The notes beneath the pieces are model-generated. The model had not been told where the DNA came from and searched no databases. It saw nothing but the letters and a program-made list of their open reading frames with translations. Positions 1 to 64,000 of a DNA stretch of 64,000 bases are shown piece after piece. The translations under genes were made by a program, and so were the position numbers. Source of the stretch: an uncultured Treponema sp. (lineage in GTDB: Bacteria > Spirochaetota > Spirochaetia > Treponematales > Treponemataceae); NCBI GenBank assembly GCA_946186185.1, contig CAMHMJ010000008.1, positions 34,574-98,573 on the forward strand, read 5' to 3'. The stretch's first letter is position 1. The number at the start of each line of letters is the position of its first letter.

Positions 1-2
1 TA

Positions 3-788
3 GACGGATTCCGCATGGATGCCGTTAAACACATCAAGTTCGACTTCTTTAACAACTGGCTTTCCTATGTAAGACAGCAGACAGGCAAAGAACTCTTTAC
101 TGTTGGTGAATACTGGAACTACGATGTAGGCAAGTTGAACAACTTCATCAATGCCAGCGGCGGATGTATGTCTCTCTTTGACGCTCCAATGCACATGAAC
201 TTCTACAACGCTTCTTACGGAAACGGAAACTACGACATGGGTGCAATTTTGAACGGAACACTCACAAAGTCTAACCCGCTTAAATCTGTTAGTATCGTAG
301 AAAACCACGACACTCAGCCATGCCAGGCTCTTGAATCAACTGTAAACTGGTGGTTCAAGCCGTTGGCTTATGCAATCATTCTTCTTCGCCAGGAAGCATA
401 TCCATGTGTATTCTACGCTGACCTTTACGGCGCACAGTATACAGATAACGGATACAACATCAACATGGCTCCGGTTACAAACCTTGAAAAGCTCATCAAG
501 GCACGAAAGAACTACGCTTACGGAACCCAGCACGACTACTTTGACAACAACAATATTGTAGGCTGGACCCGGGAAGGTGTAAGCGACAGAAGCGGCTCCG
601 GCTGCGCAGTCATCATGTCTGACAACGCAGGGGGAAGCAAGTGGATGTATGTTGGAAAGAAATGGGCCGGCAAGAAGTTCTACGACTATCTTGGAGTTCA
701 GTACGACAAGGTTACCATCAACTCTGACGGATGGGGCCAGTTCTGGTGCGACGGCGGCTCAGTTTCCGTTTACGTTCCTGTAAACTAA
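3..788 (+). CDS. Alpha-amylase (GH13), C-terminal part; 5' end lies outside the window
   Basis: Frame open from window start: DGFRMDAVKHI (GH13 nucleophile motif), GEYW (acid/base region), ENHDTQ (conserved NHD); stop at 788. Confidence 0.9.
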   Translation, partial: DGFRMDAVKHIKFDFFNNWLSYVRQQTGKELFTVGEYWNYDVGKLNNFINASGGCMSLFDAPMHMNFYNASYGNGNYDMGAILNGTLTKSNPLKSVSIVENHDTQPCQALESTVNWWFKPLAYAIILLRQEAYPCVFYADLYGAQYTDNGYNINMAPVTNLEKLIKARKNYAYGTQHDYFDNNNIVGWTREGVSDRSGSGCAVIMSDNAGGSKWMYVGKKWAGKKFYDYLGVQYDKVTINSDGWGQFWCDGGSVSVYVPVN

Positions 789-792
789 GCTA

Positions 793-1980
793 TTAGTGAA
801 ACAGTGACGGCAGATTAGCAAAAATATCTGCACCGCTGACGAAGGTTCCGATTGAGCTTCCGATTGAAGAAAGGAAGAATACAAGAAGAACCTTCAGAAT
901 GCGGTTTTTATAAAAGCCTTTAAGGCTTCCGGCATCGTCTGCAAGGTTTTCAAGGTCACGAACCTTTGGCCGGCAGATGAATGCCTGGAAAATACCTGTA
1001 ACAATTCCAACACCAATCAGCGGACACAGGGAAGTAAGGGGCGCCGCAATAAACGAAAGAATTATCGTAAGTGGATGAGCGGCCGCAATAATGGAACCGA
1101 TGGCGCTCAGGCTTCCGTTCCACAGAATCCAGGATTCAAGCATTTCAAAGCCCTTTGAACGGCCGCCAAAATAGAAACCAGCCGCAATAGCAAGCACAAT
1201 TAAAACCGGAATTATCCAGCCAAGGATTTTAGCCCCGGCTTTTTTTGGAGGAACAACTTCAATTTCACTTGTATCTGAGGTTTCGGCGGCGGCAGCGATT
1301 TTTTCAAGATGTGCCTGAACTCCCGGAAGATGTCCCGCACCAAGAACCGCAAGGATTTTATTTCCCTTAGACTCCCAGATTTTTGAAGCAAGGTATTTAT
1401 CACGCTCGTCAATCAAAACTTCCTTTACCACCGGAAGATATTCGGAAAGCTCGTTCATCATGGAGTCCATTTCAGAGCGGTCCTTTAATTCTTCAATCTG
1501 TTCTTCAGAAATTTCTTCTTTGCTGAAAGCACTGGCTAAAAGGGCTGAAACCAGCTTAATTTTTCCCCACAGAGAGTTTTTTGCCCAGGCGCGGCGAAGA
1601 GTCACCTGAATGGGACGATCCACCATTACGCAGGGAATGTTTTCTTCCTCGCTAACGTTGATTGCCGCAAGCATTTCGTCTCCCGGTTTTACACCAACAT
1701 TATTTCCCATTCTTTTCTGGAAAGAAGCCAGAACCAGGTTTGCAAGAAGAAGGAAGCCCTCGTTCTTTTTAAGAACTTTTATAATATCCAGCTGAGCGTA
1801 TTTGTCCGGATTTTTAATGGATTCGTAGCGCTTTTCGTCAAGTTCAACGCAAACCGCTTCCGGCTTTATTTCACGCACTGCGGCGCTGACTTCCTTTACG
1901 CTTTCGTCGGAAACGTGGGCCGTTCCCAAAAGCACGATTTCTCTTCCATTAAGATTAAGCTGTACCTGTGTCTGTTTCAT
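793..1980 (-). CDS. TraB/PrgY-type membrane protein
   Basis: MKQTQVQLNLNGREIVLLGTAHVSDESVKEV...VCVELDEKRY, VLGAGHLPG; C-terminal TM helices; start chosen at MKQTQ rather than the longer ORF start. Confidence 0.85.
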   Translation of the reverse strand: MKQTQVQLNLNGREIVLLGTAHVSDESVKEVSAAVREIKPEAVCVELDEKRYESIKNPDKYAQLDIIKVLKKNEGFLLLANLVLASFQKRMGNNVGVKPGDEMLAAINVSEEENIPCVMVDRPIQVTLRRAWAKNSLWGKIKLVSALLASAFSKEEISEEQIEELKDRSEMDSMMNELSEYLPVVKEVLIDERDKYLASKIWESKGNKILAVLGAGHLPGVQAHLEKIAAAAETSDTSEIEVVPPKKAGAKILGWIIPVLIVLAIAAGFYFGGRSKGFEMLESWILWNGSLSAIGSIIAAAHPLTIILSFIAAPLTSLCPLIGVGIVTGIFQAFICRPKVRDLENLADDAGSLKGFYKNRILKVLLVFFLSSIGSSIGTFVSGADIFANLPSLFH

Positions 1981-2049
1981 TTTATAATTCCTGGTTTCTT
2001 CTTTTAGTCCTTTTTGAAATGCAACGGATTCGGGCGCCATGCACAAAGC

Positions 2050-3483
2050 CTAAAGCTCCTGTTCTGCCCATTCTGCAAGTCTATACTCAAAGAACAACGG
2101 TGTCTGCATTTTAGTTACTTTTGAATAATATTCTTTTGCCACTGCATCTGAACCCCGCATCTGATAGTAAAGGGCAAAGTAGAAAAGCATCTTTCCCCGC
2201 TTAGTTTTGTCCGTTTCCTTATCCAGGGCGGTTGCAATGGTATTTTCCGCATTAGCCGGTCCCTGGTCGTGGTAAAGACGAATCATCTTGTAGTCCAGGC
2301 TTTCCCGGTTCATGTTCTTCATAATATTCTGAGCCATTTTCTTTGCTTCGAAAAGATTATTTTCCTTTATATAGGTTGCCATTATCATCAGCTGGTAGGC
2401 ACTCTGACTCTTAATGGAGTTTGCCTTGGAAAAAGCCGCCCGGGCAACGGCCCAGTTCTTTTCATGGAATTCAAGAATTCCGATTTCCTCGTAGGCAAAA
2501 TAATAGGAAGGATTTGTTTTTACTACCATATGGTAGTCTGCAAGAGCCTGCTTGAACTTGTCCTGCTCGTCGTAAAGGCCCGCGCGGTAGGCATAACCCA
2601 GAAAATAGGTCGGATCTATCTGAATTGCCTTTGACCAGGCTTTTTCTGCATCTGCATAACGGCCCACATTTCTAAGATAGCTTCCGTAATCAAGGAAGAA
2701 ATCGTAGGTATTCGGCTCCAGCTTGATTGCCTTTTCAATGTAATCAATGGCGTTTTTGTAATTTTCATCTTCGGCGGAAAGCTTTCCAAGATATGAAAGG
2801 GCAACCGTATCATTTTTATCCATCTGATACATTTTATTGAAGGTTTCTTTTGCGCTTTTCATGTCCCCTGTATACCAGCACATTTTTCCATAACCGTAGA
2901 GGGCATCGTGATTGTCCGGCTCGCTTATGAGGGCGCGTCTGTAGTTGTTCAGGGCAAGCTTGTATTTTTTCTTGATCTGCTGCTGGTCTCCCAGAATGAT
3001 ATTTGCAGCCGCATTGTTCGGGTCAGCCGCAAGGAGCTGTTTAATTGCCGCATTCTGAGCCTGACTGTCGCCGGAAGCAAGGGCAATCTGGGCATTCAGC
3101 TCAAGCACCTCTTTATTTGATGGATCCTTTGCCTTCAGTTCAGAAGCAATGACAGCCGCTTCCTTTGTGCGGTTTGCAGAAAGAAGAAGTGAAGCCTGAA
3201 GAATTTTCATATCTGTATTGTCTTTTAATTCTTCCGGGATTGTCTCAAAGTGACCGATTGCACCTTCAAGGTCGCCTTTTGCCAGAGCGGACTGAAGCTT
3301 TTCAACAAAAATTACATCGGGAGTTTTTGGAGGTTCAATTTTTTCCGGCTCTTTAGAATTTTTTGCTGTTTTTTCTATAGAATCTGCTCCACCGGCTGAA
3401 TCAGGAGATGGCGTTGAAGCGCAGGCTGAAATTGAAATCAAAAAAATCAGCAGCATTCCAAAAGCGAAAGGTCGAATTTTCAT
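2050..3483 (-). CDS. TPR-repeat lipoprotein
   Basis: Signal peptide with lipobox-like ISAC; many TPR units (ALNNYRRALISEPDNHDALYGYGKM etc.). Confidence 0.85.
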   Translation of the reverse strand: MKIRPFAFGMLLIFLISISACASTPSPDSAGGADSIEKTAKNSKEPEKIEPPKTPDVIFVEKLQSALAKGDLEGAIGHFETIPEELKDNTDMKILQASLLLSANRTKEAAVIASELKAKDPSNKEVLELNAQIALASGDSQAQNAAIKQLLAADPNNAAANIILGDQQQIKKKYKLALNNYRRALISEPDNHDALYGYGKMCWYTGDMKSAKETFNKMYQMDKNDTVALSYLGKLSAEDENYKNAIDYIEKAIKLEPNTYDFFLDYGSYLRNVGRYADAEKAWSKAIQIDPTYFLGYAYRAGLYDEQDKFKQALADYHMVVKTNPSYYFAYEEIGILEFHEKNWAVARAAFSKANSIKSQSAYQLMIMATYIKENNLFEAKKMAQNIMKNMNRESLDYKMIRLYHDQGPANAENTIATALDKETDKTKRGKMLFYFALYYQMRGSDAVAKEYYSKVTKMQTPLFFEYRLAEWAEQEL

Positions 3484-3563
3484 TTTATAAATCCTCGCGA
3501 TTATATATCTTTGTCTTTGCAGATAGTTGAAATTCCTTGGTTCATTGATTAAACTCTTAGGCG

Positions 3564-5393
3564 ATGTTTACCAAAGTATTAAGAAAATCATTAATTCTGC
3601 TGGCCGTTTACGCCATTTTTATAATCGGCATTTTTGTTCTTCAGTTTAAGAACTCTTCAATTATATCAGAAAAAATCGGCAGCCTCCATATAACCCTTGT
3701 AGAATCTACAGATGATAACAACACAATTCGCCTTAAAAACAAATTTTCAACAAGTTTTAACGGAATTTCTTTTTCAACAAGCGACGATAATCCCGTAAAA
3801 ATCGTGAAGAGCGGAAAAGCGTTCCCGGTTACCCTTCTTTCCTGGAAGAAGGAATCTGCTACCTCCTGCTCCTTCCTGTTCACCGAAAACCTTACACTGC
3901 GCTTCAGCATGAGCGACGAAACACCGAAAGCCCTTCTGAATGTAGATGCAGTTTTCCCGAAAAGCGTAAATTCGGTTCAGGTGCCATTTTCACTCACCGG
4001 TGGCGCTACCCTCACAAGCCTTACGGACAAAAAGATTCAGATAAACTCAAAAAAGAACACCTGGGAGCTTTCTGCCTCGGAAATTGAAGACGGACACATT
4101 CATTTGAACCACAAGGAACCGGTAATTTCCTACGCATACTACGACAACACCAGAAGCTTCTCTTTTGCAATGGCAGCCGCCCTGGAGAATGCAACCGAAA
4201 CTGCATACTCCAAAACAGTTGAGCTCTTGAAGGACAACCTTGTTCAGACCTTCAGCCAGATTTCTCCGGAATCCACCAGCGTTACGGAAATGGAAGCAGT
4301 TTCCTACGTGGCTGTAATGGCAAGCCGTGGAAAATATCAGGAAGGAATTGAGGGGGTTCCGCAGAACTTCAAGAAAAACGGAAACCGAACCTATCTCTCT
4401 GCTCCGTACTTTAATAACCTTGCAAAAATGAACGAAAGCCTGGTTCGCCAGATGCAGAAATTCAGCGACACAATCACTCTTGCCAGCGAAAACGGAAGTC
4501 TGGACGTATTCACCCTCAGGAACTTAAGTGACTACATGAGCATGCATCCGGGTTCAGAGACAATTGCTAAGCTTTTGCAGAATACAGCCAGCCGTGATTT
4601 GAGCGATATTACAATCATGCAGGCAGCAGGAATTCTTACCACCTGGATTGAGCTTTCACAGAAAAATAAAACCCTTGCCGACATGTTAGTGCCGGCAACA
4701 AAAGCCTGCGTTTCAAAGATTGAATCCAGCTGTAATCTGGACGACAACACCCTTACTATGGTAGAAAAAGGAACCTTCCTGCCGGTTGTAAACGCATCTT
4801 ACGCAGGAGACGCAATTCTGCGCTACGGACGGCTTACAAACAACGCTGAATGTGTTGCCGGCGGCCGCCTGATTATTAACTCGTACCTCAAGAACAGCGA
4901 TTCCTTTGATTCCCGCTCCCTTGCGGAACTCTACCCGATTATCGTTCACGACAACATTTACTACCCGCACTTCGTAATCATGAGCTTCGACAAACTGGGT
5001 GCTGTATGGGCATGGACCTGTGCAGAAAAAGTCAGCTACATAAACGACAACGCAGGAACCATCAGTATTCTTGTTGACTTTATGCTTTCCAACACCCACT
5101 ACATGATTGTAAACGGTATCGAAGCCTTCAAGTCAATCTACATCTACGACATGGCATTCCGCACCGACCCTCGTTTTGAAACCTACAATTCTTCCGGTTA
5201 CGTTTACCAGAAGGACAACACTTCCCTTCTCCTAAAGAGCCGCCACCGCTCCGCAACCGAAGTCATCCGCCTTTCATACATCGACAACTCTGCCGAAAAA
5301 GCCGCTTCCGAAACTTCCGCCGCTTCTGACAGCACAGAAAACACCGAATCTTCAGAATCCAGCACTGGTACTGAATCAGGCAGCACAGAGTAG
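3564..5393 (+). CDS. Hypothetical membrane-anchored protein, Ser/Glu/Thr-rich C-terminal tail
   Basis: 609-aa ORF, N-terminal TM segment, low-complexity tail ASETSAASDSTENTESSESSTGTESGSTE; no recognised domain. Confidence 0.8.
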   Translation: MFTKVLRKSLILLAVYAIFIIGIFVLQFKNSSIISEKIGSLHITLVESTDDNNTIRLKNKFSTSFNGISFSTSDDNPVKIVKSGKAFPVTLLSWKKESATSCSFLFTENLTLRFSMSDETPKALLNVDAVFPKSVNSVQVPFSLTGGATLTSLTDKKIQINSKKNTWELSASEIEDGHIHLNHKEPVISYAYYDNTRSFSFAMAAALENATETAYSKTVELLKDNLVQTFSQISPESTSVTEMEAVSYVAVMASRGKYQEGIEGVPQNFKKNGNRTYLSAPYFNNLAKMNESLVRQMQKFSDTITLASENGSLDVFTLRNLSDYMSMHPGSETIAKLLQNTASRDLSDITIMQAAGILTTWIELSQKNKTLADMLVPATKACVSKIESSCNLDDNTLTMVEKGTFLPVVNASYAGDAILRYGRLTNNAECVAGGRLIINSYLKNSDSFDSRSLAELYPIIVHDNIYYPHFVIMSFDKLGAVWAWTCAEKVSYINDNAGTISILVDFMLSNTHYMIVNGIEAFKSIYIYDMAFRTDPRFETYNSSGYVYQKDNTSLLLKSRHRSATEVIRLSYIDNSAEKAASETSAASDSTENTESSESSTGTESGSTE

Positions 5394-5402
5394 AACTGAG
5401 CC

Positions 5403-5526
5403 AGTCAGGGCAGCCGAATTAATATTTACTGATGAAATATCGGGTTCCCGCTGAGAGCCACTTTTGAAAATTTAACTACACTACTCGAAATTTAACCTGG
5501 AAACAATTAATTCGGCTGCCCTGACT
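5403..5526. repeat. Intergenic inverted-repeat element with perfect 21-bp arms
   Basis: AGTCAGGGCAGCCGAATTAAT (5403-5423) / ATTAATTCGGCTGCCCTGACT (5506-5526); loop carries GGGTTCCCGCTGAGAGCC shared with elements at 36.3 and 44.6 kb. Confidence 0.85.
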
Positions 5527-5586
5527 ATTACCAATTTCTCTATTTTTTTCTGTATCCATTCGCAGAGTTTTTTGTTAATATACTGT

Positions 5587-7032
5587 ATGAAAAAATGTCT
5601 GAAAACCAAACCCCTGCTGCTTTTGTTCACCTGCGGACTCTTGTATTCTGCAGCGGCAGAGCCACAGCTTTCCGACTATCTGGCAAACGATCTCGAACTT
5701 AAACGGCTTTCTCTGGAACTAAAAAAGACACTCCTTTCCGCAAAAAGCACTTCCATCGACAATGGAATCGACATTCAGCTTTCTTCCGGAACCGCAACCT
5801 TCACCTTCAGTGAAAACGATTCCTACGTGAAATTTCAGCCGAATGCTAAAATGACCGTGCCTCAGGCTTCAAATTTAACCTTTTCAACTTCAACCAAAGT
5901 TACAAAATCCGGACAGGAAGACGAAACAAAGGTTGACGACACAAAATTCAGCCTTTCTGCGGATATAATTTCAGGTTCGCTTTTAACCAGAAAGCTGAAC
6001 TTAAAAAAAGCCGACCGTCAGGTTCTGGAAGCACGCAGAAAGCTTCAGGATTATGCCCTTACTTCAGAAATCAACTACTACAAACAGCTCCGCTCCCTTC
6101 TGGACACCTCCTCCAGCATAATTTCTGCACAAAGGTCCATGTACGATGACACAATCGACTTTGAGGAAATCAAGGCAAAGGGCTACGACCCCCGTTCTAC
6201 TAAATATAGAGAAGCAGAAATGGATGTTATTTCTGACAGACGCAATGTAGAAACCAAAATACACAAGCTGGAACGAGACTGCGCTGTTTTTGCTTCAAAA
6301 TGCAATGCTGAATTCAAGCCGGGCACTCTTCCCAAGGATTTTTTACCAACGGAAATTCCGGTTGTTGAAGGAGTGAACATTCTTTCCTTCGATAAAGAAA
6401 ACTATAAAAAAATCGAAAGCGCAAAATGGAATCAGGAAATTGCAGCTTTAGGCCGTAAAGCCGACAAAAATTTCACCCTCAGCGCTTCAGCAGGTTATAC
6501 AATCAAAAACTCGGATACAAAAACTTCTTCCGACAAAGAAAAGGAAGCCAGTGACACAGTGGATGCAGGTCTTCAGGCGACTTTTTCCGGCTTGAGTCTT
6601 GGAGCCGGCACTTCCATTCCAACCAACGGAGAAAGCCCGGTTTACACGGTAACCGCCTCAATCAATCCCAATAAGTTTCGAAAGCTTTCTATAAAAAAGA
6701 AGCAGAACCAGATGAACGAACAGGAAGAGGAAATTGAAATTCAGGCGGCCCTGAACACCTACGAAGAAGACGTTATTGACCGCCAGAGAAGCCTGAGCGA
6801 CCTCTACTGGACAAAACAGACAAATCAAGAATCCTATGAAATGTACATCTCCTTTGCACAGGATATGAAAAAAAATCTCGATAACGGGTTAATCACGGAA
6901 AGCGAATATCTGTACGCCTACGCAAACAGGGAGCTGTACCGTATAAAACTTTTGATAAACGACATCGATATTTTGATATATAATAATGAAGTAAAGCTTC
7001 TTTTCTGCCGGGATTCGGAGCTTCAGGAATAA
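5587..7032 (+). CDS. TolC-like outer membrane efflux protein
   Basis: Signal peptide, coiled-coil-rich 480 aa; directly upstream of membrane fusion protein and MacB-type ABC genes. Confidence 0.7.
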   Translation: MKKCLKTKPLLLLFTCGLLYSAAAEPQLSDYLANDLELKRLSLELKKTLLSAKSTSIDNGIDIQLSSGTATFTFSENDSYVKFQPNAKMTVPQASNLTFSTSTKVTKSGQEDETKVDDTKFSLSADIISGSLLTRKLNLKKADRQVLEARRKLQDYALTSEINYYKQLRSLLDTSSSIISAQRSMYDDTIDFEEIKAKGYDPRSTKYREAEMDVISDRRNVETKIHKLERDCAVFASKCNAEFKPGTLPKDFLPTEIPVVEGVNILSFDKENYKKIESAKWNQEIAALGRKADKNFTLSASAGYTIKNSDTKTSSDKEKEASDTVDAGLQATFSGLSLGAGTSIPTNGESPVYTVTASINPNKFRKLSIKKKQNQMNEQEEEIEIQAALNTYEEDVIDRQRSLSDLYWTKQTNQESYEMYISFAQDMKKNLDNGLITESEYLYAYANRELYRIKLLINDIDILIYNNEVKLLFCRDSELQE

Positions 7033-7057
7033 AACCAGGAAAATTACAGGATATAAT

Positions 7058-8164
7058 ATGAAAAAAGTAAAAATTGGTAAAAAATTGAAAATCGTGCTGA
7101 TTTCAGCAGGAGCAGTAATACTGGTAATAGCCGCTCTTGTAATTGCCAGAAAAATCGGCGAAGCAAAGAAAAATCAGAAGGTAACCTACACCGTAAAATC
7201 CGAAACCTACGAAAACTGCATAGAAATTGCGGGAACAATTGCCGCCGCCGAAGAACAGACCCTTCAGGCCCTGAGTGACGGCACCGTTCTTGGAGTTTAT
7301 GTTCAGAAAGGGGACAAGGTAAAAAAAGGCGATATCATCATTCAGCTTGATTCAACCGAGCAGGAATACAATCTGGCAAAACTGGACTATGATATGGATT
7401 CCACCAGAATTTCCGGAGCAAAAAAACAGCTTCAGCTTCAGCAGGTTCAGCGCCTTTCCCTTTTACAGAAAATTGAAGACAGAAAAGTAGTTGCAACCTT
7501 TGACGGAATCATCGCAGATCTGGATGTAGCCGTGGGGGACTCAATGGAAGCCAAGGACTCCGTTGGAACTCTGGTAAATGTAGATTATTTGAAGGCAAAC
7601 GTTGAAGTTGCCGAAACCGATGTTGCAAAGCTCAAGGTTGGCCAGAAGGTTATTTTTACCTTCCCTGCATACAACGGAACCGTCGAAGGCTATGTTGTGG
7701 GCTGGCCGGCAATCGGTGAAGTAACAAGCCGAGGCGCTACAGTAGTAAACGCCGAAGTACGAATCGATAAATACCCTCCGGAAATCTTACCGAATTTTTC
7801 CTTCACCGGAAAAATCCAGATTACGGACCCGGTGGATAACCTTATTGTTGAACGCTACGCCGTGGGCCGGGAAAACAAGGAAACCTTTGTAGAACTTGCC
7901 CAGTCAGGCGAAAAAATCAGCGTAAAAATTGCACCCTACGGCTCCGGATATGTAAAAATCACAGAGGGCGCCGTAAAGGAAGGGGATGTTTTAAAAGCCC
8001 AGAGCGTTCCTAAGGTTTCAGGAACCGTTCGTCCAAACGGTCAGGGTGCCGGCGCCCGACAGGGACAGTTCCCGGGCCAGGGCGGTGCCGGAGCTTCCGG
8101 AACACGAGGTACGGGAATGGGCGCTCCGGGCGGAATGTCGGGTAGTTTTCCGGGAGGAAGATAG
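7058..8164 (+). CDS. HlyD/MacA-type periplasmic adaptor (membrane fusion protein) with Gly-rich C-terminus
   Basis: N-terminal TM, biotinyl-lipoyl-like hairpin (GTVLGVYVQKGDKVKKGDIIIQLDS), adjacency to ABC genes. Confidence 0.88.
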   Translation: MKKVKIGKKLKIVLISAGAVILVIAALVIARKIGEAKKNQKVTYTVKSETYENCIEIAGTIAAAEEQTLQALSDGTVLGVYVQKGDKVKKGDIIIQLDSTEQEYNLAKLDYDMDSTRISGAKKQLQLQQVQRLSLLQKIEDRKVVATFDGIIADLDVAVGDSMEAKDSVGTLVNVDYLKANVEVAETDVAKLKVGQKVIFTFPAYNGTVEGYVVGWPAIGEVTSRGATVVNAEVRIDKYPPEILPNFSFTGKIQITDPVDNLIVERYAVGRENKETFVELAQSGEKISVKIAPYGSGYVKITEGAVKEGDVLKAQSVPKVSGTVRPNGQGAGARQGQFPGQGGAGASGTRGTGMGAPGGMSGSFPGGR

Positions 8165-8166
8165 GC

Positions 8167-9084
8167 GTGCAGAACTCAAAAACCGCTGATAAAATAAGCC
8201 CGAAAACCGCCGGCAAAACCAGCCGCAGTTCCGGCAGCAGCACAGAAAATCACTCAAAAACCGTCATAATGATGCAGGATGTCCGCAAAATCTACAAAAT
8301 GGGTGAAACGGAAGTTCACGCCCTGCGGGGAATCAGTTTTTCAATAGAAAACGGCGAATTTGTTTCAATAATGGGTCCTTCGGGCTCCGGAAAATCCACC
8401 TGCATGAACATGATCGGCTGCCTTGACCGCCCTACCAGCGGAATCGTAAAAATCGGCGAAAAAGAAACGGCAAAAATGTCGGAAAAAGAACTGGCTTCCC
8501 TCAGAAACAAAACCATCGGCTTTGTTTTTCAGCAGTACCACCTGCTTCCGGGAATGACGGTCCTTGAAAATGTAATGCTTCCCCTGCGCTATCAGGGCAT
8601 CGATAAAAACGAACGGGCAAAGCTGGCCCGGGCCGCTCTGGAACGGGTAGAAATGGGAAACCGCATCAACCATCGCCCTAACGAGCTTTCCGGCGGACAA
8701 AAGCAGAGAGTTGCAATTGCCCGTGCCATGGTTACAAACCCGGACATCATTCTGGCAGACGAACCGACAGGTGCCCTGGACAGTAAAACCGGTCTTCAGG
8801 TTCTAAAGCTCTTCCGGGAAATCAATCAGGCGGGAACCACTATCGTAATCGTAACCCACGACCCCGGAATCGGAGCCAGCACAAACCGCTGCATCCGCAT
8901 TTTTGACGGAAGCATACATTCAGACCTGACCCAGGAACCGGTGCTGCCATTTACAGAGGAAGGGGCTTCTGCCGCAAGCGCAACTGAAACTCCGGCTGAC
9001 ACAACCAGCGCCCCGGAAGGAAAGTCTGCTACCCCAGGCACAACCAGCGCCCCGGCTAACGAAGAAGGAGGGCAGAATGTTTGA
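8167..9084 (+). CDS. ABC transporter ATP-binding protein, MacB/LolD type
   Basis: Walker [24 protein letters not shown], Walker [13 protein letters not shown]; apparent GTG start. Confidence 0.93.
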
Positions 9085-10270
9085 AGACTTTTTGAATGCC
9101 CTCCAGAACTTCAGAAGGCAGAAAACCAGGACCTTTCTTTCTCTTTTAGGCGTAATCATCGGTGTTGCCTCCGTAATCATAATTACAAGTCTTGGAGCCA
9201 GCTCTTCCAAGGAAATCCAGAACACCTTCGGTTCTGCCGGACTTGATGTAGTCAGCATTTCCAGCGGCTTTATGCGCCGCCGTCGGGACTCTGTTTCCCT
9301 TAAATTTGACGAAGCCTTCCGTGAACAGCTTTTTGACAATGTTCGGGACATTAAAAAAATCTGGTACAAAAACAACCTCAGCGCCACCCTTTCCTACGGC
9401 GACACCAGCTCTTCCAGCACCTGCAGCGCCATCGAATACGGCTATCTTGAAATGTACGGAATCGAGCTGGAAGCGGGACGATTTTTCAATGTAACGGAAG
9501 ACTACTACGGAATGCAGAAGGTAGTGCTTGGAAAATCCCTTGCCGATGCCCTCTTCCCTTCCGGAGACGCCGTGGGAAAAAGCATCCTGGTTACCGCAAG
9601 CAAAATTTCCTTCAGGTTTGAAGTTATCGGCGTAATAAAAGAACAGACCAGCGGAATGGAAAACACCTCTAATGCGGCCTATATTCCCCGGGGCTTCTAT
9701 TCAAAAAAAATCAAGCCGAATCCGGAAGCCACATCCATTATGGTGCAGGCAACCAGCGCCGATAAGGCAAGCTCCCTTACGGAAAGAATTCAGAGCTACT
9801 GCGAAAACCTTACCGGCACACAATATTCAGTAAATGTAATGTCCATGCAGTCCATGATTGACCAGATGGATTCCATCATGAAAACCATGAGCGTCATGCT
9901 TTCCGCCATCGCTGCAATTTCCCTTTTAGTCGGCGGAATCGGAATTATGAACATCATGATTGTTACGGTTACGGAACGAAGGCAGGAAATCGGAATTCGT
10001 AAGGCTCTGGGCGCAAGTCCGGGAGATATCAAGCGGCAGTTCCTTGTGGAATCCGCAGCAATTTCCCTCATCGGCGGAATTCTTGGAATTATCGTAGGAA
10101 TCGGAATCAGTATGGCCTCAGAATATGTGAAGGGTCAGTCCTTTGCAATCAGCCTGAACGCCTGCCTGATCGCCTTTGTTTTTTCAGTTTTCGTTGGAAT
10201 ATTTTTTGGTTTGAACCCGGCTGCCCGGGCCGCAAAACTGGACCCGGTTCTGGCCCTGGCGGGAGAGTAA
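9077..10270 (+). CDS. ABC transporter permease, MacB type (FtsX-like)
   Basis: TFLSLLGVIIGVASVI N-terminus, MacB periplasmic core, GGIGIMNIMIVTVTERRQEIGIRKALGA motif. Confidence 0.93.
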   Translation: MFEDFLNALQNFRRQKTRTFLSLLGVIIGVASVIIITSLGASSSKEIQNTFGSAGLDVVSISSGFMRRRRDSVSLKFDEAFREQLFDNVRDIKKIWYKNNLSATLSYGDTSSSSTCSAIEYGYLEMYGIELEAGRFFNVTEDYYGMQKVVLGKSLADALFPSGDAVGKSILVTASKISFRFEVIGVIKEQTSGMENTSNAAYIPRGFYSKKIKPNPEATSIMVQATSADKASSLTERIQSYCENLTGTQYSVNVMSMQSMIDQMDSIMKTMSVMLSAIAAISLLVGGIGIMNIMIVTVTERRQEIGIRKALGASPGDIKRQFLVESAAISLIGGILGIIVGIGISMASEYVKGQSFAISLNACLIAFVFSVFVGIFFGLNPAARAAKLDPVLALAGE

Positions 10271-10345
10271 ACTGCCTTTTAGCGGAAAAATGTCCTCCCG
10301 CAAAAAAGCGCAGTTTTTAAGCCACCCCCCCTGGCGGGAGAATAA

Positions 10346-10996
10346 CTATTCCTTCCTCAAATAGCTTGCCGACACCGGGAATTCAAAATAGGTGTCCGGA
10401 TAGGGCTCGTCCTTCAGTGTAAAATGCCACCACTCGCAGTCAAGGGGCTCAAAGCCGCCACGAACCATGGCTTTCTGAAGCAGCATCCGGTTTTCAAACT
10501 GTTCTTCCGTGATTCCACGGTAATCCGGGTGTGATTTTTCGCTGAAAAGGTCAAAGGGACTTCCCATATCCAGTTCTTTGCCGGTGGTCATATCAAGCAG
10601 CGTCAAATCCACCGTACTTCCACGGCTGTGGCTGGACTTTGCGGCAATATATCCCTTCTTGAACAGATCCTGTTTTTCCAGCTCCGGATAAAAATAGCTT
10701 TTCATCCGCACATCCTGGTCTTCGATGGCCCAGAGCTTAAACTGAGACACCGCACTCACCGGCCGGTATGCGTCATAAATCTTCAGACGGTACCCCTGCA
10801 CCAGCATTTCGTTGCTCACGGTTTTCAGCGCCCTGGCCGCCTCCTTTGTCAAAAGCGCACAGGGCTCCTCATAACCGTCAATCCGCTCACCCACAAAATT
10901 GAATGTGGAATAATACCGGATTTCCTGCACAATCTGAGGAATAAATTCTGCCAGAACTACAAAGCCCGAGGCATCCATAGGAAGCTTTTCAGCCAT
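10346..10996 (-). CDS. D-alanyl-D-alanine dipeptidase (VanX/DdpX family)
   Basis: SSHSRGSTVDLTL and EWWHFTL zinc-site motifs, MGSPFDLFSEKSHP. Confidence 0.9.
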   Translation of the reverse strand: MAEKLPMDASGFVVLAEFIPQIVQEIRYYSTFNFVGERIDGYEEPCALLTKEAARALKTVSNEMLVQGYRLKIYDAYRPVSAVSQFKLWAIEDQDVRMKSYFYPELEKQDLFKKGYIAAKSSHSRGSTVDLTLLDMTTGKELDMGSPFDLFSEKSHPDYRGITEEQFENRMLLQKAMVRGGFEPLDCEWWHFTLKDEPYPDTYFEFPVSASYLRKE

Positions 10997-11019
10997 TTTT
11001 TTTCTCCATTTTCAGGCGG

Positions 11020-12222
11020 TTAGTTGCTCATCAATAATTTCATCAGCTGCATACCAGCAGCACTTATAAAGGTTACAGCGGCATTCTGGTGGTATGGTTT
11101 TCCAGCTGTCTCATCAAAGTGAACATAAACACCCTGACTAGCATCAGTTGATTCAACAACTCCATTCTCTTTCAAAAACTCCACCAGCTTTTCTGTTGTT
11201 GAAACCGGAACAGTTTCGTCATTTTTACAGTGGAAAAGATAAATGCTTTCATCTGCCTGTGGAGTCCAGCCCTGTGTTACAGCATCCTTCTTGAATGCCT
11301 CCTGAAATTTCTTTCCGATTTCAGAAGTTTTATCAAGTGCGGCAGCGGTACAAAGGGAAGTTAAATCTTTTGTGCCAATAAGGCTTTCAATATCATTCAA
11401 AGACTTTTTCTTGCTTAAAAACCAGCTGTCGATGTTCAAAAGAAGCTCGCCCTTAAAAAGCTCCTCGTTCTTAATTCCAAGGTTATAGAATTCGTTGTAT
11501 GAAAGGAATACATTTACAACGGTACTCGGTAAATCAGAGGTTTTGCTCTGAATAAAATCGTCATAAACCGCAGTGATGTCGTATGGACCGGCTCCGGCAA
11601 AGGTTCGTGTAAGATTGATTTCCGGGTATTTCTGGCGCACCAGTTTTACAACTGCCATGGCCGTCTGCCCCCCCTGGGAATATCCCACATTGAAAAGCTT
11701 GTTTCCGTAGTATGAATAACCAAGGTGAGGAAGAAGCTTTTTTGCCGCAAGGAGGGCATCCACCGCCCCCTGAGCATTCACGCTGCCGATACAATAGGCC
11801 TGGTTCTTGTCTTCTGTGTTACCAAAGCCGTAATAATCCGGAGAAATTGTAATAACGCTAAAGCCGTAGCCTGCAATAGTCCGCTGCTCAGTCAAATCGC
11901 TTTTTGAAGGGCATTCATCTGCGCCGTAAATTGTGGCATGATTATAAAGAATGAGCGCCTTTGCCGGATTTGTTTCGGTAACATTGTCACCCACCGTAAT
12001 AACCGCAGAAAGCATTACCGGATTTCCAGAAGGGTCTTCAGAAGGATAAATATATGTATAAGCCTTCATTTTTTCGGCCTGATAGTATCTTTCCTCCGTA
12101 ACCTTGATTTTTCCAAGCTTTGGAAGTCCGTTAGAACTATCACCGCAGGAAACAAGAACTGTGAGCGCAAAAGCTGCACAGAGCAAAAGAACTGTGGTAT
12201 AAAGAAATCGCATTTTTTTCAT
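11020..12222 (-). CDS. Lipoprotein alpha/beta hydrolase (secretory lipase-like)
   Basis: Lipobox VSCG; GYSQGGQTA nucleophile elbow. Confidence 0.75.
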   Translation of the reverse strand: MKKMRFLYTTVLLLCAAFALTVLVSCGDSSNGLPKLGKIKVTEERYYQAEKMKAYTYIYPSEDPSGNPVMLSAVITVGDNVTETNPAKALILYNHATIYGADECPSKSDLTEQRTIAGYGFSVITISPDYYGFGNTEDKNQAYCIGSVNAQGAVDALLAAKKLLPHLGYSYYGNKLFNVGYSQGGQTAMAVVKLVRQKYPEINLTRTFAGAGPYDITAVYDDFIQSKTSDLPSTVVNVFLSYNEFYNLGIKNEELFKGELLLNIDSWFLSKKKSLNDIESLIGTKDLTSLCTAAALDKTSEIGKKFQEAFKKDAVTQGWTPQADESIYLFHCKNDETVPVSTTEKLVEFLKENGVVESTDASQGVYVHFDETAGKPYHQNAAVTFISAAGMQLMKLLMSN

Positions 12223-12257
12223 AATAAATCTCCACTCTTATTTTTTATTGACTGTAA

Positions 12258-13082
12258 TTATACCACAAGATTTTCAGGAACTACAATCCAGCTTCCGGGT
12301 TCTTTATTACAGAAAACGGCAGCGGTTTTGTAGCCCATAATTGTTTCAAGGTGAATGTCATCGGGCAAAACCTTTCTTTCAAGAACGTTCTGAATATTCT
12401 GAATCAGGGAGTCCACAAGAGTTTTAGGCCACAGCACCTTTGAATGAGAGCCCAGCACCTTTTCAAAATCAAAGGACTTAAGCCTTTCGTAATTTGACTT
12501 TGCTTCCTCAAGGCTCAGGCTTTCCTTCATAAAAAGCCAGGCATTCACCGTAACAGAATCTCCGCAGAGCAAAAGCTTTTCTTCTTCTATTATGTAGCCC
12601 AGAGAACCGTGGGTATGGCCGTAAAGAGGAACTGCCGCAACATGCAGATCCCCCAGATCAAAACGGTCTCCTTCCTTCACTGTTTTCAAGGGCGGATAAA
12701 CACCCGGCTCTGCTTTTTTCTTTTCTTCCTCCGAAGCAAAAAACTCGTCCCTGGAAGAAGAATAATCCTGAATTCGAGCATAAACATCCACGTCCTTTTC
12801 CGGAACCAGAACCTCGTCAAACTGAAAATTGCCATAACAATGGTCAGGATGCCCGTGGGTATTCACCACAGTATATGGAACTGAAATCAGCTTTTCCACA
12901 AGGGAACGCAAATCCTTAATTCCCCAGGAGGTATCCACCAGAAGCGCCCGATTCTTCCCTTCCACAAGGGTTACAAAGGCACCGCTTCCGTCGTTAATAT
13001 GGAAAACATGTTCAGTTTTTTTCAAAATCTGAAACCCGTCCAGCCGGGCTCCCTTCCGTACATCAAAAGTAATATCTATCAT
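12258..13082 (-). CDS. MBL-fold metallo-hydrolase
   Basis: NTHGHPDHCYGN (HxHxDH-like), GHTHGSLGY, LLCGDSV. Confidence 0.9.
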   Translation of the reverse strand: MIDITFDVRKGARLDGFQILKKTEHVFHINDGSGAFVTLVEGKNRALLVDTSWGIKDLRSLVEKLISVPYTVVNTHGHPDHCYGNFQFDEVLVPEKDVDVYARIQDYSSSRDEFFASEEEKKKAEPGVYPPLKTVKEGDRFDLGDLHVAAVPLYGHTHGSLGYIIEEEKLLLCGDSVTVNAWLFMKESLSLEEAKSNYERLKSFDFEKVLGSHSKVLWPKTLVDSLIQNIQNVLERKVLPDDIHLETIMGYKTAAVFCNKEPGSWIVVPENLVV

Positions 13083-13148
13083 TTTTCTACCATTTACATT
13101 TACTTATTATTGAATTATAATTTCTTTGTTATATTTGGAGCGTAAAAT

Positions 13149-13613
13149 ATGAAGAAAATTTTGTTATTTCTAACTACTTTCTTAATTATGCCGAGTATTT
13201 TTTCGCAGACAGCAGAGTTTATCACAAATTTTTTGCAGGCGAAAGAAGCTACATTCGGACAGGTTTGCTATTTGAGTGCAGTTTGTCAGGAGCTTGTACC
13301 AGACACAGCAAATGAAACAGAAGCCTTTAATGCAGTTTTTGAGCAGGGCGTTATTCCAAAGGGAAAAACACCTGAAGACAAAATCAACTACCTTCAGGCA
13401 TCTCATATTTTTTCAAAAATCTGGAATATAAAGGGCGGATTGTTCTTCAGAATCACAAAGGGAAACCCGCGCTACGCCTATAAACAGTTTAAAACCGACA
13501 GAGTTATTCCAGCCAGCGCCGATCCTTCACTGATTCCGGCAGGAACCGATATTCTGAACATGTACACAGTTGGTGAAAAACGGTATTCCACAGCTTCAAG
13601 GGGAGAAAATTAA
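13149..13613 (+). CDS. Hypothetical secreted protein
   Basis: Signal peptide MKKILLFLTTFLIMPSIFSQ; abuts the next CDS (TAATG overlap). Confidence 0.75.
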   Translation: MKKILLFLTTFLIMPSIFSQTAEFITNFLQAKEATFGQVCYLSAVCQELVPDTANETEAFNAVFEQGVIPKGKTPEDKINYLQASHIFSKIWNIKGGLFFRITKGNPRYAYKQFKTDRVIPASADPSLIPAGTDILNMYTVGEKRYSTASRGEN

Positions 13614-14773
13614 TGAAACGTATTAAGAATTTTGCTCTTTTCTGCACGGCGATCGCACTTCTTTCCGCACCAGCCTTTTCTTTTGACTGGGGTGGAAAAA
13701 TCTACAGCGACACCTCCTTCATCGGAAAAAATAATGAAGCCTTAAAACTCAAGGAAACTGACAACGCAAACCTCTGGCTCAGCGTTCCTCTTTCAAAAGA
13801 TAATTCTAAATATTTTTCTGCAGAAGCACTTTACCAGTTTAAGTACGACGACTCTCTCCCCAGCGACAAAATGGTAAATACCATTGATTTGAACCTGTTC
13901 AAGTTTGTTGCAAGACAGAAGTTGTCCGGCGGAAAAAGATTTGCAGTAAGCGCAGGCCGCTTTGGTGTTTCTGACCTTACAGGAAAAGTTTTCGCCCAGA
14001 ACTCAGACGGCGTTCTGCTTCAGTTCTCTACCCTCCGCTTTAACACATCCCTGTACGGCGGATATACAGGTCTTCTGAACGCAAACACAACCACAATCCT
14101 GAACAATCCGGAAGGCACTTCCTGGACAATCGGTGACAATGCCGTTTACCGTCTTGCACCAAAATACATTCCTTTCGGCCTGAACCTTTCCTTCCCGTCA
14201 CTTTTTGCAAACCAGACCCTTTCACTTCAGGGCTGGGGCTTTATCGACGCAAATGACAACGACTACAACCGCTGGTACGGTATCCTGGGTCTTAACGGCT
14301 TCCTTGCTTCAAGCCTTTCCTACTCAGCAAAAACCGTTTTCCAGAGCGTAAACTTTGAATCTCTTTCAAACCTTTCTGAGCTCAGCTTCTTCTGGTACCT
14401 CACAGATACTCTTTCTATGAACCTTGGAGGAGTTTACGCTTCAGGAAAGTCCGGAAACATTTCCGCATTCCGCGGCTTCTCTTCCTGCACAGCCCTTCTT
14501 TCTGCTAAGGAGCCGGAATATTCTTCCCTCGTAAAGGCAGAGCTGGGAATTACAAAAACCTTCGGACAGGCAGTTTACTTAAACGGCGGAACCGCAGTTG
14601 CCTTCTCTCTTGAAGAAGAAAACGAAGGCTACAAGGGCATTCAGTTCCAGGCAGGGGGAATGTACAAAGTTTTCAACGATGTTCAGCTGGGTGCAAACTT
14701 CAGCCAGTTCGTTGGAAAAGAAACACAGGATAACAGAACAAGTATTTCTGTAAAGGCAATACTTGTATTCTAG
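13613..14773 (+). CDS. Predicted outer-membrane beta-barrel protein
   Basis: Signal peptide; alternating amphipathic segments; C-terminal aromatic-rich strand ending SVKAILVF. Confidence 0.65.
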   Translation: MKRIKNFALFCTAIALLSAPAFSFDWGGKIYSDTSFIGKNNEALKLKETDNANLWLSVPLSKDNSKYFSAEALYQFKYDDSLPSDKMVNTIDLNLFKFVARQKLSGGKRFAVSAGRFGVSDLTGKVFAQNSDGVLLQFSTLRFNTSLYGGYTGLLNANTTTILNNPEGTSWTIGDNAVYRLAPKYIPFGLNLSFPSLFANQTLSLQGWGFIDANDNDYNRWYGILGLNGFLASSLSYSAKTVFQSVNFESLSNLSELSFFWYLTDTLSMNLGGVYASGKSGNISAFRGFSSCTALLSAKEPEYSSLVKAELGITKTFGQAVYLNGGTAVAFSLEEENEGYKGIQFQAGGMYKVFNDVQLGANFSQFVGKETQDNRTSISVKAILVF

Positions 14774-14792
14774 GATAAATCGGAGGTTTAAA

Positions 14793-15671
14793 ATGAAATT
14801 AAATCTGGTAAAGAAGACCGTTCTTGCACTTGCATTAGCTTCAAGTGCCCTGGCGTTTGCTGAAACCGCAAAGGTTATTTCCGTAACGGGAAAGGTTGAA
14901 GTAAACCGCAAAGACGCCTGGGTTCCTCTGGCAAAAGACGCAGTTCTTAACGAAGGCGAAGTCATTTCAACAGGTTTTAAATCAGAAGCGCTTATTCAGT
15001 ACAAGGAATCAGTTATGAAGCTGGGGGCACTCACAAGAATCACACTTGAACAGCTTGCCGCTTCAGACTCAAAGGATGATGTTTCCGTTTATCTTAACAC
15101 CGGAACAATCCGCTCAACCGTAAACCACGCAGAAAACAGACGAATCAATTATACAGTACGAAACCCGATTGCAGTCGCTTCCGTTCGAGGAACCATTGTT
15201 GGCATGGACGGAACTGGTGCTACAGACTGCGGCGACGGTGGTGTAGATGTTCTTCCGGCTGACGCTGTAGACCCTGTAAAGCATCTGGGAATTAAAAAAC
15301 CAGCCGACAGAAAGGTATCCGCAGATGGTGCAGAAGCATCAGGTGAAGCAGGAAAAACTCTTGCACCTGCTGGCGGAGCTACAAACTCCTTCACAAATAC
15401 AAGTGATATTAACCCGAACCTCCCTGGCGGAACCCTTCTTACAAAGGGTCAGTCTATGAACATTGGTGATAACGACGGTTTGTTCACTGGAAATGCACAG
15501 AACAACACCCAGATAAACATCAACGCAGTCGGAACCATCGGCTCAACTGCCAGTGAAAACGAATTCAAGCAGATCGGTTCTGCTGGAGACGGAGTTGAAC
15601 TTCCGGGCTCTTCTTCAAAAGCTCCGAACACCGGCTCACTTGTTGTAAATGTAAAGTTTGCAAAAGACTAA
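14793..15671 (+). CDS. FecR-domain protein
   Basis: AKVISVTGKVEVNRKDAWVPLAKDAVLNEGEVISTG...IRSTVNHAENRRINYTVRNPIAVASVRGT. Confidence 0.85.
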   Translation: MKLNLVKKTVLALALASSALAFAETAKVISVTGKVEVNRKDAWVPLAKDAVLNEGEVISTGFKSEALIQYKESVMKLGALTRITLEQLAASDSKDDVSVYLNTGTIRSTVNHAENRRINYTVRNPIAVASVRGTIVGMDGTGATDCGDGGVDVLPADAVDPVKHLGIKKPADRKVSADGAEASGEAGKTLAPAGGATNSFTNTSDINPNLPGGTLLTKGQSMNIGDNDGLFTGNAQNNTQININAVGTIGSTASENEFKQIGSAGDGVELPGSSSKAPNTGSLVVNVKFAKD

Positions 15672-15720
15672 GTCCGTTAAGTCCGGCTTAAACAAAAAAC
15701 ACTAATTCACAATAGAATTG

Positions 15721-15765
15721 AAAGGCTGCCTGGAGGGTTACTTCTTGAAGGGCAGCCTTTTTTTG
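15721..15765 (+). terminator. Rho-independent terminator
   Basis: AAAGGCTGCC ... GGCAGCCTTTTTTTG stem followed by T tract. Confidence 0.85.
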
Positions 15766-15818
15766 TAAATATCGCAGCAGAAAAAACCGATAATATCGTT
15801 AGATTAGAGGAAGGAAAA

Positions 15819-16802
15819 ATGAAGAAAGCCCTTACTATGCTGCTTAATTTTACGGCACTTTTAATTCTGGGACTGATTATCGGTGCCTTCATACAAATTC
15901 AGTTTATTACCAGTACAAATATGGTTGCCGGAAATCCTATCCAGTATCCAAAATCAATTATTTTTTACGCAATACTGGAAAATGCACCTATTGCAGTTCT
16001 GATAATGATTCCTGCTACCCTGATCTGGAAAATACGCCATCTTGAAAATCCCGTTGCTACGGCCCTCACCTATGTTTTTCTGTGCCTTTTAAGCTGGCTT
16101 GTTATTCTTCCCGCTGCACTGAGCCTTAAGAAATTTGTTCCTGCTGAAATTGAAGAAACCATTGCCAGAAAAAACGAACTGAGTGCCGGTTACTTCAGAA
16201 ACTACGATGACCGGTATTACTATTTTCTGACAGAAGAAAATGCGGAAGAAAAAACTTCTCAGGCGCTGATGCTCTATAATTCCAGAAATCCCCATTTTTT
16301 TGGCGATGAAGAGACTGTAAAAACCGACAAAAATTCAGATATTTCCACCGTGAACGAACCATTTAAAGACCCCCTTTACAAGGAAATCATGGGTGACTTT
16401 CCGTGGAAAATGTTCTATGTAATGAATATTTTTAAGCAGGCTTCTCAGCGGGCCTGGAAAAACGGCTACATCAGCTGGCTCTGCTTCTGCTCCTTCGGGC
16501 TTTTAATTTCCACACCATACTTCTTTATTAAACTGAGCAAGTGGCGGATGGTAAACTTTACCTACACAATATTCGTTCAGCTGGGAGGGCTTTTATTTAA
16601 TACCCTGTATTTTACCAGCGCCTTCACCCATATTCGAAAAATATTAAGTTCTCTTGTGTACGGAGACGATTTTTCGCGCTTTACCTACTTTCAGGCTCAT
16701 GAAGTGCAGCTGCCTCTGGCCTTCTTAAACCTGATAACCGGAATAATCGTTGCAGTAACCGGAATTGTTATTAACGCTGTACGGAAGAAAAAATACTCGT
16801 AA
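15819..16802 (+). CDS. Hypothetical multi-pass membrane protein
   Basis: 327-aa ORF with several TM segments; start after AGGAAGG RBS. Confidence 0.75.
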   Translation: MKKALTMLLNFTALLILGLIIGAFIQIQFITSTNMVAGNPIQYPKSIIFYAILENAPIAVLIMIPATLIWKIRHLENPVATALTYVFLCLLSWLVILPAALSLKKFVPAEIEETIARKNELSAGYFRNYDDRYYYFLTEENAEEKTSQALMLYNSRNPHFFGDEETVKTDKNSDISTVNEPFKDPLYKEIMGDFPWKMFYVMNIFKQASQRAWKNGYISWLCFCSFGLLISTPYFFIKLSKWRMVNFTYTIFVQLGGLLFNTLYFTSAFTHIRKILSSLVYGDDFSRFTYFQAHEVQLPLAFLNLITGIIVAVTGIVINAVRKKKYS

Positions 16803-16839
16803 GCCTTTGCAATTCTGAAGCTCTAAAGGGAGAAAAAAA

Positions 16840-18705
16840 ATGAAATTCAAGAATCTTTTGATAATTACCGTAACCTGTATTTTTCTTACTCTCATCGCAA
16901 GTCTGGTTTTAGGCTTTACCGCCTCAAATATTCCGGAGCTGATTTCCCATACCGTAAAAAATTACAAGCTCTGCCTTGCCCTTTCATTTTTCTGTAAATT
17001 TCTTCCTGCCGTTCTTTCCACCTCTTTTGTGCTGGGCTGGTCCTTCGACTTTGGAGAAAATTACCAGGGAAGCCGGGAACGCTTTTCTGCCGCAATGATA
17101 AACCGCTACAAGTTCATACTTCTTTCTGCCCTCAGCATTGTTTTGGTTTTAACCCTGTTTTCTGAAATCGTTGTTCCGGAAGTAAACCGCAAAAAAGAAG
17201 CCTACATTGAAATGCCTAAGCTTTCCAGAGAATACAAGCGTTTTGCACGAAATCTTTACGAAACCGAACGCTACGAAATGTCCCGGGAATACGCCCGTCT
17301 TGCAGTAGAGCTGGATCCTTCGGACAAGGACGCAATTTCCATCATGGACAAGGCAGAAATCGCCGCAAAGAAAATCGAAACTGTAGCTTCTAAAAGCAAC
17401 GTCATCGATATGACCGAGCTTCTGCCTTCAAAAATCGACCTTACCGTGGCTTCAAAGAGCAAAAACGCAAAAACGACTATTTCTGAACCCTACGCCCTTC
17501 TTTTACAGGCCGAGGAATGCCTTAAAAACGAAGATTATTTTAATGCTCATTTTCTGTGCCAGGAAGCAATCCGGCTTACAAATAAAAAAGATGTAAACTA
17601 TTCAAGAATGAGACAGGTTGCCGCCACTGCCTGGAACGAAATTTCCAAAACAAAGTTTGCCGGAACCACCGAGGAACAGGAAATTTTTGCCAAAAAACTG
17701 GAAGGCTACGGCGCGCTGCTTGAAAACGATAACCTTCACGCATATTACGTTTTCAAACACCTGTACGAAAGCGGAAAGAAGCTTGCACTTGATCCGGATG
17801 TTGAACGCTATCTTGAAATTGCGGAAGCCCGGCTTGAAAAACAGTATTTCTTCACCGATGAAACCATCAACCTTCAGAGCTTTGAAAGCTCTCACAATAT
17901 CCGTTTTAAAATTGACCACAAGGATGGAACCAGCGACGTTTACTTCATCAAGGGAATTACCGCCACCGGAAAAAAAGCGAACCTTACTCAATACCTGCGA
18001 GGCTTATGCATCTACACCATCGATGAGAAAGGAAACTATCTTTCCGGAAGCTACACTCCATACGCCAAGCTGAAGGAAATTTCAACTTCAATTTTTGATG
18101 CCTCCACCAAAAGACAGCTGGATATCGAAGAAAATATCAAAACCGTTCCGTACATCATTTTGAACTCCGTGGACCGGCTGCAGGAAGGAAAGATTAACTC
18201 TGCGATTCCGGTAAAGGGCGAAAACAGATTTGAAAACGGCTTCATAATTCTTCCCATTGAATTCAGCAGCTTTGAAATCTTAAAGGACATTTCCAAGGGA
18301 ATTAACAATATCAGCCTGAATTCAGCGTTAAAGTTCGTAAAGATGGCGGATAAATACGGTTTTGCCCGGGAAACCTACCTTATTTCAATCTTTAACAGAC
18401 TTATGTACCCGATTTTCATCCTCATTTTCCTTATTACCCTGGCCATCGGAGCCTGGCACGGACGGCTTCCGCCAAATTCCGTATTTAAGTTCAAGTGGAT
18501 TATCGTTTTCCCAATCTTTATCGTGATTAGTTACGGTCTGTACCAGTTCGTTTACTTCGGCTTCAAAATGGTAAACTGCAGTATTCTGGGAATTGCCGGA
18601 CCTAACGCATCCTTCATCGCAGGAAGCATTCTGTACGCACTGCTTTTCATCATCATGTCGGTTTCCTTCTGTTCATGCAAAAACTCCATGAACCAGTTAA
18701 GGTAA
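16840..18705 (+). CDS. Hypothetical membrane protein with internal TPR-like region
   Basis: N- and C-terminal TM clusters; helical repeats in the middle (RFARNLYETERYEMSREYARLAVELDPSDKDA). Confidence 0.75.
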   Translation: MKFKNLLIITVTCIFLTLIASLVLGFTASNIPELISHTVKNYKLCLALSFFCKFLPAVLSTSFVLGWSFDFGENYQGSRERFSAAMINRYKFILLSALSIVLVLTLFSEIVVPEVNRKKEAYIEMPKLSREYKRFARNLYETERYEMSREYARLAVELDPSDKDAISIMDKAEIAAKKIETVASKSNVIDMTELLPSKIDLTVASKSKNAKTTISEPYALLLQAEECLKNEDYFNAHFLCQEAIRLTNKKDVNYSRMRQVAATAWNEISKTKFAGTTEEQEIFAKKLEGYGALLENDNLHAYYVFKHLYESGKKLALDPDVERYLEIAEARLEKQYFFTDETINLQSFESSHNIRFKIDHKDGTSDVYFIKGITATGKKANLTQYLRGLCIYTIDEKGNYLSGSYTPYAKLKEISTSIFDASTKRQLDIEENIKTVPYIILNSVDRLQEGKINSAIPVKGENRFENGFIILPIEFSSFEILKDISKGINNISLNSALKFVKMADKYGFARETYLISIFNRLMYPIFILIFLITLAIGAWHGRLPPNSVFKFKWIIVFPIFIVISYGLYQFVYFGFKMVNCSILGIAGPNASFIAGSILYALLFIIMSVSFCSCKNSMNQLR

Positions 18706-18828
18706 CCAGATTGATTAGTAGAGCACGGCTGGTTAGCAAATACAGCCAGATTCGCCGTCCAGATACACCATAGTAACCAGCACGGTGTCATTCAAGATGT
18801 GGTCAGGGTTCCCCTCGGTGTTTTTTCG

Positions 18829-18837
18829 TGCTATAAT
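18829..18837 (+). promoter_or_regulatory. Extended -10 promoter element of thrC (candidate leaderless start)
   Basis: TGcTATAAT with only 6 nt between TATAAT and ATG (18844); no Shine-Dalgarno visible. Confidence 0.5.
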
Positions 18838-18843
18838 GTGTGC

Positions 18844-20157
18844 ATGAAATTCACCAGTACAAGGAATCAAAGAACTTCTGCGGACTTTTCTTCTGCAATT
18901 TTGAACTGTATGCCTCAGGACGGCGGGCTTTATGTTCCCTGCCAGACCGCAGACCTGCGCCGCTGGATTCTCTTTATGGACGAAAAAACAAAATTTTCTT
19001 CCATTGCAGGTTCCCTTACTTCCGCATTTATAAACGATGAATTTTCTCCGATTATCTGTGAAACAATCGCAACAAACGCGTTTAAATTCTCGCCGGAAAT
19101 CAGGCAGCTGGACGAAAACCTCTATATTCTGGAGCTTTTCCACACGCCAACAGGAATGCACCGGGACTTTGGGCTTTCCTTTCTGACCTCCTGCATCGAA
19201 ACAATTCTTACACTCCGGGGCGGTTCTTCCGTCTTTCTGGATGTTTCAACCGGTGAACTTGGCGCCAGCCTTGCCCTTGCACTGAGAAATAAAAAACACC
19301 TTAAGGCCGTAATCGTATATCCAAAGGGAAAAATTCGGGGAATCGATCAAAGGGATTTTATCTGGAACGGCGGAAATATTCTTCCGGTTGAAGTTGACGG
19401 AACTGAGCAGGACTGCCACCAGATTGTACGCACCGTTTTTGGAGACCGGGATTTTATCGAAAAAAACTGTATCACCGTTGCAAACACCGCAAATATCGGC
19501 CGCCTTCTGCCTCAGGCATTTTTCTATCCTTACGCCTTTTCCAGAATTAAAAGCCGAATCAGCGGTTCCATCGAATATGCCCTTGCACCGGGAAACTATT
19601 CAAACCTTGTTGCGGGACTTTACGCCTGGCAGTTTGCCCTTCCCTTGAACGGCTTTGTAATTCCTGCAACTCAGGACATTTCCGTTGACGCTAAAGGCTC
19701 TCCGATTCTTCTGGATTCCGTGGTTCCCCTAGAAAAGCGGGAAAGCGCCGATCCTTCGGAGCCTTCAAACATCGAACGCCTTGAAAATGTTTTCAGGGCA
19801 AACAGCATGATGATGAAGCATTTTATCTATCCTCAGGCAATTGAAAAGAACGATGTTGACCGGGCCGCAAAAGAGCTTTTTACAAAATACGGACTTTATG
19901 CCGACCGACACACCGCCCGGGCCTTTGCCGCCATCGATTCCCGAAAGAAAAACGGCCGTGGCGAAACCGACGGAGTTACAACGGTTCTTATTGCCCGGGA
20001 CTCACCGTGCCTTTCTGAAGAATATGTTCGCCACACACTGGGTGAAGTTCCTGAAATGCCGGAATCTATCCGGGAAACCTTCAAGCCGGTTCAGCTGAAC
20101 CGCCCTCTTATCAAGACCCCGGAAGAACTTAAAGGGCTTTTTAGTACACTAAATTAA
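18844..20157 (+). CDS. thrC: Threonine synthase
   Basis: MKFTSTRNQ...FSSAILNCMPQDGGLYVP; FLDVSTGELGASLALAL; VANTANIGRLLPQ; GNYSNLVAGLYA. Confidence 0.9.
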   Translation: MKFTSTRNQRTSADFSSAILNCMPQDGGLYVPCQTADLRRWILFMDEKTKFSSIAGSLTSAFINDEFSPIICETIATNAFKFSPEIRQLDENLYILELFHTPTGMHRDFGLSFLTSCIETILTLRGGSSVFLDVSTGELGASLALALRNKKHLKAVIVYPKGKIRGIDQRDFIWNGGNILPVEVDGTEQDCHQIVRTVFGDRDFIEKNCITVANTANIGRLLPQAFFYPYAFSRIKSRISGSIEYALAPGNYSNLVAGLYAWQFALPLNGFVIPATQDISVDAKGSPILLDSVVPLEKRESADPSEPSNIERLENVFRANSMMMKHFIYPQAIEKNDVDRAAKELFTKYGLYADRHTARAFAAIDSRKKNGRGETDGVTTVLIARDSPCLSEEYVRHTLGEVPEMPESIRETFKPVQLNRPLIKTPEELKGLFSTLN

Positions 20158-20173
20158 TTAAGGCTAGTTATCC

Positions 20174-20221
20174 AGAATAAAAGCCCGTTCTAAGCTTTCA
20201 CTTAAAACGGGCTTTTATTCT
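20174..20221. terminator. Bidirectional Rho-independent terminator
   Basis: AGAATAAAAGCCCGTT (20174-20189) / AACGGGCTTTTATTCT (20206-20221), A/T tracts on both sides, between convergent genes. Confidence 0.88.
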
Positions 20222-20318
20222 TTTGCCGGATTTTAGATTTTCAGATACAAAAACTGGCTGGCGGCAGAACTCCGTCCACACCAGTTTTTAATCATTATTT
20301 TCAGCACCGGCATTCAAG

Positions 20319-23300
20319 TTATTTCTTTGACTTTGCTTTTGAAGCCGACTTTTCCGACTTTGCAGAAGCCTTTGCTGTCTTTGCAGTTCCAGCTGCCTTA
20401 GCTTTAGAAGCTTTTTCAGCAGGAGCAAAAACCTTTACAAATTCTTCACACTTGTAGCCGGAATCTTCCTTTGCCTTAAGAACAGCTTTGAATTCCTTAA
20501 GGATTGCTTCTTCTTCCTTAGTATCAAGAAGTGCCAGAGCAAAGGCAACCTTAATACTGGACTCAACTACTTCCTTGTTGAACCATACTGTTCCGTTGAA
20601 TGCGTTTGCTCCGGAAAGAAGTGGAGCCGTATCATCATCGGCAAGTGCTTTTACAAGCTTGTAAGCCCCGGCTTTTGCATCCTTTGCCATCAAAGCAGCG
20701 TCAGTTGAGCGGGAAAGTACAAAAATCTTAGAAAGCTCGTAGCGGACATCGCATTTTGCAGCACCTGCACTCTGGAAGTACTCGTTGAACTTACGAGCGA
20801 ATGCCCAGCGTTCTGCAAGACCAGCCTTTGCGTATTCCTTAACCATTTCGTAAGCAACAAGGAGCATAGGAAGAGCGCCGCTGTTTGTAAAGGCGGTTTC
20901 AAGGAATGAATCAGCGTCTTTTGCCTTAGAAAGAGCAGCGATTACGTCGTCGGAAAGTTTTCCCTTCTTAGAAGCAACGATTCCAAGGATTCGAACCAAA
21001 GAATCAGCGAATGCCTTGTACTGCTTTTCTGGAGCAGGCATCTTTATGTCTCCTGCAAACTCATTTGCCTTTGTATAGAATGCGATTGCCGCAGATTCGA
21101 AGGTGGAAACGATTTCCTTTGCCTTTTCTTTAAGTTTAGCAGCAGAAAGTTTTTCTTCAGCAGGAGCCAAAAGTCCGTTTACTGCAGGAATTACTCCGGT
21201 TGCAAATGAAGCAAACGGATGGTAGAGGTCGCGATAGCAGATTTCCTGCCATTCAGCTTCCAAATCGTAGCAGCCGCGTCCCTGGAGTGAGTCGCAAAGA
21301 ATCTGATACTTGTGGTCAGCACCGTCAGTAACTTCTTTGATATCCATATAAACCTGATATTCAAAGCCGTTCAAACCGATGTAAAGACCGCGTTCGCAGA
21401 TTTCCTGGCTTCGGCGGATAAACCACATTCCACTTCTGTGCTCGCGGAAAATACAGAACTTGTTGTTTTCACCGTGGAGGTTCAAACCTTCGGAAATTGA
21501 CTTAGAGCGCATTTCGACGTGCTGTTCGTCGCCACTTCCGATTTTTACTGCATATTCACAAGACTGCTTAATCCAACCCTGAGCGCGCTCATACTTGTTA
21601 TTATAGAAAACAACAGAATATTCGTTTCCTGCGCTGTTTGAATAAGCAAAAATATTTTCGTTTACGTGACCATTGTCCCATACATCGTAGAAGAGGAAGT
21701 TTTCTACGTTTGCGAAAACATAGCGCTTCTTCATGAGAGGGAAAATTTCACGCCAGTGACGGTCTACAAGCCACTGATCTGGAGTTTCGTTTTTGTATGC
21801 CTTTGTAAACTCCATTCCGTACTTTTCAGTGTAACCTTCAATCTGTCCATGACCGAACATTGGAAGTCCAGGCATTGTTACCATCAAAGTACATACACCA
21901 AAGTATTTGTCGTCCTTTCCGAACTGAGCAACCGCTGTATCTTCGTCAGGGTTGTTCATGAAGTTTACGTATCGCTTCAAAATCTGAGGGTCAAACTTGA
22001 TGGTGTTCTTTACAGAATCGCGGTACTTCTGGTTTTCCTCTTTTTTGAGCATGTTCATGAATGCCGAGTTATAAACGCGGTGCATACCTAAAGTTCGAAC
22101 GAAGTAGCCTTCCATCATCCAGAAAGCTTCAGCCAAAAGCAATGTGTCTGGAACTTCCTTTGCAACACGGTCTACAACTTCACGCCAGAATTCGTTAGGG
22201 ATTCTAGCCTCAAATTCCTGGTCGGTGAGCGCATATTCTGAGCGGGAGTAGATGTCGCCACCATTTCCCGGACGAGGATACCAGAGTCGGCGGATTGATT
22301 TTTTTGCAAGAACCATAGCCGCATCAAAACGGATAATCGGGAAGTTTCGGGCAACATGGAGAATATCCTGCATAACTGCTTCGCGAGCTTCTGGATTCAA
22401 GAAGTCAATCTGAGCAGTATCGTTCCAAGGCATACCAGTTCCGTCGTTTCCGTGGTAAATGTAGCGGGTGTCGCCGTTGCGGAAATCTACGCGCTTAAAT
22501 ACAACTGAACAGTCTGAATGATTGTAGTAGTGGTCTTCAAGCCAGACACCAACATTTGGATCCCAGGAAAGGTTTTCGCCGTTGAAGGTATATGAAGGGC
22601 TTGGAGGATCCCGACGCTGAACGAAAAGGTCCGGTCGGTTTACAACCCACTGACTGTCCATACCTGTGTGGTTAGGAACCATATCTGAAGCAAGACGGAT
22701 TCCTCGCTGCCACAAGCGGGTTCTAAGGTTTCCAAGGGCATCCCATCCACCGATATTTTCAGCAATATTATAGTCGTAAAGTGAGTAAGCAGAAGCGGCA
22801 GCCTCAGGGTTTCCGCAAAGCTGTTTAATGCGCTTAGAAGCATTTGAACGGCTCCAGAGACCAATAAGCCAGAGTCCGGTAAATCCTTCGTCCCGGAGAG
22901 TATCAAGTTCTTCATCCGGAATCTGGTCAAGGCGGGTAATTGGCCTTTCGTATTTCTTTGTAAGCTGATCCAGCCATACAAGAACGGTTTTTGCCATCAA
23001 AACTACGCAAGGCATCCAGTCACGGTCAGGACTGAAGCGTTCATATTCCTTCATAAGACCGTCGTAGTTGTAAGGCTCCATGTTTACTTCGCCACCGTTA
23101 ATAGGACCTGCCTTCCAGAACATTTTTTCTTCTTCTGTAAGGGTGTCAATTCCGGCAAGAAGACGGCGCAGCCATTCACCAAGCAAATCTGCCCAGTACT
23201 GACGGATGTAGTCCAGCTGACCTTTGAGGCTTTCTGGAGAGAAGACAATTGGCTCACGAAGCATATTAATGAGGTCGTGGTTGAAAGGACCGAATTTTGG

Positions 23301-23903
23301 CAAATTCTGGAAAGTTTTCTGAATTGTAGCCCAACTTGCTTCATAAAGCTTGTTCTTGGAAAGCTTTTCATCATTGAACATGATTGCAAAAGGCTTAAAA
23401 GCAGGGTTTTCATTTGCAAGGTGGAGCATGATAAGCTCTTCCAGAGTCTGTTCCCGATTTGTGCGGGTAAGGCCAGTTCCTTCATCAAGGCAAGTTTTTT
23501 CAAGATATTCTTTTGCGCTCAATTTTCCCTGATATACTTCTACAGGAGGGAATTCTTCGCAGAATTCCAGAAGAAGCTTATCAACTTCAGCCTTTGTATA
23601 CTGAGAATCCAGCTCTGCAAGAACACTTTTAAAAGCGTCTGTCTGCTTGTCCCGGCGGTAGAGCATACAAACATAGTGGAAAATTTCGTCGATAAGTCCC
23701 ATTGCGTTAAGGGAACCGGCAGAAATTCTTTTATCGTTCTGTCCTCTGGAATCAAAAACCTTATTCAATTTTTCCGCAAAAAGGCGGACTGCTTTTAAAT
23801 TTGCAAGAATTACATTTCCGCTGGAAGCGTAAAGTCTCTCGTCAAAATTACACAGATCTCGAATCTGTTTGCTTACGTGGAACTCGTTGTAAGAGATTTC
23901 CAT
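20319..23903 (-). CDS. Large GH13 alpha-amylase-family glycosidase with Lys/Ala-rich C-terminal tail
   Basis: DMVPNHTGMDSQW, IIRFDAAMVLAKKSIRRLW, LLLAEAFWMMEG; start at MEISYNEF preceded by GGAGG at the malQ 3' end. Confidence 0.88.
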   Translation of the reverse strand: MEISYNEFHVSKQIRDLCNFDERLYASSGNVILANLKAVRLFAEKLNKVFDSRGQNDKRISAGSLNAMGLIDEIFHYVCMLYRRDKQTDAFKSVLAELDSQYTKAEVDKLLLEFCEEFPPVEVYQGKLSAKEYLEKTCLDEGTGLTRTNREQTLEELIMLHLANENPAFKPFAIMFNDEKLSKNKLYEASWATIQKTFQNLPKFGPFNHDLINMLREPIVFSPESLKGQLDYIRQYWADLLGEWLRRLLAGIDTLTEEEKMFWKAGPINGGEVNMEPYNYDGLMKEYERFSPDRDWMPCVVLMAKTVLVWLDQLTKKYERPITRLDQIPDEELDTLRDEGFTGLWLIGLWSRSNASKRIKQLCGNPEAAASAYSLYDYNIAENIGGWDALGNLRTRLWQRGIRLASDMVPNHTGMDSQWVVNRPDLFVQRRDPPSPSYTFNGENLSWDPNVGVWLEDHYYNHSDCSVVFKRVDFRNGDTRYIYHGNDGTGMPWNDTAQIDFLNPEAREAVMQDILHVARNFPIIRFDAAMVLAKKSIRRLWYPRPGNGGDIYSRSEYALTDQEFEARIPNEFWREVVDRVAKEVPDTLLLAEAFWMMEGYFVRTLGMHRVYNSAFMNMLKKEENQKYRDSVKNTIKFDPQILKRYVNFMNNPDEDTAVAQFGKDDKYFGVCTLMVTMPGLPMFGHGQIEGYTEKYGMEFTKAYKNETPDQWLVDRHWREIFPLMKKRYVFANVENFLFYDVWDNGHVNENIFAYSNSAGNEYSVVFYNNKYERAQGWIKQSCEYAVKIGSGDEQHVEMRSKSISEGLNLHGENNKFCIFREHRSGMWFIRRSQEICERGLYIGLNGFEYQVYMDIKEVTDGADHKYQILCDSLQGRGCYDLEAEWQEICYRDLYHPFASFATGVIPAVNGLLAPAEEKLSAAKLKEKAKEIVSTFESAAIAFYTKANEFAGDIKMPAPEKQYKAFADSLVRILGIVASKKGKLSDDVIAALSKAKDADSFLETAFTNSGALPMLLVAYEMVKEYAKAGLAERWAFARKFNEYFQSAGAAKCDVRYELSKIFVLSRSTDAALMAKDAKAGAYKLVKALADDDTAPLLSGANAFNGTVWFNKEVVESSIKVAFALALLDTKEEEAILKEFKAVLKAKEDSGYKCEEFVKVFAPAEKASKAKAAGTAKTAKASAKSEKSASKAKSKK

Positions 23904-23904
23904 A

Positions 23905-25989
23905 TTATTTTCCTCCATTGTGAGCATCTGCAATTCCTTTAATTTTTGCAACAAGACTTTCATCTTTTGAAATATCTTCAAGAAGAGCAGGCAATCTATA
24001 TGTCCAGTTAAATTCCGAAACAGTTCCCGGAATGTTTATTCTTTCATCATCTGAGTTTTCAAGCCAGTATTTTTTCTCCATAGATAGGAAATCCTGGAGA
24101 GGGTGAATACAGAAGTCGCTGTTTGCAGTTGCAAGAGCCTTAAGGAAGGCCTCTCCCTTTTCAGGACTATATCCTTCATCAGCAAGGCGGCGCTTTGCAT
24201 CGTTGTCCCAGCCTTCAATTCCAAAGAACTGAGGATAGGTGCGGACAAATTCCTGAACTCCACCCTTGTCTTCATCCCACCACTGGCGGAGAGTAGAAGA
24301 ATCGTGTACAGAAGAAGTACAAACCGAAAGCTTTGGAAGGTCATTAAAGAGAACAAAAGGCATTTCCGGCTGAATATTCCATTTTCTGCACCAGCGGTAA
24401 ACGCGAAGTGAAAGAATTCCGTTTTTATCCATTACGTATGGAAGACAAGGAAGGTTTGCCCCCAGATCTTCACCGCAAGGAATCATATTTACGCTGTTTG
24501 TAAGGGCAGAAAGAATTTCGTCAGACTGAGTTTCCCAGAGTTTATTCTGCTGGTTTTCTGCATTTTCAATCTGCTGTTTGAGGCGCCACTGTTCGTCCCC
24601 GTTCAAACTCTTCCATGAGGTTGAATCTGAATAAGTCCATACAGGAACAAAATTATCAGGCGTAATCTCGATTAATGCACGGTCATTCCAGTATTTGCTC
24701 AAAACACTCTTTACACGACCTTCAGCATCTCCCTGGCAAAGTGAAGACAAATCTGATTCGTAGAAATCTTTATCTCCCTGAACGCTCTTCTTAAAAAGCC
24801 AGAGTTCTTCGTTTCCGATTCTGTCGCAGAATTTTTCCAGAATTTTTGTTGCGCTATCGTGATTCCAGGTAATATCTTCAATTGCGCCTGTTGGAACATG
24901 AGGCTGAGAAAGCCAGCGGATTTTTCCGTCATCAAAACCGGCTGCGTTCAGGCATCTGCGGGACATTGGAACATAGGGATCTGTGTGTCCAAGAATTGCA
25001 GTGGTATCTCTGGTAGGAATTGCCCAGATTCTGAAGAAGCCCAGAATGTGGTCCAGACGGTAAGCTGAATAATACTGTTCGGCAGACTTCAGACGGTCCT
25101 TCCACCAGGAATAATCGTGTTCCTTAAGGTAAGCCCAGTTATAGGTCGGGAAGCCCCAGTTCTGTCCGCTTGGATTTTCGTTATCAACAGGAGAACCTGC
25201 ACGAAGATTCTGGTTAAAAATGCCAGGAAGAGCCCAGGCATCACAGGAATCTTCGTTCATCAGGATAGGCATGTCGCCCTTTAAGAGAATTCCCGCTTTT
25301 TTTACAGCGTCGCAGGCCTTTTTGAACTGTTCGGCAGCCCTCATCTGAGTCCAGGCGTAGAAAAGGTTTTCTTTCTGATTGGAAGCCTTTGTCCAGCGGG
25401 CTTTTATTTCTTTTTCTGAAACAATCTGGTCTTTTTCGTCCCAGCTTTTCCAGCTTGCCTGCATGTATTTGTATTTTAAAGATTTGTAGACAGCATAGTT
25501 TACAATCCATGGATTTTTCTTGATCCATTTTTCAAGTTCTGCGTCTGCAGCTGCGTTTTTTGCGATTTCTGTGGTTTCATAAAGAGCGCGCAAAAGTTCG
25601 TCTTTTTTGGTAAGAACTTTTTCGTAATTGTAGCGCACTTTTGCATCGTAAGGATTATCTTTTACGAAAGAGTCGTAATTTTTTGCAAATTTTTTATCTG
25701 CTTCGTAAAGTGCCTTGAATTCAGGCAGTTCTTTTAAATCTATATAAATTGGATGAAGAGCAAATGCTGAAAGTCCGCTGTAAGGAGAAGACTGCATTCC
25801 TGTATCATTGACCGGTAAAAGCTGAATCAAACCGATTCCTGCTTTTTTACAAAACTTTGCTAAATCCGGAAGTACTGTATACTCACCGATTACCGTATTT
25901 TTTTTTGTGCAAACGGCACCCAAAGGAATTGAAATGCCGGTTATTCGTGATGATGCCAATCTGGCTTTATTATCTTTTGTATTACCCAT
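23905..25989 (-). CDS. malQ: 4-alpha-glucanotransferase
   Basis: SSPYSGLSAFALHPIYIDL, YRLDHILGFFRIWAIP, CGEDLGANLPCLPYVM. Confidence 0.93.
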   Translation of the reverse strand: MGNTKDNKARLASSRITGISIPLGAVCTKKNTVIGEYTVLPDLAKFCKKAGIGLIQLLPVNDTGMQSSPYSGLSAFALHPIYIDLKELPEFKALYEADKKFAKNYDSFVKDNPYDAKVRYNYEKVLTKKDELLRALYETTEIAKNAAADAELEKWIKKNPWIVNYAVYKSLKYKYMQASWKSWDEKDQIVSEKEIKARWTKASNQKENLFYAWTQMRAAEQFKKACDAVKKAGILLKGDMPILMNEDSCDAWALPGIFNQNLRAGSPVDNENPSGQNWGFPTYNWAYLKEHDYSWWKDRLKSAEQYYSAYRLDHILGFFRIWAIPTRDTTAILGHTDPYVPMSRRCLNAAGFDDGKIRWLSQPHVPTGAIEDITWNHDSATKILEKFCDRIGNEELWLFKKSVQGDKDFYESDLSSLCQGDAEGRVKSVLSKYWNDRALIEITPDNFVPVWTYSDSTSWKSLNGDEQWRLKQQIENAENQQNKLWETQSDEILSALTNSVNMIPCGEDLGANLPCLPYVMDKNGILSLRVYRWCRKWNIQPEMPFVLFNDLPKLSVCTSSVHDSSTLRQWWDEDKGGVQEFVRTYPQFFGIEGWDNDAKRRLADEGYSPEKGEAFLKALATANSDFCIHPLQDFLSMEKKYWLENSDDERINIPGTVSEFNWTYRLPALLEDISKDESLVAKIKGIADAHNGGK

Positions 25990-26279
25990 AGGATTTATTA
26001 TACCACGAGAATTTTAAGATGTGAAATTTTTATTTAGAGAAGAAAAGAAGAATGAATGCAAATTTTTCTTCTTAATTTGTTAAAAAGTCGGCAATTTTTA
26101 TCTGCGCCTTCTTTTCGCTTTTTTATCTGCCCGCTCTTTCTACTGCCTTTATCCGCCTCTTATTTTTGCACTTTTTTTCAAGGCGTCTGGATAATTTCAT
26201 TCCCGTGCATTGGGAATAACTACAGATTATATTTTCTATCGTGGGAGAGGAGCACAAAGCTTTATTGAAAGAAAAAAGG

Positions 26280-26405
26280 AGGGGGAAGTCTCCCCCTGCG
26301 CTCCCAAGTCCTCACTCACGGTGGTTTCGACAAGCTCAACCACCGTTCGCTCCGGTCTTTTCCGCTACCCCTTCAAACGGGGGACACCCCCGTAACGCCC
26401 CCGTT
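26280..26405. repeat. GC-rich intergenic element of three stacked hairpins
   Basis: AGGGGGA/TCCCCCT (26280-26297); ACGGTGGTT/AACCACCGT (26318-26346); ACGGGGG/CCCCCGT (26377-26393). Confidence 0.75.
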
Positions 26406-26448
26406 AAAATTACTTGTAAGGAGGTAAAAAAGGATATGTTTAAACTCT

Positions 26449-26769
26449 CTATCGCTCAGAAAGCTTTTTCACTAGATTTTCAATGATATTTTGAAATTCT
26501 GCAGGAAGAGCCTGATAGTTTTCCAGAAATTCCAGCAGAGGCCCGGTCAGAGTGATATTTCCAGTGTATTCTTCACCAGTCAGAAGGTATTCAATAGAAA
26601 CTTTTAGGGCACGGGCAATTTTATAGGCATTTGAAACGCTTGGTTCCTGAGGATTCGCCATAAGGTAATTATCGATTGTTCGTTTACTTACGCCTGAACG
26701 CTCGCTAAGTTCCTTAGTTGTCAGTCCCTGGTATTCCATTTCGTCCCTTAAGTATTCTTTGAATCCCAT
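26449..26769 (-). CDS. XRE-family HTH transcriptional regulator
   Basis: MEYQGLTTKELSERSGVSKRTIDNYLMANPQEPSVSNAYKIARALKVSIEYLLTG. Confidence 0.92.
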   Translation of the reverse strand: MGFKEYLRDEMEYQGLTTKELSERSGVSKRTIDNYLMANPQEPSVSNAYKIARALKVSIEYLLTGEEYTGNITLTGPLLEFLENYQALPAEFQNIIENLVKKLSER

Positions 26770-26810
26770 AATTAAGAAGAATACCCGTTTTAGCGTAATT
26801 AGTGGGATTT

Positions 26811-26839
26811 TTGACAGTTATTAGAGTATAGGTTATAAT
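26811..26839 (+). promoter_or_regulatory. Consensus sigma70 promoter of the InlB-repeat lipoprotein gene
   Basis: TTGACA (26811-26816) - 17 bp - TATAAT (26834-26839). Confidence 0.8.
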
Positions 26840-26927
26840 ATTATTACCTTGATTAGGGTAATTTACTGATCAATTTTACTTTTTTCCGTACATCAAAACT
26901 AGTTCATTAAAGCAAATGGAGGCATCT

Positions 26928-29900
26928 ATGAAAAGCAGAAAATATAATTCAACAAAGGAGTCATTTGTAATTTCAATATTTTTTTTAGTACTGATGTTTT
27001 TCTGTTCAGGCTTACTTTCTTCCTGCATGGCAACTGTTGAAGCAAACGACAAATCCGAAGTAAAACCAATAGGCCTTTCCATAAAATCCCTGCCACATAA
27101 AACTGAATATACTGTTGGTGAAAATTTTTCCTCTGAAGGTCTTTTAATATACGCAAAATACAGCGACAACTCTCAGAAAATGATTAATAACTGGACTTTG
27201 GACTTAAAAAATGGAACAACACTGAAAGAAGCAGGAACAATTACAGTAACGATAAGTTATTCTGAAGGAGCTAACGAAGTTACAGAAAAATTTTCTATCG
27301 TAATAAAAAAATCAAATTCTTCATCTGAAAATTCTTCGGAAAACAATTCCGGAGACTCTGAAAACACGGATAAGCCTTCAACTGATAATCCAAATAATAC
27401 CCCTGCGATTTCTCCTTCAGTCACAAAAGCTAAAATTAACCAGTTTTTTTGGGGAACCTGGCAAAGAATGGATAATGGCAATATTTATGTAATAGATGAT
27501 TTTAAGATTGTCGAATACAAATCCGGAAATTTTTCTTCTGAATATAAAAATGTTACCTCCAATGAAGATAGCTTATCGGTTCAATCCCTGGGGACTTTTC
27601 AAAAAAAATCAGCTTCAGTTATACAAATAGGAGCCATTCCTTATTTCAGAAAAGGTGGCGCAAATCTTGAATACACAATGAAACTTGTTGGTTTTGAAGA
27701 ATCTGTAAGCCGAGCAACAAATTCGATAAAAATTGAAAATTTGAAAATTACGCAAAAATCTGAAAAATACACATCATTTGAAAATGAAACAAAATCTTCA
27801 ACAGATGGAACTGTAAAACTTATCGCCCCAGTTAAAGGCGACATACAGACTATTTTTGTAAATACCAGTGAAAATTCTTTGATTGTTGTTCCTGACATAG
27901 TAATTGAAAATTCAGGAAGTAATATGGGAACAATTCCTCTTTCTTCAGAAGGTCAATATTGTCTTAAAATTACCGGAAAAATCCCAGAAGAAGAAAAAGA
28001 TGACGGTTATCTTTATGGAAACGACTATAAAACTTACCCGATAACACTCACCATAACAAATATTGGAAATGTAAAAAGTAATCCTTCTACTTGTTCTATA
28101 GGAGCTTTTAATTCCGATTCAAAACTTTCGATTACTTCGAGCGACGATACAAATCTCGCAGGCGTAAGTATTTCAACAATGAAGCCAGGTGCTACAAAAA
28201 CTATAAAATTAAACGTGAAATACGGTTTAATCCAGGATGCCTATATAGATACAGGAATAAACATCACTGTCACAAATGCCGCAACCGGTCAAAAATGGGT
28301 GGATTTTGTTCCTCTTAGATTTTATAAAGGTCTTTTACCGATAACAATTGCAGCAAAAAATACTGAACATAACTCAAATTCGGCTCTAAATGGTTTTGCA
28401 ATATATCCTGACGGGAACAGCCAGTTTTTTACAGTTCCTCATGGCGAAACAAAAACAATCTATGTTCCGTCTTTTGGAAATACAAAACCATACTTACTGG
28501 CATTCAGCGGTGCAACAGTAAGCGGTGATTTAAACACCAGTTCAGAAATGTTCTATTCAGTTGCCGTGGGAAGCTCAAGTCCAAAAGAAATAGAAGAAGA
28601 CTTAGGAAAATATTACAATTACGGAGAAGGAGGCGGAAGTGCTTCAAACCGTAACGACAATGAAGACAAAGCCTATCAAACTGAAAACAATTTTGAAGCC
28701 TATCTCGAGGATGAAGATATCGATTATTTCAAAATTTTTGCCAAAAATGGCGAAACAGTACTTCCAAACGGCAATTTTGTTTATTCAATCAGGTACATAA
28801 ATGAAAAAGGTAAATCCCCTGTATCTGCAGTCATAAATCAGGGAGAAAGTATCTCTGTTTCCCATTTACCTGAACCACCAGCCCCAGAAGGCTACGATTT
28901 CTGTGGCTGGTACATTGGAGAGCTTAAAATTGAAACAGGCTATATCCCAAAAAGTAACATAACACTTCATGCAAAATGGACTCCAACAGAGTATAAAATT
29001 GCATACAATTTGAACGGTGGCGTTAATACTTCTGAAAATCCTGAAAGTTATACGATTGAGAATTCTGAAATTATTCTTGCAAAACCATCAAAAACCGGAT
29101 ATGAATTTGCCGGCTGGTACTTAAAGGAAGATTTTTCTGGAGAAAAAATTGAAAAAATTGACCGGGGAAGCACAGGAAAAATTACATTGTATGCGAAGTG
29201 GTCGCTTACAAACTATTCGATAACATATAATTTAAATGGAGGAAGTTTCGATTCTCCATCTACAAGTAATTTTACTATAGAAAGTGATCAAATCAAATTA
29301 GATAGACCAAAACGAAATGGATATACATTTAAAGGCTGGTATTCATCATCAAATTTTTCAGGAAATTCCGTTTCAAGCATCGATAATGGTTCTTATGGCA
29401 ATAAAACGTTTTGGGCACAGTGGTCACCTACTGTTTATACAATTACATACAATTTAAATGGTGGTACAAACCCATCCGGTAACCCTACAACTTATACGAT
29501 CGAAAGTAGTGAAATAAAACTATTAGGAGCAAGAAATACAAATTCTGCCTACACCTTTGCCGGTTGGTATACTAATGCTTTATTTGAAGGTAAAGCTTTT
29601 ACAAAAATTGAATCTGGCTCTTATGGAAACATATCTTTATGGGCTAACTGGTCTACTACAAAATTTACAATTAGTTATGAATTAAATGGTGGAAGAGTAA
29701 ATGAAACATTAATTACAGAATATGATTATGAAAGTGAAGAAATAATACTTCCAATACCAGAAAAAGACTGTTACATTTTTGATGGCTGGTATTTTTCATC
29801 AAATTTCTCTGAAAACCCTGTTTTAAAAATTACGAAAGGTTCTCTTGGAAATAAATCATTATATGCTAAATGGACACCAATCTCTTATCCAATAAGATAC

Positions 29901-31319
29901 GAATTAAATGGTGGAACAAACAGTGATACCAACCCTAATACTTACACAATTGAAAGTTCTGAAATTATTTTGAACAGTCCTTCTAAAACTGGTTACACTT
30001 TTGCTGGATGGTATGAAAAATCTGACTTTAGTTCAAATCCTATTCAAAAAATCACTCAAAACTCAACGGGTGAAAAAACATTTTATGCTAAATGGGATAT
30101 TGTATCATATGAAATTATTTATGAATTAAACGGCGGAGAATTTTCTTCAGATGTAATTAATTCTTATACTATTGAAAGTCCTGATTTTACACTCTGTATT
30201 CCTAAAAAAACAGGATATATTTTTAATGGTTGGTATACAACAAGTGATTTTAGAGGAAATCCTGTTATATCTCTTCAATGCAGTTCTATTGGAAAAAAGA
30301 AATTTTATGCAAAATGGGAAATTGAAACATATTCGATTAGTTATAATCTGAATGGAGGAAACAACGATTCTTCTAATCCAAATAATTATACTGTTAATAC
30401 AAATACTATTACACTAAAAAACCCATCTCGAACAGGTTATAGTTTTGCCGGTTGGTTTGAAGATTCTGATTTCAGCACTTCAATTTCACAAATTGTAAAA
30501 GGAAGTACAGAAGCGAAATCTTTATATGCAAAATGGTCACCAATCTTATATTCAATTTCATACTATCCAAAAGAAAGCAATAATACTGCAAATCCTATTT
30601 ATTACACTATAGAAAGCGAAACAATTTATTTAGATTCACCTAGCAAAGAAGGTTATGAATTTGCTGGATGGTTCGACAATAGTAGTTTCTCAGGAAATGC
30701 TATAAGCGAAATAAAAAAAGGCTCTTTCGGAAATATAGAACTATTTGCAAGATGGTTTATAGGCGTAAAATATAACACTGAATTAAATATTTTGGATGAC
30801 TTAGATTTATCCTCTTATACGGAATCATTTGAATTGTTTGTTTCAGGAACAATAGACAATAATATTTTAAAAGCCATAGCTAAAAAAATAGAAACTGTAT
30901 CAGTACCGGTTATATTAAATTTAAAAACTGCAGTTGGAATAACAGAATATACCTGTAATTCTTCAATACTAATTCCATGCACAAATTTAAAAAGTATTAT
31001 TTTACCAAGTTGTTTAACTTATATTGGTGATGGAGCCTTTACTAATTGTACCTCTTTAGAAATTATTGAAATTCCCGATTCAGTAACAAAATTAGGCTCT
31101 TATACTTTTTATGGATGCACAAATGTTAAAGAATTAAATTTACCTCATTTATTTGAATTTGGACCTCATTGTTTTGATTCTTGTCTAAATAAAGTAATTT
31201 ATGATGATAAATACCATACTTGGAAAGTATCCAGAACATCGTATGATTCTCCTGTACACATATATTTAAGTTTATTTATTCAATATGATACTTATAAAGA
31301 TTGGTGGTGGAAGCATTAA
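26928..31319 (+). CDS. Lipoprotein with Ig-like N-terminal domain, about 9 InlB B-repeats (Listeria-Bacteroides repeat) and C-terminal BspA-type LRR
   Basis: Lipobox LSSC; repeats of Y.I.YNLNGG...PSKTGY.FAGWY....F......I..GS.G...LYAKW; C-terminal LKSIILPSCLTYIGDGAFTNCTSLEIIEIPDSV; RBS GGAGG. Confidence 0.93.
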   Translation: MKSRKYNSTKESFVISIFFLVLMFFCSGLLSSCMATVEANDKSEVKPIGLSIKSLPHKTEYTVGENFSSEGLLIYAKYSDNSQKMINNWTLDLKNGTTLKEAGTITVTISYSEGANEVTEKFSIVIKKSNSSSENSSENNSGDSENTDKPSTDNPNNTPAISPSVTKAKINQFFWGTWQRMDNGNIYVIDDFKIVEYKSGNFSSEYKNVTSNEDSLSVQSLGTFQKKSASVIQIGAIPYFRKGGANLEYTMKLVGFEESVSRATNSIKIENLKITQKSEKYTSFENETKSSTDGTVKLIAPVKGDIQTIFVNTSENSLIVVPDIVIENSGSNMGTIPLSSEGQYCLKITGKIPEEEKDDGYLYGNDYKTYPITLTITNIGNVKSNPSTCSIGAFNSDSKLSITSSDDTNLAGVSISTMKPGATKTIKLNVKYGLIQDAYIDTGINITVTNAATGQKWVDFVPLRFYKGLLPITIAAKNTEHNSNSALNGFAIYPDGNSQFFTVPHGETKTIYVPSFGNTKPYLLAFSGATVSGDLNTSSEMFYSVAVGSSSPKEIEEDLGKYYNYGEGGGSASNRNDNEDKAYQTENNFEAYLEDEDIDYFKIFAKNGETVLPNGNFVYSIRYINEKGKSPVSAVINQGESISVSHLPEPPAPEGYDFCGWYIGELKIETGYIPKSNITLHAKWTPTEYKIAYNLNGGVNTSENPESYTIENSEIILAKPSKTGYEFAGWYLKEDFSGEKIEKIDRGSTGKITLYAKWSLTNYSITYNLNGGSFDSPSTSNFTIESDQIKLDRPKRNGYTFKGWYSSSNFSGNSVSSIDNGSYGNKTFWAQWSPTVYTITYNLNGGTNPSGNPTTYTIESSEIKLLGARNTNSAYTFAGWYTNALFEGKAFTKIESGSYGNISLWANWSTTKFTISYELNGGRVNETLITEYDYESEEIILPIPEKDCYIFDGWYFSSNFSENPVLKITKGSLGNKSLYAKWTPISYPIRYELNGGTNSDTNPNTYTIESSEIILNSPSKTGYTFAGWYEKSDFSSNPIQKITQNSTGEKTFYAKWDIVSYEIIYELNGGEFSSDVINSYTIESPDFTLCIPKKTGYIFNGWYTTSDFRGNPVISLQCSSIGKKKFYAKWEIETYSISYNLNGGNNDSSNPNNYTVNTNTITLKNPSRTGYSFAGWFEDSDFSTSISQIVKGSTEAKSLYAKWSPILYSISYYPKESNNTANPIYYTIESETIYLDSPSKEGYEFAGWFDNSSFSGNAISEIKKGSFGNIELFARWFIGVKYNTELNILDDLDLSSYTESFELFVSGTIDNNILKAIAKKIETVSVPVILNLKTAVGITEYTCNSSILIPCTNLKSIILPSCLTYIGDGAFTNCTSLEIIEIPDSVTKLGSYTFYGCTNVKELNLPHLFEFGPHCFDSCLNKVIYDDKYHTWKVSRTSYDSPVHIYLSLFIQYDTYKDWWWKH

Positions 31320-31370
31320 TTTGTATTTTAAAATGAATTATTCAAGAACTAATGATAGAAAAAAATATAA

Positions 31371-32114
31371 ATGAGGAATTATATGGCAAAAATAAAATGG
31401 AATCGTTATTCAATTTCGGAGCATGAATATAAAACTCAAATGGGGTTATATCAATCTGAATCACAATTAGAAAAATGTTTACAAAATTCAGAAAATTATA
31501 AACCTAAATATGAAAAAGCATTTGAAATTGCATCAGACATCAGAAAATTTGAAATAGATATGTTTTGGAAACGCGCAGGTTTCTTTTGGGCTTTTATAGT
31601 TGCGATTTACACTGCATATTATCATGTATTAACTAAAATTTATATTTCAGGTTCAGAATATTCTCCTTGTTATAAACATGGTGAACTACCTCTTCTTGTT
31701 TTATCCGCCCTGGGCTTATTCTTTTGCTTTTCCTGGCTACTTTCAAGTAAAGGTTCAAAACATTGGCAAGAAAATTGGGAAAATCACTTGGATTTACTTG
31801 AAGATAAAGTAACAGGACCTTTATATAAAACCTATGAAGCCGGTCAAGCTTATTCTGAATCAAAAATCACAATTGCCGCAGGCTGGCTTGTAACAGCCTG
31901 TTCGTTTGGACTCTTGCTATTTGAATTTATAAAACTATTGGAAAAAAGAAATTTATGCACAAATTTTAAATTTCTACTTATTTTGGTCTTTTCTATATTT
32001 GTTCTTATTTGCTTATATGCCTATTCAATTATTGTTACTGGTAATACAAGCAATTCCGGCGAAATAAAATTTCAAACAAAAATTTATAAGGATTTTAAAG
32101 ATGAGCAAATCTGA
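31371..32114 (+). CDS. Membrane protein, possibly RipA/8xMP-like
   Basis: FWKRAGFFWAFIVAIYTAYY, SSKGSKHWQENWENHLDLLEDKVTGPLYKT, four TM segments; family name from memory only. Confidence 0.6.
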   Translation: MRNYMAKIKWNRYSISEHEYKTQMGLYQSESQLEKCLQNSENYKPKYEKAFEIASDIRKFEIDMFWKRAGFFWAFIVAIYTAYYHVLTKIYISGSEYSPCYKHGELPLLVLSALGLFFCFSWLLSSKGSKHWQENWENHLDLLEDKVTGPLYKTYEAGQAYSESKITIAAGWLVTACSFGLLLFEFIKLLEKRNLCTNFKFLLILVFSIFVLICLYAYSIIVTGNTSNSGEIKFQTKIYKDFKDEQI

Positions 32115-32586
32115 ACAGAAAGAAGTTTTTAAATGGATTCTATTAACATTAGGATTTGTATTAATTTCTTCTACTTTAATTTTATATTTTGGAGAACGAT
32201 GTATGAAATATTGCTGCGTACTAAAATTTCTTTGTATTTTTATGATAATAGGTTTGATTGCGTGTATTATTGCAATCATGTGTTGCAATCCAGACTCAGA
32301 ACAGAATTGTGAGCCTTTATGTTTATGTTCTGAAAACATTGTTGTAAACTCGGATAAAGGAATTAGCATAGTTTATAATGAAAAAGAAGCTAAATCAAAA
32401 ATTTGCTATGCAAAATTCTATAACGAATCAGATTTAGATAAATTGCTAAAACATCTTGATAAAAATGAAAAAATTTATATTTCTAAAAACACAAAACTCG
32501 ATAAAACTTTTTTTGAAAAAATACGGGAATATAATTATGAAATAATAATTCAAAATAATTCTGCATCTATTGAGATAACAAAGTAA
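32101..32586 (+). CDS. Hypothetical small membrane protein
   Basis: Two TM segments, Cys-rich linker (CCNPDSEQNCEPLCLC), soluble C-terminus; overlaps the preceding CDS by 14 nt. Confidence 0.65.
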   Translation: MSKSEQKEVFKWILLTLGFVLISSTLILYFGERCMKYCCVLKFLCIFMIIGLIACIIAIMCCNPDSEQNCEPLCLCSENIVVNSDKGISIVYNEKEAKSKICYAKFYNESDLDKLLKHLDKNEKIYISKNTKLDKTFFEKIREYNYEIIIQNNSASIEITK

Positions 32587-32967
32587 GTTTTATACAAACA
32601 AACTGAAGCTCGCTTACCACACAGTAACAGGTGTTCTTCAAATTGACATGAAAAATGGTCGTTTTTTTAGCATTCAAAGTGAAAAATCTAATGATCTTTT
32701 CAATTTGCTGTTATCCCATCGTTATAACAACTACTCCTCAATAGCAGATTTACAGAAAAGCATAAACGAAATACCGATTTTTAGAATAAAATTTCTTCCT
32801 TGTCAAATACATAAGAAAGCCTTTGGCTATAAATAATAAAAAACGACTGTGCAAAAAAAGCCCTGTTATAAGAAACTCCCCAGCCGCCATAATAATTTTG
32901 GAGTTCTGCTGATAATAAAAGAAAAACTTACAGGCGCGGATGTGGAAGGCTTGCCGTAGGCAAGGAT

Positions 32968-33005
32968 TGGCGGGAAAAAGATGCGGATGCGGCTTTTTTC
33001 CGCCA
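32968..33005. repeat. Intergenic hairpin
   Basis: TGGCGGGAAAAAG / CTTTTTTCCGCCA (one mismatch). Confidence 0.6.
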
Positions 33006-33066
33006 AGACCGAGCGTGAGCGGGGCCTGGAAGGTCCGTAGGTGGAGGCCTTGGCCCCCAGAAAAAA

Positions 33067-34263
33067 TTAAAAATGCCAGATTGGGCGGGCTAGTTTGTTT
33101 GAGAAAGGCTGAGGGCGGGTGAAATCTGGAAGCCAGCTGGTGTCATCGCTTAGTTCCTGGTAGAAAAGGCAGTCAAAATCAAAGGCCTCGATTAAATCCT
33201 GAAGGTCGGAGTCCTCCTGTGAGCTAACCAGGCGGTTTTCTATTACGGAAAGACGCTTCTTTCGATTTTCAAGGCGGGATTTTTCCTCTTCAAAAGGCAC
33301 TGGCGTATACTGGTTCATCAGTGAAATATAAGCACGGCCGTCGGCATTTTCTTTTAGCCAGCAGAGAACATCGGCGGTTTCTTCAAAATGCCCCGGAAAG
33401 AAAAGATGACGGATAATTACCCCCTGCTCCATCTTCTCTTTTTTAGTCCCCTTCTTTACCATAAGGCCTTCAGGATCTGTGTAGTCCGAGGCAGCAGGAA
33501 TTTTCTTTATGACAGGAGGAAAGTTTTTTATCATCCAGGAAATGGCTTTTTTCGCGCTTTCAGGATAATCGGGAGCGGCAAAAAGCTGTCCTGAAAGAGC
33601 GCTGCTCAAAGTCTTTAAATCCGGAAGCCAGATTTTCACATAAGGCTTTAAGAGTTCCAGCATTTCCACGCTTTCGTAGCCACTGGAATTCCAACAGAAA
33701 GGAAGAGTACAGCCATTTTCCTGAGCTTCCTTTATAAATTCTGCCAGAGCGGGAATAAAATGGCTTCCGGTTACAAGGTTGATGTTTTCTGCTCCGGCCT
33801 GCTGAAGGTCCAGGCAGATTTTTGTAAATTCCTGACTGGAAACTGCCCGGCCCATTCCGTCCTGGGAAATCTGATAGTTCTGACAGAAGGCGCAGCGGAG
33901 GGTGCAGCCCGTAAAAAAGATTGTGCCGCTTCCGCCATGAACTGTAATCAAAGGCTCTTCTCCGTAATGGAGGGAAGCGAGGGCTATGCGAACCTGGGAG
34001 GATTCGCCGCAAAAACCTGTATGGGCATAGAGATTGCCGGAAGCATTTGTGGAATTTGCATAAGTTTGTGGGCTTTGAGAGGAGTCTTCGCAAAAACCGA
34101 TATTCTGGGGACCGGCAGGAGAGGCAGCTGTATGGACATTTGCGTCGGCAAATTGTGCAGCCGGGACAATTTTTTCAGGAACAGAAGCCAGCCGGTTTAC
34201 TCCGCACTTTCTGGGACACTGAGAACATTTTTCAAAATATTGTGAATAAGATAAATCTTTCAT
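33067..34263 (-). CDS. Radical SAM protein, PflA-like
   Basis: CSQCPRKCGVNR N-terminus; GSGTIFFTGCTLRCAFCQNYQISQ (CxxxCxxC-type cluster motif). Confidence 0.88.
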   Translation of the reverse strand: MKDLSYSQYFEKCSQCPRKCGVNRLASVPEKIVPAAQFADANVHTAASPAGPQNIGFCEDSSQSPQTYANSTNASGNLYAHTGFCGESSQVRIALASLHYGEEPLITVHGGSGTIFFTGCTLRCAFCQNYQISQDGMGRAVSSQEFTKICLDLQQAGAENINLVTGSHFIPALAEFIKEAQENGCTLPFCWNSSGYESVEMLELLKPYVKIWLPDLKTLSSALSGQLFAAPDYPESAKKAISWMIKNFPPVIKKIPAASDYTDPEGLMVKKGTKKEKMEQGVIIRHLFFPGHFEETADVLCWLKENADGRAYISLMNQYTPVPFEEEKSRLENRKKRLSVIENRLVSSQEDSDLQDLIEAFDFDCLFYQELSDDTSWLPDFTRPQPFSNKLARPIWHF

Positions 34264-34348
34264 TATTTTAATTTTATTCTGGAGAGGGCTGTCATTCAGC
34301 TGTCGCTCAAAAGAAAAATTGCCGGAGACTCTTTTCTCTCGCTTAAAC

Positions 34349-34753
34349 TTAAAGTGCGCCCTTGCTTACAACGGTTGCCATCATTGCCTGAAGCTGCTCC
34401 AAAGGCAAATCTTCAGCCTCGTAGTTTACAAGTTCGCCCAGCATGTGAAAATCTTCTGTGGTAAGGGCATCTTCAAACTCGTGAGAATCTTCCAGAAAGG
34501 AAAGAAGGGCGCAGAGGCGCTCAATATTCTGAGCAGTAGGCTCTTCCTGTGGATTTGCAGAATTGTCGATATATGTGCGCTGCCAGTATTCAGCAAGAGA
34601 TGAAGGCAAAGAGCCTGGCACTGTGGTCAGTCTTAAAAAAAGAGAAGTTATATCCTGGCAGGCTTTCTGAGAATTGTATTTTCCCTTGTTTTCTGCCCTT
34701 GTATGTTTTATGCATCGCTGTACATCAGCATGAAATTTTTCTACTGTAGTCAT
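34349..34753 (-). CDS. Hypothetical protein
   Basis: 134-aa ORF between genes; no recognised family. Confidence 0.55.
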   Translation of the reverse strand: MTTVEKFHADVQRCIKHTRAENKGKYNSQKACQDITSLFLRLTTVPGSLPSSLAEYWQRTYIDNSANPQEEPTAQNIERLCALLSFLEDSHEFEDALTTEDFHMLGELVNYEAEDLPLEQLQAMMATVVSKGAL

Positions 34754-34853
34754 GGGAATTATTATAGTAAGAAAGTGATGGAAGATAAAGGGTTGATTTT
34801 TAGATGTTATCAGCCACTTGAGAAAAGCAGTGTTTTATCTTATTCTATAATAT

Positions 34854-36125
34854 ATGAAAATTTTTTCTACCAACCAGGATTTGCAGACGGGACTTTTAAA
34901 TCGTTTTGTCCGCTATGCAAAAGTCTGGACAGAAAGTTCCAGCGAAAATGCAGACAAGGGAATTATGCCTTCCACAGACAGACAGCTGGATTTTGCAAAA
35001 ACTATTGCTGAAGAATTAAAGGAAATCGGACTGAAAGAGGTTCAGGTTACTCAGTACGGCTATGTATACGCTTATCTGGAAGCTTCCAAAGGTTTTGAAG
35101 ACGTTCCTCCTTTCTGCCTTCTTTCTCACATGGATACAGTTGAAGAAGTAAGCGGAAAAGATGTAAAGCCGGTCATTCATCCTGCCTACGACGGAGCAAA
35201 AATCGACCTTCAGTGCGGAGTTACCCTGGATATTGAAGAAGATGCATATCTGGCTCTGGCAGCCCAGCGCCGGGACACTATAATCACAGGTGACGGAACA
35301 ACCCTTCTGGGAGCAGACGACAAAGCAGGACTTGCAGAAATCGTTTCCAGTCTTGAATACCTTGCCGAAAATCCTGATATCAAACACGGAACTATCGAGG
35401 TGATTTTTTCACCAGATGAAGAAACAGGCCACGGAATGGATAAAGTTCCTCTGGAACTCTTAAAATCTAAATTTGCCTACACTGTAGATGGCGGTCATCT
35501 GGGCCAGCTTGAAACAGAATGCTTTAATGCCTACGGTGCAGAGGTTACTTTCTGGGGAAAATCCACCCACACAGGAGATGCCAGAAAAGAAGGAATGGTA
35601 AATGCCGCCTGTACAGCAGCCGCTTTTGTTCAGAGCCTCCCAATCGCAGAAAGACCAGAGACAACTGACGGCCTTCAGGGCTTTTTTGCCGTAATGGAAA
35701 TTTCCGGCACCATCGAAAAAGCTTCTGTAGCACTTCTTTTAAGGGATTTTACAGAAAGCGGCATGAAGGAAAGAATCGAAAAAATAAATCATCTAGCCCT
35801 TGCCAGTGCAGAATCCTTTGGCGCCCGGGTTGAAGTAAACTTTAAGGCCCAGTACAAGAATATGAAAGAAGGTCTGGATAAAAATCCTCAGGTTGTGGAA
35901 TATCTTGAAAACGCCTACAGGGATGCTGATGTAAACCCTTTCTACACTCCAATCAGAGGCGGAACTGACGGTTCAAGGCTGACTGAAATGGGCATTCCAA
36001 CGCCAAATATTTTTACGGGAGGACACAACTTTCATTCCCGCTACGAATGGGCGTCCCTTTCCCAGATGAGCGCCGCCTGCGACGTTCTTATTTCTCTGGC
36101 CCAGGCCGTTACTGAAGAGATATAG
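34854..36125 (+). CDS. pepT: Peptidase T (tripeptide aminopeptidase)
   Basis: LLSHMDTVEEVSG, TLLGADDKAGLAEI, FSPDEETGHGMDKV, RGGTDGSRLTEMGIPTPNIFTGGHNFHS. Confidence 0.93.
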   Translation: MKIFSTNQDLQTGLLNRFVRYAKVWTESSSENADKGIMPSTDRQLDFAKTIAEELKEIGLKEVQVTQYGYVYAYLEASKGFEDVPPFCLLSHMDTVEEVSGKDVKPVIHPAYDGAKIDLQCGVTLDIEEDAYLALAAQRRDTIITGDGTTLLGADDKAGLAEIVSSLEYLAENPDIKHGTIEVIFSPDEETGHGMDKVPLELLKSKFAYTVDGGHLGQLETECFNAYGAEVTFWGKSTHTGDARKEGMVNAACTAAAFVQSLPIAERPETTDGLQGFFAVMEISGTIEKASVALLLRDFTESGMKERIEKINHLALASAESFGARVEVNFKAQYKNMKEGLDKNPQVVEYLENAYRDADVNPFYTPIRGGTDGSRLTEMGIPTPNIFTGGHNFHSRYEWASLSQMSAACDVLISLAQAVTEEI

Positions 36126-36139
36126 ATAGCGCAACTTTC

Positions 36140-36352
36140 GAGTTTGCTAACATAATACAAAACAGGCGTAAGCGGGGTTCATGTTTTGAAGGCACGACAA
36201 AGCGGAGCAAATGACAATGCTTGCATTGGCACTTGTGGAGCGACTCGTGACTACCCGTTAGGAAAAACATTCAGCCACCGCGAAGCGGTACTGCCGTTTT
36301 TCAAACAGGGTTCCCGCTGAGAGCCTGTTTTGAAGTTAAAATTATAAAACTC
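36140..36352. repeat. Dispersed palindromic intergenic element, composite copy
   Basis: GAGTTTGCTAA...AAAACAGGC (36059-type left arm at 36159-36167) / GCCTGTTTT (36323-36331)...ATTATAAAACTC; core shared with 44551-44692. Confidence 0.8.
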
Positions 36353-36381
36353 AAAAATTGAGATATTAGAGGTAAAAATAA

Positions 36382-37665
36382 ATGTACGAATACTTAATTG
36401 AAGGCGGATTTCCAATCAAGGGAACAATCAGAGCCAGCGGAAACAAAAACGCAGCCCTTCCCTGCATTGCAGCAACCCTTCTTACTGAAGAACCTGTAAT
36501 TTTAAACAATATACCGGAAATTGAAGATACAGCCGTTATGCTGAACATTCTTCAGTCTCTTGGAGCAAAAGCTACAAATATAGGTGATCACAGCTGGAAA
36601 ATCGAAGCAAAAAATGTTGAATCAATTTGCATTCCGGCAGAACTTTCAAAAAAAATCCGTGCTTCCATTTTGTTTGCAGGACCAATGGTTGCCCGATGCA
36701 ATAAAGCAGAAATGCTGCCCCCTGGAGGTGACGTAATAGGCCGCCGCCGTCTGGACACTCATTTTCTGGCCCTGGAGCAACTGGGCGCCCGTGTGGAAAT
36801 AAGCGACCATTTTACCTTTACGGCAAACAAGCTGATTGGAACGGACATCTTCCTGGATGAATGTTCCGTTACGGCAACAGAAAATGCCCTGATGGCGGCG
36901 GTTCTGGCAGAAGGCGAAACCATAATCACCAATGCCGCAAGCGAACCTCACATTCAGGATTTGTGCAACATGCTGGTAGGAATGGGTGCCCACATTTCCG
37001 GAATCGGAAGCAATATCTTAAAAATCAACGGCGTAAAAAAACTGCACTCAACTGAGTTTACAATCGGACCGGATTACATGGAAATCGGTTCCTTTATCGG
37101 GCTTGCGGCAGTTACAAAGGGAAGCATTACCATCGAAGGTGTCCGCAACCTTGATTTACGACCACTTAGAACCGGTTTTGCAAAGCTTGGAATCACCTGG
37201 ACCGTAAAGGACGATTCCCTGACGGTTTCCCAGGTACAGGAATTAAAGACCAATGCAGATGTAGGAACAAAAATTCCAAAAATCGACGACTCTCCGTGGC
37301 CGGGATTCCCGCCGGATTTGACCTCTATCATGACGGTGGTTGCAACTCAGGTTGAAGGAACCGTCCTGATTTTTGAAAAGATGTTCGAATCCCGAATGTT
37401 CTTTGTTGATAAGCTTATCAGCATGGGAGCCCAGATTACCCTCTGCGACCCGCACCGGGCCGTTGTTTCGGGACCGTCAATTCTCCACGGAGACCATCTG
37501 GTTTCGCCGGATGTACGCGCCGGAATGGCCATGGTAATCGCAGCAATGATTGCCCACGGAGAAAGCCGTATCAGCAATGTATACCAGATTGAACGGGGCT
37601 ACGAACACCTGGTTGAGCGCCTTACTTCACTGGGTGCCCACATCTCCAAGATTGAGGTGGACTAG
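36382..37665 (+). CDS. murA: UDP-N-acetylglucosamine 1-carboxyvinyltransferase
   Basis: GGFPIKGTIRASGNKNAALPCIAATLL; PGGDVIGRRRLDTH; FPPDLTSIMTVVATQVEG. Confidence 0.95.
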   Translation: MYEYLIEGGFPIKGTIRASGNKNAALPCIAATLLTEEPVILNNIPEIEDTAVMLNILQSLGAKATNIGDHSWKIEAKNVESICIPAELSKKIRASILFAGPMVARCNKAEMLPPGGDVIGRRRLDTHFLALEQLGARVEISDHFTFTANKLIGTDIFLDECSVTATENALMAAVLAEGETIITNAASEPHIQDLCNMLVGMGAHISGIGSNILKINGVKKLHSTEFTIGPDYMEIGSFIGLAAVTKGSITIEGVRNLDLRPLRTGFAKLGITWTVKDDSLTVSQVQELKTNADVGTKIPKIDDSPWPGFPPDLTSIMTVVATQVEGTVLIFEKMFESRMFFVDKLISMGAQITLCDPHRAVVSGPSILHGDHLVSPDVRAGMAMVIAAMIAHGESRISNVYQIERGYEHLVERLTSLGAHISKIEVD

Positions 37666-37740
37666 GCGACCGGACAACCGGCCAGGCAGAACCACCGGCA
37701 AAGTCTGTAATTGAAAAAAGGCTGTTTTTCTACTAGAATA

Positions 37741-37872
37741 GCCGTAATTATAATGAAGAAAAGCGGGGCGCTGCGGGGCGGCGATTGAGCCCTGCACGGG
37801 GGATAGCGTAAAAATGGCTGATTGAGCCTTGCGAAAGCAGCCGTTTTGGAGCGCAAGGGGGTTGTCCCCCTT
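37741..37872. repeat. Intergenic stacked-hairpin region
   Basis: AAAATGGCTG/CAGCCGTTTT, AAGGGGG/CCCCCTT, plus repeated GATTGAGCCYTGC. Confidence 0.55.
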
Positions 37873-37898
37873 CCTAATTTATTTTTCTGGAGCGCAAT

Positions 37899-39458
37899 AT
37901 GTCATTAAAATTGTACAACACCATGGGTCACAAAATGGAAGAATTCAAGCCGATTCGCGAAGGTTTTGCGGGTTTTTACGGCTGCGGACCTACGGTTTAC
38001 AATTATGCGCACATCGGAAACCTGCGTGCCTACGTTTTTCTGGACACCCTTGACCGAACCCTGAATTTTCTTGGCTACGACATCAAGCATGTAATGAATA
38101 TCACCGACGTTGGACACCTTACCGGGGACAACGATGACGGTGAAGACAAAATGGTAAAAACGGCGGAGGAACGCCACCAGTCGGTTCTGGAAATTGCACA
38201 GTTCTACACTGATGCTTTCATGAAGGACATCGACGCCCTGAATATCCGCCACCCGGATGTAATCTGTAAGGCAACCGAGCACATTCCGGAAATGATTGAA
38301 CTTATCAAACAGATTGAAGCCAACGGACACACCTACATGGCTGGCGGAAACCTGTATTTTGATATTTCCACCTACCCGGACTACGGAAAGCTTGCAAACC
38401 TGAATCTGGACGAGCTGAAGGAAGGTGCCGGAAAACGAAAGGAAGTCGTAATCGACGGAAACAAGCGGAACCCGGGAGACTTTGTTCTCTGGTTCACAAA
38501 ATCCAAGTTTGAAAATCAGGCTATGACCTGGGACAGCCCGTGGGGCCGCGGTTACCCTGGCTGGCACATCGAATGCTCTGCCATGAGCATGAAATACCTT
38601 GGAAAACACTTTGACATTCATACCGGCGGAATTGACCACGTGCCGGTTCACCATACAAACGAAATTGCACAGAGCGAAGGAAGCTTTGACGAAGCGGAAC
38701 GGGCTAAGGGACCTTGGGTAAACTACTGGCTTCACAACGAATTTTTAATTCTGGAAGGCGGAAAGATGAGTAAGTCCAAAGGACACTTTATTACGCTGCA
38801 GACTCCCCTCCCGCCGGAAAAAGGCTTCAGCCTCAAGGACAAGGGCTTTGAGCCGCTGGATTACCGCTTCTTCCTTATCAGCGGTCACTACAGAAAGCAG
38901 CTGGTTTTCAGCCTGGAAGCACTTGAATCGGCAAAAAACGGCCGCGCTTCCCTGCTTCAGAAAATTGCAAAAATCGCTTCAAAGGGCGGCATAGACTTGT
39001 CTGCCAGAAAAGCAAAAGCCTTCAAAAAAGGCGAAGCTGATAACCGTTCCGGACTTTCAGAAAAAGCCTGCGGCTACCTGGATACATTCAAGGGAGGTCT
39101 TGAAAACGACCTTCTTACCCCGGTTGCCATGAGCGCCCTGAATAAAGTAATCAAAGACGGTTCCCTTGAACCAAAAGAAGCTCTTGATTTAATCGAAAGA
39201 ATGGACAGCGTTCTGGGCTTAAAGCTGCTTGAAACCGCAGGCGTCCTTCAGAAGAAAGCGGAAGAAGAAGCGAAGGCTTTGATGCCTGACCACTCAGGAG
39301 ATCCGGAAGCCGCTGAAATCGATGCACTGGTTGCAGAAAGAACGGCTGCAAAAAAGAACAAAGATTTCGCCCGGGCAGACCAGATCCGCGACGAACTTAC
39401 AAAGCGCGGAATCACCATAATAGATACTCCCCAGGGCCCAACCTGGAAGAGGAACTAA
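37899..39458 (+). CDS. cysS: Cysteinyl-tRNA synthetase
   Basis: CGPTVYNYAHIGNLRAYVFLDTLDR; WHIECSAMSMKYLG; HTGGIDHVPVHHTNEIAQSE; KMSKS. Confidence 0.97.
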   Translation: MSLKLYNTMGHKMEEFKPIREGFAGFYGCGPTVYNYAHIGNLRAYVFLDTLDRTLNFLGYDIKHVMNITDVGHLTGDNDDGEDKMVKTAEERHQSVLEIAQFYTDAFMKDIDALNIRHPDVICKATEHIPEMIELIKQIEANGHTYMAGGNLYFDISTYPDYGKLANLNLDELKEGAGKRKEVVIDGNKRNPGDFVLWFTKSKFENQAMTWDSPWGRGYPGWHIECSAMSMKYLGKHFDIHTGGIDHVPVHHTNEIAQSEGSFDEAERAKGPWVNYWLHNEFLILEGGKMSKSKGHFITLQTPLPPEKGFSLKDKGFEPLDYRFFLISGHYRKQLVFSLEALESAKNGRASLLQKIAKIASKGGIDLSARKAKAFKKGEADNRSGLSEKACGYLDTFKGGLENDLLTPVAMSALNKVIKDGSLEPKEALDLIERMDSVLGLKLLETAGVLQKKAEEEAKALMPDHSGDPEAAEIDALVAERTAAKKNKDFARADQIRDELTKRGITIIDTPQGPTWKRN

Positions 39459-39558
39459 CTGGAATTAAAAGGAATCAGGCGAATATTGAATTTGCTAATA
39501 TAACTTCAAAACGGGCTGATTATTTGTAACTATATAAAAGGAGCGTTGTTATAGAAAT

Positions 39559-40113
39559 ATGGAAAGTCAGACAGAGCAACTCAGACAATTAAATGCGGCG
39601 AACACTGCTGACTTTAACCTTATTTACAGGGAAACGATGCAGATGCTTTACAAAATTTCTTATCGTATTGTCGGCGATGAGGAAGCAGCTGAAGATCTTT
39701 CCCACGACTCTTTGATAAAAGCAAACGAGAAGCAGCTGGTTTTCCCTTCAATGAATGATGCGAAATTCTGGCTGATCCGCGTAGTTAAAAACGCTTCCCT
39801 GAACTATGTAAAACGCAAGGCAAGGGAGAAAAAGGCATACGAAAAGGCCTTATACGAGGATTTTAGAAGCGTACCATCCGGAGAAACCGAGCTTCTTGCA
39901 AAGGAGTCAATTAAGCTTACGCAGTCGGCTTTAGACAAGCTGCCTCCAAAGCTGAAGGAAGCCGTTGTTCTTGCTGAATACGGTGACATGAACTATAAAG
40001 AGATTGGTAAGGTGCTTGGAATTTCTGAAGGAAACGTAAAAGTCCGGATTTTTAGAGCACGCAAGCTGTTAGAAACTATTTTAGGAGCTGAAAATGTATT
40101 CTTGCCCGAGTGA
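39559..40113 (+). CDS. RNA polymerase ECF-type sigma-70 factor
   Basis: Region 2 (YKISYRIVGDEEAAEDLSHDSLIKA) and region 4 (LPPKLKEAVVLAEYGDMNYKEIGKVLGISEGNVKVRIFRARKLL). Confidence 0.92.
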   Translation: MESQTEQLRQLNAANTADFNLIYRETMQMLYKISYRIVGDEEAAEDLSHDSLIKANEKQLVFPSMNDAKFWLIRVVKNASLNYVKRKAREKKAYEKALYEDFRSVPSGETELLAKESIKLTQSALDKLPPKLKEAVVLAEYGDMNYKEIGKVLGISEGNVKVRIFRARKLLETILGAENVFLPE

Positions 40114-40753
40114 TGACATCCATTCAATTTACATTGACAACGAACTTCCTCTATCATACGTAAAAGAGTATGAGGCGCATCTTCAGGTTTGCCCGGAATG
40201 TGCGGCAAAGGCTGAACGCATTAAGAAAATGCATCAGTTGTTTCAGGATGACAAGGCTTCTATCGAAAAGAATACAACAGACGGTGCTTTCCTGGACCAG
40301 AGTTATATGCGCCTTATGACAAAAATGCACTACGCAAAAAACACAAAGAAAGTTCAGAAGGTTCCGGTTTCTTCAGTAGTTACAGGAATTGCGGCAGCCG
40401 CAGCGGTTTTTGTTGCAGTAATTATTCCGGTTCGGCTTTCTTCCTCAGGCACTGCTTCTCCAAAATCAAATGTAGTTGCCAGCGTAGTTCCTGTTGAGCG
40501 TCCGCAGGCAGCATCATTTTCTAACAAAAATATTGTATTTAATGGAAATATAAACGATAATCTAACACATACAGTTAGTACAGGCACGTTAAAAAATACG
40601 TCGCTTGCTGATGTTGATGTGTTCCGCCCGGAGTTTCAGGATTCAACAAACGGACTTTCAATTAAGTTTTCCGTTCCTGGTCTTGAAGCGGAAAGCTCTC
40701 AAATCATGGAAGTGAAGCTGCCTGTAAATACAATTACAGGTCTTTTGCCGTGA
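40094..40753 (+). CDS. Zinc-finger (HC2-like) anti-sigma factor, single TM
   Basis: HLQVCPECAAKAERIKKM (HxxxCxxC), TM VVTGIAAAAAVFVAVIIPV, overlaps the sigma gene. Confidence 0.82.
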   Translation: MYSCPSDDIHSIYIDNELPLSYVKEYEAHLQVCPECAAKAERIKKMHQLFQDDKASIEKNTTDGAFLDQSYMRLMTKMHYAKNTKKVQKVPVSSVVTGIAAAAAVFVAVIIPVRLSSSGTASPKSNVVASVVPVERPQAASFSNKNIVFNGNINDNLTHTVSTGTLKNTSLADVDVFRPEFQDSTNGLSIKFSVPGLEAESSQIMEVKLPVNTITGLLP

Positions 40754-42498
40754 ACAAAACATCGTCTTCAAATTATCTTCTCAGAAAATCACCCTTAATT
40801 CGCACCTTGTGCTGGGTGATTTTTGTCGTTATTTTCATCACAGTTTCGTTAATCTTCAGAATAAAGAGCAAAAATCCCCCGGAAATTACAGGAATGAACC
40901 CGAACAAAGGTTCCCCGGGAGACCTTGTCATCATAACGGGAAAAAACTTCGGCCACATAAAAGATACCAGCTATGTTGAATTCGGCGGAAGCCGTCTTAC
41001 CTCAAGCTCCTACACCTCATGGAAGGACGACGAAATAAAGGTGATTCTTCCGGCAAACTTTCAGGAAGGACTTGTGGTTGTGGGCGTAAAAAACCTGCGC
41101 TCCAAACCGGAATTTTTCGCAAATGTAAACGCGGTTCCCCTTCAGGTGGCAGAGAACGCAAAATTAACCGTTCCGATTATCACCGGTGTAACTCCGGAAA
41201 AATTATATCCCGGAGAGCTCATTACAATCTACGGAAGCAACTTTGGCGCTTTCCGAAACGATTCCCTGGTGTATTTTTCTGCGGACAGAGAGGCCGTTAA
41301 AAAGGAAGAAGGGGATCTTTCTGACAATTTTGAATATGTTGCCGCTGACGCAAACAATTATGACTACGAATCCTGGTCTGAATCTGAAATCCATGTCCGT
41401 GTTCCGGACGGAGCTTCCGGCTCAAAAATGTATATTCAGACGGCAAAAGGCAAATCTGCAAACCGAACCGTAAAGATTGAACGAAAAGCGGGAACAAAAT
41501 CCCTGATTTCGCCAAAAACCTACGTTATTCAGCTTTCCAGCGATGTAGAAAATTATTCCGGCGACAAGGATTCCTCAATAATTTTAAGGGTACCGCGGCC
41601 TGCTGTAAGCGCCTATCAGCCTTCAAGCCAGCTGGTAGAAGCAAATCCGGAGCCGATTATTTCCGATTTCCAGCACACAATCATTCACCAGATGCAGAAC
41701 ATACCGGTTCAGGGAGGCAGAAACTCCACCGTATACGCAGGAAAAAAGCGCTTTCTGCAAAATTTTGCAATCACTGTGTACGAAACCCGCTCTAAGGTGG
41801 TGGCAGCGAACCTTGAAAGCTCAAAAAACATAAGTCAGACTCTTTATTCCACCTGTACTGCCAGCGACCAGATTGTTCCGGCAGGAAATGAGGAAATCAA
41901 AAAGCTTCTGAATAAAATTCTTTCTGAAGAAGCAAAAAAACGCAAGGACGGAAAACGGGAAACCAACCCATACAACATTTCCCTTTTGTGCTACAACTAC
42001 ATGATTACAACCTACCGTATTCTTCCGGGAATGCGCTCTGAAAATTCATCGCCTCTGGACATGCTGGATTCAAAAAAAGGCGACGCCTACGACTTTACCA
42101 TGATTTACGCCGCCCTTCTTCGTTCTGCAGGCATTCCGTGCCTTCCAATCAGCGGAGTTCTGGTAAATCCTGACCTGCGCACAAAGACCCACTGGTGGAC
42201 GGAAATCTATTTTTCCGGCTTCGGCTGGTTCCCGGTTGACGTTGCCCTGGGTGCAGGCCTTCCATACCAGAGCTGGCTCAAGGACATAGTTCCTTCAATT
42301 TTCTACTTTGGAAATCTGGACTCGCAGCATATTATGATAAGCCGCGGCTGGAATGAAATAAAACCGAGTGCTTCGGAAAACAGAACTGTTTCCCGCCCAA
42401 GAAGCTACGCACTTCAGTCAATCTGGGAAGAAGCCTCGGGAAAAACAATTAAATACAGCTCCTACTGGGCAGACCCTGTCGTAGTAGGAGTATACTAG
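40750..42498 (+). CDS. Membrane-anchored IPT/TIG-domain transglutaminase-like protein
   Basis: Two TIG units (MNPNKGSPGDLVIITGKNFG, VTPEKLYPGELITIYGSNFG); transglutaminase core GDAYDFTMIYAALLRSAGIPC, HWWTEIYF, WFPVDVAL; GTGA overlap with the anti-sigma gene. Confidence 0.85.
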   Translation: MNKTSSSNYLLRKSPLIRTLCWVIFVVIFITVSLIFRIKSKNPPEITGMNPNKGSPGDLVIITGKNFGHIKDTSYVEFGGSRLTSSSYTSWKDDEIKVILPANFQEGLVVVGVKNLRSKPEFFANVNAVPLQVAENAKLTVPIITGVTPEKLYPGELITIYGSNFGAFRNDSLVYFSADREAVKKEEGDLSDNFEYVAADANNYDYESWSESEIHVRVPDGASGSKMYIQTAKGKSANRTVKIERKAGTKSLISPKTYVIQLSSDVENYSGDKDSSIILRVPRPAVSAYQPSSQLVEANPEPIISDFQHTIIHQMQNIPVQGGRNSTVYAGKKRFLQNFAITVYETRSKVVAANLESSKNISQTLYSTCTASDQIVPAGNEEIKKLLNKILSEEAKKRKDGKRETNPYNISLLCYNYMITTYRILPGMRSENSSPLDMLDSKKGDAYDFTMIYAALLRSAGIPCLPISGVLVNPDLRTKTHWWTEIYFSGFGWFPVDVALGAGLPYQSWLKDIVPSIFYFGNLDSQHIMISRGWNEIKPSASENRTVSRPRSYALQSIWEEASGKTIKYSSYWADPVVVGVY

Positions 42499-42552
42499 AA
42501 TGAATGCCTTGATTATAAATCAGGACTTTCATTCTTTATTTTGGAGGATATT

Positions 42553-43251
42553 ATGACTAAAGTTCTTTCTGTAGGCGGTTCAATTGTTGTACCGGAAAAA
42601 CCTGACACAGAATTCCTTTCTGCTTTTATTTCGATGGTAAAGGAATGGCTTAGCGAAGACGAAAGCCGAAAGCTCATCCTTGTAGTTGGAGGAGGAGCAC
42701 CTGCCCGCGTATACCAGAATGCATACGCTGAAGTTTCCAAGAATATCGGAAGCGATTCTGCCAGCGATGCAGCCGACTGGATTGGAATTATGGCAACCCG
42801 CCTGAACGCTCAGCTTGTAAAAGCAGCCTTTGGAAGCCTCTGCCAGAACGATGTAGTTTACGACCCGACTGCACCAATCGAATTCAAGGGAAGAGTCCTT
42901 CTTGCTGCAGGCTGGCACCCTGGATTTTCAACAGACAACGACGCCGTTCTTCTTGCTGAAAAACACGGAGCAAAAACAGTTGTAAATCTTTCAAACATCG
43001 AAAAGGTTTACACCGACGACCCGAGAAAAAATCAGGATGCAAAACCAATCGACCAGATTTCCTGGAAAGATTTCAGAAAAATGGTTGGAGACGAATGGGT
43101 TCCTGGAAAAAACTGTCCTTTCGACCCGATTGCTTCTAAAAAAGCCGACGAATGCGGCATGACAGTAATCTGCGCCGGCGGAAAAAACATCGAAAACATC
43201 AGAAAAATCCTGAACGACGCAGACTTTATCGGAACAAAGATTGGCTGCTAG
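42553..43251 (+). CDS. pyrH: UMP kinase, archaeal/spirochaete type
   Basis: VLSVGGSIVVPEKPD; LVVGGGAPARVYQNA; LNAQLVKAAF; VVNLSNIEKVYTDDPRK. Confidence 0.9.
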   Translation: MTKVLSVGGSIVVPEKPDTEFLSAFISMVKEWLSEDESRKLILVVGGGAPARVYQNAYAEVSKNIGSDSASDAADWIGIMATRLNAQLVKAAFGSLCQNDVVYDPTAPIEFKGRVLLAAGWHPGFSTDNDAVLLAEKHGAKTVVNLSNIEKVYTDDPRKNQDAKPIDQISWKDFRKMVGDEWVPGKNCPFDPIASKKADECGMTVICAGGKNIENIRKILNDADFIGTKIGC

Positions 43252-43278
43252 CAAGACTGGCTAAATATTACCAACTTC

Positions 43279-43340
43279 GAGTTTGCAAATATAATACAAA
43301 ATTGGCGGGAGGTGTTCCCGCTGAAAGCAAACTTTTGTAA
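43279..43340. repeat. Short copy of the dispersed palindromic element
   Basis: GAGTTTGCAAATATAATACAAAATTGGCGGGAggtgtTCCCGCTGAAAGC; GCGGGA/TCCCGC hairpin. Confidence 0.65.
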
Positions 43341-43348
43341 AATGCGGC

Positions 43349-44458
43349 TTATTTTGCAATTTCCACGCGGTTTTTACCCTTGGTTTTTGCAATATAGGCC
43401 GCTGCATCTGCCGCCTGGAACCACTGCTTTGAGTTCCAGCCCGGCTGGTAAACCGCAATACCAAGACTCATGGTACAAAACTTTCCTGTCTTCATAAAAT
43501 CAAACTGAAAATTTGAAAAATCATTTCTGAGCTTTTCAACGGCTGCCACGGCTTCATCAAAAGGTCTGTCATTAAAAATCATTACAAACTCGTCGCCGCC
43601 ATATCTGAAACCAAGCTTTGCCTTTCCGAGGGAAGATGAAATCATTTCGCCAAGAGTGATTAAAACCGCATCGCCGCCGGAATGACCGTAGGTGTCATTA
43701 ATTTCCTTAAAGTTATCCAGATCCAGAAGAACCTGAACCAGAGGAAATTCGCTTTTCCGGGAACCGTGAATAAGTCTTTCTATTGCATTTGCATAGGCAG
43801 TTCTGTTGTAAAGACGGGTAAGAGGCTCCAGACGAAGTTCTTTATTCAGTTTTTTGTGCTTAACATAACTCTTAAAAATCGTAAATACCAGTTCCCGCTG
43901 CAATTTACACAGATTGTAGGAAAGAATGAATACAATCACATCCAGGAAAAAAATCATGGTAATAATTACCAGACTGAAAACCAGAGTATACTGTGAAAAA
44001 TTCATAAACCATACTACGGAAGAAACCGTGATGGTAAAAAGCGAAAATGTAAAGTAGATTTTCAGGAGTTTTTTATCAAATAAAAGGGCACTTAAAATCA
44101 GGGAAGTGCACGGAAAACAAAGGGCCGGCAGAAAACGACAGTAGAAAAGAGCGATTACTATCGTCTGGAAAAAATACAGCCACACAAGAAGCTTAATCTT
44201 TGCTTCCGGAGACATGGAAGACCGTTTGGTAAAAATGGTTGCAACAACCAGGGAAATAAAGTGTATGCTTAAAGGTATGATGCTTTCAAAAATGATATAA
44301 AAGTTGAAGCGGGAATGGGGAATCTCACCGGAAGTAAAAAAATAATTCGAAATACAGATATTCATAATGACCGCAGTGACAAAAAATGCCCAGCAGGCTG
44401 GCAGCAACTTTTTCTGCCATCGGGTGTAATATCCGTTCTTATACTCCGTAAAATCCAT
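43349..44458 (-). CDS. Diguanylate cyclase (GGDEF) with N-terminal multi-TM sensor
   Basis: FRYGGDEFVMIF; six or more N-terminal TM segments. Confidence 0.93.
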   Translation of the reverse strand: MDFTEYKNGYYTRWQKKLLPACWAFFVTAVIMNICISNYFFTSGEIPHSRFNFYIIFESIIPLSIHFISLVVATIFTKRSSMSPEAKIKLLVWLYFFQTIVIALFYCRFLPALCFPCTSLILSALLFDKKLLKIYFTFSLFTITVSSVVWFMNFSQYTLVFSLVIITMIFFLDVIVFILSYNLCKLQRELVFTIFKSYVKHKKLNKELRLEPLTRLYNRTAYANAIERLIHGSRKSEFPLVQVLLDLDNFKEINDTYGHSGGDAVLITLGEMISSSLGKAKLGFRYGGDEFVMIFNDRPFDEAVAAVEKLRNDFSNFQFDFMKTGKFCTMSLGIAVYQPGWNSKQWFQAADAAAYIAKTKGKNRVEIAK

Positions 44459-44550
44459 AATTCCTCAGAACCCTTTAAGGATAACTAGATAATTATACAC
44501 CCTATTAAAAAAAATGCGAACGATTTTTTGGCTTCATATGGTGCAAATGA

Positions 44551-44692
44551 CAAGTTTGCTAATATTAATTAAAAATTGGCGTAAGCGGGGTTCCTGTTTG
44601 AAAAAACATTCAGCCACCGCGAAGCGGTACTGCCGTTTTTTCAAACAGGGTTCCCGCTGAAAGCCAATTTTGAAGTAGTAATTATAAAACTC
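44551..44692. repeat. Dispersed palindromic intergenic element, nested hairpin
   Basis: AAAATTGGC (44572-44580)/GCCAATTTT (44663-44671); CTGTTTGAAAAAAC (44594-44607)/GTTTTTTCAAACAG (44635-44648); ACCGC/GCGGT apex. Confidence 0.88.
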
Positions 44693-44937
44693 GTAATTTT
44701 CACCCCCATTGCAAAAGCTTTGAAAATAATGTAAATTCTTGGCAGACTTTACGTTTGTGATGAACCCGCCAGATTCCACGGAACGGCATTACTGATGACG
44801 CTACGGCGCTTCACGTACCTACATTAACAAGTAATTTACTACAAGGCCGAAAGCACGCACTTTGCATTCTGCATTTCTCCTCAAAGCGGTTTTCGTCCTG
44901 CAAAATCCAAATTATTTTAATTTTCTCAGAGGCACTT

Positions 44938-46086
44938 ATGAATAAGTATGTTAAGCGTTATTGCGTAGACGCAATGGGCGGTATGGCACAGGGATTGTTC
45001 GCTTCACTTTTAGTAGGAACAATCATTAAAACTCTCGGACAGCAGCTTCTGCGTCTTGGAGTAAACCCGGTTTTCCAGTTCCTGGTAAATGCAGGAACCT
45101 TCTGCTCTGAAGCACACGTAGTTGGTGCTGCCATGGCAATCGGTATCGGTTTTGCAATGCAGGTAAACGGACTTGTACTCTTCAGTCTTGTTACCGTTGG
45201 TGCTACCGCAAATGTTTTAGGTGGAGCCGGCGGACCACTAGCAGTTCTTATCATTGCAATCCTTGCAGCTGAAATGGGAAGCCTTGTAAGCAAAAAAACA
45301 AAGGTTGATATTCTTGTAACTCCACTCGTAACAATTTTAAGCGGCGTTCTTATAAGCGTTCTCTGCGCAAAATACATCGGTATTGCCGCAAACTGGGTTG
45401 GAAAACTCATCATGCTCACAACAGAGCTTCATCCGTTTGTAATGGGAATCATCGTTAGCGTTGTAGTTGGCGTTGCCCTCACCCTGCCGATTTCTTCTGC
45501 CGCTATCTGCGCTGCCCTTGGACTTACAGGCCTTGCAGGTGGAGCCGCTGTTGCAGGCTGCTGCGCACAGATGGTTGGTTTTGCAATTATGAGCTTTAAG
45601 GAAAACCGCTGGGGCGGACTTGTAAGCCAGGGACTTGGAACAAGTATGCTTCAGATGCCGAACATCGTAAAGAACCCGAAAATCTGGATTGCCCCTACAC
45701 TGGCCAGCGCAATCACAGGACCCATTTCTACATGTATTTTCAAATTGCAGATGAACGGAGCTGCCGTTTCAAGCGGAATGGGAACCTGCGGATTTGTAGG
45801 ACAGATTGGAATTATTACCGGATGGTTCAGTCCAAGCGAACAGGCAGTAAACTGGGCAATCCACAAGGCAGAAAAGGCTGCGGCTCTTGCTGAAAACGCT
45901 GAAGAAGCACTGCTTGAAGTTCAGAACATCACTCAGGAAACTCTGGCAATCACACCAGGCTTTAAGGAATGGTTCGGACTTCTGATGGTCTGCTTTATTT
46001 TGCCTGGCGTTCTTTCCTGGGCATTCGGTCTGGCAGAAAGAAAACTCGGCTGGATTCAGGAAAACGACCTTCTCCTTCCGGAGTAA
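44938..46086 (+). CDS. PTS transporter subunit IIC-like membrane protein
   Basis: GGMAQGLFASLLVGTIIKTLG; GLAGGAAVAGCCAQMVGFA; multi-TM. Confidence 0.75.
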   Translation: MNKYVKRYCVDAMGGMAQGLFASLLVGTIIKTLGQQLLRLGVNPVFQFLVNAGTFCSEAHVVGAAMAIGIGFAMQVNGLVLFSLVTVGATANVLGGAGGPLAVLIIAILAAEMGSLVSKKTKVDILVTPLVTILSGVLISVLCAKYIGIAANWVGKLIMLTTELHPFVMGIIVSVVVGVALTLPISSAAICAALGLTGLAGGAAVAGCCAQMVGFAIMSFKENRWGGLVSQGLGTSMLQMPNIVKNPKIWIAPTLASAITGPISTCIFKLQMNGAAVSSGMGTCGFVGQIGIITGWFSPSEQAVNWAIHKAEKAAALAENAEEALLEVQNITQETLAITPGFKEWFGLLMVCFILPGVLSWAFGLAERKLGWIQENDLLLPE

Positions 46087-46090
46087 TATT

Positions 46091-46170
46091 TTGAGGGGGG
46101 AAGCCTCCCCCCTGGGCTCGGTCACTTTCGAGCCCTCGCCACACCCCCTTCTCCTAGGGCGCCGCCCTAA
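46091..46170. repeat. GC-rich intergenic element of three stacked hairpins
   Basis: AGGGGGG/CCCCCCT (46094-46113); GGGCTCG/CGAGCCC (46114-46135); TAGGGC/GCCCTA (46155-46169). Confidence 0.75.
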
Positions 46171-46224
46171 AACCCACAAACAGTAATTAGAGCAAAACTT
46201 GAGTTTGCTAATGATAATTTTTGT

Positions 46225-48444
46225 CTAATTAAAAACGCTGGTCTTTATCAGCCGTATTTTGTGGGCCCTGCTTACCGAAATCAGCTTCACTTCTTCTATT
46301 TCACTCTCCGACTCAACTGAAAGCTTTACAATAGAATCCGTTTCCTGCTTTATAATGCTCAGGGGTTTTCCAAGAAAGTAGTTTATTTTTGAACTGTCAC
46401 TTTCATCGCTCATGGCAATTTCCACAGAATCTCCCTGAGAAATGGCGTTTTCAAGAAGGCGAACCTTACCGGCGTAGTTCATGCCGTCCGCTTCAAGAAT
46501 TTCCAGACGCACAGAATCCGCCCTAAGCTGCTCCTCCGAAAGAATAATTCCCTTCTGAATGCGAAGAGAGAGCATATCCTGAACCTGCTTTGAAAACTGC
46601 TTTTCCTTCAGAAGCGCCATAAGTTCAAGTTTAGATTTTTCGCCCTCTTTCGAAAGTTCCGACAGAGATTTCTGCTCTTCAACAAAGGACATTCCTTCCA
46701 TTTCTGCAAGCTGCGGATACTGAGGAACCTCCGCCTTGTTCTCCGCCTGACGGATATTCCCCATAAATTCCAGATTGCTGGATCCCATAAACTCAGAAAT
46801 ATCGCTTTCCAGAGGCAGATTCAAAAGATAGATTCCTTCAGCAAGCTTTAACTGGATGTATTTTGCAATATTCGGATTTTTTTCCAGAACCCGAGCCGTT
46901 TTTTCTTCCACCTTGAGCACATAGCCCTTGTAGAGCATCGCAGAGGAATAGGTTTTGAACCATTCCTCCACATTCATCTTAAGATTTTGCGGAAGCTCAT
47001 AGGCCGTATACTGTTCCAGGAGCTCAAAAATCTTTTCCGGAGTATAATTCAAATCAAAGGAACGGCTGGAAGATTTTCTGTTCACATCAAACTCGGTTAC
47101 CGTGCTGCACTTTGTAACTTCCATAAAAACCGAAAGGGGAAGCAGCTCTGCAAAAGTAAAGCCAGGCATCACGGTAACATTTGTACCGGCGTTGATATTG
47201 ATAAGACCCTTTTTTGGAACTCCGCCAAAGGAAGAACCGGAGGCACCTGGTGCACCAGAAGCAATTCCCGGCGCACCGCCATTTTTTTCCTTCAAAAGGC
47301 TTTCAGAGAAAACCGGAGACGGAACATAGACTTCTTCCCCATTTTCGTCTTTTCCAGTCACCACAAAAAGCTTTAGTGTTATGGCGCTTTCCACCATCAT
47401 TTCCAGAAGATGGCCGCCTTCATATTTTGCCTCAAAAGAAGACTTTTCTTCCTGGGCACCGATTTCCGTGAACACAACACTTCGTCTTTCACTCAGCGCC
47501 TTTGAAAAGCTTGAAGTACGCTGATTTTCCCTGTAGCGCTTTGAATTTTCAAGAATAAAAGCCGCCGCACAAAGAGAATGCTTTGTAAATCCCTCTGCCG
47601 GAACCGTCGCAATCAAGTCCAGAAGGAGCTGGGCGTGAAGGCGCATGCCGGTTCGACCAAGATGGAGAGCGCCGGCGGTTGCAAGATAGGCATACTGCCA
47701 GGTTTCCGGTAGCAGGGCAAATTTTTCAAGATGAGGAATATCAAGATTCACCGATTTTTCTTTGACCCGGGAAATCCCAAGATTTACAAAGGCATTCAGC
47801 AAAAGCTCAAAAACCTTTTTATCTATGGAAAAAATCGATTCAAGACGGTCCGTATCCTTCTTCTTCAGGTTCATTCCGGTTTTTATCATTTCCGGATTCG
47901 AACTGATATAGGAAACAAAGGCAGCCAGAAACAGAGGAGAAAGCAGCTGTTCGCTTTCAAAAGTACGCTCCACGCAGACTGCCGGAGGAATAAGACAGTT
48001 CAAGCCCAGGTAGGGCTGAATTGCCTGCTCCAGAAGAGGATTCATCGCAATCACCTTAGAATTCGTCTCCGGATCGGTGTATGAAAAAATAAGAAGGCGC
48101 TCGGTCAGATTCAGAAGCTCAGCATAAATGGCAGAAAGGGTATATTCCGAACGGAAAAAGTTCAGGATTTTTGCCTGATCAGCCCGGTGAATCAAGGAAA
48201 CAAGAGAAAGCACCTTAAGATCAAATTCCGAAAGATAGGAAATAATCCGATTCTGGTTCTGCTCCTTTCTGAAAATCGTACTTAATTTTTCTATTAAATT
48301 AGGTTTATTGTACGGAGTCTGAATTGCACCCAGATATGTGCGCATAATTTCAAAAAAGCGCTCGTCCGGCATAAGGGTAAGACTTTCCCGCCAGAGAAGA
48401 ATCTTCTGCACTTTTTCGTCATTTTTTCTTCCTATAGTTTCCAT
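46225..48444 (-). CDS. Helicase-associated protein (Ssl2/XPB N-terminal-domain-like partner)
   Basis: 739-aa ORF from METIGRKND after GGAGGTT RBS; adjacent to XPB helicase; family assignment partly by context. Confidence 0.6.
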   Translation of the reverse strand: METIGRKNDEKVQKILLWRESLTLMPDERFFEIMRTYLGAIQTPYNKPNLIEKLSTIFRKEQNQNRIISYLSEFDLKVLSLVSLIHRADQAKILNFFRSEYTLSAIYAELLNLTERLLIFSYTDPETNSKVIAMNPLLEQAIQPYLGLNCLIPPAVCVERTFESEQLLSPLFLAAFVSYISSNPEMIKTGMNLKKKDTDRLESIFSIDKKVFELLLNAFVNLGISRVKEKSVNLDIPHLEKFALLPETWQYAYLATAGALHLGRTGMRLHAQLLLDLIATVPAEGFTKHSLCAAAFILENSKRYRENQRTSSFSKALSERRSVVFTEIGAQEEKSSFEAKYEGGHLLEMMVESAITLKLFVVTGKDENGEEVYVPSPVFSESLLKEKNGGAPGIASGAPGASGSSFGGVPKKGLININAGTNVTVMPGFTFAELLPLSVFMEVTKCSTVTEFDVNRKSSSRSFDLNYTPEKIFELLEQYTAYELPQNLKMNVEEWFKTYSSAMLYKGYVLKVEEKTARVLEKNPNIAKYIQLKLAEGIYLLNLPLESDISEFMGSSNLEFMGNIRQAENKAEVPQYPQLAEMEGMSFVEEQKSLSELSKEGEKSKLELMALLKEKQFSKQVQDMLSLRIQKGIILSEEQLRADSVRLEILEADGMNYAGKVRLLENAISQGDSVEIAMSDESDSSKINYFLGKPLSIIKQETDSIVKLSVESESEIEEVKLISVSRAHKIRLIKTSVFN

Positions 48445-48482
48445 AAAATAAACCTCCTCGTAGTTCAATATAGCAAAATGTT

Positions 48483-48673
48483 GAGTTTTATAAAAATAAA
48501 ATTAAAATTGGCTACCGGTCGCGATCTGCGGGTCAAAACCGCGTGCTAGCACGCTAAACGCTGTTTGTGGCAAAGGAACTCATAAAATGCCGCTTGCGCG
48601 GCAGCCACAAACAGAGTTTTTTTGCCCGCATTTCGCTACCCTCCCGCCAATTTTAATCTTTTCTTGAAAACTC
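48483..48673. repeat. 191-bp nested inverted repeat between XPB helicase and its partner gene
   Basis: ATTAAAATTGGC (48501-48512)/GCCAATTTTAAT (48646-48657); CTGTTTGTGGC/GCCACAAACAG; TGCCGC/GCGGCA; palindrome GCGTGCTAGCACGC (48541-48554). Confidence 0.88.
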
Positions 48674-48683
48674 TACCTTTTTC

Positions 48684-50624
48684 TCACAAAATGTCGCTGC
48701 CGCATCCGTCGGGCAGGGCTTCTGTCTCCAGAATCTCGTTCAAGTCTGACGATTCGGTGTAGCGCAGGATGCGGTAGGAATAGCCCTGCTCTGCAAGGAA
48801 TTTCTGGCGGTTGGAGCCGAAATCCTCTTCCACAGTATTCCGGGTAATCAGCGTGAAGAAGCGGGACATTCTTTCCTTTGGACGAAGAATTCGTCCCAGG
48901 CGCTGAGCCTCTTCCTGCCGGCTTCCAAAGGTTCCGGAAACCTGAATTGCAATAGAGGCATCCGGAAGGTCGATGGCAAAGTTTGCAACCTTGGAAACCA
49001 CCAGAACGTGAATATTTCCCGCCCTGAAATCGCTGTAGATTTTATCCCGCTCGGCATTTGGCGTTTTTCCCGTGATAATCGGCACATTAAGCCGCTTTGA
49101 AATCTCTTCCAGCTGGCTGATGTACTGCCCGATCACAAGTATTTTATCTTCCGGGAACATTTTTATAATGCTCTCGGCAATTTCAAGTTTTTCCGGATTT
49201 TCGCTGGCAATTCTGTGTTTAGTTCGTGCCGGAGAAACCGCATAGTCCACTTCCTGGGCTTCCGGAAGGTCAAGGCGGATTTCCACACATTCAGCGGTGG
49301 CAATCCAGCCGGTTTTCTCAAGCTCCTTCCAGGGAACATCGTAGCGTTTAGGTCCCACAAGACTGAAGACATAGCCCTCGCAGCCGTCTTCCCGGACTAA
49401 GGTTGCGGTAAGGCCAACCCGGCGCACCGCCTGAAGCTCGGCAACAACCCGGAAAACCGGCGCCGGCAGCATGTGAACCTCGTCGTAAATGATAAGTCCC
49501 CATTTTCGCTCACGGAAAATAGAGAAATGGGGATATGGGCCGTCCTTTTCTGGTCGCCAGGTCAATACCTGATAGGTTGCAACCGTAACCTGCTTGATTT
49601 CCTTGTTTTCACCAGTGTACTCGGCAATCTGGTCCGGCTCAAGATTAGTCTTATCCAGCAATTCGCCGATCCACTGATGAACGGCGGAAATATTTGTAGT
49701 AATAATCAGGGTGCTGGTCTTCAAAAGATCCATCACCGTCATTCCAACAATGGTTTTTCCCGCCCCGCAAGGAAGCACAATGGTTCCAAAACCCGTACCC
49801 GGGCCTTTATTTCCAACCAGTGCCTGTGCGGCAGACCGCTGATATTCACGGATATTAAAAGGAGCGCCGTTTTTTGTCTCGGCACGCAGGCTGAAGTCCA
49901 GGGGCTCTCCGTCTTCCAGCTGAATTTCATCCTTTACCGGCCAGAGGGACTTGAGGAGAACCTGTTTTACGGTTCCGCGGTCGGTAAGCTTTAGGGAGAA
50001 ACAGTATTTTTTTTCATCTTCAGAAAGCTGAATTTTTTGAACAGCGGTTCCATCAGCATTCTGTGCAGCCACCGCACCTTCATCATAGGTACAGGGAGTC
50101 AAAAGTTTTTTTGCAGCCGGATTTGCCGCAATCTCAAGGAAGACCTGACGGTAAGCCGTTACAAGATAGAGATATTGTTCTTCTATATATTTAGCGGGAG
50201 CGGCTTTTGTGGAGCCGGCCTTTTCCGCAGCACAAGCTTCCGCTGTTTCCGCAGGCTTCCCAGTTCCAGCCGCATCCGCTGCTTCTTCCGATGGCTTAAG
50301 GGGAACCATCACCTTTACGCCGGGAATAAGGCGCAGCTTTCCAAAGCGGCCGGCAGTTTCCGTAATCCACATTACAACCGACTGAGGCACATCGTAGCGC
50401 GCATATTTTTTTAAGACCGCAACTGCATCCTCCGGGGTAAAGCCCGCACTGGTAGCATTCCACAGGGAAAGAGGAGTTAGGCGGTAGGTGTGCAGATGCT
50501 CCGGCGAACGCTCCAGCTCCGCAAAAGGGATCAGGTCGTTCCGACATTCCGCAGCTAAAGGCGCATGTACATCAAGCAAAAGAGTTCTGTCACTCTGAAC
50601 AATCAATGGATTATCAAACTGCAT
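48684..50624 (-). CDS. DNA repair helicase XPB (SF2)
   Basis: GTIVLPCGAGKTIVGM (Walker A), LIIYDEVHMLPAPVFR (DEVH), GLTATLVREDG, QEEAQRLGRILRP. Confidence 0.93.
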   Translation of the reverse strand: MQFDNPLIVQSDRTLLLDVHAPLAAECRNDLIPFAELERSPEHLHTYRLTPLSLWNATSAGFTPEDAVAVLKKYARYDVPQSVVMWITETAGRFGKLRLIPGVKVMVPLKPSEEAADAAGTGKPAETAEACAAEKAGSTKAAPAKYIEEQYLYLVTAYRQVFLEIAANPAAKKLLTPCTYDEGAVAAQNADGTAVQKIQLSEDEKKYCFSLKLTDRGTVKQVLLKSLWPVKDEIQLEDGEPLDFSLRAETKNGAPFNIREYQRSAAQALVGNKGPGTGFGTIVLPCGAGKTIVGMTVMDLLKTSTLIITTNISAVHQWIGELLDKTNLEPDQIAEYTGENKEIKQVTVATYQVLTWRPEKDGPYPHFSIFRERKWGLIIYDEVHMLPAPVFRVVAELQAVRRVGLTATLVREDGCEGYVFSLVGPKRYDVPWKELEKTGWIATAECVEIRLDLPEAQEVDYAVSPARTKHRIASENPEKLEIAESIIKMFPEDKILVIGQYISQLEEISKRLNVPIITGKTPNAERDKIYSDFRAGNIHVLVVSKVANFAIDLPDASIAIQVSGTFGSRQEEAQRLGRILRPKERMSRFFTLITRNTVEEDFGSNRQKFLAEQGYSYRILRYTESSDLNEILETEALPDGCGSDIL

Positions 50625-50765
50625 AGCAGAATATTTTAACTTATAGCAGATAAAATCACAATAAGAGCGGGCATTTTTTTTCACCAATATCAGCGCTTGC
50701 GAACATCGTTCTTCACCAATATACAAACTCTGCTCTGTATGTTAAAATTATAACAGAGGTTTAAT

Positions 50766-52889
50766 ATGAAAAAGATTTCCAGACTCCATTCAGGTTCTTT
50801 TTTTAAGGCGTTTAGTGCCGCACTTTGCACGCTTTTTTTAATTTCATGCGCAGTCAGTACTGCCACAACAGATGAAGGCCCTTCCGGTACTGAACAATCC
50901 GGAGGATCGGGCGGTTCGGGAACCCAGACGAATTCTGATGACTCGGACAAGAAAACGGATGTGGCAACCCTGAATCCGGAACCGTATACTTCAAGGTCAG
51001 AAAATCTTGATTTCATCTTCAATCCTGATGTACTTGGGGAAACTACAATTACAATCAGCCGGAAAGAATGGCAGAAAATGCTGTTTTTTTATGACAAGAA
51101 CAAGGACTACGAACAGTATGTAACTGCACAAAAATACAACTTTACAAAAGGCTCAAACACATGGGAACTGAACAATGTGGGAATCCGCGTCCGGGGAAAC
51201 ACAAGCCGTAAAGATGCTCGTCCGCAGAAAAGCGGTTTTGAGGGCTACCAGAACAATTATGTTCAGTGCCATTTCAAAGTCGATTTTGAAGAGTTCCTTG
51301 AAGACGGTCAGGGACAGAAAATCGCAGGCAGCATGAAAAGTGTTATGCTAAAGCACTTCAAAGGCGACCCGACCTACACCCGTGAAGTTTACGGCTACAA
51401 CCTTTTCCGCCAGAACGGCATCTGGATAGCACCTCGTGCCGCATTCACAAAGCTTACCATTAAAATAGTAGATTCTGATTCAAAAGTGGAAACCGTAAAT
51501 TACGGCGTTTACGCAATGATTGAATCCATCGACAAGCAGTTCCTTAAAGCTCGAAAAGCAAAGGCTGGCGGAAAAGCTGGAGAATGCCTTGAATCCGACG
51601 ACGGAAACCTGTGGAAATGTACAGGCTATGCGCCGTTAACTCCGAATCCTGACAAAATCGGCGTTGAAACCGGCGGAGATTTTAAGAATATCAATACAGA
51701 TTCTTCCAATCCTGAAGACTGGAGTGCAGATTACAACGGCAAAAACACTCCGCACTACGATTTGAAAACCCACAAAAGTAAGCCGACAGAACCTGTAAAT
51801 CAGTTTAAAACTTTCATGTCTCAGCTTTCAAACCTGAATGGCGAAGCAAACATTACCGCCTGGATGGAAAATAATTTCGATGTAGATTTGTTCCTCCGCA
51901 CTTACGCAATCAATGTAATTCTTGGAATGTGGGATGACTACTGGTACAACCGCAGCAACTACTATTTCTACTTTGATAAAAGCGGAAAAGCCTATTTCAT
52001 TCCGTACGATTACGACAATATTCTGGGCTGTAATATCAACGAAGATTTTGTAACAAAAGATCCTTTATACTGGGGACCAGTAAATAACGAACGTCCATTA
52101 ATTTACAAAATTCTGTCCGTAAAAAAATATAAACAGCTTTATCAGAATTATCTTCTTGAATATTCAAAAGAAGGAAGCAAATTCTATGTTACCGAAAGCC
52201 AGAAGCGCCTGAACAGCTGGAAATCTATGGTTGCACCAAACATCTTCTCAAGCCAGATACAATTCGGCGGAGAATGCTATGGTGAATGGGGCGACTACTT
52301 TGCAGACTGGGGATATCCGGGCTGGTGTCCACAGTACAAGCTTTTCAGCGGCGATGACACAACAAACTACTTTAAGGCAAAGACAAAAACAATTGCAAAA
52401 TACTGTAAAGCAAGCACCATTGATGATGACGATAACGGCGGTGGAAATGACAACGGCGGCGGCGGTTCCGGAGAAGGAGACGATAACGGAGGCGGAAGCG
52501 GCTCTGGTGGCGGAAACGAAAATGAAACCGACTGGAATTCCATTCCGGTTTCCAGCTATCTTCCGATTTATGTGAACGGAAACTCCTACACCTTTATCTT
52601 TGTTCCAACAGATTACTGGGTTACCTATGACGGAAGCCAGCATGTTACTGTTCGCGGTGAATTTAACGGCTGGAGCGCAGATGCGACACAGCTTCAGTGG
52701 GATTCTTCAGCTAAGTTCTACACAGCGACTGTTACAATAGAAGATTTGGGAGAAAATCCGCGATACAAATTCTATAGTCCAACCACAGGAGCATGGTTCG
52801 GAGGCGCAGACTACCGGGGAACTTTACCGGAAGGGTATACTCAAACTGAGGGTAACTACAATCTGCTTTTCCCGAGCGGTTCAAATTAA
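50766..52889 (+). CDS. CotH-kinase-family lipoprotein with Gly-rich linker and C-terminal carbohydrate-binding-like domain
   Basis: Lipobox ISC; GIRVRGNTSRKD, MLKHFKGDPTYTREVYGYNLFR, YFIPYDYDNILG; linker GGGNDNGGGGSGEGDDNGGGSGSGGGNEN. Confidence 0.85.
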   Translation: MKKISRLHSGSFFKAFSAALCTLFLISCAVSTATTDEGPSGTEQSGGSGGSGTQTNSDDSDKKTDVATLNPEPYTSRSENLDFIFNPDVLGETTITISRKEWQKMLFFYDKNKDYEQYVTAQKYNFTKGSNTWELNNVGIRVRGNTSRKDARPQKSGFEGYQNNYVQCHFKVDFEEFLEDGQGQKIAGSMKSVMLKHFKGDPTYTREVYGYNLFRQNGIWIAPRAAFTKLTIKIVDSDSKVETVNYGVYAMIESIDKQFLKARKAKAGGKAGECLESDDGNLWKCTGYAPLTPNPDKIGVETGGDFKNINTDSSNPEDWSADYNGKNTPHYDLKTHKSKPTEPVNQFKTFMSQLSNLNGEANITAWMENNFDVDLFLRTYAINVILGMWDDYWYNRSNYYFYFDKSGKAYFIPYDYDNILGCNINEDFVTKDPLYWGPVNNERPLIYKILSVKKYKQLYQNYLLEYSKEGSKFYVTESQKRLNSWKSMVAPNIFSSQIQFGGECYGEWGDYFADWGYPGWCPQYKLFSGDDTTNYFKAKTKTIAKYCKASTIDDDDNGGGNDNGGGGSGEGDDNGGGSGSGGGNENETDWNSIPVSSYLPIYVNGNSYTFIFVPTDYWVTYDGSQHVTVRGEFNGWSADATQLQWDSSAKFYTATVTIEDLGENPRYKFYSPTTGAWFGGADYRGTLPEGYTQTEGNYNLLFPSGSN

Positions 52890-52952
52890 AACGCTGTTCA
52901 CAAAGAGCCGTTTTTACTAAACACAGGGGCAAAAATTGCCAATAATAGAAGT

Positions 52953-54179
52953 ATGAAGAAATTTTTTGTTTATTTTATTGCGATTATTTCATTTTTACTC
53001 GTTCCTCTTTCAGCATGGAGCGAAGAAGAACTTTCTCAGTCAGAAGTCCGGGTTTTGCGCGAAAGATTCATAAAAGAAGCTAAAAAAAGCATAGACGCAC
53101 CCTACACCAGCGGAAAGCGCGGTCCTGCAACCTTTGACGAAGCAGGCTACGTTCACTTCTTTGTACAGACGGTGCTTGAAATCGTTCTTCCTGCCACTGT
53201 GCGGGGAATTTACGATTTTGCCCAGATTGTATCGGATTCAGAGCGTGAACCGGGAGACCTTGTATTCTTCAGAAACGAAGCGGGCTCTCAGATAAACGAC
53301 ATCGGTATTTACCTTGGTGACGGAAAATTCCTTGCCTGCTCAAAAACCTACGGCAACAAAAAAAGCGTTCAGGAATATTCCATGAAGGATTCTTCCTGGA
53401 AAAAGGCCTATGCAGCCACCGGAAAGCTGCTTCCTCAGTCAAAATTGGGAGACTCTCAGATAAAAGCGGCTTCCACAGGCTCAACCACGAAAAAGACAAC
53501 TGCTTCAAAAAAGGCAGATAAAAAATCGAAAAACACGGCCGATTCCGTGGATGCTGAATCAGAGGATTCTTCAGAAGCTTCCGAATCAGGAAAAGCTTCA
53601 AAAACAGCGAAGGCTTCAAAATCAAAAGAAAGCCGAAAAACCGCTGCTTCAAGCAGGGAACATTCTTCCGGCTCTGCAACGGCAGACAGCTTTGTATTCT
53701 CAGGCTACCTCACCGGCGACTGGTCACTTTTCACTGAAAAGCGCTTTATGCCTAACTTTCGGGGATTAACAGCCTTTGCCCTTATGGACTACGAAGGAGA
53801 AACTGTTACACCTGGAGCGGGCTTTGCCTTAAGATGGAACAACGGAGCCGGTGTATTCCAGGCACCTCTCCTCTTCTCCCTTAAAGCCGGCGATTATGTC
53901 CGCTTTTACGCAGGTCCGATGTTCACAGTTGGAAATGCAAGCACTCCGGACTCAAAAACTCCGATTAAAGCTTCAATTTTCCCAGGAATTCTTGGAATGA
54001 CGGTTTACCTCCCGTCCTTCACCAGCGGCGATTTTAAGGTTCAGATTATTCAGGACTTTAACTACACCTTCTTCAATCAGGAAGACGGAAGTATGCTTCC
54101 GCCACTGGACAGCCTTGCTTCAGGACTGGAACTTTCTACGGGAATTAGTGTAACCTTCCCGATGTCCATCTTTTTTTAA
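52953..54179 (+). CDS. NlpC/P60-like N-terminal domain, Ser/Lys-rich linker, predicted barrel-like C-terminus
   Basis: Signal peptide; REPGDLVFFRNEAGSQINDIGIYLGDGKFLAC; linker of S/K/A/E; C-terminal beta-rich. Confidence 0.65.
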   Translation: MKKFFVYFIAIISFLLVPLSAWSEEELSQSEVRVLRERFIKEAKKSIDAPYTSGKRGPATFDEAGYVHFFVQTVLEIVLPATVRGIYDFAQIVSDSEREPGDLVFFRNEAGSQINDIGIYLGDGKFLACSKTYGNKKSVQEYSMKDSSWKKAYAATGKLLPQSKLGDSQIKAASTGSTTKKTTASKKADKKSKNTADSVDAESEDSSEASESGKASKTAKASKSKESRKTAASSREHSSGSATADSFVFSGYLTGDWSLFTEKRFMPNFRGLTAFALMDYEGETVTPGAGFALRWNNGAGVFQAPLLFSLKAGDYVRFYAGPMFTVGNASTPDSKTPIKASIFPGILGMTVYLPSFTSGDFKVQIIQDFNYTFFNQEDGSMLPPLDSLASGLELSTGISVTFPMSIFF

Positions 54180-54182
54180 AGC

Positions 54183-54923
54183 ATGAACTTTAAGATAATT
54201 TCAAAAACCGTTGCCCTTTTGTGCGCTGTTTTTCTCTACTCTGCAATTTTCTGTTCCTGCGAAAGTACCGTTACAATCAAGGTTTCCGGGAACAAAACCT
54301 GGTTTTCCTTCAGCGCTGAAGGTGGCGAAAAATTTATTAAAACCCTCAAAATGCTGGATTCTTCCGAAGGCTTTGGAAGTGAAGACAGCGTCTCGGGTGC
54401 AGAAAACACCTCTTACTCAGGAAGCAACGGGGGAAACACAAATACCGGCTCCTCAGGCGGCCCGGAGCTTTTTAATCCTGCCGTAATTCAGGAAAACTTT
54501 ACGGCAGCCGGCTTTAAGGATGTTCGCGCAGAAAAAATCGGAAACAAGGGCTTTTCGGTAACCTTCAGCTCCCCGGAAAACGCAAAAAATCCCCTCACAG
54601 AATCCGGAATTCTAAATTATTCGGAACTCAAAAAGCCGTATTTTTCACTTTCACGGGAAAAGTTCCAGCTTTTCTACGATAAAATTCCTTTTGAGCTCAA
54701 AAGCTACATCGACCTGTTCATGGCTCCATCCTTCACCGACGAAGAAATGGACAACGAAGAATATCTGGATTTAGTCGCTTCCGTATTTGGTCCGGGACTT
54801 TCCGAAGAAATCAAAAACGCCCGCATTCACTTTGTCTTTGACGACAACGGTAAAATCTCCCGCAAAACCATGTCACTTCTTTCAATCCTGAACATTGAAG
54901 GAAAGCTTACAATCGGAATGTAA
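54183..54923 (+). CDS. Hypothetical lipoprotein
   Basis: Lipobox FCSC; 246 aa, no recognised family. Confidence 0.7.
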   Translation: MNFKIISKTVALLCAVFLYSAIFCSCESTVTIKVSGNKTWFSFSAEGGEKFIKTLKMLDSSEGFGSEDSVSGAENTSYSGSNGGNTNTGSSGGPELFNPAVIQENFTAAGFKDVRAEKIGNKGFSVTFSSPENAKNPLTESGILNYSELKKPYFSLSREKFQLFYDKIPFELKSYIDLFMAPSFTDEEMDNEEYLDLVASVFGPGLSEEIKNARIHFVFDDNGKISRKTMSLLSILNIEGKLTIGM

Positions 54924-54996
54924 AGCAATTTCTTTTTATCGGCCTTTGTAAACGAAACGAACTGAACTATTCCGGTATTTCTAATTAGATTTTCCC

Positions 54997-57156
54997 TTAC
55001 ACCTTAAACTGATCAACCTGCTTTCCGATTTCACTGATTGAGTTTTCCATCAGGACGTTGATTTCGGCAAGTGCATCACCAGTTGCATTGATCTTTCCGG
55101 CACTAATTCCCATTTCATCCATACTGTGCTTCATGGTGCTGGTTTCATTCTGAAGTGTTCCAACCTCTTCCATAATTACACGGCTGTCATTGGTCATGTC
55201 TTTAGAAGCCTTCTGAACCGAATGTGTACTGTCGTTCAGACGGGAAAGAGCATCCGTAATCTGAACGGAACCTTCCTGCTGTTCGGACATTGCAGCCTTA
55301 ATCTGGCGTACAATAGCATCGGTTTCTTCAATTTCAGAAGCAAGGTGTGCATAGCCCTGAACACCCTTCTGAGTAGCCTGAACAACAGTTTCAATGGTAC
55401 TCTGGATTCTTGTAAGCTGTTCACCAATTGTCTTTGACTGGCCTGAAGATGTTTCAGAGAGTTTTCGAATTTCATCTGCAACAACCGCAAAACCCTTTCC
55501 TGCCTCACCAGCGTGGGCAGCCTCAATTGCCGCATTCATGGCAAGGAGATTTGTCTGGTTTGCAATATTTGCAATAACTGTATTTGCTTCACTCAAAAGC
55601 TTAGACTGGTTTTCAATTTCTGTAATCTGGGTCTGAAGAAGACTCTGGGTTTTTGCACCGCTTTCCGCATCTGATTCAAGAGTTTCAAATGAAGAAGCCA
55701 TTTTATCTACCGAACGGTTTACTTCACCGATATTTCCAATCATCTGCTCAACAGCACCGGAAGCCTCTTCCACTGACTGCGCCTGAACTGCGACCAGTTT
55801 TTCAAGAGAATGAATACTTTCAAGAATCTTTTTAACGCTCTCGGAAGTCTGCTCTACGCTGGCGTTCTGATCCTTAAGATTTACATCCAGATTCTTGATG
55901 CTTGCACTGATCTGTTCAATAGAAGCCATTGCATCGCTTGTTGCATCCGTAAGTTTTGCACCGGCATCGTTCAATGAAGCTTTTGACTGCTTCATGCTGA
56001 CGATGATTGCCTGCAGCTTATCCGAGAAAACATTGAAGCTGGCCGCAACATCCCCAATTTCATTTTCAGCTTTAATTTCAATTCGCTTTTTAAGATTTGC
56101 GTTTCCGTTTGCAATCTGCTCGGCAGTTTCACTGATACCGTCTCGGATAACACGAAGCGGCTTCATGATTTGTCGTGTCACAATTGAAATTATAATCGCG
56201 ATAATCACACCAAAAATTGCACATACAAGAATCGTGGTTCTGAGGGTATTTTTGAAGGCTTCAAAAACAGTTTCCTTTGGACAGAAAGCCACAATCTGAT
56301 AGCCCGTACGAGGATTGGTTATGTATTCAGTAAAATAGGTTTCTCCCTTGATATCAATTGAACCGCTCTTAGAAGAGGATGCAAGAAGATTTCTTAATCC
56401 AGGAATACCAATATCGTCGATATTCTTGAAATTATTTTTATCTTTACTGGTATCCGCAAGAATAGTTCCGTCCTTCTGAACCATCATTACAAAGCTTTCT
56501 TTTCCGAAATACATAACGTCAAGAATGCCGGTAAGGGTGTCTAGGGAAACTTCGATGGAAGTATTTCCAATAAAATCGCCGTTATGGTCGTACGCACAGC
56601 GTGTAATTCCTACTACCGTAGCACCAACTGTTGAAGCAAATGCATCGGTAATCATAACCTTTCCATTTCCGTTCAAAGCAGTCTGATACCAGCCGCGCTT
56701 TCTTGGGTCGTAACCGCCGTTCATAGAGCTGTCAAAATTGGTGCCGTATCCACCCCATTTTGTTCCAATATAAATCTCGGCAATATCCTTGTCGTTTCTT
56801 GCAAAGCTCTTACATACCTTGCGGATATTCTCTTCAACCGGGCTTTTTTTGTAGCCAAGAATCTGAATCGTTCCAACTTCATTCACAAAGGAATGAATTG
56901 TGCTATCTGCCGCCTTTACTTCATCAGTTTCAGAAAAAACATTCAGCTCTGTTTCCTTTGCACCAAAAAACATGGAAATTGAATCGGAAAATTCAGAAAG
57001 CTGAGTTCTGGCATTACCATAAAAATCTTCAAGGCTGTTTTTTGAAAAGAAAATTCCTGTTGTAATAGAAGAAATCGCAACAACTGCAACAATGATTAAA
57101 ACTGTAACAATAGAAAATCTGGTCGTAATTGATCGTTTTTTTAAAAGTAAAGGCAT
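54997..57156 (-). CDS. Methyl-accepting chemotaxis protein with Cache-type sensor domain
   Basis: [33 protein letters not shown] hairpin tip; periplasmic domain [17 protein letters not shown]. Confidence 0.95.
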
Positions 57157-57177
57157 GATATCTCCGCATTATAATAG

Positions 57178-57193
57178 ATACTATACATAGTAT
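57178..57193. promoter_or_regulatory. Palindrome in the mcp promoter region
   Basis: ATACTAtacaTAGTAT, just upstream of a minus-strand TATAAT (complement of 57168-57173). Confidence 0.6.
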
Positions 57194-57331
57194 TGTCTAA
57201 AGCTCAAAAAATCAAGCAAAAAAAACAATTTCCTTCAATATAGACGGTTAAATATCTGAAGTTCCAGTTATAAGTCGGTTTTCTTAGTACAATTCAAATC
57301 ATAAAAATATCAGAAAAATAATTTTTTTTAA

Positions 57332-57351
57332 TGTTTCTATTGACAGAAACA
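57332..57351. promoter_or_regulatory. Operator 1, overlapping the -35 of the ECF S-component gene
   Basis: TGTTTCT-ATTGAC-AGAAACA, perfect dyad; -35 TTGACA at 57340-57345. Confidence 0.75.
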
Positions 57352-57368
57352 TTTTTATTTGTTACTAT
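57340..57368 (+). promoter_or_regulatory. Sigma70 promoter of the ECF transporter operon
   Basis: TTGACA (57340-57345) - 17 bp - TACTAT (57363-57368). Confidence 0.75.
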
Positions 57369-57379
57369 CAGTAGTAACA
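57360..57379. promoter_or_regulatory. Operator 2, overlapping the -10 of the ECF S-component gene
   Basis: TGTTACT-ATCAGT-AGTAACA; full dyad TTTGTTACTA-TCAG-TAGTAACAAA (57358-57381). Confidence 0.8.
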
Positions 57380-57457
57380 AAACAAGTGAACAATATGTTC
57401 TTCGTCTGCGAAAAGCTTCTGCATAAAATCCGGTTCACTAAAAAAACGAGGTATAAA

Positions 57458-58063
57458 ATGGAAAAACGAGTATTAAACAAGACAGAAAAAAAGGGTATCA
57501 GCCTTCAGGACCTGCTTCTTACAGCAGTTTTACTTGCAGCAGGTGCTGTTCTTAAGTTCTTTGCAGGAACCTTCATCAACTTCTTTGGAATGAAGCCTAA
57601 CTTCATTATCGCAATGTACTGTATGGCAATTGTTCTTATTCAGCCAAAAATCTACTACAGCCTTATTATCGGTCTTCTTGCAGGCGCAATCTGCCAGTTC
57701 TTCCCGGGAACTCCTTACCTGAACTTTGCTTCAGAAGCAGCCGGCGCCCTTGTAATGGGAGCTTTGATTTTTATTCCTGCAAAAAACAAGGGAATGAAAA
57801 TTGCACTTTCAGCAATCACAACCTTTATCAGCACAGTAATTTCCGGTGGACTTTACACAGTTCTCCTCTTTGTATTCATCAAATCTGACCCGTCTGCAAT
57901 GGCAGCATACGTTCCGATCGTACTTGGAACTGCAACCCTGAATGCCATCATCGTAGGCGCCCTCTACGCACCGCTGATGAAAGCCCTCAAAAAAGAAATA
58001 GTAACAACTGACAAAGCCGAAAACGCGGACACAGAAAAAACAGACGAAGAAAAGACAGAGTAA
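57458..58063 (+). CDS. ECF transporter S component, TrpP-like (predicted tryptophan transporter)
   Basis: TAVLLAAGAVLKFFAG...FFGMKPNFIIAMYCMAIVL; followed by ECF A-A and T genes; substrate is inference. Confidence 0.7.
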   Translation: MEKRVLNKTEKKGISLQDLLLTAVLLAAGAVLKFFAGTFINFFGMKPNFIIAMYCMAIVLIQPKIYYSLIIGLLAGAICQFFPGTPYLNFASEAAGALVMGALIFIPAKNKGMKIALSAITTFISTVISGGLYTVLLFVFIKSDPSAMAAYVPIVLGTATLNAIIVGALYAPLMKALKKEIVTTDKAENADTEKTDEEKTE

Positions 58064-58089
58064 ATAGAACGAACAGCGAGTTATAAAAA

Positions 58090-58110
58090 TTGCCGTGCCA
58101 GTCACGGCAA
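58090..58110 (+). terminator. Intra-operon hairpin (possible attenuator or processing site)
   Basis: TTGCCGTG-ccagt-CACGGCAA followed by ACTTTATTTT. Confidence 0.5.
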
Positions 58111-58133
58111 ACTTTATTTTACAGGAACTTCAA

Positions 58134-59873
58134 ATGATTGAAATACAGGAACTGACATTCAAATACGCCGGGGCAGAAAAAAACGCCCTCGAAAAAATCT
58201 CCCTTAATATAGAAAAAGGCGGCTTTGTTGGAATCATCGGCGAATCTGGTGCAGGAAAAACAACCCTCCTGAACAGCATAAACGGCCTGATTCCCCACCA
58301 CTACAACGGAGATTTTTACGGAAGCGTAAAGGTTTGCGGCTGCGACACCTTTGAAACCAACGCCGGCGAGCTTGCTCTCAAGGTTGGTTCCGTATTTCAG
58401 GACATAGAAAGCCAGCTGACAGGATATTTTGTTGAAGACGAAATCCTGTTCGGACTTGAAAACTTTGGAATTCCTGCTGAAAAAATTGAAAAACGAATCA
58501 CTGAGGCCCTTGAAACTCTGGGGATTTCAGAGTTACGCCACCGGGAGCTTTCTTCCCTCAGTGGCGGACAGAAACAGAAGGTTATTTTTGCGGCAATTCT
58601 TGCCCTGGAACCGGAAATTCTTGTTCTGGACGAACCGACCGGCGAGCTTGACCCGGCCTCTTCCGTTCAGATTTTCAGCCTGCTTAAAAAACTCAACGAA
58701 GAAAAGGGAATCACAATCGTAATCGCGGAACAGAAAATCATGCTGCTGTGCGAATATGTAAAAAAACTGGTTGTTCTGGAAAAAGGAACCTGCGTTCACT
58801 ATGGCGAAATCCGAAGCACCCTTACCCATCAGAAGGAAATGGAAGAAGCCGGAATCAACTGCCCTCGCGTTCTGACACTCACCGGTAAACTGATGAAAGA
58901 AAAGCTGGTGCCGGAAGGAACAACGGAGGAAGACCGCATCTGCCTGAATCCAAAGGAAGCGGCGGTGTTTGTAAAAAAAGCAATTGGAAATAAAGTGACG
59001 TCTGGAAGTGCGGATTCCATCGCTGAAAGAAGTGCCGGAACAACTGCCTCGTCTTCTTCCACAAGTGCAGAAACCGTTCTTGAGTTCAAAAATGTAAGCT
59101 TTTCATACAACGAAACTGCCAATGTAAAGGATCTGAATGTTCAGATTAAAAAAGGCGACTTCGTTTCAATAATCGGTTCAAACGGCGCCGGAAAATCAAC
59201 TTTCTCAAAGCTCTGCAACGGACTTTTAAAACCTTCCACGGGGGATGTAGAAGTTCTTGGAAAAAATACTAAAAAACAGAAGGTCAGCGCCATTGCAAAG
59301 CACATCGGCTTTTTGTTCCAGAACCCTGACCGCCAGATCTGCTGTTCAACAGTTCGGGAAGAAATTGCCTTCAGCTTAAAAAACAATAAAATCCCTGAAA
59401 AAGAAATAAAAGCACGGGTAGAAAAAACTCTGGAAGAGTTCGGTTTTAACCCGGACATGGAGCCCTTCAATATGAGCCGCGGTCAGCGCCAGCGCCTTTG
59501 CCTTGCCTGCCTTATTGCACTGAACCCGGAAATTCTGATTCTTGACGAACCGACCACCGGACTTGACTACCGGGAGTGTATGGAAGTAATGGAAAAAATC
59601 CGAAAGCTGAACGAAAACGGAACCACTGTAATTATGGTCTGCCACGATATGGAAGTTGTTCTTGATTTTGCAAAAAAAATCGTGGTAATGAACCGGGGTC
59701 AGATTCTTGCAGAAGGTGAAACCCGCAGCATTTTGAAAGATAAGGCGCTTCTTGATAAAGCCCGACTTCTTCCTCCGCAGATTGCCCAGGTTTCTTTCCT
59801 TTTAGGAAAGGATTTTGAAGGAATCTTTACAGATGAAGAAATGATTAACCGCATAAAGGAAATACGGGCATAA
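58134..59873 (+). CDS. ECF transporter energy-coupling ATPase, fused A-A' (two ABC domains)
   Basis: Two Walker A motifs (GESGAGKTT, GSNGAGKST), two signature regions (LSGGQKQKV, MSRGQRQRL), two Walker B motifs. Confidence 0.93.
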   Translation: MIEIQELTFKYAGAEKNALEKISLNIEKGGFVGIIGESGAGKTTLLNSINGLIPHHYNGDFYGSVKVCGCDTFETNAGELALKVGSVFQDIESQLTGYFVEDEILFGLENFGIPAEKIEKRITEALETLGISELRHRELSSLSGGQKQKVIFAAILALEPEILVLDEPTGELDPASSVQIFSLLKKLNEEKGITIVIAEQKIMLLCEYVKKLVVLEKGTCVHYGEIRSTLTHQKEMEEAGINCPRVLTLTGKLMKEKLVPEGTTEEDRICLNPKEAAVFVKKAIGNKVTSGSADSIAERSAGTTASSSSTSAETVLEFKNVSFSYNETANVKDLNVQIKKGDFVSIIGSNGAGKSTFSKLCNGLLKPSTGDVEVLGKNTKKQKVSAIAKHIGFLFQNPDRQICCSTVREEIAFSLKNNKIPEKEIKARVEKTLEEFGFNPDMEPFNMSRGQRQRLCLACLIALNPEILILDEPTTGLDYRECMEVMEKIRKLNENGTTVIMVCHDMEVVLDFAKKIVVMNRGQILAEGETRSILKDKALLDKARLLPPQIAQVSFLLGKDFEGIFTDEEMINRIKEIRA

Positions 59874-59913
59874 ACTTGCAAAGGTAAAACAACTTTAGAT
59901 TAAATATAGGTCG

Positions 59914-60100
59914 CAGCGGTTACATTGCCGCTTCTTCCAGAGGTAAGCCTAAAAATTGCTTTCGCAATTTTCTTAACGGCTTGCTATTAATCAGGAAGCA
60001 GCACAGCTGCTTTCAATAAGATGTAAAGCTAAAAAATTGCTGCATCGCAATTTTTTTTAACGCTTTGCTATTAAACAGAGAGCGCTCTGACCGGCGCTCT
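59914..60100 (+). ncRNA. Candidate tandem structured RNA element in the ecfA-ecfT intergenic region
   Basis: Two ~80-nt-spaced copies of GTAARSC-[AAAATTGC hairpin]-TTAAC-GSYTTGC-TATTAAWCAG separated and flanked by GC-rich hairpins. Confidence 0.55.
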
Positions 60101-60116
60101 CACACAGGAGATACAA

Positions 60117-60911
60117 ATGAAAGGATTTTTAGACTACTTACCGGGAAACTCAGTTTTACACAGACTTCACCCGCTTATAAAAATTTTAGCGTCGATTCTG
60201 ATTTGCGCAGCAGCATTCTGCTCTTCAAATTATTTTTATCTTACAGGAATCCTGCTTTTCAATCTCCTTATGGGCCTTGTAGGAAATTTTTCCGGAAAAA
60301 ATACAGGCTCCAGAAGCAACGGACTTTTTAAGCGAACCCTGGGAATCTTAAACGGACTTATCAAAATGTCGGTTTTCCTCTTCATCCTTCAGCTCCTTGC
60401 AATCCGAACCGGCAATGTGATTTTCAGCATCAAGGGCTTTGGCATTACAGACATCGCCCTTCAGAAGGCGCTGCTTCTGGTTCTTCGCCTTATGGGAGCC
60501 ACACTTCCCCTTTCAATTTTGATTTCAGTTACCAACCTGAACGACCTTTCAAATACACTGGTAAAATATCTGCACATTCCGTATAAATACGCCTTCACCT
60601 TTACCAGCGCAATCCGCTTCATTCCGGTTTTCTCCACAGAAATGAGCGGCATCATCGAATCCCAGAAGGCCCGTGGCATCGACTTTGAAATCAAAAACCC
60701 CTTCAAAAAGTTCGGAATGATTCTTCCCCTCTGCTTCCCGCTCCTGATTTCTTCCGTACGAAAAATCGAGTCCACCGCCACCGCCGCCGAACTCCGCGGC
60801 TTCTACCTCAGAACCCGCGCCTGCTGCACAAAAAGCTATCCTGTTCATTTTTGTGACATCGTATTTATTCTGATAACCGGCGGACTTCTGGCTGGAGCCA
60901 TTCTGGTGTAA
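60117..60911 (+). CDS. ECF transporter T component (EcfT)
   Basis: RLHPLIKILASILICAAAF; VSVTNL-type core; SQKARGIDFEIKNPFKKF and AELRGF motifs. Confidence 0.9.
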   Translation: MKGFLDYLPGNSVLHRLHPLIKILASILICAAAFCSSNYFYLTGILLFNLLMGLVGNFSGKNTGSRSNGLFKRTLGILNGLIKMSVFLFILQLLAIRTGNVIFSIKGFGITDIALQKALLLVLRLMGATLPLSILISVTNLNDLSNTLVKYLHIPYKYAFTFTSAIRFIPVFSTEMSGIIESQKARGIDFEIKNPFKKFGMILPLCFPLLISSVRKIESTATAAELRGFYLRTRACCTKSYPVHFCDIVFILITGGLLAGAILV

Positions 60912-61015
60912 AAAAAGTATGCAATTTTCACCACATATTATAGATGGGGTTCAAGACCAGTAATCCAGCCGGGGCGATTCTGCTGTAGATCAGGTGACGG
61001 CTTTACCGGGAAAAA

Positions 61016-61585
61016 TTACTTCCGGATATTCTTGTACCCCAGCCTGACTTCCCGCAGCCACTTTTCCGACTCGCCATAAATGTTATAAACCGAATTGTAC
61101 TTATCTCCCCAGAATCTATACATATCGTAATTGTTCGTGCTTCCCTGAGGCTCCACATAAACCCAGATCTGATAAAACCGCACTCGCACAAAAAGATGAT
61201 TCATGCCGGTATTTTTATTTACATTGCGAACAATTTCACAATCAGCACGGTTATCGGGGTAAATAATATCCCACACCGATTTGAAATAAGTGGCATAATC
61301 AATGCAGTTGGTTAAATCATCCCGGTTTATGTCCGTCATTTTCTTGGGTTTCGTCATAAGAACCGTTTTGATGTATTCATCAGCAATAGGAGAGTGGCTG
61401 TTAGGTCTGGCCCCCGCTGTATCAGAAGGTCTGGAATCCTGAGAAAACGAAAATCCAGCCCCCTCGAAACCGGGAAAACTGTCCTCCTCAGAAAAAGTCA
61501 CGGGCGCACATAAAATCAAGGGCAGCACAAACAGCGCGATTTTTGACAATTTGAAATTAATAAATCCAGTGAAATTGTTTTTCAT
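61016..61585 (-). CDS. Hypothetical secreted protein, possible transglutaminase-like fold
   Basis: Signal peptide; NCIDYATYFKSVW ... MNHLFVRVRF ... YVEPQ. Confidence 0.65.
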   Translation of the reverse strand: MKNNFTGFINFKLSKIALFVLPLILCAPVTFSEEDSFPGFEGAGFSFSQDSRPSDTAGARPNSHSPIADEYIKTVLMTKPKKMTDINRDDLTNCIDYATYFKSVWDIIYPDNRADCEIVRNVNKNTGMNHLFVRVRFYQIWVYVEPQGSTNNYDMYRFWGDKYNSVYNIYGESEKWLREVRLGYKNIRK

Positions 61586-61705
61586 ACCTTGCCTCCTGTA
61601 TATACAAGATAAGGTAAAGCTATTCCCAAGTCACGGGAATAATAATGAAAAACATGCAAAAACAAACCATTTTCTCTTCAACAGAATATATGCTATAATG
61701 CCCCT

Positions 61706-63280
61706 ATGAACGAAAGATTTTTACCCATTGGAATTCAGGATTTTGAAAAGCTCCGTAACGGAAATTATATTTACGTTGATAAGACTCAATACATTTACAA
61801 CCTGACTCGGACAAGTACGCCTTACTTCTTGAGCCGTCCCCGCCGCTTCGGAAAAAGTCTTCTGCTTTCTACAATGGAAGCATATTTTCAGGGTAAAAAA
61901 GAACTTTTTAAAGGCCTTGCAATTGAGAAACTCGAAAAAGACTGGACTCAATATCCGGTAATCAAAATCAGTTTTGGAATCGGCTCCTACGCAAATACGG
62001 AAATCTTTCATGCAGTTCTTGACGACATGCTTTCACGCATTGAAAAAGAGCTGGGAATCGAAAAAAACTCAGATGTTCCTTCAGTAAGGTTAAGTAATCT
62101 GATTCATTCTGCCTACGAAAAATATAAAAAACAGGTTGTAATCATAATCGACGAATACGACAAACCTGTTTTAGACGCAATCTACACCGATTTTGAAGAG
62201 AAAAACCGTGAAGAACTGAGGGCATTTTACAGTCCCCTTAAAGAATGTGACAAATACATAAGATTTTTGTTCATAACCGGCATTACAAAAATCAGCCATT
62301 TGAACATTTTCAGCGGATTGAACCAGTTGGACGATATAAGCCTTACAGCTCAGTACTCTGCAATCTGCGGAATTTCTGAAGAAGAACTGGACAAATACTT
62401 CAAGCCGGAAATAGAAGCCCTTGCAAAACATGAAGAATCTTCAGTAGAGGAAATTAAGGCATATCTCAAGAAAATGTACGACGGATACCACTTCTGCCAC
62501 AATGTCGAGGGAGTTTACAACCCATTCTGCCTCTTAAAAAGCCTCAAGTATCAGGATTTCGGCTATTACTGGTTTGAAAGCGGAACTCCAAGTCTTCTGA
62601 TAAAAGCCCTTCAAAACCAGCCACTTGAACTTTCAACGATGGTAAACGGCCGCCGTGTAGACGAAATACACTTCCGCGAATACGACCCCTCAAGCCGGAA
62701 CATACTTCCGGTATTTTACCAGAGCGGCTACCTTACAATCAAAGACTTTGACAAAACCGACCGCACCTATCTTCTTGATTTCCCGAACCGTGAAGTGGAA
62801 AAATGCTTTCTTGAAGTTCTGCTCAACAAATATCTTACAATTCCCTACGACGACATGGGACTTGAAATCAGCAACCTGAAGGATGCAATCCGCCTTAAAG
62901 ATGTTGACCGGATTTTCACCCTCATAAAAGCCGCCGTTGCCGACCTTCCAACGATTGTTCAGAAAGACATCTGCGAAAACTACTACGAATCCGTAACTCA
63001 CCTGATTTTCCGCCTGACCGGCTTCCGCGTAACTTCAGAATTGCAGTCCGTTAACGGAAGAAGCGACATCGTTCTAGAAACAAACGACGCCGTCTTCATT
63101 TTCGAGCTTAAAATGGACAAAGGAAAAGACGCATCTATAATTGCAGACGAAGCACTGGCTCAAATTGATGCCAAAGGTTATGCCGACCGTTTTACAGTCA
63201 GCGGAAAATCCATGCATAAAACCGGAGTTGTTTTCTCCAGCGAAGGAAAGGGTCTGATTTTATGGAAGGTAGAAAAATAA
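61706..63280 (+). CDS. AAA-ATPase-like / PD-(D/E)XK nuclease-like protein (AAA-ATPase_like + DUF1703 type)
   Basis: MNERFLPIGIQDFEKLRNGNYIYVDKTQYIYNL; RPRRFGKSLLLSTMEAYF; VVIIIDEYDKPV; C-terminal GRSDIVLETNDAVFIFELKMDK. Confidence 0.92.
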   Translation: MNERFLPIGIQDFEKLRNGNYIYVDKTQYIYNLTRTSTPYFLSRPRRFGKSLLLSTMEAYFQGKKELFKGLAIEKLEKDWTQYPVIKISFGIGSYANTEIFHAVLDDMLSRIEKELGIEKNSDVPSVRLSNLIHSAYEKYKKQVVIIIDEYDKPVLDAIYTDFEEKNREELRAFYSPLKECDKYIRFLFITGITKISHLNIFSGLNQLDDISLTAQYSAICGISEEELDKYFKPEIEALAKHEESSVEEIKAYLKKMYDGYHFCHNVEGVYNPFCLLKSLKYQDFGYYWFESGTPSLLIKALQNQPLELSTMVNGRRVDEIHFREYDPSSRNILPVFYQSGYLTIKDFDKTDRTYLLDFPNREVEKCFLEVLLNKYLTIPYDDMGLEISNLKDAIRLKDVDRIFTLIKAAVADLPTIVQKDICENYYESVTHLIFRLTGFRVTSELQSVNGRSDIVLETNDAVFIFELKMDKGKDASIIADEALAQIDAKGYADRFTVSGKSMHKTGVVFSSEGKGLILWKVEK

Positions 63281-63373
63281 CTGCTTAAAAATAATCCGGG
63301 CGTGCCGGCACCGGAGTAGCTCCGCTGCCGTCGGGCTTTCCGCCATATCCTGTAATATTTTTAATACTCGATT

Positions 63374-63480
63374 GAGTTCAGATGGATTCAGATAAGTAAA
63401 TTTTATGACTTTTTGCCTAGATATTTTTAATTTAGCACAAAAATCGAAAAAGTTCTATTCATTTTGATTCATCTGAACTC
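63374..63480. repeat. Inverted repeat in the intergenic region between two ATPase genes
   Basis: GAGTTCAGATG (63374-63384)/CATCTGAACTC (63470-63480). Confidence 0.7.
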
Positions 63481-63664
63481 ACTCAATTCTAGATTTTACT
63501 TAAGGTCTTTACTTAAAATGGAGTACTATATTGGAATAATTTTTCTTTCAAGTATATCTAATTTAAACTTCAATAAATTCGTAGGCCGTAGGTTTTTGGC
63601 CTGCTGCCCATGTATGATAATTGGTTATCCATTCATTGACACCAACATATACCCGTGTTATTAT

Positions 63665-63714
63665 CCTTAATTAGAGATGAAACATAAAAAATATCGACTC
63701 ATCTCTAATTAAGG
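63665..63714. repeat. Perfect 16-bp inverted repeat next to an ATPase start codon
   Basis: CCTTAATTAGAGATGA (63665-63680)/TCATCTCTAATTAAGG (63699-63714). Confidence 0.88.
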
Positions 63715-63723
63715 AATAAGGTT

Positions 63724-64000
63724 ATGATTGGTCGAAAAAAAGAGATTGCTGAATTAAACAAGCTTTATGATAAAAACAATGCAGAATTTGTTGCGATTTA
63801 TGGCCGCCGCCGTGTAGGAAAAACATTCCTTGTTGATGAAACTTTTGCAGGTCGCATTACATTCAGACATGCCGGCCTTGCACCAAACAAAGATGATGCA
63901 AAAGGTCAGATGAAAAATCAGCTTGAACACTTTTATAAATCTCTACTCCTTCATGGAATGGAAGAATGCGATAAACCAAAATCATGGCTTGATGCATTTT
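63724..64000 (+). CDS. ATPase of the archaeal-type AAA / DUF234 family (3' end outside window)
   Basis: MIGRKKEIAELNKLYDKNNAEFVAIYGRRRVGKTFLVDETF (Walker A GRRRVGKT); frame open to window end. Confidence 0.85.
   Translation, partial: MIGRKKEIAELNKLYDKNNAEFVAIYGRRRVGKTFLVDETFAGRITFRHAGLAPNKDDAKGQMKNQLEHFYKSLLLHGMEECDKPKSWLDAF

Follow-up and report, generated by a model that had tools for sequence, protein, structure and literature searches.

Two palindromes lie across the promoter of a putative transporter operon in an uncultured treponeme (3.04-Mb assembly, close to Treponema bryantii), and on the other side of the intergenic region a chemoreceptor gene, mcp, is transcribed divergently. This arrangement raises the question of which regulator binds the palindromes, which other genes it controls, and whether its reach extends to mcp. 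Both genes lie within the stretch of 64,000 nucleotides that was analyzed here (the window). The comparative sequence evidence presented below indicates that the palindromes are very probably operators of the tryptophan repressor TrpR and that the same tryptophan-loaded TrpR would repress the transporter operon trpP-ecfAA'-ecfT, the trpE operon and paaK.

The transporter operon and its promoter

The two operators have the same architecture. Operator 1 (TGTTTCTATTGACAGAAACA; 57332..57351, plus strand) and operator 2 (TGTTACTATCAGTAGTAACA; 57360..57379, plus strand) are perfect 7-bp inverted repeats with 6-bp centers, TGTTTCT and AGAAACA flanking ATTGAC in the former and TGTTACT and AGTAACA flanking ATCAGT in the latter, and they are 28 bp apart. 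Each is a predicted TrpR site that matches the consensus exactly, with position weight matrix (PWM) scores of 29.3 and 28.4 bits, respectively. They are superimposed on a sigma-70-type promoter (57340..57368, plus strand) in which TTGACA (57340-57345) falls inside operator 1 and, after a 17-bp spacer, the extended −10 hexamer TACTAT (57363-57368) falls inside operator 2. In a pattern scan, this promoter matches 10 of 12 hexamer positions and has a TG ahead of the −10. The initial annotation had described both the perfect dyads and their placement on the −35 and −10 elements, and both descriptions hold in the sequence and in the promoter scan. Two such dyads arose in 9 of 5000 dinucleotide shuffles of the 301-bp mcp–trpP intergenic region, and operators 1 and 2 are the only zero-mismatch matches to the consensus within the window. 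Operator 1 is conserved in the trpP promoters of relatives, and the 28-bp spacing to operator 2 is kept in close relatives.

The gene downstream (57458..58063, plus strand) encodes a TrpP-type S component of 201 amino acids (Pfam PF17099, 38.3 bits against a cut-off of 27.2), as had been proposed earlier. It is followed on the plus strand by ecfAA' (58134..59873), a fused pair of ECF ATPases with two ABC_tran stretches that follows trpP across phyla, and by the T component gene ecfT (60117..60911; Pfam CbiQ PF02361, 83.6 bits), whose neighborhood is conserved. The PF17099 protein thus shares an operon with EcfA, EcfA' and EcfT, which is what defines membership of the TrpP-type ECF transporters. 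An alternative start codon for trpP, TTG at 57359, was set aside in favor of ATG at 57458 because the former coincides with operator 2, while a purine-rich ACGAGG precedes the latter. RNA-based control of trpP was considered and rejected, as folding of the 5' leader is no better than that of shuffled sequences (z 0.39) and the trpP region contains neither an Rfam family at gathering score nor an intrinsic terminator.

Distribution of the motif and its neighboring genes

Sites were searched genome-wide by pattern matching, with TGTTNCTN6AGNAACA as the relaxed pattern. The exact motif has four matches in the 3.04-Mb genome, all of them in two promoter pairs (trpP, and trpE on contig 28) and not at random positions, and the reversed control pattern has none. 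The pair on contig 28 is located 80 bp upstream of trpE, in front of an operon of trpE-trpGD-trpCF-trpB; a third site (AGTTACTATGAATAGTAACG), weaker at 18.2 bits, follows immediately behind the pair. Directly upstream of this trp operon (L016 2798-7338) are thiM-, thiE- and thiD-like ORFs and a cytosine/purine-type permease, a set that by eye resembles thiamine salvage. The only one-mismatch pair in the genome lies on contig 18, upstream of paaK and behind iorAB (L017 4786-8945); read by eye, the paaK promoter consists of TTGACA, 17 bp and TACTAT, the −10 again being within the second site. The PWM of the motif has the consensus TGTTWCTATNNATAGWAACA, and accepted sites score 18-29 bits.

Across 59 congener genomes, exact TGTTWCTN6AGWAACA occurs at 173 sites versus 9 for the reversed control; nine of these genomes have no exact site, and TrpR is nonetheless present in all nine. 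The genes next to the sites were clustered from ORFs called mechanically, start sites included, in 48 regions around sites and, in addition, in the trpP loci. Several loci counted here and in the trpP footprint below come from genomes that were sampled under more than one name, and the loci are therefore not independent. The gene starts adjacent to sites belong to trpP (13 loci), trpE (13), a TrpX-like SBP (12), TrpB2 (10) and paaK (8), with smaller clusters for trpGD (5), an ABC permease (5) and trpA (2); a further cluster is a shikimate-pathway enzyme, which, like trpA, was named by eye. The 20-bp palindrome is found upstream of trpE in this genome and in 12 congener loci. The TrpX-type SBP matches the NCBIfam TrpX model at 259 bits, below the cut-off of 390, and the TrpB-like (TrpB2) enzyme scores 677.7 bits, above its model cut-off. 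The distance from site to ORF start is about 100 bp or less in nearly all cases.

The trpP promoters were footprinted over 80 named loci, with sites counted at up to two mismatches. The dyads are conserved in all 57 Treponema trpP promoters that have upstream DNA, down to approximately 56% identity, each carrying one to five sites. At more distant Treponema and Spirochaetia trpP loci, a variant of the motif, mostly with C or A as the first base, is present in 10 of 12, and none of nine outgroup trpP promoters (Synergistaceae, Peptococcaceae, Halanaerobiaceae and Lachnospiraceae-labelled) contains the motif. Of the 26 promoters that have TTGACA inside a site, 16 share the layout of the window, in which the second site contains TACTAT and the spacing is 28-29. 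Others place the second site 29-52 bp downstream, and exact overlap between operator and −10 is therefore not universal.

TrpR as the candidate repressor

The initial annotation suggested that a single repressor could act through the dyads on both divergent genes. The first half of this claim, one regulator for the two dyads, is supported, and the genome-wide scan and promoter footprinting that the annotation had put forward as checks gave strongly positive results. The regulator can be named as probably TrpR, the motif tracking trpR. Outside the window, on contig 3 (92863-93168), this genome has a trpR gene whose product scores 58.1 bits against PF01371 (gathering cut-off 27). A PF01371 family protein above the cut-off is also encoded in 58 of 59 congeners. 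A plain phmmer search with the genome's own TrpR gave no matches among solved structures; a profile built from 12 congener TrpRs recovers the structures of E. coli TrpR at an E value of about 1e-9. Against TIGR01321, the NCBIfam TrpR equivalog model with a cut-off of 67.25, the protein scores 58.6 and that of congener L091 scores 71.1, above the cut-off, and the YerC/YecD model scores below TIGR01321 wherever it is listed. TrpR contacts DNA through Arg69, Thr83 and Arg84 in E. coli numbering (PMC9413887). The equivalent residues, R66, T80 and R81, placed by profile alignment to the E. coli TrpR chain, are invariant in the 12 congeners, and E. coli Ile79, Ala80 and Thr81 are replaced by Leu, Cys and Lys or Asn in Treponema TrpR. 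With Arg69 and the outer bases conserved but the inner contacts altered, the operator may have shifted in a lineage-specific manner. Of the tryptophan-pocket residues (Thr44, Arg54 and Arg84), the equivalent T42 is nearly invariant (Ser in this genome's protein) and R52 and R81 are invariant.

The association between motif and trpR was computed at two levels, position and co-occurrence. The motif lies directly upstream of trpR in 10 of 30 congeners and, at up to three mismatches, in 12 of 14 trpR loci of spirochaetes from other families, where it is often doubled at a spacing of 18 bp. In the trpR promoters of family f24 (L258, L259, L261-L264, L277), the two motif copies 18 bp apart overlap by two bases. 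Among 149 genomes of the phylum outside the genus, with Y as the first base of the motif and with p values uncorrected for relatedness, 32 of 57 TrpR-encoding genomes carry the motif versus 13 of 84 that lack TrpR (p = 4.9e-7); in the same test, the reversed control is not enriched with TrpR (7/57 versus 26/84). Most of the TrpR genomes that lack the motif belong to family f15, and with f15 set aside post hoc the figures are 30 of 34 versus 13 of 84 (p = 9.5e-14). The TrpR-like proteins of f15 read MPQYEIAK, with Tyr at position 69, where motif-carrying genomes have Arg. The f15 loci (L268-L271, L273, L274, L276, L278-L281, L284-L286), which have Tyr69 and no such operator, offer a naturally occurring contrast in specificity inside a single phylum. 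The most likely repressor is TrpR, with TGTTWCTATNNATAGWAACA as its spirochaete-specific operator.

It is very unlikely that a different regulator of aromatic amino acid metabolism binds the motif. The shape of the palindrome by itself would suit several repressor families, TrpR binding is a prediction, and the trpR gene of this genome has no site upstream; against this, the motif stands directly ahead of trpR in many spirochaetes, its distribution over the phylum tracks trpR, and its 20-bp length and TGT/ACA ends are those of TrpR sites (PMC9413887). Very unlikely, too, is the second half of the earlier claim, that the repressor also controls mcp (54997..57156, minus strand), which encodes a dCache_1 chemoreceptor (Pfam dCache_1, HAMP, MCPsignal), and so couples uptake with chemotaxis through a third palindrome, ATACTATACATAGTAT, at 57178..57193. 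This perfect 16-bp palindrome is present as described. It has the core ACTAT-N2-ATAGT in common with operator 2-type sites, occupies the 17 bp between the hexamers of the predicted minus-strand mcp promoter (TAGACA-17-TATTAT) and ranks 14th by PWM among about 64,000 window positions. As an operator, however, it does not hold, being a different motif that scores −2.5 bits, far from operators 1 and 2 and from the accepted range, because the outer TGT/ACA is missing. No such palindrome was found upstream of 11 mcp orthologues (59-74% identity), and no congener has a divergent mcp adjoining trpP; at a single congener locus (L044), an MCP of 39% identity lies upstream of trpP on the same strand. 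The mcp–trpP neighborhood looks like a local rearrangement. Sensor residues Y149, R154, W156 and Y157 match Y121, R126, W128 and Y129 of the dCache_1AA motif (PctA numbering), but F, S and E seem to stand at the positions of Y144, D146 (presumably part of this amino-acid motif) and D173 when read by eye with no structural alignment. The sensor would thus carry only part of the amino-acid-binding signature, Y-x4-R-x-W-Y, the rest being not clearly present. Given the score, the orthologue promoters, the neighborhood and the partial signature, a role of this repressor in linking uptake to chemotaxis is unsupported, and mcp was judged to be outside the regulon.

The predicted regulon and known systems

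We infer that TrpR binds the motif, that tryptophan is its co-repressor and that binding represses transcription. When tryptophan is ample, tryptophan-loaded TrpR dimers would occupy both operators, masking the −35 and −10 hexamers and shutting off trpP-ecfAA'-ecfT; when tryptophan is scarce, TrpR would release the operators. In this genome, the same repressor and 20-bp motif would also govern paaK and the trpE-GD-CF-B operon; in relatives, their reach would extend to TrpX-type ABC transporters, TrpB2, iorA and trpR itself. What points to tryptophan supply as the putative role of TrpP-ECF is its membership of the regulon.

The recurrent company of trpP adds a second possible role. Among 56 trpP loci longer than 9 kb, paaK flanks 19 and ior flanks 16 (about a third), and the usual order is paaK, operators, trpP-ecfAA'T and then iorBA in convergent orientation. 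Where paaK is apart from trpP, it still has its own sites (L017, L125, L127, L144), and a one-mismatch site lies just upstream of iorA at four loci from three species (L049, L197, L202 and L215, of which L049 and L202 share a contig). In a Halanaerobiaceae locus from another phylum (L236), trpP-ecfAA'T is followed by iorAB and paaK on one strand, without the TrpR motif. The presence of paaK, and in some species iorA, in the TrpR regulon suggests salvage of tryptophan from indole-acetate. Given that the remaining targets serve tryptophan supply, control of PaaK and IOR by tryptophan repression would suggest that these enzymes work towards tryptophan, converting indole-acetate through indoleacetyl-CoA into indolepyruvate. 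Reductive carboxylation of this kind has precedent in classical studies of rumen bacteria and methanogens. A tentative scheme, and on balance a doubtful one, is that in rumen treponemes TrpP-ECF imports indole-3-acetate, PaaK makes the CoA ester and IorAB reductively carboxylates it to indolepyruvate, from which tryptophan would be remade, all under TrpR control. If so, repression by tryptophan would mean that PaaK and IorAB run anabolically.

This scheme bears on the substrate of the transporter and leaves the repressor as TrpR. That TrpP-ECF carries an indole acid such as indole-3-acetate instead of tryptophan, with PaaK and indolepyruvate:ferredoxin oxidoreductase remaking tryptophan under TrpR repression, would account for the gene order around the operators in many Treponema, for the co-directional arrangement in the halanaerobial locus, for the sites that paaK retains when distant from trpP and for those ahead of iorA. 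Conversely, the Pfam assignment is TrpP, ior and paaK are not next door at most trpP loci outside this clade, and the IOR–PaaK pair could also run degradatively; an indole acid is an unlikely substrate.

With TrpR as the likely repressor, the spirochaetes would gain a defined tryptophan regulon with its operator and targets. Its regulation assigns a likely function to the uncharacterized TrpP-ECF and TrpX-type ABC transporters and to TrpB2, PaaK and IOR in rumen and gut treponemes, and if paaK and ior are repressed by tryptophan, this would indicate that indole-acetate is used as a source of tryptophan. None of the open-access papers searched describes a spirochaete tryptophan regulon; among Proteobacteria, TrpR has been reported in Gammaproteobacteria only, and spirochaetes are not mentioned (PMC5343134).

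As an ECF transporter with a TrpP S component (PF17099), the Treponema system has the S component followed by the ATPase(s) and the T component in one operon, as conserved across phyla, and differs in that many Treponema keep paaK and iorAB as company. Like the gammaproteobacterial TrpR regulon (PMC5343134), it would involve a PF01371 repressor, a 20-bp palindrome with TGT/ACA ends, and trpE, trpR and tryptophan transporter genes as targets. The gammaproteobacterial operator consensus is TGTAcTnGTnnACnAgTACA (PMC9413887), which the Treponema sites do not fit, their core being TTWCTAT where the gammaproteobacterial one is TAcTnGT. The targets also differ, as those predicted in Treponema are the ECF TrpP module, TrpX-type ABC transporters, TrpB2, paaK and ior, and the trpR of this genome is without a site. 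Lineage-specific consensus sequences are known in the PF01371 family (PMC9413887); the initial annotation called the operators novel, which is correct in that their consensus is particular to this lineage, but the repressor family is a known one and no new type of regulator is implied. A similar case is the HisR (YerC) regulon described in Firmicutes and other groups, which shares the Pfam family, the 20-bp length of the palindrome, a consensus that varies by lineage, frequent autoregulation, and the combination of biosynthesis and transport targets (PMC9413887). In Firmicutes, HisR recognizes the motif cacTTTAnnnnnnTAAAgtg and has Tyr at position 69 (PMC9413887). Whereas HisR targets histidine genes, the Treponema protein retains Arg69, and its predicted motif is found at trp genes.
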